A stretch of 58,206 nucleotides of DNA. Origin: Bacteroides sp. SM23_62. Its GTDB lineage: Bacteria > Bacteroidota > Bacteroidia > Bacteroidales > SM23-62. Numbering within the stretch: position 1 is the first letter of the stretch; every line of letters begins with the position of its first letter. Position numbers and translations under genes: made by a program. The stretch is taken from the NCBI GenBank assembly GCA_001303955.1, contig LJUP01000001.1, positions 84,328-142,533 of the forward strand. Reading direction: 5' to 3'. Below are positions 1 through 58,206 of the stretch, one piece after another. The notes beneath the pieces are model-generated. The model made no database searches. It was given only the letters and a program-made list of their open reading frames with translations, and was not told the DNA's origin.

Positions 1-1
1 T

Positions 2-871
2 GCTGCTTCTGTCTGGCTTACTTTTCAGTCCCTTATCGAAGTCAACCGCCCTTATTCACAGGCTGGCTGGAGAAGTTTTTCTTCAGCCGGTAAAATCGCC
101 TGGAAAACCGGTACCAGTTTTGGTTTTCGTGATGGGTGGGCCATCGGGACTTCGCCTGATTACACCATTGGGGTATGGGTTGGGAATGCCGACGGGGAAG
201 GCCGGCCCGGCCTGACCGGAATAGCTGTTGCTGCGCCTGTTCTGTTCGATGTTTTCAGCACACTTCCTTCAAGCAGCTGGTTCCTTGCTCCGTTAAACGA
301 GCTTTACCCGGTTGCAGTATGTCATAAGAGCGGACATCTTCCCGGACCCTTTTGTCCGTCTTTAGACACTATTTATGTACCTGCCAGGGGAAGGGCCTCT
401 GAGCCCTGTCCTTATCACAGAAAAATCCATCTTTCCCCTGACGGAAGATACAGGGTAAACAGTGATTGCCTGCCTATTTCTGGCATGAGGCATGAATCCT
501 GGTTTGTCCTGCCACCGGCGCAAGAGTGGTATTACCGCGCAAAAAATCCTGATTACCGCATTCTCCCGCGGATACATCCCAGCTGTAAACCCCAGGACGA
601 AATCGAATTCATGGAGATGATCTATCCACGGCATTCTGCCAGGATATATGTTCCACGTGAAATGGACGGTTCAAAGGGCGAAATCATTCTTGAGGCTGCT
701 CATCGTCATCCTTCATCGCTGATTTACTGGCATCTAAACAAAACATTTATGGGAACCACCAGACATATTCACCAGATGGGTATTGCGCCCATAAAGGGCA
801 GTTATAGGCTAACCCTTGTTGATGAAAACGGATACTCCCTGGTTCATCGGTTTGAAATTATTGACCTGTAA
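2..871 (+). CDS. pbpC: Penicillin-binding protein 1C, C-terminal part (5' truncated by window edge)
   Basis: Continuous frame from position 2 to the stop at 869-871, reading AASVWLTFQSLIEVNRPYSQAGWRSFSSAGKIAWKTGTSFGFRDGWAIGTSPDYTIGVWVGNADGEGRPGLTG, i.e. transpeptidase KTGTS motif plus a PBP1C-type C-terminal domain. The ORF track shows only the last 128 aa (485..871). Confidence 0.88.
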   Translation, partial: AASVWLTFQSLIEVNRPYSQAGWRSFSSAGKIAWKTGTSFGFRDGWAIGTSPDYTIGVWVGNADGEGRPGLTGIAVAAPVLFDVFSTLPSSSWFLAPLNELYPVAVCHKSGHLPGPFCPSLDTIYVPARGRASEPCPYHRKIHLSPDGRYRVNSDCLPISGMRHESWFVLPPAQEWYYRAKNPDYRILPRIHPSCKPQDEIEFMEMIYPRHSARIYVPREMDGSKGEIILEAAHRHPSSLIYWHLNKTFMGTTRHIHQMGIAPIKGSYRLTLVDENGYSLVHRFEIIDL

Positions 872-1019
872 AATAAATTTTCCATTCATCCGGTTGCATC
901 CCGAATTCCGAGTAATTTATGATGAATTCCGTGAAATGTAAAAAAACGTTAAAATGTCCGTGATCTAAACCTTTTGAACCTTTTATCCGTTAATATCTTG
1001 TATATTTGTTCCGCATTTA

Positions 1020-2747
1020 ATGAATCCCTGGAATATGAGTAGAAAGAAATTGAACAGGAAAGTTACTGTTATTGCTGTAATCGGATTGATCACAGTCAGC
1101 TCGTTGTTCTTTATTGCCTCCTCCAATGATGATTTCAAGCTTGTCAAAAGTCTGGAGATTTATTATTCCCTCTTCCGGGAATTGAACCTGTTTTATGTGG
1201 ATGAAACAAACCCCGAAAAGCTGGTTGAGAACAGCATCAATGGAATGCTTAAGGAACTTGATCCCTATACCACCTATATCCCTGAATCCGATCGTGAAAA
1301 TTTCAATTTTATGACCACTGGACAGTATGGTGGCATCGGTGCCCTTATCCGCAGAAGCGGAGAATATGCAATCATCGCTGAACCATACGAAGGATTTCCT
1401 GCCAGTAAAGTCGGTTTAAAAGCAGGAGACACCATTATATCCATCGATGGTAAACCAATGATTAACCTTGAAATCAGTAAAATCAGTGATCATTTAAAAG
1501 GAAAGCCCAATACATCACTGGAACTGGTCATACGCAGGTACAGCCATCCTGCGCCGATCAAAAAAACCCTTATCCGGGAGAAAATAACCATCAACAATGT
1601 GCCCTATTATGGTATGATAGATGATCATGTAGGATACATACGCCTTGCCAATTTCACTACCGGGGCCGGCCAGGAGACCAAATCGGCCCTACTGGAACTA
1701 AAGAAAAACCCCGGCCTGGAAGCTGTGGTGCTTGACATCAGGGATAATCCAGGTGGCCTTTTGATCGAAGCCGTTGATGTAGCCAATCTTTTCGTCCCGC
1801 AAGGACAGGAAATCGTAAGCACCAAGGGAAGGGTAAAACAATGGGACCAGGTATACCGCACACGTTTCATGCCGGTTGATACGACCATACGTATTGCTGT
1901 GCTCGTCAGCCGTGGCTCAGCATCAGCTTCAGAAATTGTTGCCGGTTCTCTGCAGGATCTTGACCGTGCTGTCATCATCGGGCAGCGCACTTATGGAAAA
2001 GGGCTGGTACAGACAACCCGTGAATTGAGCTATAATACGAGGTTAAAAGTTACCACTGCCAAATATTATATCCCTTCCGGGAGATGTATACAGGCCCTGG
2101 ATTATTCACATCGCAACGAGGACGGGAGTGTTGGAACCATTCCTGATTCACTAATTACTGAATATCAAACAAATAACGGCAGGAAAGTTTATGACGGCGG
2201 GGGTATTCAACCAGATTTTACCATTGAATCGCAGACACTAAGCCAGATAACCATAGCGCTGTTGTCACAATCCCTGATATTTGATTATGCAACTGTTTTT
2301 GCCACCCGCAACGATAGTATTGCAAGCGTCGATGAATTCGAAATCACTGATAAGATCTATGATAATTTCCGTGTATTTGTATCCTCCCGCGACTTTATTT
2401 ACAATACCAGAAGCGAAGAATCACTGAAAAAACTCATAGAAACAGCCACGCGAGAAAAATATTATGATATGGCCAGTGAAGAATTTGCAGCTCTTGAGCA
2501 AAAGCTTGCTCACGATAATGAAAAAGATCTCAATAATTTCAGAGAAGAAATCAAACAATTATTAAAAGAAGAAATTGTTGTCAGATATTACTATCAGAGG
2601 GGTCGTATGCAGGCGATACTTGAAAAGGATACAGGTGTAGATAAGGCCGTGGAGGTATTTGGTCAACCCAATCTTTATCTCACAACCCTGGGTGAAGAAT
2701 CCGCCGGTGTAGAAGCCAGGAGTCCCGCTCTCCATCATCGGGAATGA
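1020..2747 (+). CDS. S41 family carboxy-terminal processing protease with PDZ domain
   Basis: 575 aa; N-terminal signal anchor, PDZ (GGIGALIRR...GLKAGDTIISIDGKP), catalytic region VLVSRGSASASEIVAGSLQD...GQRTYGKGLVQ. Confidence 0.93.
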   Translation: MNPWNMSRKKLNRKVTVIAVIGLITVSSLFFIASSNDDFKLVKSLEIYYSLFRELNLFYVDETNPEKLVENSINGMLKELDPYTTYIPESDRENFNFMTTGQYGGIGALIRRSGEYAIIAEPYEGFPASKVGLKAGDTIISIDGKPMINLEISKISDHLKGKPNTSLELVIRRYSHPAPIKKTLIREKITINNVPYYGMIDDHVGYIRLANFTTGAGQETKSALLELKKNPGLEAVVLDIRDNPGGLLIEAVDVANLFVPQGQEIVSTKGRVKQWDQVYRTRFMPVDTTIRIAVLVSRGSASASEIVAGSLQDLDRAVIIGQRTYGKGLVQTTRELSYNTRLKVTTAKYYIPSGRCIQALDYSHRNEDGSVGTIPDSLITEYQTNNGRKVYDGGGIQPDFTIESQTLSQITIALLSQSLIFDYATVFATRNDSIASVDEFEITDKIYDNFRVFVSSRDFIYNTRSEESLKKLIETATREKYYDMASEEFAALEQKLAHDNEKDLNNFREEIKQLLKEEIVVRYYYQRGRMQAILEKDTGVDKAVEVFGQPNLYLTTLGEESAGVEARSPALHHRE

Positions 2748-2752
2748 ATACT

Positions 2753-2986
2753 TCATCCACCTGGAATAGGTGGGATCAGGGCGACCTGGTCCCCTTCTTT
2801 TATTCCCACATTTTCATGTACGATCACTCCATTCAGAGAAATTACATAACTCAGTTCCCTGAATCCATCATACTTTGCAGCCAGCATTTCCCTGATTTCA
2901 TATAAAGATTTTATACCTGAAAAAGGTTCTTTTGTTTTACCGGCCTTATCGGCAAGAATTCCCGAATACATTATGGTTACTTCCAT
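2753..2986 (-). CDS. MoaD/ThiS family sulfur-carrier-like protein
   Basis: 77 aa beta-grasp-like sequence ending in the diagnostic GG (ALIPPIPGG). Confidence 0.8.
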   Translation of the reverse strand: MEVTIMYSGILADKAGKTKEPFSGIKSLYEIREMLAAKYDGFRELSYVISLNGVIVHENVGIKEGDQVALIPPIPGG

Positions 2987-3008
2987 ATATTAAATGATAA
3001 TATTATTG

Positions 3009-5783
3009 CTAGTGAGCCTCCAGCCAGTTATCTCCTGTACCATAATCAACAAGCAACGGAACGGATAAGGTATAGGCATTTTCCATCTCCCTGATAACCA
3101 TTCGTTTCACTTCCTCTGACTCTTTTTTATATACATCAAATACCAATTCGTCATGGACCTGTAAAATCATCTTTGTCCTGTAATTATTCCTCTGCAGGTT
3201 CTCCTGTATCCTGATCATGGCAATTTTAATGATGTCAGCTGCAGAACCCTGAATGGGGGCATTGATGGCATTCCGTTCAGCAAACCCCCTTACAACGGCA
3301 TTCCTTGATAAAATATCGTGCAGGTACCTTCTTCTTCCCAGCATGGTTTCCACATAACCTTTTTCCCTGGCTTTTTGTATCATTTCATCCATGTATTTCC
3401 TGATCCTTGTGTAGGTATTGAAGTAACTGTCTATTAATTGTTTTGCATCCGTTCTCGGTATGTTCATCCGCTGTGCCAGCCCAAATGCCGAGATTCCGTA
3501 AATAATGCCAAAGTTTGCCGTTTTGGCCTTCCCCCGTTGTTCTTTTGTTACTTGTTCTGGAGGGACTTCAAAAATTTTCGATGCAGTGGCAGTATGTATG
3601 TCCTCCCCTTTTTGAAATGCTTCAATCATCAGGGGGTCCTGGCTCATATGTGCCATAATTCGGAGTTCAATCTGACTGTAATCGGCAGAGAGAAACACAT
3701 TCTCAGCACTTCTGGGAATAAAAGATTTCCTGATCTCCCTCCCTTTTTCTTCCCGTATCGGAATATTTTGAAGATTTGGATTATTTGAGCTGAGCCTTCC
3801 AGTTGCAGCAACGGCTTGATTATATGAGGTATGTATTAATCCGGTCCGAGGATTGATCATCTTTGGCAGAGCTTCAACATAAGTGGAAAGTAATTTCTTC
3901 AAGGTTCTGAATTCAAGCACTTTCCCAACAACAGGATGTTTATCTGTCAGCCGTATCAGTACTTCTTCACCGGTAGAATACTGTTTTGTTTTGGTTTTTC
4001 TGGCATCAGAGCTGATCTTTAGTTTATCAAAAAGTACCTCTCCCAGTTGCTTGGGTGAAGAAATATTGAATTCCTCTCCCGATAATTCGTATATGGAATC
4101 TCTTAGCTCCAGAAGCGCAGTTTCCAGTTCTCCTCCATATTGCCGTAAAGCATACTTATCAAGCTTTACTCCGTTTTCTTCCATGGCACAGAGAACGCTG
4201 ATCAAAGGAAATTCTATTTCTTCTGCTAAACTGCCAAAGCCGTTTTGGTTCAGCTCATCTTTGAGAATATGGTATAATTGCCATGTTACATCTGTGTCTT
4301 CACAGGCATAATCTACCAGCCTTTCAACCGGGACATCCCGCATGTTTCCCTGCTTGCTGCCTTTTTTACCAATCAGTTCTTCGGTATGGATTGTCCTGTA
4401 ATCCAGGTAAACTTCAGCGAGATAGTCAAGGTTGTGCTTTTGCTCAGGCCGCAGCAGGTAATGTGCGATCATTGTATCAAATACGGGTCCATTAAGCTTA
4501 ATGCCATAATTACGCATTACCTGCATATCGTATTTAAGGTTCTGACCAATTATCAAAGATTTCTTATTTTCAAGAACATCGCGGAATTTTTCAACAAGAA
4601 CAACGGCTTCTTTTCTTATTTCCGGGACAGGTACATACCATCCCTGATGCTTATACCATGAAAATGCCATTCCTACCAATTCGGCATCTATTGCATTTAT
4701 ACTCGTTGTTTCGGTATCAAAACAAAAGGCTGGTTGTCCATTTAACCGATCAATTAAATCTTCGATAAGGGCCGGATTATCAGCACATACATAGGCATGT
4801 TCAATATCTTTCAGTGTCTTTAAAGACTTTGAAAAGGTGTCTTTTTCTGATCCCTGCTCCTGGAACAGGGAACCCTGTTCAATGTTTAATGGTTCTTCCT
4901 TGTCATTTATGGCGGATAAGACCCTGGCAGCCAGGGTCTTAAACTCTAATTCCCGAAACAGGTTGACGAGTTCATCTTTTTCAGCTCCTTCAAATAATAG
5001 TTGGTTTTCATCAAATTCAACTGGAACGTCAAGCCTGATGGTGACAAGATCTTTTGACAATGCTATCTGCTCTTTATTCTGCAGTATGCTCTCCTGTACC
5101 TTTCCTTTCAAATCATCAGTATGTTGGAAAAGGTTTTCAATGGTCTGGTATGAAGAGATCAATTTTTTTGCAGTCTTTTCCCCGATCCCTGGAGCACCCG
5201 GGATATTGTCAGAACTGTCTCCCCATAACGCCAGGACATCAATAACCTGCCTTGGGTCCTTAACCTCAAAAGTCTCTTTTACTTCTTGAGTTCCAATAAT
5301 TTCAGATTCATTCCCGGATCTTCTTGGCCTGTACATGAATACCTTGTCCTTGACCAGTTGAGCATAATCTTTATCCGGGGTCATCATGTAAACATCAAAT
5401 CCTTTATCCCTGGCTTTCCAGGCCAATGTCCCTATGACATCATCTGCCTCATATCCCTGAACTTCAATCACAGGGATATTAAATGCTTCGATGATTTTTT
5501 TTATCCATGGAACAGATTTCTTTATTTCTTCCGGGGTAGCTTCCCTGTTGGCTTTATATTCGGGAAATTTTGCGTGCCTGAATGTTGGTCCCGGGGGATC
5601 AAAAACCACCGCAATATGAGTAGGTGATTCAGTTCTTAATATCTCTTCCAGGGAGGCAGTGAATCCGTAAATGGCAGATGTATTCAATCCCTTTGAATTG
5701 ATCATCTGTGACCGAATAAAGGCATAATATGCCCTGAATATAAGGGCATAGGCGTCTAAAAGAAAGAGCTTCTTCTGTTCCAT
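3009..5783 (-). CDS. polA: DNA polymerase I
   Basis: 924 aa; 5'-3' exonuclease N-terminus, 3'-5' exonuclease FCFDTETTSIN, polymerase motifs DYSQIELRIMAH and QVHDELVFDV. Confidence 0.97.
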   Translation of the reverse strand: MEQKKLFLLDAYALIFRAYYAFIRSQMINSKGLNTSAIYGFTASLEEILRTESPTHIAVVFDPPGPTFRHAKFPEYKANREATPEEIKKSVPWIKKIIEAFNIPVIEVQGYEADDVIGTLAWKARDKGFDVYMMTPDKDYAQLVKDKVFMYRPRRSGNESEIIGTQEVKETFEVKDPRQVIDVLALWGDSSDNIPGAPGIGEKTAKKLISSYQTIENLFQHTDDLKGKVQESILQNKEQIALSKDLVTIRLDVPVEFDENQLLFEGAEKDELVNLFRELEFKTLAARVLSAINDKEEPLNIEQGSLFQEQGSEKDTFSKSLKTLKDIEHAYVCADNPALIEDLIDRLNGQPAFCFDTETTSINAIDAELVGMAFSWYKHQGWYVPVPEIRKEAVVLVEKFRDVLENKKSLIIGQNLKYDMQVMRNYGIKLNGPVFDTMIAHYLLRPEQKHNLDYLAEVYLDYRTIHTEELIGKKGSKQGNMRDVPVERLVDYACEDTDVTWQLYHILKDELNQNGFGSLAEEIEFPLISVLCAMEENGVKLDKYALRQYGGELETALLELRDSIYELSGEEFNISSPKQLGEVLFDKLKISSDARKTKTKQYSTGEEVLIRLTDKHPVVGKVLEFRTLKKLLSTYVEALPKMINPRTGLIHTSYNQAVAATGRLSSNNPNLQNIPIREEKGREIRKSFIPRSAENVFLSADYSQIELRIMAHMSQDPLMIEAFQKGEDIHTATASKIFEVPPEQVTKEQRGKAKTANFGIIYGISAFGLAQRMNIPRTDAKQLIDSYFNTYTRIRKYMDEMIQKAREKGYVETMLGRRRYLHDILSRNAVVRGFAERNAINAPIQGSAADIIKIAMIRIQENLQRNNYRTKMILQVHDELVFDVYKKESEEVKRMVIREMENAYTLSVPLLVDYGTGDNWLEAH

Positions 5784-5826
5784 GTTGAAAGATAAGAAAT
5801 TCCTGCGTTACAAACACAGATGGGAT

Positions 5827-6276
5827 TTATTGGTTATCAGCCGCAAACCATTCTGCATATGATGTGGCTGTCTCCACCAGACGAAGACTGAAAAGAGAGA
5901 CATGGGCTGGCAGCTGTGTCCGGATCCTATCTGCCATGTCAATTACCAGGTTTTCACAGGTTGGCTGATAATCAACGACGTAAAACTTTTCAAACATTTG
6001 TTCTACCCGTTCTATATCAGGCTGGCTGGCCCTTGAACTGATGACCACAGAATGATCAAATAAATCCACAACATGTTGATTAACAAGTTTTTTCAGGTCA
6101 GAAAAATCAATTACCATGCCAAGTTTTGTGTTGTTTATATCCCTGCTCGGCTGACCAGAAACAGTTACATATAATTGATAGGAATGACCGTGAATATTCC
6201 TGCATGGACCATCATAATTCCACAGAGCATGGGCCATTTCAAAAGTAAAACTCTTTGTAACCCTAATATTTGCCAT
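5827..6276 (-). CDS. queD: 6-carboxytetrahydropterin synthase / 6-pyruvoyl-tetrahydropterin synthase-like
   Basis: 149 aa; FEMAHALWNYDGPCRNIHGHSYQLYVTV with the C-x3-HGH motif. Confidence 0.88.
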   Translation of the reverse strand: MANIRVTKSFTFEMAHALWNYDGPCRNIHGHSYQLYVTVSGQPSRDINNTKLGMVIDFSDLKKLVNQHVVDLFDHSVVISSRASQPDIERVEQMFEKFYVVDYQPTCENLVIDMADRIRTQLPAHVSLFSLRLVETATSYAEWFAADNQ

Positions 6277-6280
6277 CTAT

Positions 6281-6598
6281 CTAGATACAAGCACACTGGC
6301 TTATACAATCTACAATGCTGCTGAGATTTTGGTGTTTTAGGAAATAATAAGTGTTCTTCCCTTCTCTCTTCGAAGACAGAACACCCTTATCCTTCAGAAT
6401 TCCAAGATGGTGGGAAGTGGTTGATTGTTCGATTTTTAATAATTCATGTATTTCTGTAACCGTCAATTTTTTACCATTGTCAAGATAATTCAGTATGGCG
6501 ATTCGCATGGGATGCGCAATGGCCTTAAGCATATTTGCGGCTTTTTCCAGTTCTTCGGGACTCAACTTATCGAATTTCATATCAACCGTATTTAGCAT
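6281..6598 (-). CDS. ArsR/SmtB family winged-helix regulator with Cys-rich C-terminus
   Basis: 105 aa; LKAIAHPMRIAILNYL...EQSTTSHHLGILKDKGVLSSKREGKNTYYFL, ending VDCISQCACI. Confidence 0.88.
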   Translation of the reverse strand: MLNTVDMKFDKLSPEELEKAANMLKAIAHPMRIAILNYLDNGKKLTVTEIHELLKIEQSTTSHHLGILKDKGVLSSKREGKNTYYFLKHQNLSSIVDCISQCACI

Positions 6599-6768
6599 TA
6601 TTCATAGATGCAAATATATAAATATCTAATCTCAAATGTATTATTAAAATCAAATTTTCGAATCCATCTATATTTAAATCAGAGATTTAGAATCTTTCTA
6701 GCCAAATACTCAGCTGTTTAAACCATTTTATTCCTATTTTTACCTCTTTACCAATCAGCAGCTTGCGG

Positions 6769-7743
6769 ATGTCGCTACTAAATGAAATCCGAAAACCAAT
6801 TTACCCCGAAATGCAGCAATTTGAAAAGCATTTTCGTGAGTCAATGAAAAGTAACATCCCGCTTTTAAATATTATTACTAACTACCTGCTAAGGCGGAAG
6901 GGAAAACAGATGAGGCCTATGTTTGTTTTCCTTACAGCCGGACTTTGCGGGGAAATAACTCCTTCTTCTTATAACGCAGCCAGCCTGATAGAATTACTTC
7001 ATACAGCCTCATTAATTCATGATGATGTAGTTGACGAATCTTATGAACGCAGGGGTTTTTTCTCCATTAATGCCTTGTGGAAATCAAAAGTTTCAGTACT
7101 GCTCGGGGATTATCTTCTGGCCAAGGGGCTATTATTATCCGTAAAAGAAAAAGAATATGAATTACTCCGGCTTGTTTCGGATGCAGTCAGGGAAATGAGC
7201 GAAGGAGAACTGATGCAAATTCAAAAATCAAGAAAATTGAATATTACCAAAGATGAATATTTCGATATCATAAAAAAAAAGACGGCGACCCTTATAGCTG
7301 CGTGCACTGCCTGCGGGGCCTGGTCTGCAAGTAGAGACAATACACTTACTGAAAAATTCAGATTTTTTGGTGAAAAGGTCGGTATGGCATTTCAAATCAA
7401 GGATGATTTATTTGATTATCAGAAGCAAGGATTTATTGGCAAGCCTACCGGGAATGATATCAAAGAAAAGAAATTTACGCTTCCTCTGATTCACGCACTC
7501 GAAGTCTGTCCGGAGAAGAAAAGAAAACATATCATCAGGACAATCCGCAAGCATAATAACAATGCCGGTAAAGTACAGGAGATAATTGGTTTCGCCCGGA
7601 CATATGAAGGGCTTGAATACAGTGAGGACAAGATGTTCAGCTATCGTGATGAAGCCTTGGCAATTTTAGAGGAAATGCCTGATAATCAACACAGAAAGTC
7701 TCTTCAGGATCTCGTAAATTATGTAGTCGAACGTAAAAAATAA
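6769..7743 (+). CDS. Polyprenyl synthetase (trans-isoprenyl diphosphate synthase) family
   Basis: ORF 6763..7743; first ATG at 6769. LIHDDVVDES (first Asp-rich motif) and IKDDLFDY (second). Confidence 0.93.
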   Translation: MSLLNEIRKPIYPEMQQFEKHFRESMKSNIPLLNIITNYLLRRKGKQMRPMFVFLTAGLCGEITPSSYNAASLIELLHTASLIHDDVVDESYERRGFFSINALWKSKVSVLLGDYLLAKGLLLSVKEKEYELLRLVSDAVREMSEGELMQIQKSRKLNITKDEYFDIIKKKTATLIAACTACGAWSASRDNTLTEKFRFFGEKVGMAFQIKDDLFDYQKQGFIGKPTGNDIKEKKFTLPLIHALEVCPEKKRKHIIRTIRKHNNNAGKVQEIIGFARTYEGLEYSEDKMFSYRDEALAILEEMPDNQHRKSLQDLVNYVVERKK

Positions 7744-7764
7744 GACGGAGCACCTTTTATAAAT

Positions 7765-9591
7765 TTACCCGTTATTTTTCTTGAAATAGTTGATTAATAT
7801 GGTGGCCTTTCCTAGGCCAATTATTTCTTTCAATGATTCAAACCCTGCATTCCTGATACCATCGACAGAATTAAAATGAAGCAGTAGCCGTTGCTTTGTC
7901 TGCTCTCCTATTCCCTTTATTGAATCCAGCTCAGAATTTATCATTGATCTGCTGCGAACTTCCCGGTGGAAAGCAATACCGAACCGGTGAGCTTCGTTCC
8001 TGAGCTGCTGTATGATTTTTAGCGTTTCAGAGTTTTTGTCTATATACAAAGGTACTTTATCCCCGGGATAATATAATTCCTCCAGCCTTTTTGCGACACC
8101 AATGATGGCCATTTTCCCGTGCAGGTTTAATTTTTCAAGACTTTTAACTGCAGCGTTCAATTGCCCTTTCCCACCATCTATTACAACCAACTGTGGAAGT
8201 GCCTGGTTCTCGTCCAGTAATCTCCTGTAGCGCCTGAATATGATTTCTTCCATTGACGCAAAATCATCAGGTCCACGTACGGTCTTCACATGGTAATGTC
8301 TGTATTCTTTTTTACTCGGTTTAGCATCACGAAATACAACACATGCAGCCACGGGATCTGTTCCCTGCAAGTTAGAGTTATCAAAGCATTCAATATGTTT
8401 TGGGGGTACCTTCAAGCGTAGGTCTTTTTTCATTGTTTCAAGGACCCGTGCTGTTTTGTTTTCTGTCTTCGATTGCGCTGCCTTTTTCTTACGTTCCAGT
8501 TGATAATGTTTTGCATTTCTTTCACTGAGCTCCAGAAGATGCTTTTTGTCACCCTTTACGGGCACTACAAACCGGATATTCCCGAGTGGCAGTTCTATCC
8601 GCAGTGGCACAATGATCTCCCGTGCATCACTTTTGATCTTTTGCCTGATGTCAATAATTGCCAGTGATAAAAGATCCACATTTGTTTCATCCAGTTTTTT
8701 TTTCAATTCGACGGTATGGGCCTGCACAATTGCTCCGCTTACGATCTTCAGATAGTTTACAAAGGCAAAATTTTCTTCTTCTACGATTGAGAAAACATCT
8801 AAATTATTTATCCTTTGATTTACGATAGTAGATTTGCTTCTATATTTATCCAGTATTTCAATTTTTGATTTTATTAATTGTGCATCTTCAAATCTGTATT
8901 CAGCCGAATAAATTTTCATTAGTTTTTTCAGCTGCATTGAAACCTGCCTTATGTTTCCCTTTAAAATCTGGTGTACCTGTTTTATATATTCATTATAATC
9001 CTCCTGTTTTATCATATTTATGCAAGGAGCCTTACAATTACCCATATGATACTCCAGACAAACTTTATACTTCCCACTTTCTATATGCTCCCTGTCCAGG
9101 TTTAATTTACATGTCCTCAAAGGATATAATTGCCTTATCAATTCAATAAGGGTTTTTACCATTACCACCGAAGTATACGGTCCGTAATATACAGATCCAT
9201 CCTGAATTAAATTACGTGTGTAAAAAACCCTCGGAAATCGTTCATTCTTAATACATATCCAAGGAAAAGTTTTATCATCTTTTAACATCACATTATATCT
9301 GGGCTGATGTTTCTTTACCAGATTATTTTCAAGCAGCAATGCATCAGATTCAGTCGAGACAACAATATGTTTAATGCTGGCAATTTTACTAACCAGTACT
9401 TTCATTTTATAATTATCCTTATTTGATCTAGTGAAATATGATGAGACCCTTTTTTTTAGGTCCCTGGCCTTCCCGATATATAAATAATTTCCATTTTTGT
9501 CAAAATACTGATATACACCGGGTTTGTTGGGAAGTACTTCAATTACCAATTTCAAATAATCATAACGCTCGTTTTTAAGCGGTTTACCCAT
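7765..9591 (-). CDS. uvrC: Excinuclease ABC subunit C
   Basis: 608 aa; GIY-YIG domain (NKPGVYQYFDKNGNYLYIGKARDLKKRVSSYF), UvrC RNase H-like region (IECFDNSNLQGTDPVAACVVF), C-terminal HhH (IKGIGEQTKQRLL). Confidence 0.97.
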   Translation of the reverse strand: MGKPLKNERYDYLKLVIEVLPNKPGVYQYFDKNGNYLYIGKARDLKKRVSSYFTRSNKDNYKMKVLVSKIASIKHIVVSTESDALLLENNLVKKHQPRYNVMLKDDKTFPWICIKNERFPRVFYTRNLIQDGSVYYGPYTSVVMVKTLIELIRQLYPLRTCKLNLDREHIESGKYKVCLEYHMGNCKAPCINMIKQEDYNEYIKQVHQILKGNIRQVSMQLKKLMKIYSAEYRFEDAQLIKSKIEILDKYRSKSTIVNQRINNLDVFSIVEEENFAFVNYLKIVSGAIVQAHTVELKKKLDETNVDLLSLAIIDIRQKIKSDAREIIVPLRIELPLGNIRFVVPVKGDKKHLLELSERNAKHYQLERKKKAAQSKTENKTARVLETMKKDLRLKVPPKHIECFDNSNLQGTDPVAACVVFRDAKPSKKEYRHYHVKTVRGPDDFASMEEIIFRRYRRLLDENQALPQLVVIDGGKGQLNAAVKSLEKLNLHGKMAIIGVAKRLEELYYPGDKVPLYIDKNSETLKIIQQLRNEAHRFGIAFHREVRSRSMINSELDSIKGIGEQTKQRLLLHFNSVDGIRNAGFESLKEIIGLGKATILINYFKKNNG

Positions 9592-9675
9592 GTCTTCTCT
9601 TATTACATGCGACCTTGTTCATCTTGTCTGAACGAGAATATCAGTCAGCCCTCAGGAATAAGAGCTTTCATTAAC

Positions 9676-10218
9676 TTACTTTCCTTCAAATTGAACGATG
9701 GATGAAATGATCCTATTCTTCAACATTTTTCTGCCTTTCAGATCAATGAGCTCAATAACAAACAAACACCCTGATACGATACCACCACTTTTTTCAATCA
9801 ATTTGCAGGACGCATTTGCAGTCCCACCCGTAGCCAACAAATCATCCAGCACAAGATAAGCTGATCCATCTAGGATTGCATCTACATGCACTTCAACCGT
9901 GTCTTTTCCATATTCCAGCTCATAATCTACAGAATTAACTTTTGCAGGCAGCTTTCCTGGTTTTCTGATTGGGACAAACCCCTTCCCCAGCATTTGTGCC
10001 AATGCTGACCCAAAAATAAATCCACGGGACTCAATCCCCGCCACAAAATCAAACGCCGGAAATCTCCGAGAATGCAACACAAGATATTCACAAGAAGCAC
10101 GAAATGCCGTGGCATCTTTCAACAATGTCGTAATATCGCGAAACATTATTCCCTTTTTAGGATAATCCGGAACAGTCCGTATTGAATCCCTGATCAGGGC
10201 AACCCTGTTATTTTCCAT
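9676..10218 (-). CDS. apt: Adenine phosphoribosyltransferase
   Basis: 180 aa; DYPKKGIMFRDITTLL, GIESRGFIFG, and PRPP motif VLDDLLATGGTA. Confidence 0.96.
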   Translation of the reverse strand: MENNRVALIRDSIRTVPDYPKKGIMFRDITTLLKDATAFRASCEYLVLHSRRFPAFDFVAGIESRGFIFGSALAQMLGKGFVPIRKPGKLPAKVNSVDYELEYGKDTVEVHVDAILDGSAYLVLDDLLATGGTANASCKLIEKSGGIVSGCLFVIELIDLKGRKMLKNRIISSIVQFEGK

Positions 10219-10260
10219 TTAGTCCAATTTGATAAACACAACTATTATTATCACTCACAA

Positions 10261-10276
10261 TGTTCCACGTGGAACA
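10261..10276. promoter_or_regulatory. parS: Putative parS centromere site (ParB/Spo0J binding)
   Basis: TGTTCCACGTGGAACA, perfect 16-bp palindrome; matches known bacterial parS sequences (TGTTTCACGTGAAACA / GTTCCACGTGGAAC variants). Lies in the 60-bp gap between apt and mnmG. Confidence 0.85.
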
Positions 10277-10278
10277 AT

Positions 10279-12159
10279 TCACCGGCCCATATGAATCAGT
10301 AAAACGCTTATATCCGATGGAGACACGCCGCTAATCCGGCTTGCCTGCCCAATGGTCTGTGGTCTTATTCGGCTCAGCTTTTGTCTGGCCTCAGTTGATA
10401 TTGATGTTAAATTATCATAATCAATACCATCTTTTATTTTTATCTTTTCCAGTCGTTTAATCTTTTCTGCCAGCTTCCTCTCCCTTTCAATATAACCAGC
10501 ATACTTAATACTTATTTCGGCCGACTCAACAATTTCATCTTCTTCTTTAAGGCGTAAAATTTTTTCCATAAATTCCTTAAATCCAGGCACACAGTTCCAT
10601 AGGTACTTAATACGTATTTGAGGTCTCTCTATCAAATGAATACTTTTTGTTTTCTGCCTCAGCGCAGTTGTTCCCAATTCAATAAGTCTATCATTCACAT
10701 CTTCAGGTGCGACACTTTTTCCCTTCAGAAAAGATATCACCCTGTCTCTTTTATTTATTTTTTCCTCTAATACATTTACTCTTTCTCTTTTAGCAAGCCC
10801 AGCCTCATATGAAATTCTAGTTAACCTCTCATCTGCATCATCTTGTCGTAACAAAATCCTGAATTCAGCCCGCGAAGTAAACATCCGATAAGGTTCATCA
10901 ACCCCCTTTGTAACCAGGTCATCTATTAACACACCTATATAAGAATTGTCTCTCTCAAGTAAAAACTTATCTTCATCCTTTACCTTCTTGTGTGCATTTA
11001 TTCCGGCAATGAGGCCCTGGGCTGCTGCTTCTTCATATCCGGTGGTGCCATTTATTTGCCCCGCGAAGAAAAGGCCTTCAATTTTTTTAGTTTCCAGGTT
11101 ATGAAAAAGCTGGGTAGGAGGATAGTAATCATATTCAATAGCATATCCAGGCCGGAATATTTTAACTTTCTCCAGACCTTTAATTTTTCTAAGTGCTTCC
11201 AGCTGTATATCCCATGGCAGGGAACTTGAAAATCCATTTATGTAATATTCATTTGTTTTCAGTCCTTCAGGTTCTAGAAACAGCATGTGCTGCTCTTTCT
11301 CTGCAAAAGTGACAATTTTATCCTCTATGCTAGGACAATACCTTGGTCCAACACTTTCAATCGTGCCATTGAACAGGGGAGAATCAACAAAACCTTTTTC
11401 CAGCGTTTTATGTGCCTCCTTATTTGTGTATGTGATAAAACAGCTTTTATGAAATCTATAATCCACCTCGTATGGTAAAAAAGAAAATTTTTTCCCTTCA
11501 TTATCTCCCTTTTGTTCTGTCATCACAGAAAAGTCTATTGTTCTTCCATCCAGCCTGGCAGGTGTTCCTGTTTTCATTCTTCCAACTTCAAAGTCTAATT
11601 CTCTTAGCTGTTCACTTATGCCAGAAGATGGTGGTTCACCCGCTCTGCCCCCTTTTTGCTTATTGCGTCCTATATGCATCAAACCATTTATAAATGTGCC
11701 ATTTGTCAGTATGACAGTTTTGCTTTTAAATGTTATATCCATCCGGGTTTTAACACCGGTCACCTTGTTCCCTTTAATGATTAGCTCTGTGACCATGTCC
11801 TGCCAGAAATCAATTCCAGGTATTCTTTCCAGGGTTTCTCTCCACTCCATACTGAATTTCATTCTGTCACACTGGGCCCTCGGACTCCACATTGCGGGGC
11901 CCTTTGAACGATTTAACATCCTGAACTGAATCATTGAACGATCAGTAACTATTCCACTGTATCCGCCCAGGGCGTCAATTTCCCTCACTATCTGACCCTT
12001 CGCGATACCTCCCATGGCAGGATTGCAAGACATTTGAGCAATCTTGGTCATATCCATAGTTACCAGAAGAACACGCGATCCCAAATTCGCAGCAGCGGCA
12101 GCAGCTTCACTTCCCGCATGCCCAGCACCTACCACTATCACATCATATTTTTCTATCAT
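10279..12159 (-). CDS. mnmG: tRNA uridine-5-carboxymethylaminomethyl(34) synthesis enzyme
   Basis: ORF 10279..12189; probable start at Met11 (MIEKYDVIVVGAGHAGSEAAAAAANLG). GidA motifs include CNPAMGGIAKGQIVREIDALGG and FAGQINGTTGYEEAAAQGL. Confidence 0.97.
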   Translation of the reverse strand: MIEKYDVIVVGAGHAGSEAAAAAANLGSRVLLVTMDMTKIAQMSCNPAMGGIAKGQIVREIDALGGYSGIVTDRSMIQFRMLNRSKGPAMWSPRAQCDRMKFSMEWRETLERIPGIDFWQDMVTELIIKGNKVTGVKTRMDITFKSKTVILTNGTFINGLMHIGRNKQKGGRAGEPPSSGISEQLRELDFEVGRMKTGTPARLDGRTIDFSVMTEQKGDNEGKKFSFLPYEVDYRFHKSCFITYTNKEAHKTLEKGFVDSPLFNGTIESVGPRYCPSIEDKIVTFAEKEQHMLFLEPEGLKTNEYYINGFSSSLPWDIQLEALRKIKGLEKVKIFRPGYAIEYDYYPPTQLFHNLETKKIEGLFFAGQINGTTGYEEAAAQGLIAGINAHKKVKDEDKFLLERDNSYIGVLIDDLVTKGVDEPYRMFTSRAEFRILLRQDDADERLTRISYEAGLAKRERVNVLEEKINKRDRVISFLKGKSVAPEDVNDRLIELGTTALRQKTKSIHLIERPQIRIKYLWNCVPGFKEFMEKILRLKEEDEIVESAEISIKYAGYIERERKLAEKIKRLEKIKIKDGIDYDNLTSISTEARQKLSRIRPQTIGQASRISGVSPSDISVLLIHMGR

Positions 12160-12222
12160 GCAAATAGAAATTTTTACAAATTTACACAAATGAAATTTTT
12201 AAAGACCGGTTGGTCCTTTTTT

Positions 12223-12645
12223 CTATATCTCCGGTGAGCTAATCAGGTAATGATTTTCCTTTTTTCTCATCGATGATTTCTTCCTTTCGTTTCCATCATC
12301 ATATCCTAAAAGGTGTAGGATTCCATGTACAATGACTCTTTTAAGCTCTTTCTTAAAAGTCACTTCAAACTCCTCTGCATTTTCCCTTACCCGTTGAACG
12401 CTTATGAACAAATCACCAGCAATCATCTGATTATCAGAATAATCAAAGGTAAGTATATCAGTCAGATAATCTCTATAAAGGTATTTTTTATTAAGCTCCA
12501 AGAGATTACTGTCTGAAGTAAAAATGATATTGATCTGTCCAGGGCAGCCATGCTCCTGCAATATCAGATCCCGAAGCCATTTTTTTAGGAGATTTTTATT
12601 TTTTATTCCGGTAGATGCCTCTCTTTCATGAAAATGTATAGCCAA
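12223..12645 (-). CDS. ybeY: Endoribonuclease / rRNA maturation factor
   Basis: 140 aa; VIVHGILHLLGYDDG (UPF0054 H-x3-H zinc motif). Confidence 0.94.
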   Translation of the reverse strand: MAIHFHEREASTGIKNKNLLKKWLRDLILQEHGCPGQINIIFTSDSNLLELNKKYLYRDYLTDILTFDYSDNQMIAGDLFISVQRVRENAEEFEVTFKKELKRVIVHGILHLLGYDDGNERKKSSMRKKENHYLISSPEI

Positions 12646-12648
12646 CTT

Positions 12649-13065
12649 CTACAAATTAAATGTCAAACTTACTTTACTACCGTTTTCCATGAAGTTTATA
12701 CCGTCGGAAAGTTTTTCCATCAGGAATACACCCCTTCCGTTAACCTTCTCAACATTCCCAGGTGCAGTAGGGTCCGGAATATCCTTATAGTTGAAACCTT
12801 TTCCCTGGTCTGTTACTACAAGTTCCAGCTTGTTTTCATCCCACCTAAACTCGATATTTACATCTTTGTTTTCATCCAGTTTGTTGCCATGTAGAATGGC
12901 ATTATTTGCCGCCTCCAATGTTGCGATCATTACATTACCATACACTTCAGAACTCATGCTGCAGGCAATTGAAATTTCATCTACCATTTTTTCAACTTCC
13001 CTTAGGCTTTCAATTCTGGATGTAATATTTAGCACTCTCTCCATACCAGGATAATTCATTATCAT
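12649..13065 (-). CDS. RsbW-like serine kinase / anti-sigma factor ATP-binding protein (HATPase)
   Basis: 138 aa; ATLEAANNAILHGNK (N box), VTDQGKGFNYKDIPDP (G1), GRGVFLMEKLSD (G2). Confidence 0.87.
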   Translation of the reverse strand: MIMNYPGMERVLNITSRIESLREVEKMVDEISIACSMSSEVYGNVMIATLEAANNAILHGNKLDENKDVNIEFRWDENKLELVVTDQGKGFNYKDIPDPTAPGNVEKVNGRGVFLMEKLSDGINFMENGSKVSLTFNL

Positions 13066-13138
13066 GCTTTTTATACTGCAGAAAGGATGCTAGGGTTACC
13101 TTTTTCCTTTGCTAAAATATAATATTTTTTTGAAACTA

Positions 13139-14353
13139 TTATTTACTACTTAACCAATCTTCAGGGTTCTGTTTATTTAATTCCTTCCATATCTCTATAT
13201 GGAGCAATGTTGAGTTTGTTTCTTCTTCCGTAAATACTGTTCCAAGTACCTGTTTTACCTTTACCATATCTCCAGGTTTCACCCTTACATTAATCAGGTT
13301 TTGATATACGGTAAGAAAATTTCCATGTCTAATAATTACTGTATAATTTGCACCCAGTATGGCAACTACTTTGCTTACCACCCCTTCAAACAATGCTCTT
13401 GCTTCAGCCCCCTGAACCGTACTTATGTCTATGCCATCATTTTGTACAGTGACTTGTTTTAGTACAGCATGCTGCTGCCTTCCAAAACGGCTAGTGACAA
13501 CTCCTCTTTCTGTTGGCCATGGTAATTTTCCCTTATTTCCCAGGAAATTATCTGATATCAATTTTTCTTCCGGGGTTAGCTGATCGTATAGATTTCTTGA
13601 CCGCCCTTTTCTAGCTTCTGCAGCAATTATGTCAGCAATTTCTCTTTCAAGTCTTCTGGCAATTTTCTGGTTCTCCGCAATCTTTTTTTTAAGTTCCTTT
13701 TCCTGTCCGCTTAATTCAAGGACCATCTGGTCTTTGGCCCTCCGCTCCTGTTCAAGGGCCCTGTTTTCATCAATTTTCTGCCTGGCTATTTCTTCCTTTT
13801 GTATAACTATTTCTTCCAGTTCCTTTATTTCCAGCTTTAATTCCTCTCGCATGGTCTGGATCAGCAACGCCTGTTCTTTCCTGTGCCTTGTATATTGCTG
13901 AATATATTTCATTCGTTTGTATGCCATATTGAAATTATCCGCAGAAAGTATAAACATCAACCGATCATATTTGTTCTTGTTCCAGAAAGCAAACTTTATC
14001 AGCATCTCATATTGCTTTTTGACAATATCGACATCATTTTCCAGTTCTACGATCAGCTTCCTTTTATTGATGATTTCTTCATTGTACAAAGAGATTTCCT
14101 GATTTATCGAACTTAACAGTTGATTTCTCAATTGTATCCTCTTATTTAGTATTTTAACCCTGTTCAAGCTTGTTTGTTTTTTTTGTCTTGTTTCCTCTAA
14201 TAACCTGTTTGTGTAATCGATCTCTTCCTTGGTCTTTCCCTTTTGTTTTTCCAGTTCTTCTTTTGTCTGGGCATGGGTATATTGTATATAAACTGTCAAG
14301 AATAGGATCACAACAGTAATTATGCAGGATCTTTTATGAGATCTCGTTATCAT
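13139..14353 (-). CDS. EnvC-like murein hydrolase activator, M23 peptidase domain
   Basis: 404 aa; signal peptide, long coiled coil, C-terminal LytM-like region (GIDISTVQGAEARALFEGVVSKV...VIIRHGNFLTVYQNL). Confidence 0.9.
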   Translation of the reverse strand: MITRSHKRSCIITVVILFLTVYIQYTHAQTKEELEKQKGKTKEEIDYTNRLLEETRQKKQTSLNRVKILNKRIQLRNQLLSSINQEISLYNEEIINKRKLIVELENDVDIVKKQYEMLIKFAFWNKNKYDRLMFILSADNFNMAYKRMKYIQQYTRHRKEQALLIQTMREELKLEIKELEEIVIQKEEIARQKIDENRALEQERRAKDQMVLELSGQEKELKKKIAENQKIARRLEREIADIIAAEARKGRSRNLYDQLTPEEKLISDNFLGNKGKLPWPTERGVVTSRFGRQQHAVLKQVTVQNDGIDISTVQGAEARALFEGVVSKVVAILGANYTVIIRHGNFLTVYQNLINVRVKPGDMVKVKQVLGTVFTEEETNSTLLHIEIWKELNKQNPEDWLSSK

Positions 14354-14358
14354 TTTAA

Positions 14359-15171
14359 TTACATATGAATCCTTGAATAATTCGCTGGAATTTCAAATTT
14401 AACATTGATCGGATCATCAAATACTACCAGGCTATATTTAATTTCTAGTTTGATTGAATTATTCCCATCCTGAATATTGATAGAAATCCTTTTTGGAAAA
14501 GGTTCTATCTCTGATACATTAAAATCAGCATACCCTATGTCCATTTGCACATTTCGCTGATAATCATCAATATATACATCATTTATTTGCTGATAGACGC
14601 TGTCCGCAGCTATTTGCTGATTTGTCATTCTTTTACCACCCTTTATTGACTCAATTTTATACATGATCCTCCCATTTTCTGTTTTTATCTCTTTCGCATA
14701 TCTTCTATCCGCATATCCGTCCTTGTAAAAAAACGCCTCATTTATCAATACAGCCTGTAAATCATTAAATCTGGCAGGAAGATTATATTTTTCAAGATAA
14801 TAATCCAGCGATGAGGCATGATATGTTTTTTCCGTACGGTTTATCACAATAATGCTGTCCTCTGTACACATTATTCTTAAGGCCTCATAGCCAATCATCG
14901 GAATGACAGAGATGGCGATCAGACTGTCCCTTGATACAGCCATATTTCCCTTGAAATTATCTGAAAGCCCATTGACCACAAATTCAACGTTCATTCTTTT
15001 TACTTTTAACGTTTTAAAAGCATGCCCAGTAGCAAATACAGACACCGTTTCGGAACGTTCTGTGAGCATGGTTTCCTGCCTTGTTAAATCAACTACATTT
15101 TTTTGAGATCGGCATGATATTAGCAGAATTATGACCATTGTGCCAAATATATATATTGGCAATTTTCTCAT
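14359..15171 (-). CDS. DUF4292-type lipoprotein
   Basis: 270 aa; lipobox LLISC; position between the EnvC-like and TPR genes is typical of this Bacteroidetes cluster. Confidence 0.75.
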   Translation of the reverse strand: MRKLPIYIFGTMVIILLISCRSQKNVVDLTRQETMLTERSETVSVFATGHAFKTLKVKRMNVEFVVNGLSDNFKGNMAVSRDSLIAISVIPMIGYEALRIMCTEDSIIVINRTEKTYHASSLDYYLEKYNLPARFNDLQAVLINEAFFYKDGYADRRYAKEIKTENGRIMYKIESIKGGKRMTNQQIAADSVYQQINDVYIDDYQRNVQMDIGYADFNVSEIEPFPKRISINIQDGNNSIKLEIKYSLVVFDDPINVKFEIPANYSRIHM

Positions 15172-15172
15172 C

Positions 15173-16897
15173 CTATCTTAATTGTTTAATTTTTTCTTTT
15201 AATTCTGCAGATTCATTTCCTGCTTCCACCGCTTTCTTCCAGTACTTTACAGCTTCTTCTTCTCTTTCCATGGCATACAGTATATCACCGTAGTGTTCAA
15301 GAATTTCAGGATCACCTCCTCCGCCAGATTGAACTGCCTTTTCAATATATTCCAGTGCTTTTTGATTATTTCCAGATTTATACATGATCCATGCATAAGT
15401 GTCCAGGTACGTAGGATTATCAGGTTCTGCCAGTATGGTAACCCTACTCATTTTTTCAGCTTTATCAAGCTTTACTTCTCTCAGAGAAAGGTAATAGCCA
15501 TAATTATTCAGTATCATAATATTCTCTGGTTCAATCTGTAATGCTTTCTCGAAATATTCATCTGATCTTTCATGTTTTTCCAAATTTTGCCATGCTTCTG
15601 CCAGCATCGAATAAAATTGCACGGTCAGGGGCAAGTTGTTATCAGCAAATTCCAGCCCTTTTTCCAATGATTTAACCGCTTCTTCATTATTCCCCATCTG
15701 CATGGCAGCATTTCCCTTAAATAAAAATAATAAAGGTTTATCATTGAAATAATTAAGTGCTTCACTGGCCCTTCTATACACTCCTTCATTATTTTCCAGC
15801 ATGTTCTCTATAAATATTGCCTGTTCCCAGATAAAATAATTCCCCTTCTGTTCTTTAAGCACCTCATCATATTCCGCCAGCGCTTCCTCATATCTTTCAA
15901 GCTTAGAGAAATAATCTGCCTTGGCTGTGCGCACCCTGTAATCAGCCGGATATTGGATTTCGAGGATAGTCAGCAGTGAATCAATCCTTGTTTTATTCTC
16001 ATCAAATTTTTCCTGGTTCGTTAAAAAATCTATCATTACTCCCATTTTCTGGTCTATCTGCAGTGATTGATTTCTAAAAGCAAGAGCCAGGTATTCATAT
16101 TGCTTTTCTGGATTGTTTTCAAGCCGGTAAAATTCAGCCATGGACAGCTGTGCAACTCCATTATTTGGTTCTATTTCGAATATTTCCTTATATGTTTTTT
16201 TAGCTTCCTCTTTCCGTTCAAGAGTCGTGTACAGTTCTGCCAGAACACCAAGGTATCTGACCTCCCCCGGGGCCAGTTCAATCAGTGCTAGCAGTTCGGC
16301 AATGGCCTGTTCCGACTTGCCCATTTTTAAATATATTTGTTCCTTTAATAGAGATACGGGTTCTGAAATACCGTTTTCTTTCTCAATTTCATTAAGCGTC
16401 TTTAATGCCTTGTTTTCCTTACCTGTTTCTGAATAAAGGCGGCTCAGTTCAAATTTTACTTCAATTTTCTCAGGCCATTTTTCCAATATATCCTCATAAA
16501 TAAAAATCGCACTATCAGCTTCATGCTTAATCATGTGTAGTTGGGTGAGCTGCACTTTATACCAGTAATTTTCAGGAGCAAGCGTTACAGCCCTTCGGGT
16601 AAGTTTTTTAGCAGTATCAAAATCCTGGGCCATCATATAGATGCCTGCAAGCTGAAAAGCAGCAGCATCACTGTTCGGATTCACGTCGAGACATTTCTTA
16701 TACAGGGCAGCAGCCTGTTTGAAATTGCCAAACAGTTTTTGTTTTGTGGCTTCCGTTAATGCATAATTATATTCCCTCAACTCACTCTCATTCAAAGTCC
16801 GGCTGATACTTTCTTCAGTCATTTTCTTCGAAGAACTGCATGCCATATGCATAAGTATGGCAGTAATAATCATTAAATGTGCATATATTCTTCCCAC
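15173..16897 (-). CDS. Tetratricopeptide repeat lipoprotein
   Basis: 574 aa; lipobox-like HMACSSS and many TPR units (AALYKKCLDVNPNSDAAAFQLAGIYM, ..SDEYFEKALQIEPENIMILNNYGYYL). Confidence 0.92.
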   Translation of the reverse strand: MGRIYAHLMIITAILMHMACSSSKKMTEESISRTLNESELREYNYALTEATKQKLFGNFKQAAALYKKCLDVNPNSDAAAFQLAGIYMMAQDFDTAKKLTRRAVTLAPENYWYKVQLTQLHMIKHEADSAIFIYEDILEKWPEKIEVKFELSRLYSETGKENKALKTLNEIEKENGISEPVSLLKEQIYLKMGKSEQAIAELLALIELAPGEVRYLGVLAELYTTLERKEEAKKTYKEIFEIEPNNGVAQLSMAEFYRLENNPEKQYEYLALAFRNQSLQIDQKMGVMIDFLTNQEKFDENKTRIDSLLTILEIQYPADYRVRTAKADYFSKLERYEEALAEYDEVLKEQKGNYFIWEQAIFIENMLENNEGVYRRASEALNYFNDKPLLFLFKGNAAMQMGNNEEAVKSLEKGLEFADNNLPLTVQFYSMLAEAWQNLEKHERSDEYFEKALQIEPENIMILNNYGYYLSLREVKLDKAEKMSRVTILAEPDNPTYLDTYAWIMYKSGNNQKALEYIEKAVQSGGGGDPEILEHYGDILYAMEREEEAVKYWKKAVEAGNESAELKEKIKQLR

Positions 16898-16958
16898 GTT
16901 TTCAATATTTAAAATAGATTCCCAATCATTTAAACAAACTACGTTCCCTTATAATATC

Positions 16959-17390
16959 TTATTGCCCTGTGTGGCCAAAACCACCTTTCCCCCTAACTGT
17001 TTCGTTTAGTATGTCTGTTTCAACCCATTCTATAGTTTCATGCCTGGTAATAATCATTTGACATATTCTTTCCCCGTCATTTATGATGAAATCTTCATTT
17101 GATAAGTTTATCAGAATAATACTTATTTCACCACGGTAATCTGAATCAATAGTACCTGGTGTATTCAGCACCGTAATTCCTTTATTAATAGCTAGTCCGC
17201 TTCGTGGACGTATTTGAGCCTCATACCCCCTGGGTAGCTCTATGAACAAACCCGTAGGTATAAGATCTCTTTCCCCAGGTTTCAATATCCGAGGTTTATC
17301 CAGATTCGCCTTCAGGTCCATGCCCGCAGAAAACACCGTTCTGTATGAAGGTAAATCATGTTTTGATTTATTTACGATCCTTATTTTCAT
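16959..17390 (-). CDS. dut: dUTP diphosphatase
   Basis: 143 aa; [47 protein letters not shown]. Confidence 0.97.
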
Positions 17391-17404
17391 TCACTCATTT
17401 TTAT

Positions 17405-18883
17405 TTACTCAACAAAACTAAGCCTGGTTATATTATTTTTCTCAAAGAAAATGACAATGATAATAAATCCAGCTAACAATCCCGTATTAATCAATATCTC
17501 ACTCACCTTTGTTAATTCACTTGCCATCTTTGCCAGAAAATATATGATTGCCGCCATTGCCAGGTAAAGACCAATGCTTTTCAATGGATATTTAATGTGA
17601 TAGTATTTCCTCCCCAACCACCATGAAATGAGAACCATACACCCATAACATGCCGCATGGGCCCAGGCTGAAGCAATATATCCATAAACAGGGATAAAAA
17701 ACCAGTTTATCAAAAATGTGATCAATGCACCCATTATCGTTATCATTGCTCCATATTTTGTCAGGTTATTCAATTTATACCATATTGATAAATTGAAAAA
17801 TATCCCGAGTAACAGGTTGGCAAAAAGGATCACCGGGACGATATGGAGCCCTTCATGAAAATCCTTTCCGATAAAATATTTGAAAACATCAATATACAAG
17901 TTAACTACCAGAAATATGACCAATGATGCAATCACAAAATATTTCATTACCTGTGCGAAAATTATTTTTGCATTGGCTTTGTCTGCATTACCAAAATAAA
18001 ACGGTTCACTTGCATACCGGAACATCTGCACAAACAATGTCATTAATACCGCAATCTTATAATTTGCCCCATAGATGCCTAGCTGACCAAGGGAAGAATC
18101 AGGATCCGGCAGAAGGTGCTTCAGTAATACCCGGTCCAATGCTTCATTCACTGTACCTGCCAATCCGGATATCAGCAAGGGATATGAATATCCGATCATT
18201 TTGATCCAGAGCCTGGGATCAAAAGCTGGCTTCACACTGATAATGGTTCCCGATAACAGTACCAGTGCAAACAGGCTCGACACCATATTCGATATAAAAA
18301 CGTATCCTACGCCTATCTCCGGATCATATATCTTTAACAGCCAAAGTGTTGAACCACGCATCTCTAATGACGGGAGCAATAATAGAAAAAGAAAGTTCAG
18401 GCCTATGTTTAATACCACGCTAGTAATTTTTATAACGGCAAATTTTGTGGCCCGATTCTGCCATCTAAGCCGCGCAAACGGTATGGTTGTAAGGGCATCC
18501 ACGCCAACAATGATCCCAATCCACAAGATATACTCAGGATGTTCATTATATCCTAAAACCCGTGATAACGTTCCGGACATTATCCTGATCAGTGCAACAA
18601 ATAATAAAGAACTTACAAATATTGATATCATACTTGTAATGAAAACTTTATTTTCATTTTTACTGGTTTGGGCAAAACGGAAAAATCCCGTTTCCATGCC
18701 GTATGTCATTATGATCAACAGAAATACCACATAGGCATAGAGTTCTGTTATAATGCCATATTCTTCCAGGTCAAAAACCCTTGTAAAGAATGGTGTGAGC
18801 AGTAGGTAATTCAATAACCTTGGCACAACAGTGCCAAATCCATAAATGGCAGTTTGACCAAATAATTGCTTCAGAGGATTCAA
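17405..18883 (-). CDS. Lipopolysaccharide/polysaccharide flippase (MATE/MurJ-like superfamily)
   Basis: 492 aa polytopic membrane protein; N-terminal QTAIYGFGTVVPRLLNYLLLTPFFTRVFDLEEYG typical of oligosaccharide flippases. Confidence 0.9.
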   Translation of the reverse strand: MNPLKQLFGQTAIYGFGTVVPRLLNYLLLTPFFTRVFDLEEYGIITELYAYVVFLLIIMTYGMETGFFRFAQTSKNENKVFITSMISIFVSSLLFVALIRIMSGTLSRVLGYNEHPEYILWIGIIVGVDALTTIPFARLRWQNRATKFAVIKITSVVLNIGLNFLFLLLLPSLEMRGSTLWLLKIYDPEIGVGYVFISNMVSSLFALVLLSGTIISVKPAFDPRLWIKMIGYSYPLLISGLAGTVNEALDRVLLKHLLPDPDSSLGQLGIYGANYKIAVLMTLFVQMFRYASEPFYFGNADKANAKIIFAQVMKYFVIASLVIFLVVNLYIDVFKYFIGKDFHEGLHIVPVILFANLLLGIFFNLSIWYKLNNLTKYGAMITIMGALITFLINWFFIPVYGYIASAWAHAACYGCMVLISWWLGRKYYHIKYPLKSIGLYLAMAAIIYFLAKMASELTKVSEILINTGLLAGFIIIVIFFEKNNITRLSFVE

Positions 18884-18952
18884 TAAAGGCTATCAAATGG
18901 TTTGATCAAAGATAGGATACCGCTTACTAGTATATACTTTCAGTGAGTTTTT

Positions 18953-19810
18953 TTAATTAACAATATCTTCCAGGGCCTCAGCAAGCCGGGGATATTCAAA
19001 ACGGAAACCTTCTCTGATCAACCTTTCCGGAACCACAGCCTGGCCTCCTGTCACAACGGCAGCTCCCTGACCATACAGCAGCCTGAACAATATTTTTGGA
19101 ATGATAAAATGAGCAGGCCTTTTGACAGTGTTGCCCAATAACTTTGTGAATTCCCGGTTGGTGCAATATCCAGGGGCAGTCAGGTTATAAATGCCGCTTT
19201 GTTTGTGTTCAAGAATATAGGCGATGGCCCTGGCAATATCCTTGATATGTATCCAGGAAAAATACTGCGACCCCCTGCCAATCCTGCCTCCCAGTCCTAT
19301 ACGGAAGAAAGGTAACAACCTTCCAAGCATTCCCCCGGAGGCTGTAAGTACTACGCCTGTCCTTATAATACATACCTTTGTTGACGTGGATTCAAGCTTA
19401 CGAACTTCTTTTTCCCATTTTCTTACCACCTCGGCCAAGAATCCAGTTCCCCATGCATCACTATCTTCCGTATGTACGTCTTTATCATTGTAAATCCCGA
19501 TGGCTGATGCGGATATATACAGTCGTTCCCGGTAAGAATATTTTTCCATTATACAGCCCAGTTTTCTGGTGGTCAGGATACGGCTGTCCATGATTTCCTT
19601 TTTGTTCCTTTTCGTCCATCTTCTTATAATTGGTGCACCCGAAAGATTTATAACAAAGTCAGTTTCCCTGTATTTTGCCGCAAAATCCTCATCCTTTATA
19701 AGATAATCATTCCGGCTGATTTTACGTATGTCATATCCTTTCAGGTATCCTGACAGATATGTCCCAATCAGTCCGGATGCTCCTGCCATAGCAACAGTTT
19801 TCTTTTTCAT
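18953..19810 (-). CDS. TIGR01777-type NAD(P)-dependent epimerase-like oxidoreductase
   Basis: 285 aa; GASGLIGTYL, NLSGAPIIRRWTKRNKKEIMDSRI, EKEVRKL. Confidence 0.92.
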   Translation of the reverse strand: MKKKTVAMAGASGLIGTYLSGYLKGYDIRKISRNDYLIKDEDFAAKYRETDFVINLSGAPIIRRWTKRNKKEIMDSRILTTRKLGCIMEKYSYRERLYISASAIGIYNDKDVHTEDSDAWGTGFLAEVVRKWEKEVRKLESTSTKVCIIRTGVVLTASGGMLGRLLPFFRIGLGGRIGRGSQYFSWIHIKDIARAIAYILEHKQSGIYNLTAPGYCTNREFTKLLGNTVKRPAHFIIPKILFRLLYGQGAAVVTGGQAVVPERLIREGFRFEYPRLAEALEDIVN

Positions 19811-19875
19811 CCGGATGTTTATTACTTTTGTGCCTTCAATTTACATGAATTCAGCTATATGTAAACCATCATCGA

Positions 19876-20553
19876 ATGAAAATTAAATTTACCTCCTCAC
19901 TTCTCCTGACGACCATGCTGGTAATAACATCTATTCACAATTCCTTTTCTCAAACTGCCTCCCATACTCTTTTAATCGAGACCAGCAAGGGTAATATTAA
20001 ATGCATCCTTTATGAACAGACTCCCATGCATGCTGATAATTTTATCAAACTTGTCAATGACGGGTTTTATAACGGTGTACTCTTTCACCGCGTGATCAAA
20101 TATTTCATGATCCAGACCGGGGATCCTGATTCAAAAAACGTAAAAAAAGGAGCCAGTTCAGGGAGCGGTGGACCAGGATATACGGTTCCCGCTGAATTCC
20201 ATCCTGATCTTTACCATAAAAAAGGAGCCCTGGCAGCAGCTCGTCAGGGTGATCAGGTTAATCCAAACCGAGAATCCAATGGTTCACAGTTCTATTTTGT
20301 CCAGGGTAAGGTTTTCTCAGATGAACAACTTGACCAGATGGAGAGTTCCGGGTCCCACATCAGGTTCACCCATGAACAAAGAACGGTTTACAAGACTATT
20401 GGGGGCACGCCACATCTTGATTATGGATATACGGTTTTTGGTGAAGTGACCGACGGACTTGAGGTTATTGATGCCATTGCATCAGAACCCACAGACAATA
20501 TGGACAGGCCGCTTGAAAATATAAAAATTATTAAAATATCCGTATTGAAGTAA
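19876..20553 (+). CDS. Cyclophilin-type peptidyl-prolyl cis-trans isomerase, exported
   Basis: 225 aa; signal peptide; NFIKLVNDGFYNGVLFHRVIKYFMIQTGDP; HLDYGYTVFGEVTDGLEVID. Confidence 0.95.
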   Translation: MKIKFTSSLLLTTMLVITSIHNSFSQTASHTLLIETSKGNIKCILYEQTPMHADNFIKLVNDGFYNGVLFHRVIKYFMIQTGDPDSKNVKKGASSGSGGPGYTVPAEFHPDLYHKKGALAAARQGDQVNPNRESNGSQFYFVQGKVFSDEQLDQMESSGSHIRFTHEQRTVYKTIGGTPHLDYGYTVFGEVTDGLEVIDAIASEPTDNMDRPLENIKIIKISVLK

Positions 20554-20584
20554 ATTCCTTAATTTAGCCGTTTATCATTGAGCC

Positions 20585-21604
20585 ATGCTGGTAAAAATAG
20601 ATCAGATCATCAAAGAAATCCAGTCGCTTTCCTTAAAATCAAGGGATGATGCTGATTCGTTCAGGTTGCGATACCTCAGTAAAAAAGGTATCATTGCTGA
20701 TCTATTCACAGAGTTTAAGGCAGTTCCGCCTGATCAAAAGAAACTCCTGGGACAAAGAATCAATGAATTAAAAAAAATAGCCCAGGAAAAGATTGATTCC
20801 TATCTTACATCAGCAGGCGGGCCATCCTCCGATAAGCATGAAATGGACCTGACCAGGCCCGGAGAACCAAAGCCCCCGGGATCAAGACATCCTGTTTCCA
20901 TTGTCAGGAAGGAGATCATCGATATCTTTGCCAGGGTGGGTTTCGTTATATCAGAGGGACCCGAGATTGAGGATGACTGGCATGTTTTCAGCGCCCTTAA
21001 TTTCCCTCAAGACCATCCCGCCAGGGATATGCAGGATACTTTCTTCATCAGGAGGAATCCTGATATTTTGCTTAGGACACATACTTCTTCTGTACAGGTT
21101 AGGGTCATGGAAAAACAACAACCACCCATCAGGACAATATCCCCTGGAAGAGTCTTCCGCAATGAAGCCATTTCTGCCAGGGCTCATTGTATTTTCCATC
21201 AGGTTGAAGGATTATATATTGACGAAAATGTCTCCTTCGCCGATCTGCGTCAGGTTTTATTTTATTTTTCACGTGAAATGTTTGGTATGGAAACCCGGAT
21301 CCGGCTTCGTCCCTCTTTTTTTCCTTTTACCGAACCTTCTGCTGAACTGGATATTTCCTGCAGCATATGTGGTGGTAAGGGATGTAATGTATGTAAATAT
21401 ACGGGCTGGGTTGAAATTATGGGTTGCGGTATGGTGGACCCCAACGTGCTTGACAACTGCAACATTGATTCCGATAAATATACAGGTTATGCATTTGGTA
21501 TGGGGGTTGAGCGAATTGCCATGCTGAAATATCAGATTAATGATCTTCGTCTTTTCTTTGAGAACGACAGACGTTTCCTTGACCAGTTTAGTGCCGCTTA
21601 TTAA
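20585..21604 (+). CDS. pheS: Phenylalanyl-tRNA synthetase alpha subunit
   Basis: 339 aa; [60 protein letters not shown]. Confidence 0.97.
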
Positions 21605-21621
21605 TATTCCTTGTCCATGGC

Positions 21622-22041
21622 TCAATCAAGGATCCTGATCTCGTATTCCAGGTCCATTACCCTTTTATAGGAATAGCTTACACCACAATATTTCTCTTTG
21701 CTCAGCTCAACAGCTTTTTGCACTTTTTTGATATCGATATTTTCCCCTTTTAATTCATAGATCACCTTCATCTTTGTGAAATGTTTGGGATGTTCCTCGG
21801 TCAGCTCACCCTCAACAACAATATTCAGGCTTTCATAATTCACCCTCATTTTGTTCAAAAGTGAAACAGTATCCATCCCTGTACAGCCTGCGAGTGCCAC
21901 CATCATCAGAGGCTTTGGTTTTGGCCCTTTGCTTCTCCCGCCAAATTCAGGATCAGCATCAATGGCAACCTTGAAACCATCGACTTTTGCTTCAAAAAAC
22001 ATTCCTTCCTTCCATCGAACATTTATCGATTCTTTCTTCAT
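21622..22041 (-). CDS. OsmC family protein
   Basis: ORF called from 22284, but homology-like sequence starts at Met82 (MKKESINVRWKEGMFFEAKVDGFKVAID), moving the start to 22041. Contains ALAGCTGMDTVSLLNKMR and YCGVSYSYKRVMDLEYEIRI. Confidence 0.87.
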   Translation of the reverse strand: MKKESINVRWKEGMFFEAKVDGFKVAIDADPEFGGRSKGPKPKPLMMVALAGCTGMDTVSLLNKMRVNYESLNIVVEGELTEEHPKHFTKMKVIYELKGENIDIKKVQKAVELSKEKYCGVSYSYKRVMDLEYEIRILD

Positions 22042-22144
22042 CTCTAGATATTTTGCTATGTAATTTATTCTCAAATTTAGGGATAAATTGTATATTGCAG
22101 CCATTAACTTACCTAGTATTACCAAAGGTCGATCCGTGCTGTAG

Positions 22145-22852
22145 ATGAATAGTTTCCAAACATTATCGTGTAAGGATGGATGCCTGGACAGGTCGAATTC
22201 CATATTTAAGCACCTGACTCCTGATGAGCTCGAAAAAGTGACTTTTGATAAATCTACAGAACAATTTAAGCGTGGTTCCATCATTTACCGGGAAGGCAGC
22301 CGCATCAATGGATGCTATTGTATCCAGAAGGGTATCATTAAGGTTTTCAAGACAGGTATAGACGGAAAGGAACAGATTATCCGGTTTGCCCGTACTGGTG
22401 ATATCATTGGTTTTCGTTCTGTACTGAGCAATGAACTTGCATGTACAACGGCAGAGGTACTTGACGAGGCAAGTTTGTGTTATATCCCTGCGGAAACCCT
22501 GGTATATCTTGTTAAGCATAACGGTAATTTCAGCATGGAACTGATGCAGCTCACCTGTAAGGAACTTGGCGAGGCAAATACCTATATCACAGATATTGCT
22601 CAGAAAACGGTCCGGGAAAGATTGGCTGAGATACTAATACATTTGAAGAACGATTTCGGGCTTGACGAAAATAACATCCTTCAAATATCCCTGACCCGTG
22701 AAGAGCTGGCTAATATAGTAGGCACCGCTACCGAATCAGTCATCCGCCTTTTATCAGAATTCAAACATGATCAGCTTATCGAATTGAATGGCCGGAAGAT
22801 CAGGATTCTTGATGAAGCTGGACTGATAAGAATCGGAAATCTTTATAACTAG
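22145..22852 (+). CDS. Crp/Fnr family transcriptional regulator
   Basis: 235 aa; cNMP-binding fold (GSIIYREGSRINGCYCIQKGIIKVFK) and HTH (LTREELANIVGTATESVIRLLSEF). Confidence 0.93.
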   Translation: MNSFQTLSCKDGCLDRSNSIFKHLTPDELEKVTFDKSTEQFKRGSIIYREGSRINGCYCIQKGIIKVFKTGIDGKEQIIRFARTGDIIGFRSVLSNELACTTAEVLDEASLCYIPAETLVYLVKHNGNFSMELMQLTCKELGEANTYITDIAQKTVRERLAEILIHLKNDFGLDENNILQISLTREELANIVGTATESVIRLLSEFKHDQLIELNGRKIRILDEAGLIRIGNLYN

Positions 22853-22866
22853 CTGATATTGATTTA

Positions 22867-23889
22867 TCAAAAGAGCATTTCCTGATTTCCAAAGTTACTT
22901 TTACCAAGATGTTTTAATGCCCTTTCTGTGACCTGTCTTCCACGAGGTGTGCGTTTGATGTATCCTTCCTTGATCAGGAATGGTTCATAGACTTCTTCAA
23001 TGGTACCACCGTCTTCTCCTACGGCTGTGGCAATGGTAGATATACCCACCGGTCCACCCTTGAATTTTTCTATGATGGTAGAAAGGATCCTGTTATCCAT
23101 TTCATCCAGCCCATGCTTATCAATATTCATTGCTTCCAGTGAATACCTGGTGATATCCAGGTCAATTCTTCCACTTCCTTTTACCTGTGCGAAATCACGA
23201 ACCCGGCGGAGCAAAGCATTGGCGATCCTTGGTGTGCCCCTGCTCCTGGAGGAAAGTTCTCTGGCTGCAATCGTATCGATATCTACACCCAGAATTTGTG
23301 AGGATCTTTTGATGATCGTCTCAAGTGTTTCCGCATCATAATATTCCAGCAAAAACCGTATTCCAAAGCGGGCCCTGAGCGGACTTGTAAGCAAGCCTGA
23401 TCTTGTGGTGGCACCGATCAGTGTAAATGGATTAAGTTCCAGCTGAATAGATCTTGCACTTGGTCCTTTGTCTATCATGATATCTATCCGGTAATCTTCC
23501 ATGGCAGAATAAAGATATTCTTCAACCACTGGGGATAAGCGGTGTATTTCATCAATGAATAACACATCCGATTCTTCCAGTCCGGTTAATATCCCGGCCA
23601 GATCTCCAGGTTTATCGAGAACGGGACCTGAGGTTACTTTCAGGTTCACATCCATTTCTTCTGCTATAATATGGGCAAGGGTTGTTTTCCCAAGTCCCGG
23701 CGGTCCATGAAGCAATACATGGTCGAGGGCTTCTTCTCTTTGCCTGGCAGCCTGCACAAAAACTTTCAGGTTATCAACCGTTTTGCGTTGTCCTTTGAAA
23801 TCAGAGAAGGAGATAGGCCTGAGACGTTTCTCATATTCCCTGTCCCGTTCTGTCAATCCCGGCCCATGTATCTCGAAATTTTCTTCCAT
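22867..23889 (-). CDS. ruvB: Holliday junction branch migration DNA helicase
   Basis: 340 aa; [65 protein letters not shown]. Confidence 0.98.
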
Positions 23890-23896
23890 TTATGGT

Positions 23897-25459
23897 CTAT
23901 TCGACAAGTTTTCTGGTTGATTCCGGCAGGTTGACCTTCAAACCATTCACCCTGGTCTCAACATCATCTTTAAAAGTAATTGTCATAACCAGGTTCCCTT
24001 CCGGATCATATTTCTTCCAGTTCTTTTCCTTTATTCCCATGACATAAAAACGCTCCTCCTTGAGGGCGCCATCTTTATAATAAAGCTTATGCTTGCCATC
24101 GGGGTTCCCCTGTATATAATAACCTTCAAACTTAAGCGTGCTGTCAGCATAAAAATATCTCCATTTTCCATCCCTCAGTCCCGTGATGAAATCTCCGACC
24201 TCGATATGGTCTCCCACATGGTAATACCAGCTACCTTCAGGTTCACCTTCTATATAATCACCCTGGGTTATAATCCTGCCATCCATTGAGTATTCTATCA
24301 GATAACCATCTTCCTTACCGTTATAAAATTGCTCTTCCCTGAGTATGCTCCCGTCGTTATAGTACCATCTCCATAATCCGTTGACCCTGCCCCTGCTGTA
24401 ATCTCCAGTTTGTTCCACCTGGCCGTTCTTGTGATAGAATTTCCATTTACCCGTTCTGTAATTATTTTCATACTGTCCCTCAGCCTTCAGTTCACCTGTT
24501 GCGTAATAATCTTTCCAAATACCCCATCGTTTGCCTTCATTATCCACAATACCTTCTGATACAACCTCTCCGTAATCATTGTATATGGTAGATGCGATTA
24601 CTTCACCCACAGGGTTATAACTTCTGTGTATCCCAATCGGAATGTTTTGTTTGAAGGGACCGCTTTTTACAAGCCTATTCTGTTCATCATATTCATTTCT
24701 TATCTCCACACCTTCATCTTCTTCTACATCCTCAGCAATTAGCTGGTCATCTTCGTATTTAAGCACCAGTATCAGGTTTCCATTCTCATTGAATTCTTTG
24801 TACAGACCGTTTAATTTTCCATCCTTATATGTTCTTTCGTTCTTCAGTTTCCCATCCTCGTAAAACTCTTTCCATATCCCCTGTTTAATTCCACTCCTGT
24901 CATATCTGTTAATTTGCTCACGATCAGTAATATATCCGTTGTGGAAATAAACAAGGGATTGTATTACCCCATCTTCATTGTATTCTTTTGTCAATCCTTG
25001 TTTTTTGCCATTTACATAACTTACCTCGCTTTTTAATTTACCGTTTGTATAATAATAATATGACATTCCTTCTCTCTTGTCATTCACATATAACTCCTTT
25101 GAAACTATTTCACCATAATCCCTTCCTTCTTTCCTGTTTTCATAACTGTACACAATATGGTACCCATTTTTTTTCCCGAACATATAACTTATTGTTTGCA
25201 ATGTGTCTCCCTCATTATTGTAAAAGGTCCATATACTGTCCAGCAAAAAATTCGTTCTTTTGCCTTCTGATTTTTTAATCCCTGTCACATAATAGGTAGT
25301 CCAATATCCATCCGGTTTTCCACCTTTAATGGTACCTTCGCTTGAGACCTGGCCGTTAGGATAGAAAAACTGGACAAAACCATCTGCCGGGGTATCGTCC
25401 TGCCCGTAAACAACAAAGCCATAGATAATTAATGTCAGTATGACTGCCAGTCTGTACAT
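23897..25459 (-). CDS. YwqK/MORN-like tandem repeat exported protein
   Basis: ORF called from 25546; plausible start at Met30 (MYRLAVILTLIIYGFVVYGQDD, signal peptide), position 25459, which removes the overlap with nadA. Repeated units of GkwkfYhkNGqveqtGdYsrGrvnG type. Confidence 0.88.
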   Translation of the reverse strand: MYRLAVILTLIIYGFVVYGQDDTPADGFVQFFYPNGQVSSEGTIKGGKPDGYWTTYYVTGIKKSEGKRTNFLLDSIWTFYNNEGDTLQTISYMFGKKNGYHIVYSYENRKEGRDYGEIVSKELYVNDKREGMSYYYYTNGKLKSEVSYVNGKKQGLTKEYNEDGVIQSLVYFHNGYITDREQINRYDRSGIKQGIWKEFYEDGKLKNERTYKDGKLNGLYKEFNENGNLILVLKYEDDQLIAEDVEEDEGVEIRNEYDEQNRLVKSGPFKQNIPIGIHRSYNPVGEVIASTIYNDYGEVVSEGIVDNEGKRWGIWKDYYATGELKAEGQYENNYRTGKWKFYHKNGQVEQTGDYSRGRVNGLWRWYYNDGSILREEQFYNGKEDGYLIEYSMDGRIITQGDYIEGEPEGSWYYHVGDHIEVGDFITGLRDGKWRYFYADSTLKFEGYYIQGNPDGKHKLYYKDGALKEERFYVMGIKEKNWKKYDPEGNLVMTITFKDDVETRVNGLKVNLPESTRKLVE

Positions 25460-25472
25460 TTTACTTAATATT

Positions 25473-26471
25473 TCAAATACCCAGCATTTCAGATATTTCA
25501 AGCATTCGTTTGATTGAATGAACCGCCTTCTGCCTGATATCTTCATCCACTTTCACCTCAGGCAGTTCATATTTCAAACAATTATATAACTTCTTTATTG
25601 TGATCATCTTCATAAAATTACAATCATTGCAAGCACATGTCGAATCCTTTGGTGGAGCCGGAATAAATGTTTTTTCCGGATTACTTTTCTTCATCTGGTG
25701 TATGATCCCTGACTCCGTGGCCACAATATATTTCTTTGCATTATCCTTCCTGGTAAAATTTAACAATGATGAGGTTGATCCTATATGATCAGCCACGATC
25801 AGTATTGGTTTTTCGCATTCAGGATGTGCTATGATCTTCGCATCAGTTTCCTTTTCCTTTATCTCTAGTATCCTTTCAAGTGAAAATTCTTCGTGTACAT
25901 GGCAGGCCCCTTGCCATATAACCATATTCCTTCCCGTTACACTTTTGATATAATTTCCCAGATTTCTGTCTGGTGCAAAAATAATTTTTTCTTCCTCAGG
26001 AAGACTTTGAACAATCTGCATGGCATTTGATGAGGTACATATTATATCCGTTAATGCTTTTATCTCAGCTGTTGTGTTTACATATGAAATAACTGTATAT
26101 CCCGGATACTTTTCTACAAAGGATTTGAATTCATCCGGAGGACATGAATCAGCTAGTGAACATCCTGCATTCAGGTCCGGTATCAGCACTTTTTTATCCG
26201 GTGAAAGAATCTTTGCTGTTTCTGCCATAAAATGTACACCTGCAAACAATATGATATCAGCACTGGTTCTTTCTGCCTGCTGTGACAAAGCCAGACTGTC
26301 CCCGACAAAATCTGCAATATCCTGTATTTCACCTTGCTGGTAATAATGGGCCAGGATAATGGCATTTTTTTCCTTTCTCATCCTGTCAATCTCCCTGAGA
26401 ATATCAAGGTCCGGACCTACCTTTTCGTCAACAAATCCCTTTTCCTTTATATCTTTCCAATTAACATTCAT
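25473..26471 (-). CDS. nadA: Quinolinate synthase
   Basis: 332 aa; NAIILAHYYQQGEIQDIADFVGDSLALSQ, HPECEKPIL, DSTCACNDCNFMKMITI. Confidence 0.97.
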   Translation of the reverse strand: MNVNWKDIKEKGFVDEKVGPDLDILREIDRMRKEKNAIILAHYYQQGEIQDIADFVGDSLALSQQAERTSADIILFAGVHFMAETAKILSPDKKVLIPDLNAGCSLADSCPPDEFKSFVEKYPGYTVISYVNTTAEIKALTDIICTSSNAMQIVQSLPEEEKIIFAPDRNLGNYIKSVTGRNMVIWQGACHVHEEFSLERILEIKEKETDAKIIAHPECEKPILIVADHIGSTSSLLNFTRKDNAKKYIVATESGIIHQMKKSNPEKTFIPAPPKDSTCACNDCNFMKMITIKKLYNCLKYELPEVKVDEDIRQKAVHSIKRMLEISEMLGI

Positions 26472-26894
26472 TTATTATATTCTATATAATTTTTATAATA
26501 ATGATGATAATAATGGTCTGTTAATTATATTAATATCTTAACTGAAATTACCTTAATTCATTTTATGAAAAAAAATGAAAATTGATACTAACATGATATG
26601 GTATGTATAATCATTATTATTCAAGAAAATATGGGCAAAATTAACAACTGTTGATTAAAATCAGGCAAGTCATGTTTGATAATCCATATTTATATGAAAT
26701 GTTGATAATATGTTTGCCTGTTTTTAGTAAATAAAGAGATTAAAATTTTGAATATTTGATTAAAAAAATAAGTATTTACTAAAATTAAATCATACAATTA
26801 TTTTTTTTAAAATTATTGAAAGATAATTAACACTCATTTAACAGTGTTTGAAATAATATAAAAACAAGATATTAAGAGATAAGGATAAAGGAAG

Positions 26895-26916
26895 TTTAAT
26901 ACTTTTAGGTATTAAA
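26895..26916. promoter_or_regulatory. Candidate operator: perfect inverted repeat upstream of rrf2
   Basis: TTTAATAC-TTTTAG-GTATTAAA (8-bp perfect arms, 6-bp spacer), 50 bp upstream of the Rrf2 start codon. Confidence 0.55.
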
Positions 26917-26966
26917 TAAATAATTTGTATAAATTTGAAAGGAGTAAATAAAAAAAGTACAAAAAG

Positions 26967-27398
26967 ATGTTATCAAATACCTCAAAATATGCCATAAGAG
27001 CAGTAATTTATCTTGCATTAAATGCAGGTGAGGAAAAAAAGATAGGCATTAAGCAGATATCAAAGGACTTGAGCATTCCTACACCTTTCCTTGGAAAAAT
27101 TTTACAGACACTGGCAAAACAAAAATTACTTTCTTCAACAAAAGGGCCACATGGAGGATTTGGATTGGGAAAATCAGCTGATGAGATTTCATTGATAGAT
27201 ATTGTAGATATTATTGACGGACAGGATATTTTCAATAAATGCCTGATTAGGCTGGAAGATTGTAACAGCAAGGAACCTTGCTCTATGCACGACAAATACA
27301 TAGAAATAAGAAAAAATCTTATGACGTTGTTTCAGAAAGAAAAGATTTCTGAACTTGTTGATGAAATAAAGGAAGGGGAAAAGAAAGTAAATCTATAG
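26967..27398 (+). CDS. Rrf2 family transcriptional regulator, probable Fe-S type
   Basis: 143 aa; MLSNTSKYAIRAVIYLALN, LSSTKGPHGGFGLGKSADEISLIDIVDIIDG, three-Cys cluster KCLIRLEDCNSKEPCSMHDKY (C-x6-C-x5-C). Confidence 0.93.
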   Translation: MLSNTSKYAIRAVIYLALNAGEEKKIGIKQISKDLSIPTPFLGKILQTLAKQKLLSSTKGPHGGFGLGKSADEISLIDIVDIIDGQDIFNKCLIRLEDCNSKEPCSMHDKYIEIRKNLMTLFQKEKISELVDEIKEGEKKVNL

Positions 27399-27776
27399 CG
27401 CACGGGGACGGATACCATATATTAGTACCATAAGAAGGGATCCACATATAAATCCAGCAAAATCATGCAGGATATCAGTAAAATCACCATCTCGCCCTGC
27501 ATGCATTACCTCCTGTAATACTTCTAAGAATATGGCAAACAGCATTACGATAATAAATGTGACAATAATATGACCCGGGGCAAAGGTTTTTGAAGAACTT
27601 ATTTTCAATTGCCCTCGCAGATAAAGCATACTAAATACCATAAAAAGACCAATATGTGCAAATTTATCCTGATAAGGTATATGCACATGGGGAATACTCC
27701 GTGAAGGGCTCAAGAAAAGAACCAACATAAATACGGTCCAGGTGATTGTTTCCCAAAAAAACAAGATTTTTTTCAT
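27393..27776 (-). CDS. VanZ-like family membrane protein
   Basis: 127 aa with about four TM segments; PYQDKFAHIGLFMVFSMLYL and DILHDFAGFICGSLL. Confidence 0.8.
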   Translation of the reverse strand: MKKILFFWETITWTVFMLVLFLSPSRSIPHVHIPYQDKFAHIGLFMVFSMLYLRGQLKISSSKTFAPGHIIVTFIIVMLFAIFLEVLQEVMHAGRDGDFTDILHDFAGFICGSLLMVLIYGIRPRAL

Positions 27777-27812
27777 GGTTTAAAACTAACAAAACAAAGA
27801 ACATTTACCAAT

Positions 27813-28946
27813 ATGGCGGGATTGTATATACATATACCTTTCTGCAGGGAAGCCTGCCATTATTGTGATTTTCATTTCAGTATCTCCATGAGGCAGTTAA
27901 ATTCCATGATGAATGCCATAGAAAAGGAAATTGCCATGCGTAAAGATTTTCTGCAGGGAGAAGTACTGGACACCATTTACCTTGGAGGGGGCACTCCCTC
28001 TGTTCTATCTGCCAGCCAGCTGAAATCACTTTTCAGGGTCATCAAAGATCATTACGAAATAGGTAAGGATCCTGAAATTACACTGGAGGGAAATCCTGAA
28101 GACCTGGTACCACAATACATTGAGAATTTAATAAAATTGGGCATAAACCGGCTCAGTATTGGCATTCAGTCTTTTCATGAAGATGACTTGAAGTTCATGA
28201 ACCGCCGGCATGGGAAAAAACAATCGCATTATTGCCTGAAAATAGTACGGAAAGCAGGTTTTAAGAATCTGAATGTGGACCTGATCTATGGATTGCCCGG
28301 ACTCACGACGATAAAATGGGAAGAGAACCTTGATATTGCTTCAGGGTATTCACCTGTACATATCTCCGCATATCATCTTTCGTATGAGAAAGGCACGGTA
28401 ATGGATTATAGAAGAATGAAAAGCAGTTTTAAAATCCAGGATGAACTAACCAGCCAGGATCAGTATGAACTGTTGGTTGACAAATTGCATCATAACGGGT
28501 ACCTGCATTATGAAATATCAAATTTTGCCCTGCCCGGTTATATTTCAAGGCATAACAGTGCATATTGGAATGGTAAAAAATACCTGGGCGTAGGTCCTTC
28601 TGCCCATTCATTTAACGGAGAAATCAGAAGCTGGAACATTGCCAAAAATACGAGTTATATCAATTTTGTTCATAAAGGCTCTGTTTACTATGAAATGGAG
28701 AAACTGGATCATACCTCACGTTTTCATGATTATCTTATGACTTCACTGAGAACCATGTGGGGAGCAGACCTGGCATTCATTCTGCGGGAATTTGGACAAA
28801 TGTATAAAGCACATTGTTTACAGATGGCAAAGCCATATTTGCAAAGCGGCAGGATGGAAAAGAATGGCGATAAACTCATCCTGTCAGAGGACGGCATGTT
28901 TATTGCCGATCATATCATTGCAAAATTGTTCATGAATCAGGATTAA
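27813..28946 (+). CDS. hemW: Coproporphyrinogen III oxidase-like radical SAM protein / heme chaperone HemW
   Basis: 377 aa; AGLYIHIPFCREACHYCDFHFS (C-x3-C-x2-C), YLGGGTPSVLS, GINRLSIGIQSFHEDDLKFMNRRH. Confidence 0.93.
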   Translation: MAGLYIHIPFCREACHYCDFHFSISMRQLNSMMNAIEKEIAMRKDFLQGEVLDTIYLGGGTPSVLSASQLKSLFRVIKDHYEIGKDPEITLEGNPEDLVPQYIENLIKLGINRLSIGIQSFHEDDLKFMNRRHGKKQSHYCLKIVRKAGFKNLNVDLIYGLPGLTTIKWEENLDIASGYSPVHISAYHLSYEKGTVMDYRRMKSSFKIQDELTSQDQYELLVDKLHHNGYLHYEISNFALPGYISRHNSAYWNGKKYLGVGPSAHSFNGEIRSWNIAKNTSYINFVHKGSVYYEMEKLDHTSRFHDYLMTSLRTMWGADLAFILREFGQMYKAHCLQMAKPYLQSGRMEKNGDKLILSEDGMFIADHIIAKLFMNQD

Positions 28947-28986
28947 CCACCCGGGGTCAGGCAGGTATTATTCCCGGCAGGGTCCC

Positions 28987-29898
28987 TTATCTTAGGCCAA
29001 AACTGGAGGACCCGATTTCACGCCTGTCAGCGTATAAATGTACCTGGTATGTACCCGGAACCAGCTGTCCGTCATTATTCCAGAATATGCACATGTCTAC
29101 ATCCACATTTTCATAGCTTACCTCCCGGCTGGCCGTAAAAACAATTTGTTCTCCCTGGAAATCAAAGAAATTAACACCGGAAGTTAATATCACATCATCC
29201 GGGCGGACCACTCGCAGATAAATGATTTTCGGACCAGGTTCCAGGATAGGATTTTCCCTCAGGGTGAAACAAATCCTTAATTTCTCCACCTTGATGGTTT
29301 TATTGATTTCCTTGCTCCTTTTATTCAGGGAGGCAATAACAATATTTTTAGCACTTAGGACCGAGGCCATTTCAACCTTGCTGGAAAGTTCGTTCCTGAC
29401 TTCTGTAAGCTCCTGTTTTTCAGATTCCACACGCCGTAATTCCTGTCTCACTTCAAGGTTTTCAGCCCGAAGTTCCTGGTTGGCCAGGTTAAGGGAATCA
29501 ATCTGCACCACATAACTTTTGAGTACTTTCCTTATGGTACCCAATTCCTTTTCGTACATCCGGATCTTATAAACATTATTGGCATTGATCTTTAGCAATT
29601 TTTCAATTCTGGCCTGCTCTGCCTGAAGTTTCAGGTTCATGGTATCATTCTCTGTTTTGAGGGAATCATACTGACTGTAGATATCCTTTAATTCATCTTC
29701 AAGCTGCACTTTTTGCCTTTCCAGTTCTGCTTTTTCCTCAGCAGATTGTTGTTTAAGATCACTGTATGTAAACCAGAGGTAACCAATGGCACCTGCAAGG
29801 ACAATGACCAGTATGATCCAGAGTACAGGTATCCTCTTTTTTGATTTTTCTGGCGTCAGCAAAGGTTTTTCTGGGTATGTATCCTTATTATGATCCAT
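28987..29898 (-). CDS. Hypothetical membrane-anchored coiled-coil protein
   Basis: 303 aa; single TM (VLWIILVIVLAGAIGYLWFTY), long Glu/Lys/Gln-rich heptads, C-terminal beta-rich domain. Confidence 0.7.
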   Translation of the reverse strand: MDHNKDTYPEKPLLTPEKSKKRIPVLWIILVIVLAGAIGYLWFTYSDLKQQSAEEKAELERQKVQLEDELKDIYSQYDSLKTENDTMNLKLQAEQARIEKLLKINANNVYKIRMYEKELGTIRKVLKSYVVQIDSLNLANQELRAENLEVRQELRRVESEKQELTEVRNELSSKVEMASVLSAKNIVIASLNKRSKEINKTIKVEKLRICFTLRENPILEPGPKIIYLRVVRPDDVILTSGVNFFDFQGEQIVFTASREVSYENVDVDMCIFWNNDGQLVPGTYQVHLYADRREIGSSSFGLR

Positions 29899-30084
29899 AA
29901 GTATTTGATATTTTTATTGTTGTAACAGCAAATGTACTAATCTTTTAGTACATATTTGATAATAACGTACGGATGACAGAATAATTTTAAAGAAGAGTCG
30001 TAAGAATAATAAAAAACACTCATATTTTGATTTTTACAATATTTAATCTATATATTTATACCATTGAATTATAATTTTTTTAGT

Positions 30085-30336
30085 ATGAACATTTATGTAG
30101 GTAATCTCAATTACAATCTTTCGGAAGATGAATTAGAAAAGGTATTCTCACCATATGGGGAAGTAACTTCCGTTAAAATAATCAGAGATAAATACACGGA
30201 TCAGAGCAAAGGATTCGGGTTCATCGAGATGACCGATGATGCTGATGCACAGAAAGCAATAGATGAACTGAATGGTACTGAGGTTAAGGGAAGGGAATTA
30301 CGTGTAAATCAAGCCAGGCCCCCGAGGGAACAGTAA
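30085..30336 (+). CDS. RNA-recognition-motif (RRM) RNA-binding protein
   Basis: ORF called from 30064; probable start at Met8. MNIYVGNLNYNLSEDELEKVFSPYGEVTSVKIIRDKYTDQSKGFGFIEM has RNP2 (IYVGNL) and RNP1 (KGFGFIEM). Confidence 0.93.
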   Translation: MNIYVGNLNYNLSEDELEKVFSPYGEVTSVKIIRDKYTDQSKGFGFIEMTDDADAQKAIDELNGTEVKGRELRVNQARPPREQ

Positions 30337-30391
30337 AATAGATCTTCTCCGACTTCCCGGAAAAGCTGCTATATTCAAATTGCGTTAGTCT

Positions 30392-30416
30392 GTCTGTTTT
30401 GTTTGGCTGAACAGAC
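30392..30416. terminator. Weak hairpin between convergent genes, possible terminator
   Basis: GTCTGTT (30392-30398) ... AACAGAC (30410-30416), 7-bp perfect arms, 11-nt loop; no strong T-tract. Confidence 0.25.
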
Positions 30417-30425
30417 CAAGCAGGG

Positions 30426-30842
30426 TCATTCATGATTCAGTTCAAGCACCTTGCCGTATATTGTATTAAACAAGAACACACGGTTAAATCCTGTCTTAAA
30501 ATTCCAGACTATTAATTTGTTGTTTACGTTGATCCTGTTCCACGAATGGAGATCATTTACAGATATTATAAGCCAGTATTCATCGAGTTTTTTCTTCCGG
30601 TAAAGGCTCAATTTCTCATTTTTTGCCTTAAGGCAGGCTGTAATATTTTCATATGATAATAAATCGGTGTCTGAAAAATACGGATGAAGGCTGGTAATCT
30701 CGATGCCGATCTTTTGTCTGGGTGTTATACCGAGTATAAAATCAGGTGATTCGGATGGTTTCAGTAAACCTTTAGGAAAATCAGGATAATGTTCCTGGAA
30801 AAGGTTAACAATGAAAAATTCCATCTGTTTTTTATAATCCAC
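30426..30842 (-). CDS. Hypothetical protein, possible PD-(D/E)XK-like fold
   Basis: 138 aa; ESPDFILGITPRQKIGIEITSLHPYF and later YWLIISVNDL. Confidence 0.6.
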   Translation of the reverse strand: MDYKKQMEFFIVNLFQEHYPDFPKGLLKPSESPDFILGITPRQKIGIEITSLHPYFSDTDLLSYENITACLKAKNEKLSLYRKKKLDEYWLIISVNDLHSWNRINVNNKLIVWNFKTGFNRVFLFNTIYGKVLELNHE

Positions 30843-30866
30843 CTCAAAGATTATTTTAGCAATGCA

Positions 30867-31736
30867 TCAGCCCCTTACACTGGCTGCAGGGATCCTTTCA
30901 AGCAGATCTGTCAGCTGATCTGCCTGCTCGATCCCAATGGTGAAACTGTCAACACAGGAGTGACCCAGTGCAAACTGCAGGCAATCATCCTGCTTATTGG
31001 TAAGATCACCGCCTCCAAATACTTTCATCTGTATCACTCCCTTGCCTTTTTCATGGTAATTTTCAAGCACTTGTCGGATCACAGGTATACTGCCATCCAT
31101 CCTGGCTTCACCCGGATTAAAACGGGACAACATCACCTGTACCCAGGGTTCATCTATGGCGGTTTTCATTGCTTCAAGCGAATGTGAGGAAACACCATGT
31201 GCTCTGATAATACCTTCTTCTCTGGCCTGGGACAAAACTTCCATAACGCCTTTCTTCCGTATATTCCAATCCACTGCCCTTTGAAAATGCAGCAAGATAA
31301 TGTCAATATAATCTGTTCCGAGTTCTTTCCTGAAACGGCTCAGGTCCTCCTTCATTTCATCCGCCGTGCTGGCAATAGTCTTGGTAAGGATAACCACTTT
31401 TTCACGGGGTATTTTTTTCAGTGCTTCTCGAATATGGGGATGAGAACCATACTGGTCAGCGGATTCAAAGAATGTTATACCGTTGTCATAACCATTGCGG
31501 AGCAGGTCCGAAAGACCCCTGATACCAAGGTTTCGTGTCTGGTTGGAACGGCCATTCCAGCCCGAAGTTCCGGTACCCATGGCCATCCGGGAGACCTCAA
31601 TACTGGTATTGCCAAGTATCACCCTGTCATGGGCAAATTTCTTTCTGTCGCCAGCATAAAGGTGATGGGGAAATTTATTTAACCCCATCGCCCCAACACC
31701 CATTACCGCTGATTTGATAAAGTGTCTGCGTTTCAT
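30867..31736 (-). CDS. Aldo/keto reductase, probable exported (Tat-like) signal
   Basis: 289 aa; MKRRHFIKSAVMGVGAMGLN leader; GITFFESADQYGSHPHIREALK; YIDIILLHFQ. Confidence 0.88.
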   Translation of the reverse strand: MKRRHFIKSAVMGVGAMGLNKFPHHLYAGDRKKFAHDRVILGNTSIEVSRMAMGTGTSGWNGRSNQTRNLGIRGLSDLLRNGYDNGITFFESADQYGSHPHIREALKKIPREKVVILTKTIASTADEMKEDLSRFRKELGTDYIDIILLHFQRAVDWNIRKKGVMEVLSQAREEGIIRAHGVSSHSLEAMKTAIDEPWVQVMLSRFNPGEARMDGSIPVIRQVLENYHEKGKGVIQMKVFGGGDLTNKQDDCLQFALGHSCVDSFTIGIEQADQLTDLLERIPAASVRG

Positions 31737-31769
31737 AAAAGACCTAAAGGTATGAAATATTATATAAAA

Positions 31770-32978
31770 CTAGAAAATCCATCTGAAAAAAGGATTAATT
31801 ACTGACCAGACAGGTAATTCCAAATAAACCTGATATCGTCTGCGAAATAATTTATCCAGCGAAGGATGTTGTTTCAACAGGGGAATAAAAAGGCGGTCCC
31901 CCGAAATCTGCCTCAAAATGGCTTCAACCATGGGATCGAAAAACAATAATATCAAAGCATATGTCCCAAAGAAATACAGATTAATCATCCAGATGGTAAT
32001 TTTAATAATCATCCCATAGCTTAACAGGTAGGATACCTTAGGACGGGTTTTGAAGAACCTGAGAAATCCCCATGAAGCAATGCTACCGGTAATAACCCCG
32101 GCCGGAATACTCAGATTTGACAGCGGTTTGCTTTGAATAATGAGCATGCTTAAGACAAGTATGGTGATTTTAATCAGGGAACTGAAAGCATGCAGCATGA
32201 AGGCCTTTTTGCTTCTTGGGATGGCAATGGTTTTCATATTCCTGCTAATACCCGCTGATCTTCCGTATAGTCCCCCATAGGATTTTAACTGGATATTTTT
32301 TATCCGGAATAAAGATATTCTATAAGGATATGCAATGGCCTTCTGACCGGGACAGTAGAAACAATCTTTTTCCAGTTTCTTCCCTGACTCACTGATGAAT
32401 TTTCTGATATCACTGAAGTGATAATAATAGTCATCGATTTTAAGGTACACTTTCCAGTTATTGACCACAAACAGGATAAGTATGGAAGCCATCAGCCAGA
32501 ACATTACATATCCACTGGGATGTTGGGAAACCTCTTCACTTACCAGTGGCATGACGATTAAGAAAACAATAATGGGAAAAACCATGATCCTGAGGATATA
32601 CCTGAGGGTCAGGATCAGGTCATGCCAGCCGCTTTTCTTGAATGCTTCCTGTTCCCGGATAAATTTTTCATATTTCATCCTGGCATAACGCCGGGCACTT
32701 TCCCTGGCTTCCTCCCGGGCTTTCTCATATTGTGCACGCATAAAACCGGGATCCCTGGTGGCTTCATGATGAAAATAATATTCATGCAGATCCCTGTTGA
32801 TCAATATTTCATAAGCCTCTGTGATCCTGATAAACTGATCATGAGCATCGGATGACTTATTGATATCGGGATGGTATTGCTTGGCGAGTTGCCTGTAGGC
32901 CCGTTTTATATCATCCGGGCCGGCATCTTTTTTCAAACCAAGGATCTTGTGATAATCTTTTTCGGGATCTACAATCAT
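31770..32978 (-). CDS. J-domain protein with C-terminal membrane segments
   Basis: 402 aa; YHKILGLKKDAGPDDIKRAYRQLAKQYHPDINKSS (HPD motif) followed by several hydrophobic segments. Confidence 0.88.
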   Translation of the reverse strand: MIVDPEKDYHKILGLKKDAGPDDIKRAYRQLAKQYHPDINKSSDAHDQFIRITEAYEILINRDLHEYYFHHEATRDPGFMRAQYEKAREEARESARRYARMKYEKFIREQEAFKKSGWHDLILTLRYILRIMVFPIIVFLIVMPLVSEEVSQHPSGYVMFWLMASILILFVVNNWKVYLKIDDYYYHFSDIRKFISESGKKLEKDCFYCPGQKAIAYPYRISLFRIKNIQLKSYGGLYGRSAGISRNMKTIAIPRSKKAFMLHAFSSLIKITILVLSMLIIQSKPLSNLSIPAGVITGSIASWGFLRFFKTRPKVSYLLSYGMIIKITIWMINLYFFGTYALILLFFDPMVEAILRQISGDRLFIPLLKQHPSLDKLFRRRYQVYLELPVWSVINPFFRWIF

Positions 32979-33028
32979 CTCAGAGTGTTGACAAACACGC
33001 TCCTTCAGCTTAATAACGAGTTGAAGTT

Positions 33029-34732
33029 ATGAATAATTCTCAGAGGATAGAAAATAATCGTACTTTTGTAACTTTATTTGGAAAGGCAATGGATGATAAT
33101 GAGTTATTGACTTTTCCGGCCCTGTTTGGAAAGGCACTTGAAAAATACGGTGACCAAAATGCACTTGCGTTCACAGATGAAAGTCCATTAAGCTACAAAG
33201 AAGTAAACGACCGGATTTATGCCCTGATCAGGTTCCTGGAAGACCTGGAGATCAAGAAAGGAGACAGGGTAGCATTGCTGGGCACCAATATGCCCCACTG
33301 GGGTATTGCTTATTTTGCCATTGCCTTTATGGGGGCGGTAGTCGTTCCCCTGTTACCGGATTTCCTGCCCAATGAGATTGGCAATATACTGGATCATGCA
33401 GAAGCCAAAGCCATTCTGGTATCTGAATCCCTGATGCAAAAGATGGAAAATGTGAAGGACAAATCTCTTTTGCACATAATCAGGCTGGAGGATTTTAAGC
33501 TAACCGGGGATCCAATGCCAGGGGCTGTATTCAACCTCGTTAATAAACCGATTAACCACTATGATGTGAAAGAAGATGACCTGGCAGCAATCATTTATAC
33601 ATCGGGGACTACAGGTTCATCCAAGGGAGTCATGCTCACACATAAAAACATAAGTTTTACGGCACTTGCAGGGAGAAAACTGAAGCATGTGGATGAATCA
33701 GATCGTTTCCTTTCCATTCTTCCTCTTTCACATACACTTGAAAACACCGTTGGTTTCCTGATCCCCATTTTCAATGGCGCATGTGTTTATTACCTGAAAA
33801 AAACACCTTCTCCTTCTGTACTGATTCCCGCATTACAAAAAGTAAAACCAACCATAATGCTTTCGGTTCCTATGGTGATCGAAAAAATATATTACAATAG
33901 AGTGTATCCTGCATTAAACGGGAAATGGTATATAAAAATATTAATGGCCGTCCCGCCAATCAGGAAAAAATTGCATCAGGTTGCGGGAAAAAAACTGTTG
34001 CATACTTTTGGCGGTGAACTGCAGTTTTTCGGTATTGGTGGTGCAAAACTCAACGGGAAAGTTGAGCAATTTCTTGCGGAAGCCGGTTTTCCTTATGCCA
34101 TTGGTTATGGATTGACCGAAACGGCGCCTCTACTGGCCGGGGCTGTGGTCGGGGAAACCAGGCTGGGATCTACCGGTAAGGCTATTGAAGGGGTCGAATT
34201 GAAAATAAACGATCCGGATCCTGCAACAGGTGAAGGGGAAATATGGGCCAGAGGCCCGAATGTCATGAAGGGATATTACAAAGAACCGGCTCTTACGGGA
34301 CAGGTTTTAACCCACGATGGGTGGTTTAAGACCGGTGATCTGGGGGTGTTTGACGGGGATCAGAAATTATATATCAAAGGACGCATGAAAAACATCATTG
34401 TTGGATCGAGTGGTGAAAATATTTACCCGGAGGAAATTGAATCTGTGATCAATGATTTCCGGCATGTCATTGAATCCATCGTCATACAGAAAAAAGGAAA
34501 ACTGGTGGCCCTGGTCCACCTTAACAGAGAAGAAATTGAGGAGGCCTATCATCATTTGCGTGAGGAAGTTTCACAGTTCGTAGATAGAAAGACAGAAGAA
34601 ATACTGCGTGAACTGAAGATATATGTAAACACAAGGGTTAACAAATTTTCCCGGCTCCACAGCATTGTGTTGCAGCAAGACCCATTTCAGAAAACAGCCA
34701 CAAAAAAAATAAAGAGGTTCCTGTATATCTGA
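33029..34732 (+). CDS. AMP-binding long-chain acyl-CoA synthetase family protein
   Basis: 567 aa; AAIIYTSGTTGSSKGVMLTHKN, IGYGLTETAPLLAG, GWFKTGDLG. Confidence 0.92.
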   Translation: MNNSQRIENNRTFVTLFGKAMDDNELLTFPALFGKALEKYGDQNALAFTDESPLSYKEVNDRIYALIRFLEDLEIKKGDRVALLGTNMPHWGIAYFAIAFMGAVVVPLLPDFLPNEIGNILDHAEAKAILVSESLMQKMENVKDKSLLHIIRLEDFKLTGDPMPGAVFNLVNKPINHYDVKEDDLAAIIYTSGTTGSSKGVMLTHKNISFTALAGRKLKHVDESDRFLSILPLSHTLENTVGFLIPIFNGACVYYLKKTPSPSVLIPALQKVKPTIMLSVPMVIEKIYYNRVYPALNGKWYIKILMAVPPIRKKLHQVAGKKLLHTFGGELQFFGIGGAKLNGKVEQFLAEAGFPYAIGYGLTETAPLLAGAVVGETRLGSTGKAIEGVELKINDPDPATGEGEIWARGPNVMKGYYKEPALTGQVLTHDGWFKTGDLGVFDGDQKLYIKGRMKNIIVGSSGENIYPEEIESVINDFRHVIESIVIQKKGKLVALVHLNREEIEEAYHHLREEVSQFVDRKTEEILRELKIYVNTRVNKFSRLHSIVLQQDPFQKTATKKIKRFLYI

Positions 34733-34749
34733 TAAATTCAACAAACAGC

Positions 34750-35813
34750 TTGCAGTTTGGTGGCATCATACTTGGTTTCTTAACCTCGCTGGCAATCAGC
34801 TTACTGGCCATTCCCAGCATTGTAACCGTAGCACGCAACAAGAAATTGTATGACAAACCCCAGGGACGAAAATCCAGAAGGAGAGAAATACCGATACTCG
34901 GGGGACTCGCCATTTTTGCCGGAACCATCATTTCACTGGCCCTGTTCTCCGATGTCTATCAATTTCCGGAATTACCTTATATTATCGCTGGTTCTGTGAT
35001 TCTCTTTTTCATTGGCATCAAGGATGATATACTGATCATCGCCCCGTGGTGGAAATTATCCGGACAGGTCCTGGCAGCCATGATCGTCTCCATTATGGCC
35101 GGATTGCAGATCAAATCCCCTAACATGCTTCCGGGGATAAATGAACCCGGCCATGCAATGGCCATCCTGATAACTGTTCTGGTGATTGTATTTATGATTA
35201 ACAGTTTTAATCTGATCGATGGAATTGATGGACTGGCCTCCGGGATCGGGATATGCTCTTCACTCTTGCTGGGATGGATCTTCATACAATCCGGCCTTGT
35301 GTATTATGCCTTACTATCGTTTATTTTCTGCGGGAGCCTGCTGGGATTTTTTATTACAATGTGTTCAGCAGGAAGAATAAGATCTTAATGGGAGACACCG
35401 GCTCCATGCTGGTTGGATTCATTACCTCCATCCTGGTCATCAGGTTTACATGTATGGATGATCCTTCACTGGCAGGGGTACAAATAAACTCCCCGCGATT
35501 ACTGAGCCTGGCCATATTCATTATTCCCCTGGCAGATATGATCAGGGTTATACTGACCAGGATCTGGCTCGGGAGATCTCCCTTAAAGCCTGACAGGCTA
35601 CATATACATTACAGGCTGATCGACCTGGGATTAAACCATTTACAGGTAACAATCCTATTATTGTTGATCAATGCAGTAATGGTATCAGGGGTGGTGGTAA
35701 TGCAAAATCTTGGGGAATCTGTCCTGACCATACTCATCATTTCTTCCATGATCATCATGTATATGATACAATGGTGGTTAACAAAACGAAAGAAGGGAAA
35801 AATACCTTCCTAA
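34750..35813 (+). pseudogene. MraY/WecA-like undecaprenyl-phosphate glycosyl-1-phosphate transferase, interrupted by a frameshift
   Basis: ORF1 34750..35388 carries LYDKPQGRKSRRREIPILGGLAIF and NSFNLIDGIDGLASG; ORF2 (in frame 0, ending 35813) continues with FYYNVFSRKNKILMGDTGSMLVGF and PLKPDRLHIHYRLIDLG. Switch at the T6 run 35347-35352; one extra T would give FFYYNVFSRKNKILMGDTGSM. Confidence 0.85.
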
Positions 35814-36850
35814 ACCTTCCCGGTTCTGACATGGTTCAGGAAATGATTGGCCGTATCCTGGACAGATTGTTTTACGGGTATGAAATCAATTCCGACGGCC
35901 TGCCTGATCTTTTCGTTTGAGAACAATACCTTTCTCTTGCTTGATTTGACCGTATCACGGGTAATGCTCCTTGGTTTGCCATTGAACTTTGAGATAAGCC
36001 AGCTCATTCTCCATGCGAGAGCAATTAAAAAGGGAGTTGCACGGATTCTGGGCGGAGGTCTATCCAGTGCTGAGGCTATCATTTCAAGTACCTGCCGGTA
36101 AGAAAGATTTTCAGCTGACAGGGTATACCTTTCTGAAGAAAAATGCCCGTCCATCAGGTAAATCATGGCATGCACCACATCACGGATATCCACATAACCT
36201 GTTACCCCTTCTGTATAGAATTTCATGCCTTTCCATACTGCAGAAAATAGATATGAGGAACTTCTTTTCCAGTCCCCCGGACCTATGATTATGGAAGGAT
36301 TGACAATAACAGCCTGCAAGCCTTCGGCAATACCACGCCAAATTTCCATTTCAGACTGGTATTTACTGACCGAGTATGCAGATCGGTTCTTTGAATGAGG
36401 CCACATCATATCCTCGGTGATCTGCATTCCCGGAGGGGCATTTCCCAGGGCCGCTGTTGAGCTGACATAGCATAGTTTCTTCACTTTTTTCTCCAGACAG
36501 GCATTTACCAAATTGGCTGTCCCGCCTACATTGCTCCGGATCAAGGCATGACGGTCCCTGGGATCAAATGAAACAAAGGCAGCCGTATGGTACACCTGAT
36601 CCACCCCGTCCAGTGCCTGAAGTAACGTTTCAAAATCTGTAATATCCGCCTCAATCCATTCTATTTTATCATAGTAAGGCAATGGATCATCGACATACAG
36701 TGCGAATGTATCAAGAACGGCCTGGAGATTTGATGATGCCCGGTGTATCGCCCTGATTTTGTGATGCTTCTTTGCCAGTTCCAGCAGTAAATGTGTTCCT
36801 ACCAGTCCCGTACTGCCTGTAACCAGAATCATGCTGTAAATATAAAACAA
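35810..36850 (-). CDS. NAD-dependent epimerase/dehydratase family protein
   Basis: 346 aa; MILVTGSTGLVGTHLLLELAKK, VYHTAAFVSFDPRD, SAYSVSKYQSEMEIWRG. Confidence 0.92.
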   Translation of the reverse strand: MFYIYSMILVTGSTGLVGTHLLLELAKKHHKIRAIHRASSNLQAVLDTFALYVDDPLPYYDKIEWIEADITDFETLLQALDGVDQVYHTAAFVSFDPRDRHALIRSNVGGTANLVNACLEKKVKKLCYVSSTAALGNAPPGMQITEDMMWPHSKNRSAYSVSKYQSEMEIWRGIAEGLQAVIVNPSIIIGPGDWKRSSSYLFSAVWKGMKFYTEGVTGYVDIRDVVHAMIYLMDGHFSSERYTLSAENLSYRQVLEMIASALDRPPPRIRATPFLIALAWRMSWLISKFNGKPRSITRDTVKSSKRKVLFSNEKIRQAVGIDFIPVKQSVQDTANHFLNHVRTGKV

Positions 36851-36908
36851 GTAGCTGATTTTTTATCAATTTGTGTATAAAGGGAAAGAAACGTTTAAAA
36901 CGTAAAAT

Positions 36909-37247
36909 ATGCGACCGGAAAATCTCTATGCAATATCACTGGATTCAGCCAGTGCACTGGATACATCCATGTGGCGGACGTATGATGATTTCTCAACACT
37001 ATTAAAGATCAGGGCAGAAATGAACAGGTTCTTAATGAACCTGAATTACAGCCATGGGTCATTATCAAGGGGACAGCAAATCCATTACCTGTTTTTGGCC
37101 CTGGTACATCTCGACAATGTTGAGAAAGAAATTCATGTTTCAGACGTGAATGAAGAAATCTTAAGACTGGAAAGAATTTTTGATAAGATCCGGGCCCTTG
37201 AAAAGCTGATCATGGAATACATCGGACAATTAACATCAGAGGATTGA
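36909..37247 (+). CDS. Hypothetical protein
   Basis: 112 aa, predominantly helical-looking; no family recognised. Confidence 0.55.
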   Translation: MRPENLYAISLDSASALDTSMWRTYDDFSTLLKIRAEMNRFLMNLNYSHGSLSRGQQIHYLFLALVHLDNVEKEIHVSDVNEEILRLERIFDKIRALEKLIMEYIGQLTSED

Positions 37248-37291
37248 ATATTTCTCCGGATTTTTTTAGCCATGCGCAGGGGGAACAGTAT

Positions 37292-38329
37292 TCAGGATTT
37301 TTTCAGGGTAAAAGAAAAAGAAGAACCCCTACCGGGTTCACTCCTCACGGTGATGGTCTGGTTATGCGCCTCTATGATATGTTTTACAATGGAAAGGCCA
37401 AGCCCGGTACCACCACGGTCCCTGGACCGGCTTTTGTCGGTCCGGTAAAACCGCTCAAAAATCCGGGGGATTTCATCCTCTTCAAGGCCTATGCCATTAT
37501 CCGTGACATCGACCAGGATGTTCTCTCCCATTTCCGCGAAACTGATGATTGTTTTACCCCCTTTATTACCATAGAAAATAGAATTTACAATCAGGTTATT
37601 CAACACTTCCGTAATTCTTTTCTTATCACCTCTTACCATGATGGGTTTATCGTAATTGCGGTCAAAGGTCAGGTCAATATTGAATTTATCACTAATGGTG
37701 TCCTGCAACCGATATACTGCTTTTACCAGCTGAACGATATCAAAATCATCCCATTCCAGAGTAAGCTCCCCGGTTTCCAGCTTGGTAATGGATTCCAGGT
37801 CCTCGATGATGGATACCATCCTGTTGATGCTTTTCTCCGTACGCTCCAGGTACTCCCGGTTTATTTCCGGATCTTCAAGTCCACCATCAAGCAAGGTAAG
37901 AATATAACCCTGAATATTAAAAATGGGGGTTTTCAATTCATGTGATACATTCCCAAGGAATTCTTTCCTGTATTTTTCCAATCTCCTTAGTTTTTTAATC
38001 TCCTTGGCACGGTTCTTTGCATAATTAATTACCATCCTGTTCACCTCCTGGATCACATCTTTACCTTCCAGTTTTTTCTTCAGCTCGTCTTTGGTAATCG
38101 GTATGTTTTCAATTGTTTTGTAGATGGGATTAATCTTTTCGAAAATAAAATTATCGACCGCATAATAGACTAAAAAATAGGTAATTATAAATGCCAATAC
38201 GATAGACACGATGATCACGATCAGCGGATGCACTATATCCAGGAACAGGGACATAATCACAAGGGAGGTACAGACTAATGAAATGATCAATGAAATCAAT
38301 AAAGCCAGTTGTCTGGGGGTGGTTTTCAT
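37292..38329 (-). CDS. Sensor histidine kinase (PhoR-like architecture)
   Basis: 345 aa; two TM, HAMP-like linker, H box GNVSHELKTPIFNIQGY, N/G boxes NNLIVNSIFYGNKGG, VDVTDNGIGLEEDEIPRIFERFYRTDKSRSRDRGGTGLGLSIVKHIIEAH. Confidence 0.94.
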   Translation of the reverse strand: MKTTPRQLALLISLIISLVCTSLVIMSLFLDIVHPLIVIIVSIVLAFIITYFLVYYAVDNFIFEKINPIYKTIENIPITKDELKKKLEGKDVIQEVNRMVINYAKNRAKEIKKLRRLEKYRKEFLGNVSHELKTPIFNIQGYILTLLDGGLEDPEINREYLERTEKSINRMVSIIEDLESITKLETGELTLEWDDFDIVQLVKAVYRLQDTISDKFNIDLTFDRNYDKPIMVRGDKKRITEVLNNLIVNSIFYGNKGGKTIISFAEMGENILVDVTDNGIGLEEDEIPRIFERFYRTDKSRSRDRGGTGLGLSIVKHIIEAHNQTITVRSEPGRGSSFSFTLKKS

Positions 38330-38333
38330 AATC

Positions 38334-38933
38334 CTACAATTTTCCCATTTGTTTTAATATTCTTGCAATATACTTACCGATGATATCAAATTCAATATTG
38401 ACAATGGTCCCCGGTCTGATCTCGTGAAAATTGGTGACTTCGTAGGTATATGGGATTATGGCCACATCGAAGGATTTTTCCCTGGAATTTACCACGGTAA
38501 GGCTAACCCCGTTGATGGATACAGATCCTTTTTCAACCGTAATGTGTTCCTCCGTGCGGGGCTCGTATTCAAAACTGTAATACCAGCTTCCTTCCGCTTC
38601 TGATACTTTCGTACAGACAGCTGTCATATCTACATGCCCCTGTACCATATGTCCGTCAAGCCGGCCATCGGCCCTGACGCTGCGCTCCACATTTACCTTG
38701 CTACCCACCTTCCATTGTCCCAGGTTTGTTTTCAGGAGTGTTTCATGGATGGCAGTAACGGTGTAATCCTTCTCTGTTTTTTTCACTACCGTCAGACATA
38801 CCCCGTCATGGGAGATGCTCTGGTCAATGTCCAGTTCATTGACAAATGAACAGGTAAGGCTGATGTGAAGATTTTCCTGCTCCTTTTCAAGCCTGGTAAC
38901 GATGGCTGTTTCTTCTACGATTCCTGAAAACAT
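38334..38933 (-). CDS. ribE: Riboflavin synthase (alpha chain)
   Basis: 199 aa; MFSGIVEETAIV start, two lumazine-binding repeats (SISHDGVCLTVV; GSVSINGVSLTVV), LDGHMVQGHVD. Confidence 0.96.
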   Translation of the reverse strand: MFSGIVEETAIVTRLEKEQENLHISLTCSFVNELDIDQSISHDGVCLTVVKKTEKDYTVTAIHETLLKTNLGQWKVGSKVNVERSVRADGRLDGHMVQGHVDMTAVCTKVSEAEGSWYYSFEYEPRTEEHITVEKGSVSINGVSLTVVNSREKSFDVAIIPYTYEVTNFHEIRPGTIVNIEFDIIGKYIARILKQMGKL

Positions 38934-39096
38934 AAACCGATGATTTAAATTTTCACTAATTTAATATTTAATTAAAACATTTTACCCAGATATACTGCCA
39001 TTCCTGACAGTTTTACCCCAGTCCTTGATACATCTAGTTCTCCGAAATAATTCTTATCTTTGTCGCTTTCTGAAAAAAGGGTTTTGTTAGGATAAG

Positions 39097-42000
39097 ATGA
39101 AGACGAAATTTCCTGAATATAAAGGGCTTGACCTGACCGGGATCAACAAGGAAATAGAAGCGTTCTGGAAGGATAAAAAAACCTTTGAACAGAGTCTTGC
39201 AATAAGGGAAAACAGTCCCGCTTTCATATTTTATGAGGGTCCCCCGTCAGCCAATGGCATCCCGGGTATCCACCATGTGATGGCCCGTGCGGTAAAAGAT
39301 ATCTTCTGCCGCTATAAAACCCAGAAGGGATATCGGGTGGACCGTAAAGCCGGATGGGATACACATGGACTTCCGATTGAACTGGCTGTTGAGCAAACAC
39401 TGGGGATTACCAAGGATGATATCGGAAAGCAGATATCCATTTCAGAATACAATGAGATCTGTCGCAGGGAAGTGATGAAATATACCAGGGAATGGGAAGA
39501 ACTGACCGACCGCATGGGTTATTGGATCAATATGCATGATCCATATATTACCTATGAGAACAAATACATTGAAACCCTCTGGTACCTGCTGAAAAAACTG
39601 TTTGAAAATGATCTGCTGTATAAGGGATATACTATCCAGCCTTATTCCCCGGCAGCGGGATCAGGGCTTTCCAGCCATGAACTGAACCAGCCCGGTTGTT
39701 ACCGGGATGTAAAGGATACCACCATTGTCGCTCTTTTCAAACTGATCGAGGATGACAGGTCGGCATTCCTTTATAAAGATACCGATACGGATGTTTATAT
39801 GCTGGCCTGGACAACGACTCCATGGACCCTGCCGTCCAATACTGCCCTGGCCATGGGACCATCCATGGATTATGTGAGCGTTAAGACCTATAACCCTTTC
39901 AGCGGGGATCCCATTACCGTGGTATTGGCCAAAGCCATGCTTGAGACTTATTTTCCTGCTGGGAACAAAGATCTGAAATGGGATTCATACAGGCCAGGGG
40001 ACAATAAAATACCTTACCAGATACTTGGCCGGTACAAGGGAAAGGCTTTTGAAGGGATCTCCTATGAACAACTTATCGACTGGGTAAGGCCCCGGAAACC
40101 TGCATTCAAGGTGCTGCCTGGTGATTTTGTGACCACAGAGGAAGGAACAGGTATTGTTCATATCGCCCCGACTTTTGGAGCAGACGACTATCGGATTGCA
40201 CAGCAATACGATATACCGGCGTTGATCGTCGTCGACAGGGAAGGGTATACCCAACCCCTGGTTGACAGGCATGGCCGTTTTTACAGAATAGATGAACTGG
40301 ATAAGGATTTTGTAAAGGAATATGTGAACCAGGAAACCTATGGTGAATTCTCTGGCAGGTTTGTGAAGAATGAATATGATGAAACCATCCCAGAAGGAGC
40401 AGAGACGGCAGATGTTGCCATAGCCATAGACCTGAAGCAGCAAAATAAGACTTTCCAGATAGCCAAATACGAGCATAATTATCCGCATTGCTGGCGGACG
40501 GATAAACCGGTGTTATATTATCCCATGTCTTCCTGGTTTATCCGGACCACCCGGGTCAAGGACAGGCTGATTGCCTTGAACAATACCATTAACTGGAAAC
40601 CTGCCTCCACCGGCACAGGACGGTTCGGGCAGTGGCTGGAGAACCTGGTGGACTGGAACCTGTCGCGTTCCCGTTTCTGGGGAACCCCGCTGCCGATATG
40701 GATGACCGAAGACAAGACGGAAATCAAATGCATTGGTTCCGTGGCAGAACTGAAAACAGAAATCGAGAAAGCCGTATCTGCCGGGATCATGAAGGAAAAT
40801 CCACTGGCTGAATATATCCCTGGTGATAATACCGAGGAAAACTATCAAAAATTCGACCTGCACCGGCCTTTTGTTGATGAAATCTGGCTGGTCTCGGAAA
40901 GTGGTAAGAAAATGTTCCGGGAAACAGACCTGATAGATGGTTGGTTTGATTCCGGGGCCATGCCCTATGCCCAGTGGCATTATCCTTTTGAAAAGAAAGA
41001 AGAATTTGACCAGCTGTTCCCTGCAGATTTTATAGCCGAAGGAGTTGACCAAACAAGGGGTTGGTTCTTTACCCTGCATGCCATTGCGACCATGATATCG
41101 GATTCGGTATCTTTCAGGAATACCGTATCCAACGGACTGGTCCTCGATAAAAATGGCAATAAAATGTCCAAGCGCCTGGGCAATTCTGTTGATCCCATTG
41201 AAACCATTGAAAAATACGGTGCAGATCCTCTCAGGTGGTACATGATGACCAATGCCCAGCCCTGGGATAACCTGAAATTTGACATGAATGGGGTGGATGA
41301 GGTGAAGAGAAAATTTTTCGGTACGCTTTACAATACCTATTCATTTTTTGCCCTCTATGCAAATATTGATGGCTTCAACTTCCGGGATGGGGTAATCCCT
41401 GTAAAAGAAAGGCCCGAGATTGACCGTTGGATCATATCACTGCTGAACTCCCTGACCAAGGAGGTGGATGAGCAATTCGGCAATTACGAACCAACCAGGG
41501 CAGGAAGGGCCATCCAGGATTTTGTCATTGAAAACCTGAGCAACTGGTATGTAAGATTGAACCGGAAAAGATACTGGGGAGGTGAATTTACTACAGATAA
41601 GAGGTCGGCATACCAGACCCTGTATACCTGTCTTGAAACCGTTTCCAGGCTGATGGCACCGATGGCCCCATTCTATGCAGAACGCTTGTTTACTGATCTG
41701 AATAGTGTTTCCGGGCATCACCATGCAGAGTCTGTGCACCTTACCGATTTCCCTGTGTATGATGAAAGTTGGATTGACAAGGGACTGGAAGAACGAATGG
41801 GACTGGCACAGAAAATATCCTCCATGGTTCTTGGTTTGCGAAGAAAGGTAAATATCAAGGTCCGGCAACCACTGAATAAGTTGATGATACCGGTAATTGA
41901 TAATGGCTTCCAGGAAAAAGTTAAAGCAGTCAAAGACCTGATCCTGGCAGAGATAAATGTAAAGGACATTGAATTCCTGACAGATACGAGCGGGATCCTG

Positions 42001-42543
42001 ATAAAACGTATCAAGCCCAATTTCAAGTCCCTGGGTCCCCGCTTCGGAAAACTGATGAAAACAATTGCCACTGAGGTACAGAAAATGACGCAAGAAGACA
42101 TTTCCCGCCTTGAGGCGGCAGGTGAGTGGAAACTGGAGACATCAGGCCAGGAAATAATGCTCCTTCCGGAAGATGTGGAGATCACTACAGAAGACATTCC
42201 AGGATGGCTGGTGGCCAATGATGGCAACCTGACAGTAGCCCTGGATGTAACAATTACCGATGAATTACGTTATGAAGGCATTGCCCGTGAGTTCATCAAC
42301 CGCATTCAGAATTACCGGAAAGAAAGCGGGTTTGAAGTTACGGACAAGATCAATATCATGATCATGAAGCATGAATCCCTGAATAAGGCCATTGATCAGC
42401 ACAGGGAAAACATCGGCATGCAGACCCTGGCTGAAAGCGTTCAGCTGGTGGATGATATGGATACGGAAAATGCAAGGAAAGTGGAACTTGAAGAAGGATT
42501 GTATACATGGATGAAGATCGAGAAAACAGCCAGCGATATATAA
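39097..42543 (+). CDS. ileS: Isoleucyl-tRNA synthetase
   Basis: 1148 aa; GPPSANGIPGIHHVMARAVKD (HIGH-like), GWDTHGLPIELAVE, NKMSKRLGNSVDP (KMSKS). Confidence 0.98.
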   Translation: MKTKFPEYKGLDLTGINKEIEAFWKDKKTFEQSLAIRENSPAFIFYEGPPSANGIPGIHHVMARAVKDIFCRYKTQKGYRVDRKAGWDTHGLPIELAVEQTLGITKDDIGKQISISEYNEICRREVMKYTREWEELTDRMGYWINMHDPYITYENKYIETLWYLLKKLFENDLLYKGYTIQPYSPAAGSGLSSHELNQPGCYRDVKDTTIVALFKLIEDDRSAFLYKDTDTDVYMLAWTTTPWTLPSNTALAMGPSMDYVSVKTYNPFSGDPITVVLAKAMLETYFPAGNKDLKWDSYRPGDNKIPYQILGRYKGKAFEGISYEQLIDWVRPRKPAFKVLPGDFVTTEEGTGIVHIAPTFGADDYRIAQQYDIPALIVVDREGYTQPLVDRHGRFYRIDELDKDFVKEYVNQETYGEFSGRFVKNEYDETIPEGAETADVAIAIDLKQQNKTFQIAKYEHNYPHCWRTDKPVLYYPMSSWFIRTTRVKDRLIALNNTINWKPASTGTGRFGQWLENLVDWNLSRSRFWGTPLPIWMTEDKTEIKCIGSVAELKTEIEKAVSAGIMKENPLAEYIPGDNTEENYQKFDLHRPFVDEIWLVSESGKKMFRETDLIDGWFDSGAMPYAQWHYPFEKKEEFDQLFPADFIAEGVDQTRGWFFTLHAIATMISDSVSFRNTVSNGLVLDKNGNKMSKRLGNSVDPIETIEKYGADPLRWYMMTNAQPWDNLKFDMNGVDEVKRKFFGTLYNTYSFFALYANIDGFNFRDGVIPVKERPEIDRWIISLLNSLTKEVDEQFGNYEPTRAGRAIQDFVIENLSNWYVRLNRKRYWGGEFTTDKRSAYQTLYTCLETVSRLMAPMAPFYAERLFTDLNSVSGHHHAESVHLTDFPVYDESWIDKGLEERMGLAQKISSMVLGLRRKVNIKVRQPLNKLMIPVIDNGFQEKVKAVKDLILAEINVKDIEFLTDTSGILIKRIKPNFKSLGPRFGKLMKTIATEVQKMTQEDISRLEAAGEWKLETSGQEIMLLPEDVEITTEDIPGWLVANDGNLTVALDVTITDELRYEGIAREFINRIQNYRKESGFEVTDKINIMIMKHESLNKAIDQHRENIGMQTLAESVQLVDDMDTENARKVELEEGLYTWMKIEKTASDI

Positions 42544-42616
42544 GCCAATTGACTTTAACTCAAGAGTATATTTCCATATATTATTTTTTCTTATATTTGC
42601 CAAAATTTTGAGAGAA

Positions 42617-42991
42617 ATGGGAGAGAAGACCAGATATTCAGACGAAGAGTTGAGGGAATTCAAAGAGATTATCCTCCAAAAACTCGATAAGGCCAGACAA
42701 GATTACGAACTGTTAAAAGAATCAATCACGCACGGGGAGAGCAATGATACTGAGGATACCTCCCCGACGTTTAAGGTCCTGGAAGAAGGAGCTGCCACAC
42801 TTTCAAAGGAAGAGTCAGGAAAACTTGCCCAGCGGCAATTGAAGTTTATCCAGCACCTGCAGGCCGCGTTGGTGAGGATTGAAAATAAAACTTATGGGGT
42901 TTGCAGGGTGACCGGTAAACTTATCAGTCCGGAACGTCTCAGGGCAGTTCCGCACGCTACCCTCAGCATTGATGCAAAACAGGCACAGTAA
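42617..42991 (+). CDS. TraR/DksA family protein, Zn-finger cysteines largely lost
   Basis: ORF called from TTG 42608; ATG at 42617 (MGEKTRYSDEELREFKEIILQKL). C-terminus TYGVCRVTGKLISPERLRAVPHATLSIDAKQAQ aligns by eye to the DksA zinc-finger region but retains a single Cys. Confidence 0.87.
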   Translation: MGEKTRYSDEELREFKEIILQKLDKARQDYELLKESITHGESNDTEDTSPTFKVLEEGAATLSKEESGKLAQRQLKFIQHLQAALVRIENKTYGVCRVTGKLISPERLRAVPHATLSIDAKQAQ

Positions 42992-43022
42992 AAAATGATC
43001 GGGCCATGCCCAATCATTTTTT
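42990..43022 (+). terminator. Rho-independent terminator/attenuator between the DksA-like gene and lspA
   Basis: AAAAAATGATCGGGC-CAT-GCCCAATCATTTTTT: 15-bp arms with one mismatch, 3-nt loop, T-rich 3' arm. Confidence 0.82.
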
Positions 43023-43030
43023 TATCCCAT

Positions 43031-43717
43031 ATGTCCATCGGCAAAAAATCCATATTAATCATCCTGATCATCCTGACCATTGATCAGCTTTGCAAAATCC
43101 TGATCAAAACCAATATGAGCATCGGTCAGGAAATCCATGTGTTTGGCAACTGGTTTATCCTTCATTTTACCGAAAATAACGGGATGGCATTCGGCATGGA
43201 TCTGCCCGGGGAGAGCGGAAAGATCTTTCTGAGTCTTTTCCGTATCCTGGCAGTCACCGGGATTGCCTTCTACATGCGTTACCTGATCAGGCAAAAAGCA
43301 CATAACGGACTGGTCATATCAGTAGCCCTGATACTGGCAGGAGCTGCAGGGAATATTTTTGATTCCCTTTTCTACGGGATGATCTTTGACGATAGCTGGG
43401 GGAAAGTGGCTACCCTGTTCCCGGATGGAGGAGGATATTCATCCTTCCTGCACGGACGTGTGGTGGACATGTTATATTTCCCGGTCATAAGGGGTTACTG
43501 GCCAGACTGGTTCCCTTTCTGGGGGGGACAATCACTTGTTTTTTTCCGCCCGGTGTTCAACGTTGCTGATTCCTCTATCACCATTGGTGTTTTTATCATC
43601 CTGTTCTTTCAAAGGCGTCTTTTTACCGAGCAGAAGAAACCAACGGGAAAAGAGCCTGTTCCAGACACAGCGGGCAAGACAGAAACGACAGTGGAAACCA
43701 AAAAGACAGTTTCCTGA
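43031..43717 (+). CDS. lspA: Lipoprotein signal peptidase
   Basis: ORF called from 42995 but its first codons lie in the hairpin; Met13 (MSIGKKSILIILIILTIDQLCKI) at 43031 is a better start. NWFILHFTENNGMAFG, GAAGNIFDSLFYG, HGRVVDMLYFP, FRPVFNVADSSI. Confidence 0.94.
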   Translation: MSIGKKSILIILIILTIDQLCKILIKTNMSIGQEIHVFGNWFILHFTENNGMAFGMDLPGESGKIFLSLFRILAVTGIAFYMRYLIRQKAHNGLVISVALILAGAAGNIFDSLFYGMIFDDSWGKVATLFPDGGGYSSFLHGRVVDMLYFPVIRGYWPDWFPFWGGQSLVFFRPVFNVADSSITIGVFIILFFQRRLFTEQKKPTGKEPVPDTAGKTETTVETKKTVS

Positions 43718-43729
43718 TCCTTCCAATGC

Positions 43730-45892
43730 TTATTCGGGCGCTTCAGCCAATACAAAATCCAGTTGTCTTTTAGCCAGGTTGGCCCTTGCCACTTCTATCA
43801 TTATTTCATCCCCCAGCTGGAATTGCCTGCCGGTCTTTTTACCGACCAGGCGGTAATTATCCTCATCATAGTCATAAAAATCATCGGTCAAATCCCTCAT
43901 GGAGATCATCCCTTCACATTTGCAGCCCACCAGCTCAACATAAATCCCCCATTCGGTAACACCTGAGATCACCCCATCGAAAACTTCTCCGATCTTATCG
44001 CTAAGGAATTCCACCTGTTTGTACTTGATGGATGCCCACTCGGCGTTCATGGCCTTGCGCTCCATTTCTGAGGCATGTTTGCAGCGGGCTTCATATTTTT
44101 TGTGGCTCTTGGAATCCCCGCCTTTCAGGTAATGATCCAGCAGGCGGTGGACCATCATATCCGGATAACGACGGATGGGGGAGGTGAAATGAGTATAATA
44201 GGGGAACCCCAGTCCATAATGTCCTATATTCATGGTGGAATACTCTGCTTTGGCCATGGTCCGGATGGCCAGGTTTTCTATCATATTCTGCTCTTTTTTC
44301 CCCCTGATCTCTTCCATCAGCCGGTTGATCGAACCGGATATCTGCTTTTTGCTTCCCATCCGGATCTGGTAACCCAGGCGTCTGATAAAATAAGCAAATG
44401 ATTCAAGCTTGTCCTGGTTTGGTTTATCATGGATTCGGTATACAAAGGTCCTTGATTTTGTTTGGGGGACAGATCCCGTGGATGGATTTTCAGAAGGCAC
44501 TTTACCGATTAACTCGGCCACCTTTTTATTGGCCAGCAGCATGAATTCCTCGATCAGCTGGTTGGATTCCTTGTTTTCCCGGTAATAAATCCCGGTGGGA
44601 TATCCACTCTCATCGATGTGAAATTTCACTTCCACCCGTTCAAAGGAAAAAGATCCCTCGTTGAACCTTTGTTCCCGAAGGACCTGGGCAAGTTTGTGCA
44701 GCTGGAGTATTTCATCGTGAAGCTCTCCCTGCCCTGTTTCAATAATAGCCTGGGCCTCTTCGTAGGAAAACCGGCGGTCTGAAAGGATGACCGTCCGGCC
44801 AAACCATTGATCTGCCACTTCAGCCTCTTCATCCATCTCGAATACAGCAGAGTAGCACAGCTTTTCCTCGTCCGGGCGCAGGGAGCAGACCAGGTTGGAC
44901 AATTTTTCCGGCAGCATGGGCACTACCCTGTCCACCAGATAAACAGAGGTGCCCCTTTCATATGCTTCCTGGTCCAGCAGGCTCTTTGGTTTTACATAAT
45001 GGGTTACATCTGCAATATGTATACCCACTTCCCAGTTCCCGTTCTTGAGTTTCTGCAGGGAGAGGGCATCATCGAAATCCTTGGCATCGACCGGGTCGAT
45101 CGTGAAGGTCTTTACCTTGCGGAAATCGCGCCGTTCGGCATAATCCTGGGGGGTTATCTGATGGGGCACCCCTTCGGCGGATTTCTCCACTTCATCTGTG
45201 AATTTTGAAGGAAGCTCAAATTCAGCAAGGATGGCATGCATCTCGACATCATGCACCCCGGGTTCACCGAGGACTTCAATAATCTCTCCAACAGGATTTT
45301 TCGAACCTTTTGGCCATTCGGTGATCCTGCCGATGGCTTTTTGTCCAGTTTCAGCTCCATTCAGTTTATCGGGAGGGATGAACAGGTCATAGGGCATTTC
45401 CTTGCTGTCAGGATTCAGAAAAGCCCAGTGCCTGGAGACCTCCACAATCCCCACAAAGGTTTTCCTGGCCCGTTCTATGATCTCAACAACTTCCCCTTCG
45501 GCCCGTTTTTCCCTTCTGCGGGCGTACAGGTAAACCTTTACATAATCCCCATTCAGGGCATGGTTCAGGTTGTTCCGCGAAACAAAAACGTCTTCTTCAA
45601 GGGCATCGGATAAAACATAGGCATACCCGAACTGGGTCATATCCACGGTGCCGTAAATATATCCCCCTTTTGATTTCAGTTTGTATTTCCCGGGATACAC
45701 CTCGACCAGGTCCTTTTTTTCTGCCAGGTGTTCAAGGATGGGAATGATCTGCCGCCTGGTTGCGACATCTTTTATATTAAGCCTTTTTGCCAGCTGTTTA
45801 TAATTGAAGGTCTGGCTCGGGCGGTTGGTAAAGACCCCCATCACAGCATTGGTAAGGACATCCCTGGACTGGTTCTTTTTCTTTCTTGCCAT
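43730..45892 (-). CDS. rnr: Ribonuclease R
   Basis: 720 aa; TIDPVDAKDFDDALSL, VGIHIADVTHYVKP, RGTSVYLVDRVVPMLPEKLSN, HFTSPIRRYPDMMVHRLL, S1 domain. Confidence 0.97.
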   Translation of the reverse strand: MARKKKNQSRDVLTNAVMGVFTNRPSQTFNYKQLAKRLNIKDVATRRQIIPILEHLAEKKDLVEVYPGKYKLKSKGGYIYGTVDMTQFGYAYVLSDALEEDVFVSRNNLNHALNGDYVKVYLYARRREKRAEGEVVEIIERARKTFVGIVEVSRHWAFLNPDSKEMPYDLFIPPDKLNGAETGQKAIGRITEWPKGSKNPVGEIIEVLGEPGVHDVEMHAILAEFELPSKFTDEVEKSAEGVPHQITPQDYAERRDFRKVKTFTIDPVDAKDFDDALSLQKLKNGNWEVGIHIADVTHYVKPKSLLDQEAYERGTSVYLVDRVVPMLPEKLSNLVCSLRPDEEKLCYSAVFEMDEEAEVADQWFGRTVILSDRRFSYEEAQAIIETGQGELHDEILQLHKLAQVLREQRFNEGSFSFERVEVKFHIDESGYPTGIYYRENKESNQLIEEFMLLANKKVAELIGKVPSENPSTGSVPQTKSRTFVYRIHDKPNQDKLESFAYFIRRLGYQIRMGSKKQISGSINRLMEEIRGKKEQNMIENLAIRTMAKAEYSTMNIGHYGLGFPYYTHFTSPIRRYPDMMVHRLLDHYLKGGDSKSHKKYEARCKHASEMERKAMNAEWASIKYKQVEFLSDKIGEVFDGVISGVTEWGIYVELVGCKCEGMISMRDLTDDFYDYDEDNYRLVGKKTGRQFQLGDEIMIEVARANLAKRQLDFVLAEAPE

Positions 45893-45989
45893 ATCAGACT
45901 TACTGCCTCAGGAAGGTATAAAATTTTCTCTATATCACTCAATTTTTATAAATTTCATTCATCAAATTGTCTGATAAAACCACCCTTAT

Positions 45990-47075
45990 ATGGAATTATT
46001 ACGCAAACTGCGTTTGAAAATCCTGCTTTTTATTGTTTTACCAGCCTGGTGTATCCCTGCGTTTGTTTTTAGCCAGGATGAGGAATCAGACCATTTTTAT
46101 TCTGATACCCTGTCCATACAAGCAGACATTTTCAACGCGGAGGAACCGATGGATATCACCTTGCGCTTTGATATCAAAAGCTATCGACGAAACAAATTCA
46201 AGGATGAATACCTCCCCGTGCAGTTAACCTACCATGTGAACGATACCCTGGATATCAATAAAAAAGTGAGGGTAAAAGCCCGTGGAGAAAGAAGGAGGGA
46301 AATTTGTAAACTGCCACCCTTCTGGCTTAACATCAAGAAGGCAAAAGTCGGGAACAAATACCTCGAAGGAACCAGTAAGATCAAGATTGTGACACATTGC
46401 TCGGATTCAAAACTATATGAGCAATACCTGATCAAGGAATACCTCACCTATAAGATCTATAATGAAATATCTCCCTATAGTTTCAGGGTCAGGCTCATCC
46501 GCATGAAATACATCGATACAGGCCGCAAGAACAAGGAAACCAGTTCATGGGCATTCATGATTGAGCCGGAAAAAATGATGGCAGAACGGCTGGATGTTTT
46601 ATCAATTAAGTCAGACAAAATTAGCATGCACTACACAGATACCTTATGCATGGATGTTGTTGCAGTTTTTATGTACATGATCGGAAATGCGGATTATTCC
46701 GTAGCCGGCAGGCATAACCTGAAACTGATCAGGCGTAAGGACCCGAGCCAGCCCCTGATAGTCCCGGTTCCCTATGACTTTGACTATGCCGGAGTGGTCA
46801 ATGCAAGCTATGCTATTCCCGGGGAAAACCTTGGCATCACCTCTGTGACGGAAAGGTATTTCACGGGTCCCTGCAGGGAGGATCAACATTATTTAACGGC
46901 CATTGAACAGATATATAAAAACAAAGACAGGATACTTGACATTGTTGATTCATCAACGTATCTGGATGAAAAAAACAGAAAGGAAATGAGCCGTTACCTG
47001 GTTGAATTTTTCACCGAGGCTGAAGGGGAACGTCTTTTGAGAAATATCCGGAGCACCTGTACGGGTAAACATTGA
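45990..47075 (+). CDS. Exported hypothetical protein with CotH-kinase-like features
   Basis: 361 aa; signal peptide; VRVKARGERRREICKLPPFWLNI; VFMYMIGNADYSVAGRHNLKLIRRKD...LIVPVPYDFDYAGVVN. Confidence 0.6.
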   Translation: MELLRKLRLKILLFIVLPAWCIPAFVFSQDEESDHFYSDTLSIQADIFNAEEPMDITLRFDIKSYRRNKFKDEYLPVQLTYHVNDTLDINKKVRVKARGERRREICKLPPFWLNIKKAKVGNKYLEGTSKIKIVTHCSDSKLYEQYLIKEYLTYKIYNEISPYSFRVRLIRMKYIDTGRKNKETSSWAFMIEPEKMMAERLDVLSIKSDKISMHYTDTLCMDVVAVFMYMIGNADYSVAGRHNLKLIRRKDPSQPLIVPVPYDFDYAGVVNASYAIPGENLGITSVTERYFTGPCREDQHYLTAIEQIYKNKDRILDIVDSSTYLDEKNRKEMSRYLVEFFTEAEGERLLRNIRSTCTGKH

Positions 47076-47150
47076 TTACTGGATTCCTGTGTAAAAAGAT
47101 TAAATTTGCTTACCAGAAAAGGCAATTAATCATTACAGCAGGCAGGTCTG

Positions 47151-48617
47151 ATGAAACTTTGTATTTACAACACACTTTCCCGTAAAAAAGAGATATTTGA
47201 ACCGCTCCATCCGCCGTTGATCGGGATGTATGTATGTGGTCCGACGGTTTACGGGGACCCGCATCTCGGGCACGCCCGCCCGGCCATTACTTTCGATCTG
47301 GTTTTCCGTTACCTGAAACACCTTGGATACAGGGTTCGCTATGTAAGGAATATAACCGATGTGGGCCACCTGGAGGCAGACCAGGATTTCGGGGAGGACA
47401 AGATCTCCAAGACGGCAAGGCTTGAACAACTGGAACCCATGGAGGTGGTCCAGATGTATACCAATGAATACCGGCTGAAAATGATGCAGTTGAATGTTCT
47501 TCCACCCAGCATCGAACCCGCAGCTACAGGTCACATGATTGAACAACAGGCCCTGGTGGAAAAGATCCTGGAAAACGGTTTTGCCTATGAAAAAGCGGGG
47601 TCTGTATATTTTGATGTTGAAAAATACAACCGGAACAACAATTACGGAAAACTGTCAGGGAGAAAAATCGAGGACCTGATCGCCAGTACAAGGGAACTGG
47701 AAAAACAACAGGAAAAAAAAAGCCCGCTGGATTTTGCCATCTGGAAAAATGCTGACCCGGAACACCTGATGAGGTGGCCATCCAGGTGGGGTGAAGGATT
47801 CCCCGGCTGGCACGTGGAATGCTCCGTGATGAGCGCCAAATACCTCGGAACGGAGTTTGATATACACGGAGGCGGCATGGACCTGCTGTTCCCTCACCAT
47901 GAGTGTGAGATCGCACAGACCGTTGCCGGTTACGGTAAAGAGGCAGTACGGTACTGGATGCATAATAACATGGTCACACTCAACGGCCAGAAAATGGGTA
48001 AATCACTGGGCAATGCCATCAGCCTGGAACAATTCTTTTCAGGAGAACATTCATTGCTGGAAAAGGAATATCATCCCATGACCATTCGTTTCTTTATATT
48101 GCAGGCACACTACCGGAGCACCCTGGATTTCTCCAATGAAGCACTGCAGGCTGCTGAAAGGGGACTCGAAAGATTATTTGACGGCATGAAAACCCTTGAC
48201 AGGATCACACCATCGGAGAAATCAACGATGGACCTGGAACAGCTGGAGAAATCGTTTTTTGAGGCCATGGATGATGATTTTAACAGCCCCATTGCCATTT
48301 CCCATTTATTCGAGGGGATAAAGACCATCAACAATGCTGCAGCCGGAAAGGAGTCCATGACAGAAAATGACCTGGAAAAATGCAGGCAATTCTACCATAA
48401 GGCTGTCCAGGAGATTCTGGGCCTCCTACCGGAGGGGAAAGCTTCGGGGGACCAGGAACTGACAAGAGAGCTGATCGAACTGCTGCTGCAGATGAGGACA
48501 GATGCAAGGAAAAACAAGGATTTCGATATGGCCGACAGGATCCGTGATGAGATGGCCCGACTTGGTGTGGAAGTAATGGATACCAAGGATGGCTTTGAAT
48601 GGAAACTGCACAGGTAG
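47151..48617 (+). CDS. cysS: Cysteinyl-tRNA synthetase
   Basis: 488 aa; [75 protein letters not shown]. Confidence 0.98.
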
Positions 48618-48635
48618 CTGCATCATGGAATAGCT

Positions 48636-50408
48636 TTGTATAGATCCCGGAAAATACATATTGGAAACCAGCGCATGGGGGACGGCGAACCCGTGCTGAT
48701 CCAGTCCATGACCAATGTATCCACCATGGATACAATTGCCTGTGTCGAGCAATGCATCCGTATATTCGATGCCGGGGCAACACTTGTCAGGATCACCGCC
48801 AGCAATATAAAAGAGGCCCGCAACCTCAAAAACATAAGACAGGAATTATCGAACAGGGGATATCATTTCCCTTTGTCGGCAGACGTCCATTTCAATCCAT
48901 CCATTGCCGAAATAGCCGCCGCGCATGTTGAAAAAATACGGATCAATCCCGGCAACTTTGCCAGGGATGACATCCAGGGGCCATTTCTTAAACTGCTGGC
49001 TGTCTGCCGTCAGCATAATACGGCCATCCGCATAGGCGTCAACCATGGATCGCTGGCTGAAAGGATCCTGGAAAAATTCGGGGACACACCTGAAGGAATG
49101 GTTGAATCTGCCATGGAGTATTTGAGGATCTGTCAGCAGCAAGGATTTCATAATGTGGTAGTCTCACTCAAATCAAGCAATGCCCGGATCATGATCTATG
49201 CCAACCGTTTGCTGCAAATGCGGATGATAGAGGAGAAAATGGATTTTCCCATTCACCTGGGAGTTACAGAGGCCGGTGCGGGGGAAGAAGGCCGGATACG
49301 GTCAGCTGTCGGCATAGGTACATTACTGAAGGAAGGGATAGGAAACACCATACGTGTTTCCCTCACCGAGGAACCCGAGCAGGAAATACCGGCAGCCCAA
49401 AAATTGCTGGAAGCAGCCTACAGGACAAACATCGGGGTGACAGGAAAACCCACTTTAATAAAGCCCCTTGAGACCAGCTACCAGAGAAGGAAATCAAAGA
49501 AAACAGGGAAAATCGGGGGAGGGCTGGTCCCAGTTGTCATAACAAGGTTCCCGGAAGAACCCATGGAAGAACAACCCACGGCTACTGAAGCGGATTATGT
49601 GTTTGTTTCGGATCATGAGCTGATCAATGATCTGCCCGGGGATCGCCGGTATATCCTGACGGCCGAATCATGGCTCCTCGAGGAATACCCTCAGGAAACA
49701 TTTTTCCCGTTGTTTTCCCTGAAGGATTTCACGGATTACGGGAAGACTTCTGATGTGCTGAATTTTGTGCTCGTAAGTCCTGATGAAACCAAACAAGCAC
49801 TTGAATTACTAAAAGCTCCGGAAGTTCCGGCATGCATTATTTACCTGCATGAAACCTCAGATAAATCACGCAAGGCATTTACCACCCTGGTGAAGGATGT
49901 AAGTTTCAGCATGCCGGTCATCATCATGGCATCCTATAATGAAAATGACCGGGAGAGGTTCTGGATGAGAACTGCAACTGAGCTGGCCTGGTATTTTATT
50001 GACGGGTATGCCGATGGTCTGTGGCTGGATCATCCTTTTGCAGACAATGACAAGCTGTCTGCCACCGCCTTTAAAATTCTTCAGGCCACGCGGGCCAGGA
50101 TGACAGAAACTGAATACATCGCCTGTCCATCCTGCGGGCGGACATTATTCAACATACAGGAGACACTCCGGGAGATCAAGGCGGCAACATCCCACCTGAA
50201 TCATCTCAAAATTGCCGTAATGGGATGTATTGTAAACGGTCCGGGTGAGATGGCAGATGCCGATTACGGTTATGTTGGATCGGGCAGGGGAAAAATAAGT
50301 TTATACCGAAATAAAGAAATGGTTAAGAAAAACATACCACAGCAAAACGCGGTGGAGGAATTGTTACATTTGATAAAAACTAATGGGGACTGGCATGATC
50401 GATCTTAA
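48636..50408 (+). CDS. ispG: (E)-4-hydroxy-3-methylbut-2-enyl-diphosphate synthase, long (Bacteroidetes/plant-like) form
   Basis: 590 aa, apparent TTG start; PVLIQSMTNVSTMDT, LSADVHFNPSIAEIAA, HLGVTEAGAGEEGRIRSAVGIG, C-terminal CPSCGRTLFNIQ and GCIVNGPGEMADADYGYVG. Confidence 0.95.
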   Translation: MYRSRKIHIGNQRMGDGEPVLIQSMTNVSTMDTIACVEQCIRIFDAGATLVRITASNIKEARNLKNIRQELSNRGYHFPLSADVHFNPSIAEIAAAHVEKIRINPGNFARDDIQGPFLKLLAVCRQHNTAIRIGVNHGSLAERILEKFGDTPEGMVESAMEYLRICQQQGFHNVVVSLKSSNARIMIYANRLLQMRMIEEKMDFPIHLGVTEAGAGEEGRIRSAVGIGTLLKEGIGNTIRVSLTEEPEQEIPAAQKLLEAAYRTNIGVTGKPTLIKPLETSYQRRKSKKTGKIGGGLVPVVITRFPEEPMEEQPTATEADYVFVSDHELINDLPGDRRYILTAESWLLEEYPQETFFPLFSLKDFTDYGKTSDVLNFVLVSPDETKQALELLKAPEVPACIIYLHETSDKSRKAFTTLVKDVSFSMPVIIMASYNENDRERFWMRTATELAWYFIDGYADGLWLDHPFADNDKLSATAFKILQATRARMTETEYIACPSCGRTLFNIQETLREIKAATSHLNHLKIAVMGCIVNGPGEMADADYGYVGSGRGKISLYRNKEMVKKNIPQQNAVEELLHLIKTNGDWHDRS

Positions 50409-51021
50409 AGGAATCAGGAATATTGTTCTGGATCTGGGAGGAGTGATTCTCGAACTGGATGTAAACAGAAGCATAAAAGCATTGAGTGAACTGGGCTTGA
50501 CCGGACTGGAAGACCTGGATATCATTTTTTCGAAATATCCCTTCTTTCTGGAATTTGAGACCGGAAGGATCAACGCCGGTCAATTTATGGATGCTTTGAC
50601 CGCCCGGCTGGGAGATCATGCACCCAGGGAAAAAATACTCGAGGCCTGGAATGCCATGATCCTGGGCTTCCGGCCTGACACCATCAATCTGCTAACTCAG
50701 CTCAAGGCAAAATACAGGATGTTTCTGCTGAGCAATACCAATGCCATTCATGAGGTATATTACAACAACCTCCTTCACATGGAACATGGCATCCCGAACC
50801 TGACTGACATTTTTGAAAAAGTTTATTATTCCCATGACCTTAATATGCGGAAACCGGACCATGAGATTTTCCAGCATATCCTGGCTGACAGCAGGCTTAC
50901 TGCCAGGGAAACCTTATATATCGATGATACGGAAGTACATGTAAAGGCTGCCGGGGACCTGGGGATCCATGGCTATCATCTCCGGTTACCACAAAGGATA
51001 ACCGAGGTATTATGCTTGTAA
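50395..51021 (+). CDS. HAD family hydrolase (HAD-IA-like)
   Basis: ORF called from 50383; ATG at 50395 (MIDLKGIRNIVLDLGGVILELDVN); MFLLSNTNAIHEVYY; MRKPDHEIFQHIL; TLYIDDTEVHVKAA. Confidence 0.9.
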   Translation: MIDLKGIRNIVLDLGGVILELDVNRSIKALSELGLTGLEDLDIIFSKYPFFLEFETGRINAGQFMDALTARLGDHAPREKILEAWNAMILGFRPDTINLLTQLKAKYRMFLLSNTNAIHEVYYNNLLHMEHGIPNLTDIFEKVYYSHDLNMRKPDHEIFQHILADSRLTARETLYIDDTEVHVKAAGDLGIHGYHLRLPQRITEVLCL

Positions 51022-52103
51022 AGGGGAAACCATACCAGACCATATGGATGGATCAGTCTGATCAGGACAGGATCCGGTATATCAACCAGGATATCCTGCC
51101 GTTCGAGTTCAGGATAGAGGAAATGCACTCATCGGCAGACGGCTATGATATGATCCGGACAATGAAGGTAAGGGGAGCCCCACTGATAGGCGTTACGGCT
51201 GCCTTTGGCATTTACATGGCATGCCTTGAAGCAAGACAACAACCCTCACCGTTGGCTTATCTCATGAAGCAGGCTGCCATGATCAGAGAAGCACGGCCCA
51301 CGGCTGTAAACCTTGCCCGGGCAGTGGATCGCATGTTGGGAATAATGACAAATGATCCTGATCAACTGATCCATGATGCCAGGGCTGAGGCACTGAAGAT
51401 CAGGGAGGAAGAACTCCATGCTTCTTACATGATAGGCCAGCATGGCCTGGAGATCATCAGGGGGATCAGTGAAAGTAAAAATAGGGAACCGGTTAATATA
51501 TTGACCCATTGCAATGCTGGATGGCTGGCCTGTATTGATTATGGGACTGCCACATCACCCATCTACCGGGCATTCGATGAGCAGATTCCCGTTCATGTCT
51601 GGGTCGATGAAACCCGGCCGCGGAACCAGGGGGCCAGGCTGACGGCCTGGGAACTCGGGCAACATGGCGTACCCCATACGGTTATCGTGGATAATGCCGG
51701 AGGCCATATCATGCAGAAAGGCATGGTGGATGTTGTCATTACCGGCAGTGACCGGACAACCCGCCATGGAGATGTGGCCAATAAAATAGGCACCTATCTG
51801 AAAGCCCTGGCCGCCAGGGATAATGACATCCCTTTCTATGTGGCCCTTCCCGTATCTACCATTGATTTTGACATTGCATCCGGGATAAATGAAATTCCTA
51901 TTGAAGAAAGGGATCCTGATGAGGTCAGGGTAATGGAAGGCATCTCGGATAGCAAGATTCAGAGCGTGAGGATCATGCCAGAAGACAGCCCGGTTTCCAA
52001 CTATGGTTTCGATGTAACCCCTGCCGGTCTGATAAGTGGGCTAATTACCGAAAAAGGGATCTGCAAAGCCAGTGAAAGTGAGATCATGAAATTAAAAGAT
52101 TGA
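51012..52103 (+). CDS. mtnA: S-methyl-5-thioribose-1-phosphate isomerase
   Basis: 363 aa; MKVRGAPLIGVTAAFGIYMA, LTHCNAGWLACIDYGTATSPIYRA, VWVDETRPRNQGARLTAWEL, DVVITGSDRTTRHGDVANKIGTY. Confidence 0.94.
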   Translation: MLVKGKPYQTIWMDQSDQDRIRYINQDILPFEFRIEEMHSSADGYDMIRTMKVRGAPLIGVTAAFGIYMACLEARQQPSPLAYLMKQAAMIREARPTAVNLARAVDRMLGIMTNDPDQLIHDARAEALKIREEELHASYMIGQHGLEIIRGISESKNREPVNILTHCNAGWLACIDYGTATSPIYRAFDEQIPVHVWVDETRPRNQGARLTAWELGQHGVPHTVIVDNAGGHIMQKGMVDVVITGSDRTTRHGDVANKIGTYLKALAARDNDIPFYVALPVSTIDFDIASGINEIPIEERDPDEVRVMEGISDSKIQSVRIMPEDSPVSNYGFDVTPAGLISGLITEKGICKASESEIMKLKD

Positions 52104-52108
52104 TCCGC

Positions 52109-52855
52109 ATGAAGCTTTCAGTGATATCAGACATTCACTCAGACCTGGTCAGCTTGCAGGAGACCCTGCGGGAGATTGATAAACAAAAATGCGACAAGAT
52201 CCTGTGCCTGGGGGATATTGTAGGTTACGGCCTGCATTTTGAAGGGAGCCTGGATGGAAGAAATGCGGATGCCTGTGTCAGGATGGTTAAAAACCATTGC
52301 GATTATATAGTCTGCGGGAACCATGACCTGCATGCCATTATGAAACTTCCTTCCTACCACGACGAGCTGGGTATGCCTGAGAACTGGTATGAACTTGACC
52401 TGGAGGAAAAACAACGGGTCTCAAAATCGCAACTATGGCTATACGAAGATGAGATAGAAGATCCTGTCAGTGAATCAAGCTGTGATTTTCTCAATAAACT
52501 ACCTGAATATATTGTTATCGAAACGAGGGACTTTAATATCCTGGCCACTCATTTTATCGAACCTGACATTACAGGTACCTCAAAAGCATCACCTTCAGGC
52601 CGGAAAGATTTTTCCGGGCACCTGAAACTGCTGAGGAAGAAAAAATGCCTGGCAGGTTTTGCCGGTCATGCTCATTTGGAGGGTTTTGCCCGCATATCCA
52701 GGAAGGATTACCTGATGAATTATTACCGGAAATCTCACCTGCTAAAGACACGACAGATCATTGTGGGGCCACCCGTCACACGAAATCCCGGGAGCAGGGG
52801 GTTTATCATACTGGATACCCTTAGCCGTGAATTTGAAGCCATTTCATTGAAATAA
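52109..52855 (+). CDS. Calcineurin-like metallophosphoesterase (YfcE/ApaH-like)
   Basis: ORF called from 52100; ATG at 52109 (MKLSVISDIHSDLVSLQETL); LCLGDIVGYG; VCGNHDLHAI; GFAGHAHLEGF. Confidence 0.9.
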   Translation: MKLSVISDIHSDLVSLQETLREIDKQKCDKILCLGDIVGYGLHFEGSLDGRNADACVRMVKNHCDYIVCGNHDLHAIMKLPSYHDELGMPENWYELDLEEKQRVSKSQLWLYEDEIEDPVSESSCDFLNKLPEYIVIETRDFNILATHFIEPDITGTSKASPSGRKDFSGHLKLLRKKKCLAGFAGHAHLEGFARISRKDYLMNYYRKSHLLKTRQIIVGPPVTRNPGSRGFIILDTLSREFEAISLK

Positions 52856-52890
52856 TGTCAGTATCTTCGTAAAAACCACATCCCCACAGT

Positions 52891-54939
52891 ATGTCAAGGA
52901 CTTTCAATAAACATTACCTCATTCCCTTTGCCCTGATCATTCCCGGGTTGATGGCTTTCGCCTGGCTTGCGTATCAATATACCCGTTCCGGGACGAGCTT
53001 ATTGTTTTATGCACTGGGCGCTGATTTTGTGATCATTATTGTTTTAATGGTCCTGGTTGTGCGGAAGGTTTTCAAGGAACATACCAGCCAGCAGCAATCT
53101 CAGGAGCGCCTGACCGAGGCCAATGAAAAATACAGGGCTTTGATGGAAACATCCACCGATGGTACATTGATCATCATTGAAAAGACAATCGTACATGCCA
53201 ATTTCGTCTTCCTGGCCATGAGCGGGTATACACTCACAGACCTTTCCCGGCTGACATTTGAAGACCTGATCGTTTTAAAATCAACTCCAGATATGAACCT
53301 TGATGCATTTTATGAAGAGATAGGCGATACAGGCAGAACGGTCAACATGGAGGCAAGCATATCCTGTAAAAGGGGGGAAATGAGGGAAGTCATACTCACT
53401 GCCTCGAGGGTGGATCTGATGGAAAAGCGCGGGATCATCATTGTCAGCAAGGATCTTTCCCGCAAGGAAAGAATAGAAAAAGAATCTATCAACCTGATGA
53501 ATGAACTGCAATCAAGCATACTGATGATGAACCTGCCGGTGAAGTCTTTCGTCAGGGAGCATATTACCTGTGATATGGACATACCAGTTCATGAGGCGGC
53601 TTCAATGATGCGCCGGAAAGATCAAAATGCCATCATCGTTACCAAGGATACCATTCAGCAGCCTGTCGGGATCGTTACCGATTGCGATCTGAGAAACAGG
53701 GTGGTTGCCCGAGCGTTTGATGTTAGCAGGCCGGTCTTTGAGATCATGAGTTCCCCGCTGGTCAGGATCCCGGATGAAGCCTTGCTGTATGAGGCCGTGC
53801 TTCAGATCAAGGGAAACGACATTTCACACCTGGCCGTGGAAGACAGGGCCGGCAGGATTACTGGCATATTCAGCAATGAAGATCTGCTCGAGGTTCAGCG
53901 CAATTCCATATCATACCTGATCAAAGAAGTAAATGCCGCAGAAACCGTTGAATCACTCAAGAAGATTCATAATAAAATACCGGTCCTTGTGAAAATCCTG
54001 CTTGAAAGTGGATCCAGGGTGAGAAACGTAACCTACCTGATCAGTACAGTGACCGATGCCATCACGCATCGCCTTGTGGAATTTGCCATCGAGGAAATGG
54101 GAGAACCACCTGCTGAATTTGCCTTCCTTGCACTGGGGAGTGAGGGACGCAGGGAACAGACCCTGGTCACTGACCAGGACAATGCCATTGTTTTCGAAGA
54201 TGTGCCCAATGAAAAATTTGCCCAGGTAAACCGGTATTTTCTTTACTTTGGCAAGAAGATAAACCTCTGGCTGGATAAGATCGGCTACCAGTATTGCAAG
54301 GGTGATGTCATGGCCGGTAATCCCCAGTGGTGTCAGCCCGTATCCAGGTGGAAAAATTATTTCTCTGAATGGATCAACCAGAAAAGCGAAGAGAGTCTGC
54401 TGGGAATAGCTGTATTCTTTGATTTCCGTATTGTTTACGGAACAGACAAATATGCCGATGAGCTAAGAAGACATATCAATAAGATGATCGACGGCAAAAG
54501 AACTTTTTTCCGGCTACTGGCCAATGAAGTTTCAAAATACAAGATCCCAACGGATATATTTAAGGATAATGGACCAGAAACCACGGCAGGCATCACTGAA
54601 TCCTTCAATATAAAAAATGCCATTTCACCCCTGGTGGATTTCATCCGGGTGTATTCCATTCAAAATCATGTGAGTGAGTCCAACAGTCTTCTCCGATTGG
54701 AGAAAATGCTCAGGATGAAAGTCATACCGGAGGAAGAATACCATGAGATAGAAAATATTTACAGCCGGATGATGGAAATCCGCTTCCGGTCACATGTGAA
54801 TGCCATACTGGATAATAAGTCCCCCGATAACATGGTTACCCGTGATGAACTGACGGTCATCGAACAAACCATGATCCGGAAAACCTTCTCAGAGATTATA
54901 CGGTATCAGCATAAAATACTGGATGATTTCGGAGATTGA
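52891..54939 (+). CDS. Membrane-anchored PAS - CBS pair - DUF294 putative nucleotidyltransferase
   Basis: 682 aa; two N-terminal TM, PAS (KYRALMETSTDGTLIIIE...), CBS pair (MDIPVHEAASMMRRKDQNAIIVTKD...PVGIVTDCDLRNRVV), GlnD-like NTase motif LGSEGRREQTLVTDQDNAIVFED. Confidence 0.88.
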   Translation: MSRTFNKHYLIPFALIIPGLMAFAWLAYQYTRSGTSLLFYALGADFVIIIVLMVLVVRKVFKEHTSQQQSQERLTEANEKYRALMETSTDGTLIIIEKTIVHANFVFLAMSGYTLTDLSRLTFEDLIVLKSTPDMNLDAFYEEIGDTGRTVNMEASISCKRGEMREVILTASRVDLMEKRGIIIVSKDLSRKERIEKESINLMNELQSSILMMNLPVKSFVREHITCDMDIPVHEAASMMRRKDQNAIIVTKDTIQQPVGIVTDCDLRNRVVARAFDVSRPVFEIMSSPLVRIPDEALLYEAVLQIKGNDISHLAVEDRAGRITGIFSNEDLLEVQRNSISYLIKEVNAAETVESLKKIHNKIPVLVKILLESGSRVRNVTYLISTVTDAITHRLVEFAIEEMGEPPAEFAFLALGSEGRREQTLVTDQDNAIVFEDVPNEKFAQVNRYFLYFGKKINLWLDKIGYQYCKGDVMAGNPQWCQPVSRWKNYFSEWINQKSEESLLGIAVFFDFRIVYGTDKYADELRRHINKMIDGKRTFFRLLANEVSKYKIPTDIFKDNGPETTAGITESFNIKNAISPLVDFIRVYSIQNHVSESNSLLRLEKMLRMKVIPEEEYHEIENIYSRMMEIRFRSHVNAILDNKSPDNMVTRDELTVIEQTMIRKTFSEIIRYQHKILDDFGD

Positions 54940-55007
54940 CCTGTTCCCGGCTTGAAATATCCTGCAGAAAGCCGTAACTTTATCTGGCGCTCCTTCATCT
55001 GCACGCC

Positions 55008-55700
55008 ATGAAGATCGATCTGTCGAAATACCTGACCGAGCGTTACCAGGATTCCATGTTGAAACAGGAATACGAGGGACCTGTTGTTACCATTGCACGA
55101 GATTTCGGGTGTCCTGCCAGAAAAATTGCCTCAAGATTAACCAACCAGTTAAACCAGCTCAAAGAATCAAGGTCAAAAAATATCCGCTGGCGCTGGATCA
55201 GCAAGGAGATCCTCGCAGAATCTGCCAGGGAGCTGGAAATGGACCCAGCTGATATCAAGTATGTCTTCCAATATGAGAAAAAAACAGTTTTTGATGATAT
55301 CCTGTCATCTCAATCCAGGAAATATTATAAAAGCGACAGAAAAATCCGGAAAACGGTTGCCCAGGTCATCCGGAACATTGCTTCTGAAGGGAATGTGGTA
55401 ATTGTTGGCCGGGGAGGAGTGGCCATTACCAAGGATATTGAAAGATCCCTGCATATTAAACTGGAAGCCCCAATGGAATGGCGCGCACTTCGGGCATCTG
55501 AAAAGTATTGTATATCCCTTGAACAGGCCAGAAAAAGGGCTGTCGAAATTGATAAGAAACGGGAGGAATTCAGGAATTATTTTCACGGAAAAGGATCTGA
55601 TTATACACGATTCGATGTCAAATATAATTGCATGTCACTGAGCCTGGATGACATTGTTTGCAGTATTATAAACCTCCTGCAATCCAGGAAATTCGTCTGA
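55008..55700 (+). CDS. Cytidylate kinase-like family protein
   Basis: 230 aa; PVVTIARDFGCPARKIASRLTNQLN, NVVIVGRGGVAI, LHIKLEAPMEWRALRASEKYCISLEQARKRAVEIDKKREEFRNYF. Confidence 0.85.
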   Translation: MKIDLSKYLTERYQDSMLKQEYEGPVVTIARDFGCPARKIASRLTNQLNQLKESRSKNIRWRWISKEILAESARELEMDPADIKYVFQYEKKTVFDDILSSQSRKYYKSDRKIRKTVAQVIRNIASEGNVVIVGRGGVAITKDIERSLHIKLEAPMEWRALRASEKYCISLEQARKRAVEIDKKREEFRNYFHGKGSDYTRFDVKYNCMSLSLDDIVCSIINLLQSRKFV

Positions 55701-55771
55701 CCCCTGTTAACACTTGCTTTTCAACATCTTGTGAAAAATCCTTATTTTAGGATCGACTACAGATTGTTCAT

Positions 55772-56668
55772 ATGCAAATAAAACTTTCACAAGCCCTGCT
55801 GGCCGGAGTTACTTATATTCTATTACTTACCGGATGCAGCCAGCGGGGAAAGCAAGGGGTTGACTTAACAGAATCCATTGACCTCAGTGATTTCAAGGAG
55901 ACAACTGATTCTGTGAATCGATCCATTCATTATACAATGTCCCTGCCAGTTGAAATGGCCAGGCTATTTGATCATGTCGGCGTAAATTTTTACCCGGATC
56001 TCCTGAATCCACCCGATGCGTTCGGGAAATATACCCGTCCCGCTAAAATAGCATTAAACCTAGGGGTATATGGTGTCGACCTGAGTTATGTCAAGATGTT
56101 CAACCAGCACCAGAGATCGGTTGCTTACCTGGCATCAATCAACAGACTGGCTACCGAGATGGGCATACCCAGAGAGATATACGGGGATGTCATGGACAAC
56201 CTGGAGTTATTCATCGCAAATCCGGACAGCCTTTCCCGGGCTGCCATAAGACTTTATTCGGCTACAGATGACTATCTGAGAGAAGATAAACAGGAAGGCG
56301 CAGCTTCCCTCGTTGCCATGGGAGGATGGATAGAAACCATGTATATTGCCACCCAGATCTATGAAAGTGATCCAGGGAATATTGCCATGCAGGATAAGAT
56401 TGCCGAACAAAAATATTCACTGAACAGCCTGATTGCCCTGATGAATAACTATCATGCCGATCTGGACCTGGCCGAATACCTGCTGATGCTGAAAAACCTT
56501 CGGCGCACTTATAACCAGTTTCAATTGTATTACAAAAAGGGGAATGTGATGGTGGATACTTCCAGTAAAACAATTTCAGCCGAAGGTTATTATCTGAATG
56601 TGACCCCCGGACAGATGCAGGAAATTTCAACGAAGATAAAAAACCTGCGGACCCTCATCATTCATTGA
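55772..56668 (+). CDS. Hypothetical lipoprotein
   Basis: 298 aa; lipobox LLTGCSQ; helical body; no family recognised. Confidence 0.75.
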
Positions 56669-58193
56669 CACGGATCTTAAAATAGCTGAATTCATTCCAC
56701 TGGATCGCCGGGATAACAATCTCATTGTTCAATTTAATATAATGTTGCAGTGGAACCGGTGTTTTCATGCTGTTTTTCGTTTTCTCATAGACTATACTGC
56801 TTGTAAGTATTCCATCCTGATCGATACCGATGACCTTCAGGTTCATTTTACCATCCTCATTCAGCGCATGGATCCTGTCTTCATCCGGCCACTGGCGGTT
56901 TTTGGGGTTGTCATTGAAAAACAGGTAAACCTTTTCGTATTGATAGGGAGACAGCACACAGTAGGAGGAATAATTCCGTGAATGCGTTAAATTGTGCTGC
57001 TGGTTTTTCAGGATCAGCTTTTTCCATTTTAAAATGCCACCGGGACTAATACTGGCGGCAAGGATATTGAGGTAGGTATCATATGTCCAATTCCTTTGAT
57101 TTTCCGCCAGCAAAAGGAAATCCCCGTTCTTTTGCAGAATGAGCTGATCAAGCTTGAAATAATACAATTGTTTTGGGTCCCTGGTGGACTGGAGCTGCAT
57201 GGCCTCTCTTAAAAACCATTCTTCAAATTCATAGAATCGCGGTTTCGAAAGCTCTTTTGAACGGTTATTCAGGCTGAGGTAGAAAATGCCATCGGCTGCA
57301 TTGATGTTTGAAGTTGGAGAGTAAAAACCGGCGCAGCTAACATCGTGGCCCAGACCCGGTTCTATCTGTATCCCATGAATGTAATTCCGCGGAAAGTAAA
57401 CAGGGTACTGATGGGCATTTTCTCCATTCTCGGTGATGGCCAGCAGGACATATTTGCTGCTAAGTATGTAAAAGAACCCGGCCAGCTTTTCATCTCGCAC
57501 AAGACAGAGCAGAAATGCATTACCGTTTTCACTCACTTTTACCACATCCTTGCCCGCAGGCCTGTCCTCAAACAGGATTTTTTCTGTATGTTCCCATATA
57601 ATCTCCAGATCCTTCCCGAACATGATGAAATTCAGATCAGAGATATGTCTTGAATGAACATCCAGCTGGCTGTAAACAAGTAATTTCTGATCCTGCCGCG
57701 AACTTTTAAAATGAAATTCAGCGGAATACCCCCTGAGATTGTGGACATTCAGGATAAGTTTATCGTCCCGGTTCTGTTCCAGGGTGGATTTATCAACGGT
57801 CTCCACATAAAGCATCCTTCTTCTGATCCGGTATTCGACGGTGAAAAGGTAAATCTTATCATGAAAATGATATATCGCCAGAAGTTCCCTTTTGCGCCAC
57901 CAGCCATGACGCAAATCAACTTCTATCTCACGGGTGAACTTAAGATCGCGATCATAGTGTTCAATCACATAATCATAATTATAAGATAAAGCATAATAAC
58001 CTGTTTCATCATGTCCGAAAATGGTCGGTATCTCTGAACTGGCTGGAATATCCCGTGGCTCACCCTGAAACAGCTCCACCGGTGGGGTAAACAACTGCCC
58101 GGATACAGAAAACAGGATGCCCAGCAAAATACTATTACAGAGCAGGAACTTCGATGACTGGACTTTTAGGCAAATATAATACACCCGTTCCAA
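56658..58193 (-). CDS. Hypothetical exported protein, beta-rich
   Basis: 511 aa; signal-like [14 protein letters not shown]; many alternating hydrophobic/aromatic strands; stop overlaps the lipoprotein 3' end. Confidence 0.7.
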
Positions 58194-58206
58194 CTGCTAA
58201 AGAAAT

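Follow-up and report, generated by a model that had tools for sequence, protein, structure and literature searches.

A predicted chromosomal centromere (parS) conserved beside mnmG in Bacteroidota

What is a perfect 16-bp palindrome doing in the narrow gap behind mnmG, a housekeeping gene, in a genome fragment of Bacteroides sp. SM23_62? A first-pass annotation had read it as a centromere of the ParB/Spo0J class and had placed the surrounding DNA in the origin-proximal domain of the chromosome. The same element could in principle be an RNA hairpin, an operator, or an accident of sequence.

Results

A single parS match next to mnmG

The window, that is, the whole stretch of 58,206 bp analyzed here (C192:84328-142533, from a contig of 142 kb), contains as its longest perfect palindrome TGTTCCACGTGGAACA (the runner-up has 14 bp). 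It lies in the 60-bp gap between apt and mnmG, with 2 bp between it and the stop codon of mnmG (Table 1), in exact agreement with the coordinates of the first-pass annotation. At 10261-10276, there is no mismatch to the parS consensus TGTTNCACGTGNAACA, which, together with the conserved position across the order and the phylum (see below), upholds the assignment to the ParB/Spo0J class. Scanning the genome (5,784,682 bp in 403 contigs; 90.7% complete, 6.3% contamination) revealed no other match with zero or one mismatch, so that the motif is not scattered, although gaps between the 403 contigs may hide further parS sites. Matches with two mismatches numbered 15, versus 12 for a reversed-pattern control, and are noise. 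One of them, at 649-664, was considered as a second parS and rejected: such matches occur genome-wide at the background rate, and a contig of the same genus (G004:C229) that carries the genes neighboring 649-664 has no counterpart of it. Scanning the window against Rfam and for tRNAs gave no matches.

Table 1. Positions of parS, its neighboring genes, and the candidate replication origin in the window.
Feature	Position	Strand	Remarks
parS site TGTTCCACGTGGAACA	10261..10276	.	perfect 16-bp palindrome; predicted ParB nucleation site
mnmG (gidA)	10279..12189	-	conserved neighbor of parS; TIGR00136, 795 bits
apt	9676..10218	-	downstream neighbor
ybeY	12223..12645	-	upstream neighbor of mnmG
candidate oriC	26472..26966	.	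divergent nadA/rrf2 gap; down to 17% GC over 300 bp

ParA and ParB are encoded elsewhere in the genome

A parS reading depends on a ParB being present in the genome, and parA together with a truncated parB was found on contig C308. This also accounts for the earlier remark that parA and parB are missing from the window; dnaA is on C70, and neither contig is that of the window. ParA comprises 266 aa; parB adjoins parA and is present with its first 157 residues, after which the 5.3-kb contig ends. The ParB fragment matches TIGR00180 (143 bits), contains the CTP-pocket motifs GERRYKAA and ENIQRED as well as the beginning of the recognition helix (GKKRS), and reaches R173 (Caulobacter numbering), but ends, with the contig, before G201. 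The combination R173/G201 is the state typical of parS specificity, as against Q173/R201 in Noc (Jalal 2020, PMC7383237). R173, N178, G201, and R204 are kept in all five complete ParBs from the same genus, and one full-length ParB of the genus aligns to solved ParB/Spo0J structures. Noc-binding sites resemble the element in being 16-bp palindromes served by a paralogous protein of the ParB family; they differ from it in that the core here is the CACGTG of parS and in that the ParBs carry R173/G201, not the Q173/R201 of Noc.

The site tracks mnmG within the order

Conservation was assessed in an order-level set of 60 genomes, this one and 59 relatives, in which a ParB-family match was present in 57. 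The exact site occurred in 38 of the 60, the reversed control pattern in none. All but two of the 49 exact sites were located within 500 bp of mnmG, covering every one of the 38 genomes that have an exact site; 41 of these 47 lay at the 3′ side and 6 at the 5′ side of the gene. Nothing beyond general possibility speaks for a chance palindrome. Base composition predicts 0.00025 perfect occurrences of the 14 fixed bases per window and 0.025 per genome, and the conserved place in 38 genomes refutes chance, the probability of which is negligible. Downstream, some relatives have apt, others have uvrC immediately next, and others have neither of them within reach, and the site thus tracks mnmG rather than apt; in some relatives, parS sits in the ybeY-mnmG gap.

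Six genomes (G001, G002, G005, G015, G023, and G049) had neither a real mnmG match nor a site with up to one mismatch, as would be expected of a single assembly gap spanning the two. In G003, the contig breaks inside mnmG. In G007, which has a complete mnmG, a search of the initial 4 kb of the mnmG contig that allowed up to three mismatches did not find the site. One of the six, G023, is 99% complete in 40 contigs and has ParB; its lack of mnmG and parS reflects either a gap in the assembly at this locus or a genuine loss.

The position at mnmG is conserved across the phylum

Beyond the order, 80 named mnmG loci of Bacteroidota (Bacteroidales, Flavobacteriales, Cytophagales, Sphingobacteriales, and others) were inspected; they are the top matches to the query and do not sample the phylum at random. 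In 70 of them, a site that differs from the consensus at no more than one position lies 250 bp or less from an mnmG end. Exact sites numbered 85 in 79 kb near mnmG versus 13 in 509 kb far from it, which corresponds to an ∼40-fold higher density (odds ratio 42), and the reversed control gave none. Together with the exact sites of the order, these loci show conservation at the same place. By inspection, the site is mostly 3′ of mnmG in Bacteroidales, on both sides in many Flavobacteriales, and mostly 5′ in Cytophagales and Sphingobacteriales, where it sometimes makes up the first codons of a reading frame. In seven named genomes, every site but one was within ∼6 kb of mnmG, the exception being a one-mismatch site of Emticicia ∼100 kb away.

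Some loci show peculiar arrangements. In one Sphingobacterium (L109) and four Flavobacteriales (L085, L094, L113, and L121), parS overlaps with an ATG that directly precedes mnmG; in the former, it encodes the in-frame start MFHVEH, and, judged from this reading frame, the Sphingobacterium centromere may supply the first residues of the encoded protein. Flavobacterium sp. MC2016-06 (L079) carries, in the 1.2 kb preceding mnmG, ten parS-like sites, four of them spaced by ∼117 bp and having a CACATG core; the ten probably constitute an expanded centromere array.

A palindrome that is self-complementary and lies 2 bp past the mnmG stop codon could also act at the RNA level, as a hairpin that terminates or stabilizes the mnmG transcript at its 3′ end. 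However, the predicted local fold does not contain the palindrome hairpin and is no more stable than shuffled sequences (z −0.63), no terminator-like match was found at the site, and in many relatives the site is 5′ of mnmG or overlaps its start. Among the exact sites near mnmG, read in the sense of the gene, the half-site combinations were C..G (40), T..A (14), T..G (15), and C..A (16); C..A, in which the pair is broken, is about as frequent as T..G, which can form a wobble pair. As C..A cannot pair, two independent half-sites are conserved and not pairing. The half-site counts, the ordinary fold, and the lack of a terminator match led us to reject the RNA hairpin, which we regard as very improbable.

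An operator for a transcription factor controlling mnmG or apt would likewise be palindromic, intergenic, and tightly linked to mnmG. Against this notion stand the mostly 3′ location of the site in the order of the window, where the downstream neighbors vary, a consensus that is exactly that of parS, and those relatives in which the site is found at other genes. In Neolewinella and Phaeodactylibacter, thrC and a peptidase-like gene flank it; in one Saprospiraceae genome, it adjoins ybeY, mnmG missing there. In UBA1181, there is no site near mnmG, but one ∼4 kb past it. These genomes, which lack a site near mnmG, also have ParB. As the Saprospiraceae sites are at other genes or beside ybeY without mnmG, the element is not tied to expression of this gene, and, as relatives have it at other genes, it is not a regulator of mnmG as such; an operator function is accordingly very unlikely. 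The Saprospiraceae relatives (L270, L271, and L272), with parS at thrC/peptidase or at ybeY, represent a lineage-specific swap of the centromere neighbor. A search of plasmids with MnmG yielded nothing bearing on the parS question.

Proximity to the origin of replication

In most bacteria, parS is found near the origin (PMC7333895). The proposal that the window belongs to the origin-proximal domain was followed up by GC skew, and in long contigs of four relatives, the skew switches roughly 0–80 kb from parS. On a 1.08-Mb contig of the order-level relative G020, the skew stays negative as far as ∼344 kb and is positive for the most part from 370 kb onward; parS lies at 423 kb, and dnaA and parB are on other contigs. 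The skew turns at ∼500 kb in Christiangramia (parS at 468–470 kb) and at ∼290 kb in G030 (parS at 317 kb); in Roseivirga, the profile of which is noisier, it turns around 380–400 kb (parS at 387 kb), dnaA being 130 kb from parS and a six-box DnaA cluster only ∼4.5 kb from it. The contigs of Dokdonia (G060) and G008 had no usable switch within the sampled stretch and are uninformative. Nor did the 142-kb contig of the window show a clean one: its cumulative skew falls steeply from 3 to 26 kb of the window and is then flat, with a weak minimum at 39,070, 29 kb from parS. The skew supports origin proximity in the contigs of these four relatives and supports it weakly in the window's own contig.

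The steep stretch ends at an extremely AT-rich gap between nadA and an rrf2-type gene (Table 1), which contains one DnaA box of the TTATCAACA type, at 26700; clusters of DnaA boxes with TTATCCACA (up to one mismatch) were not found in the window. In G030, a DnaA-box cluster is located directly upstream of nadA, at the skew switch. Across 30 genomes, the 600 bp upstream of nadA contained 14 exact TTATCAACA boxes, compared with 0.6 in shuffles, and nadA and mnmG are 3–53 kb apart in the 19 genomes in which a single contig was found to carry both. These findings suggest, as a lead that was found by looking and not predicted beforehand, that the origin of the window's order lies upstream of nadA, here 16 kb from parS. 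The pattern is not universal: no nadA match was obtained in G020, where 67 kb separate the DnaA cluster from parS.

Discussion

The sequence identity to parS, the uniqueness of the site in the assembly, the presence in the genome of ParA and of a ParB with CTP-binding motifs, and the phylum-wide conservation at mnmG lead us to conclude that the palindrome at 10261-10276 is almost certainly the parS centromere on the chromosome of this member of the Bacteroidota. mnmG is the mere address of the site; parAB and dnaA are elsewhere. By analogy to the ParABS systems that have been studied, a ParB dimer would recognize the two half-sites, close as a CTP clamp, and slide onto the flanking DNA, toward mnmG on one side and apt and uvrC on the other. 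The ParB-parS complex would recruit SMC and be moved by ParA, and this movement would cause the origin-proximal region to segregate first.

The element shares with chromosomal parS of the ParB/Spo0J class (TGTTTCACGTGAAACA / TGTTCCACGTGGAACA) the identical 16-bp palindrome, the chromosomal ParA and ParB in the same genome, the presence of one to few copies per genome, and, in relatives, the vicinity of the GC-skew switch. Unlike them, it is not beside parAB or dnaA but has a fixed place at mnmG, in many cases at the stop codon of this gene. According to the sections drawn on here of a Hi-C study of gut bacteria, among them Bacteroides caecimuris, parS was clustered at the origin in 12 species examined, and dnaA does not systematically mark the origin in such bacteria (PMC10197239). 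Those sections do not name the gene adjoining parS; the present analysis adds the association with mnmG across Bacteroidota. The class of chromosomal parS was already known, and its phylum-wide fixity at mnmG is the addition. Literature searches on parS with mnmG/gidA or Bacteroidota did not return the link to mnmG, although the survey tables of Livny 2007 may already contain it; the retention of parS at mnmG across Bacteroidota, apart from parAB and dnaA, may be under-reported.

A more far-reaching scenario, on which our confidence is evenly divided, is that the centromere of Bacteroidota has been fixed at an ancestral ybeY-mnmG locus since early in the phylum, within tens of kilobases of oriC and with parAB and dnaA elsewhere, and that, in the order of the window, the origin itself corresponds to the AT-rich gap upstream of nadA, at a distance from mnmG of a few to some tens of kilobases.

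For a phylum in which many genomes are fragmented MAGs and dnaA is an unreliable marker of the origin (PMC10197239), the site could provide a landmark of the origin-proximal domain that requires DNA only. A centromere can keep one housekeeping gene as its neighbor over phylum-scale time while the genes for its own proteins lie elsewhere, and the reason why parS is fixed at mnmG becomes testable.
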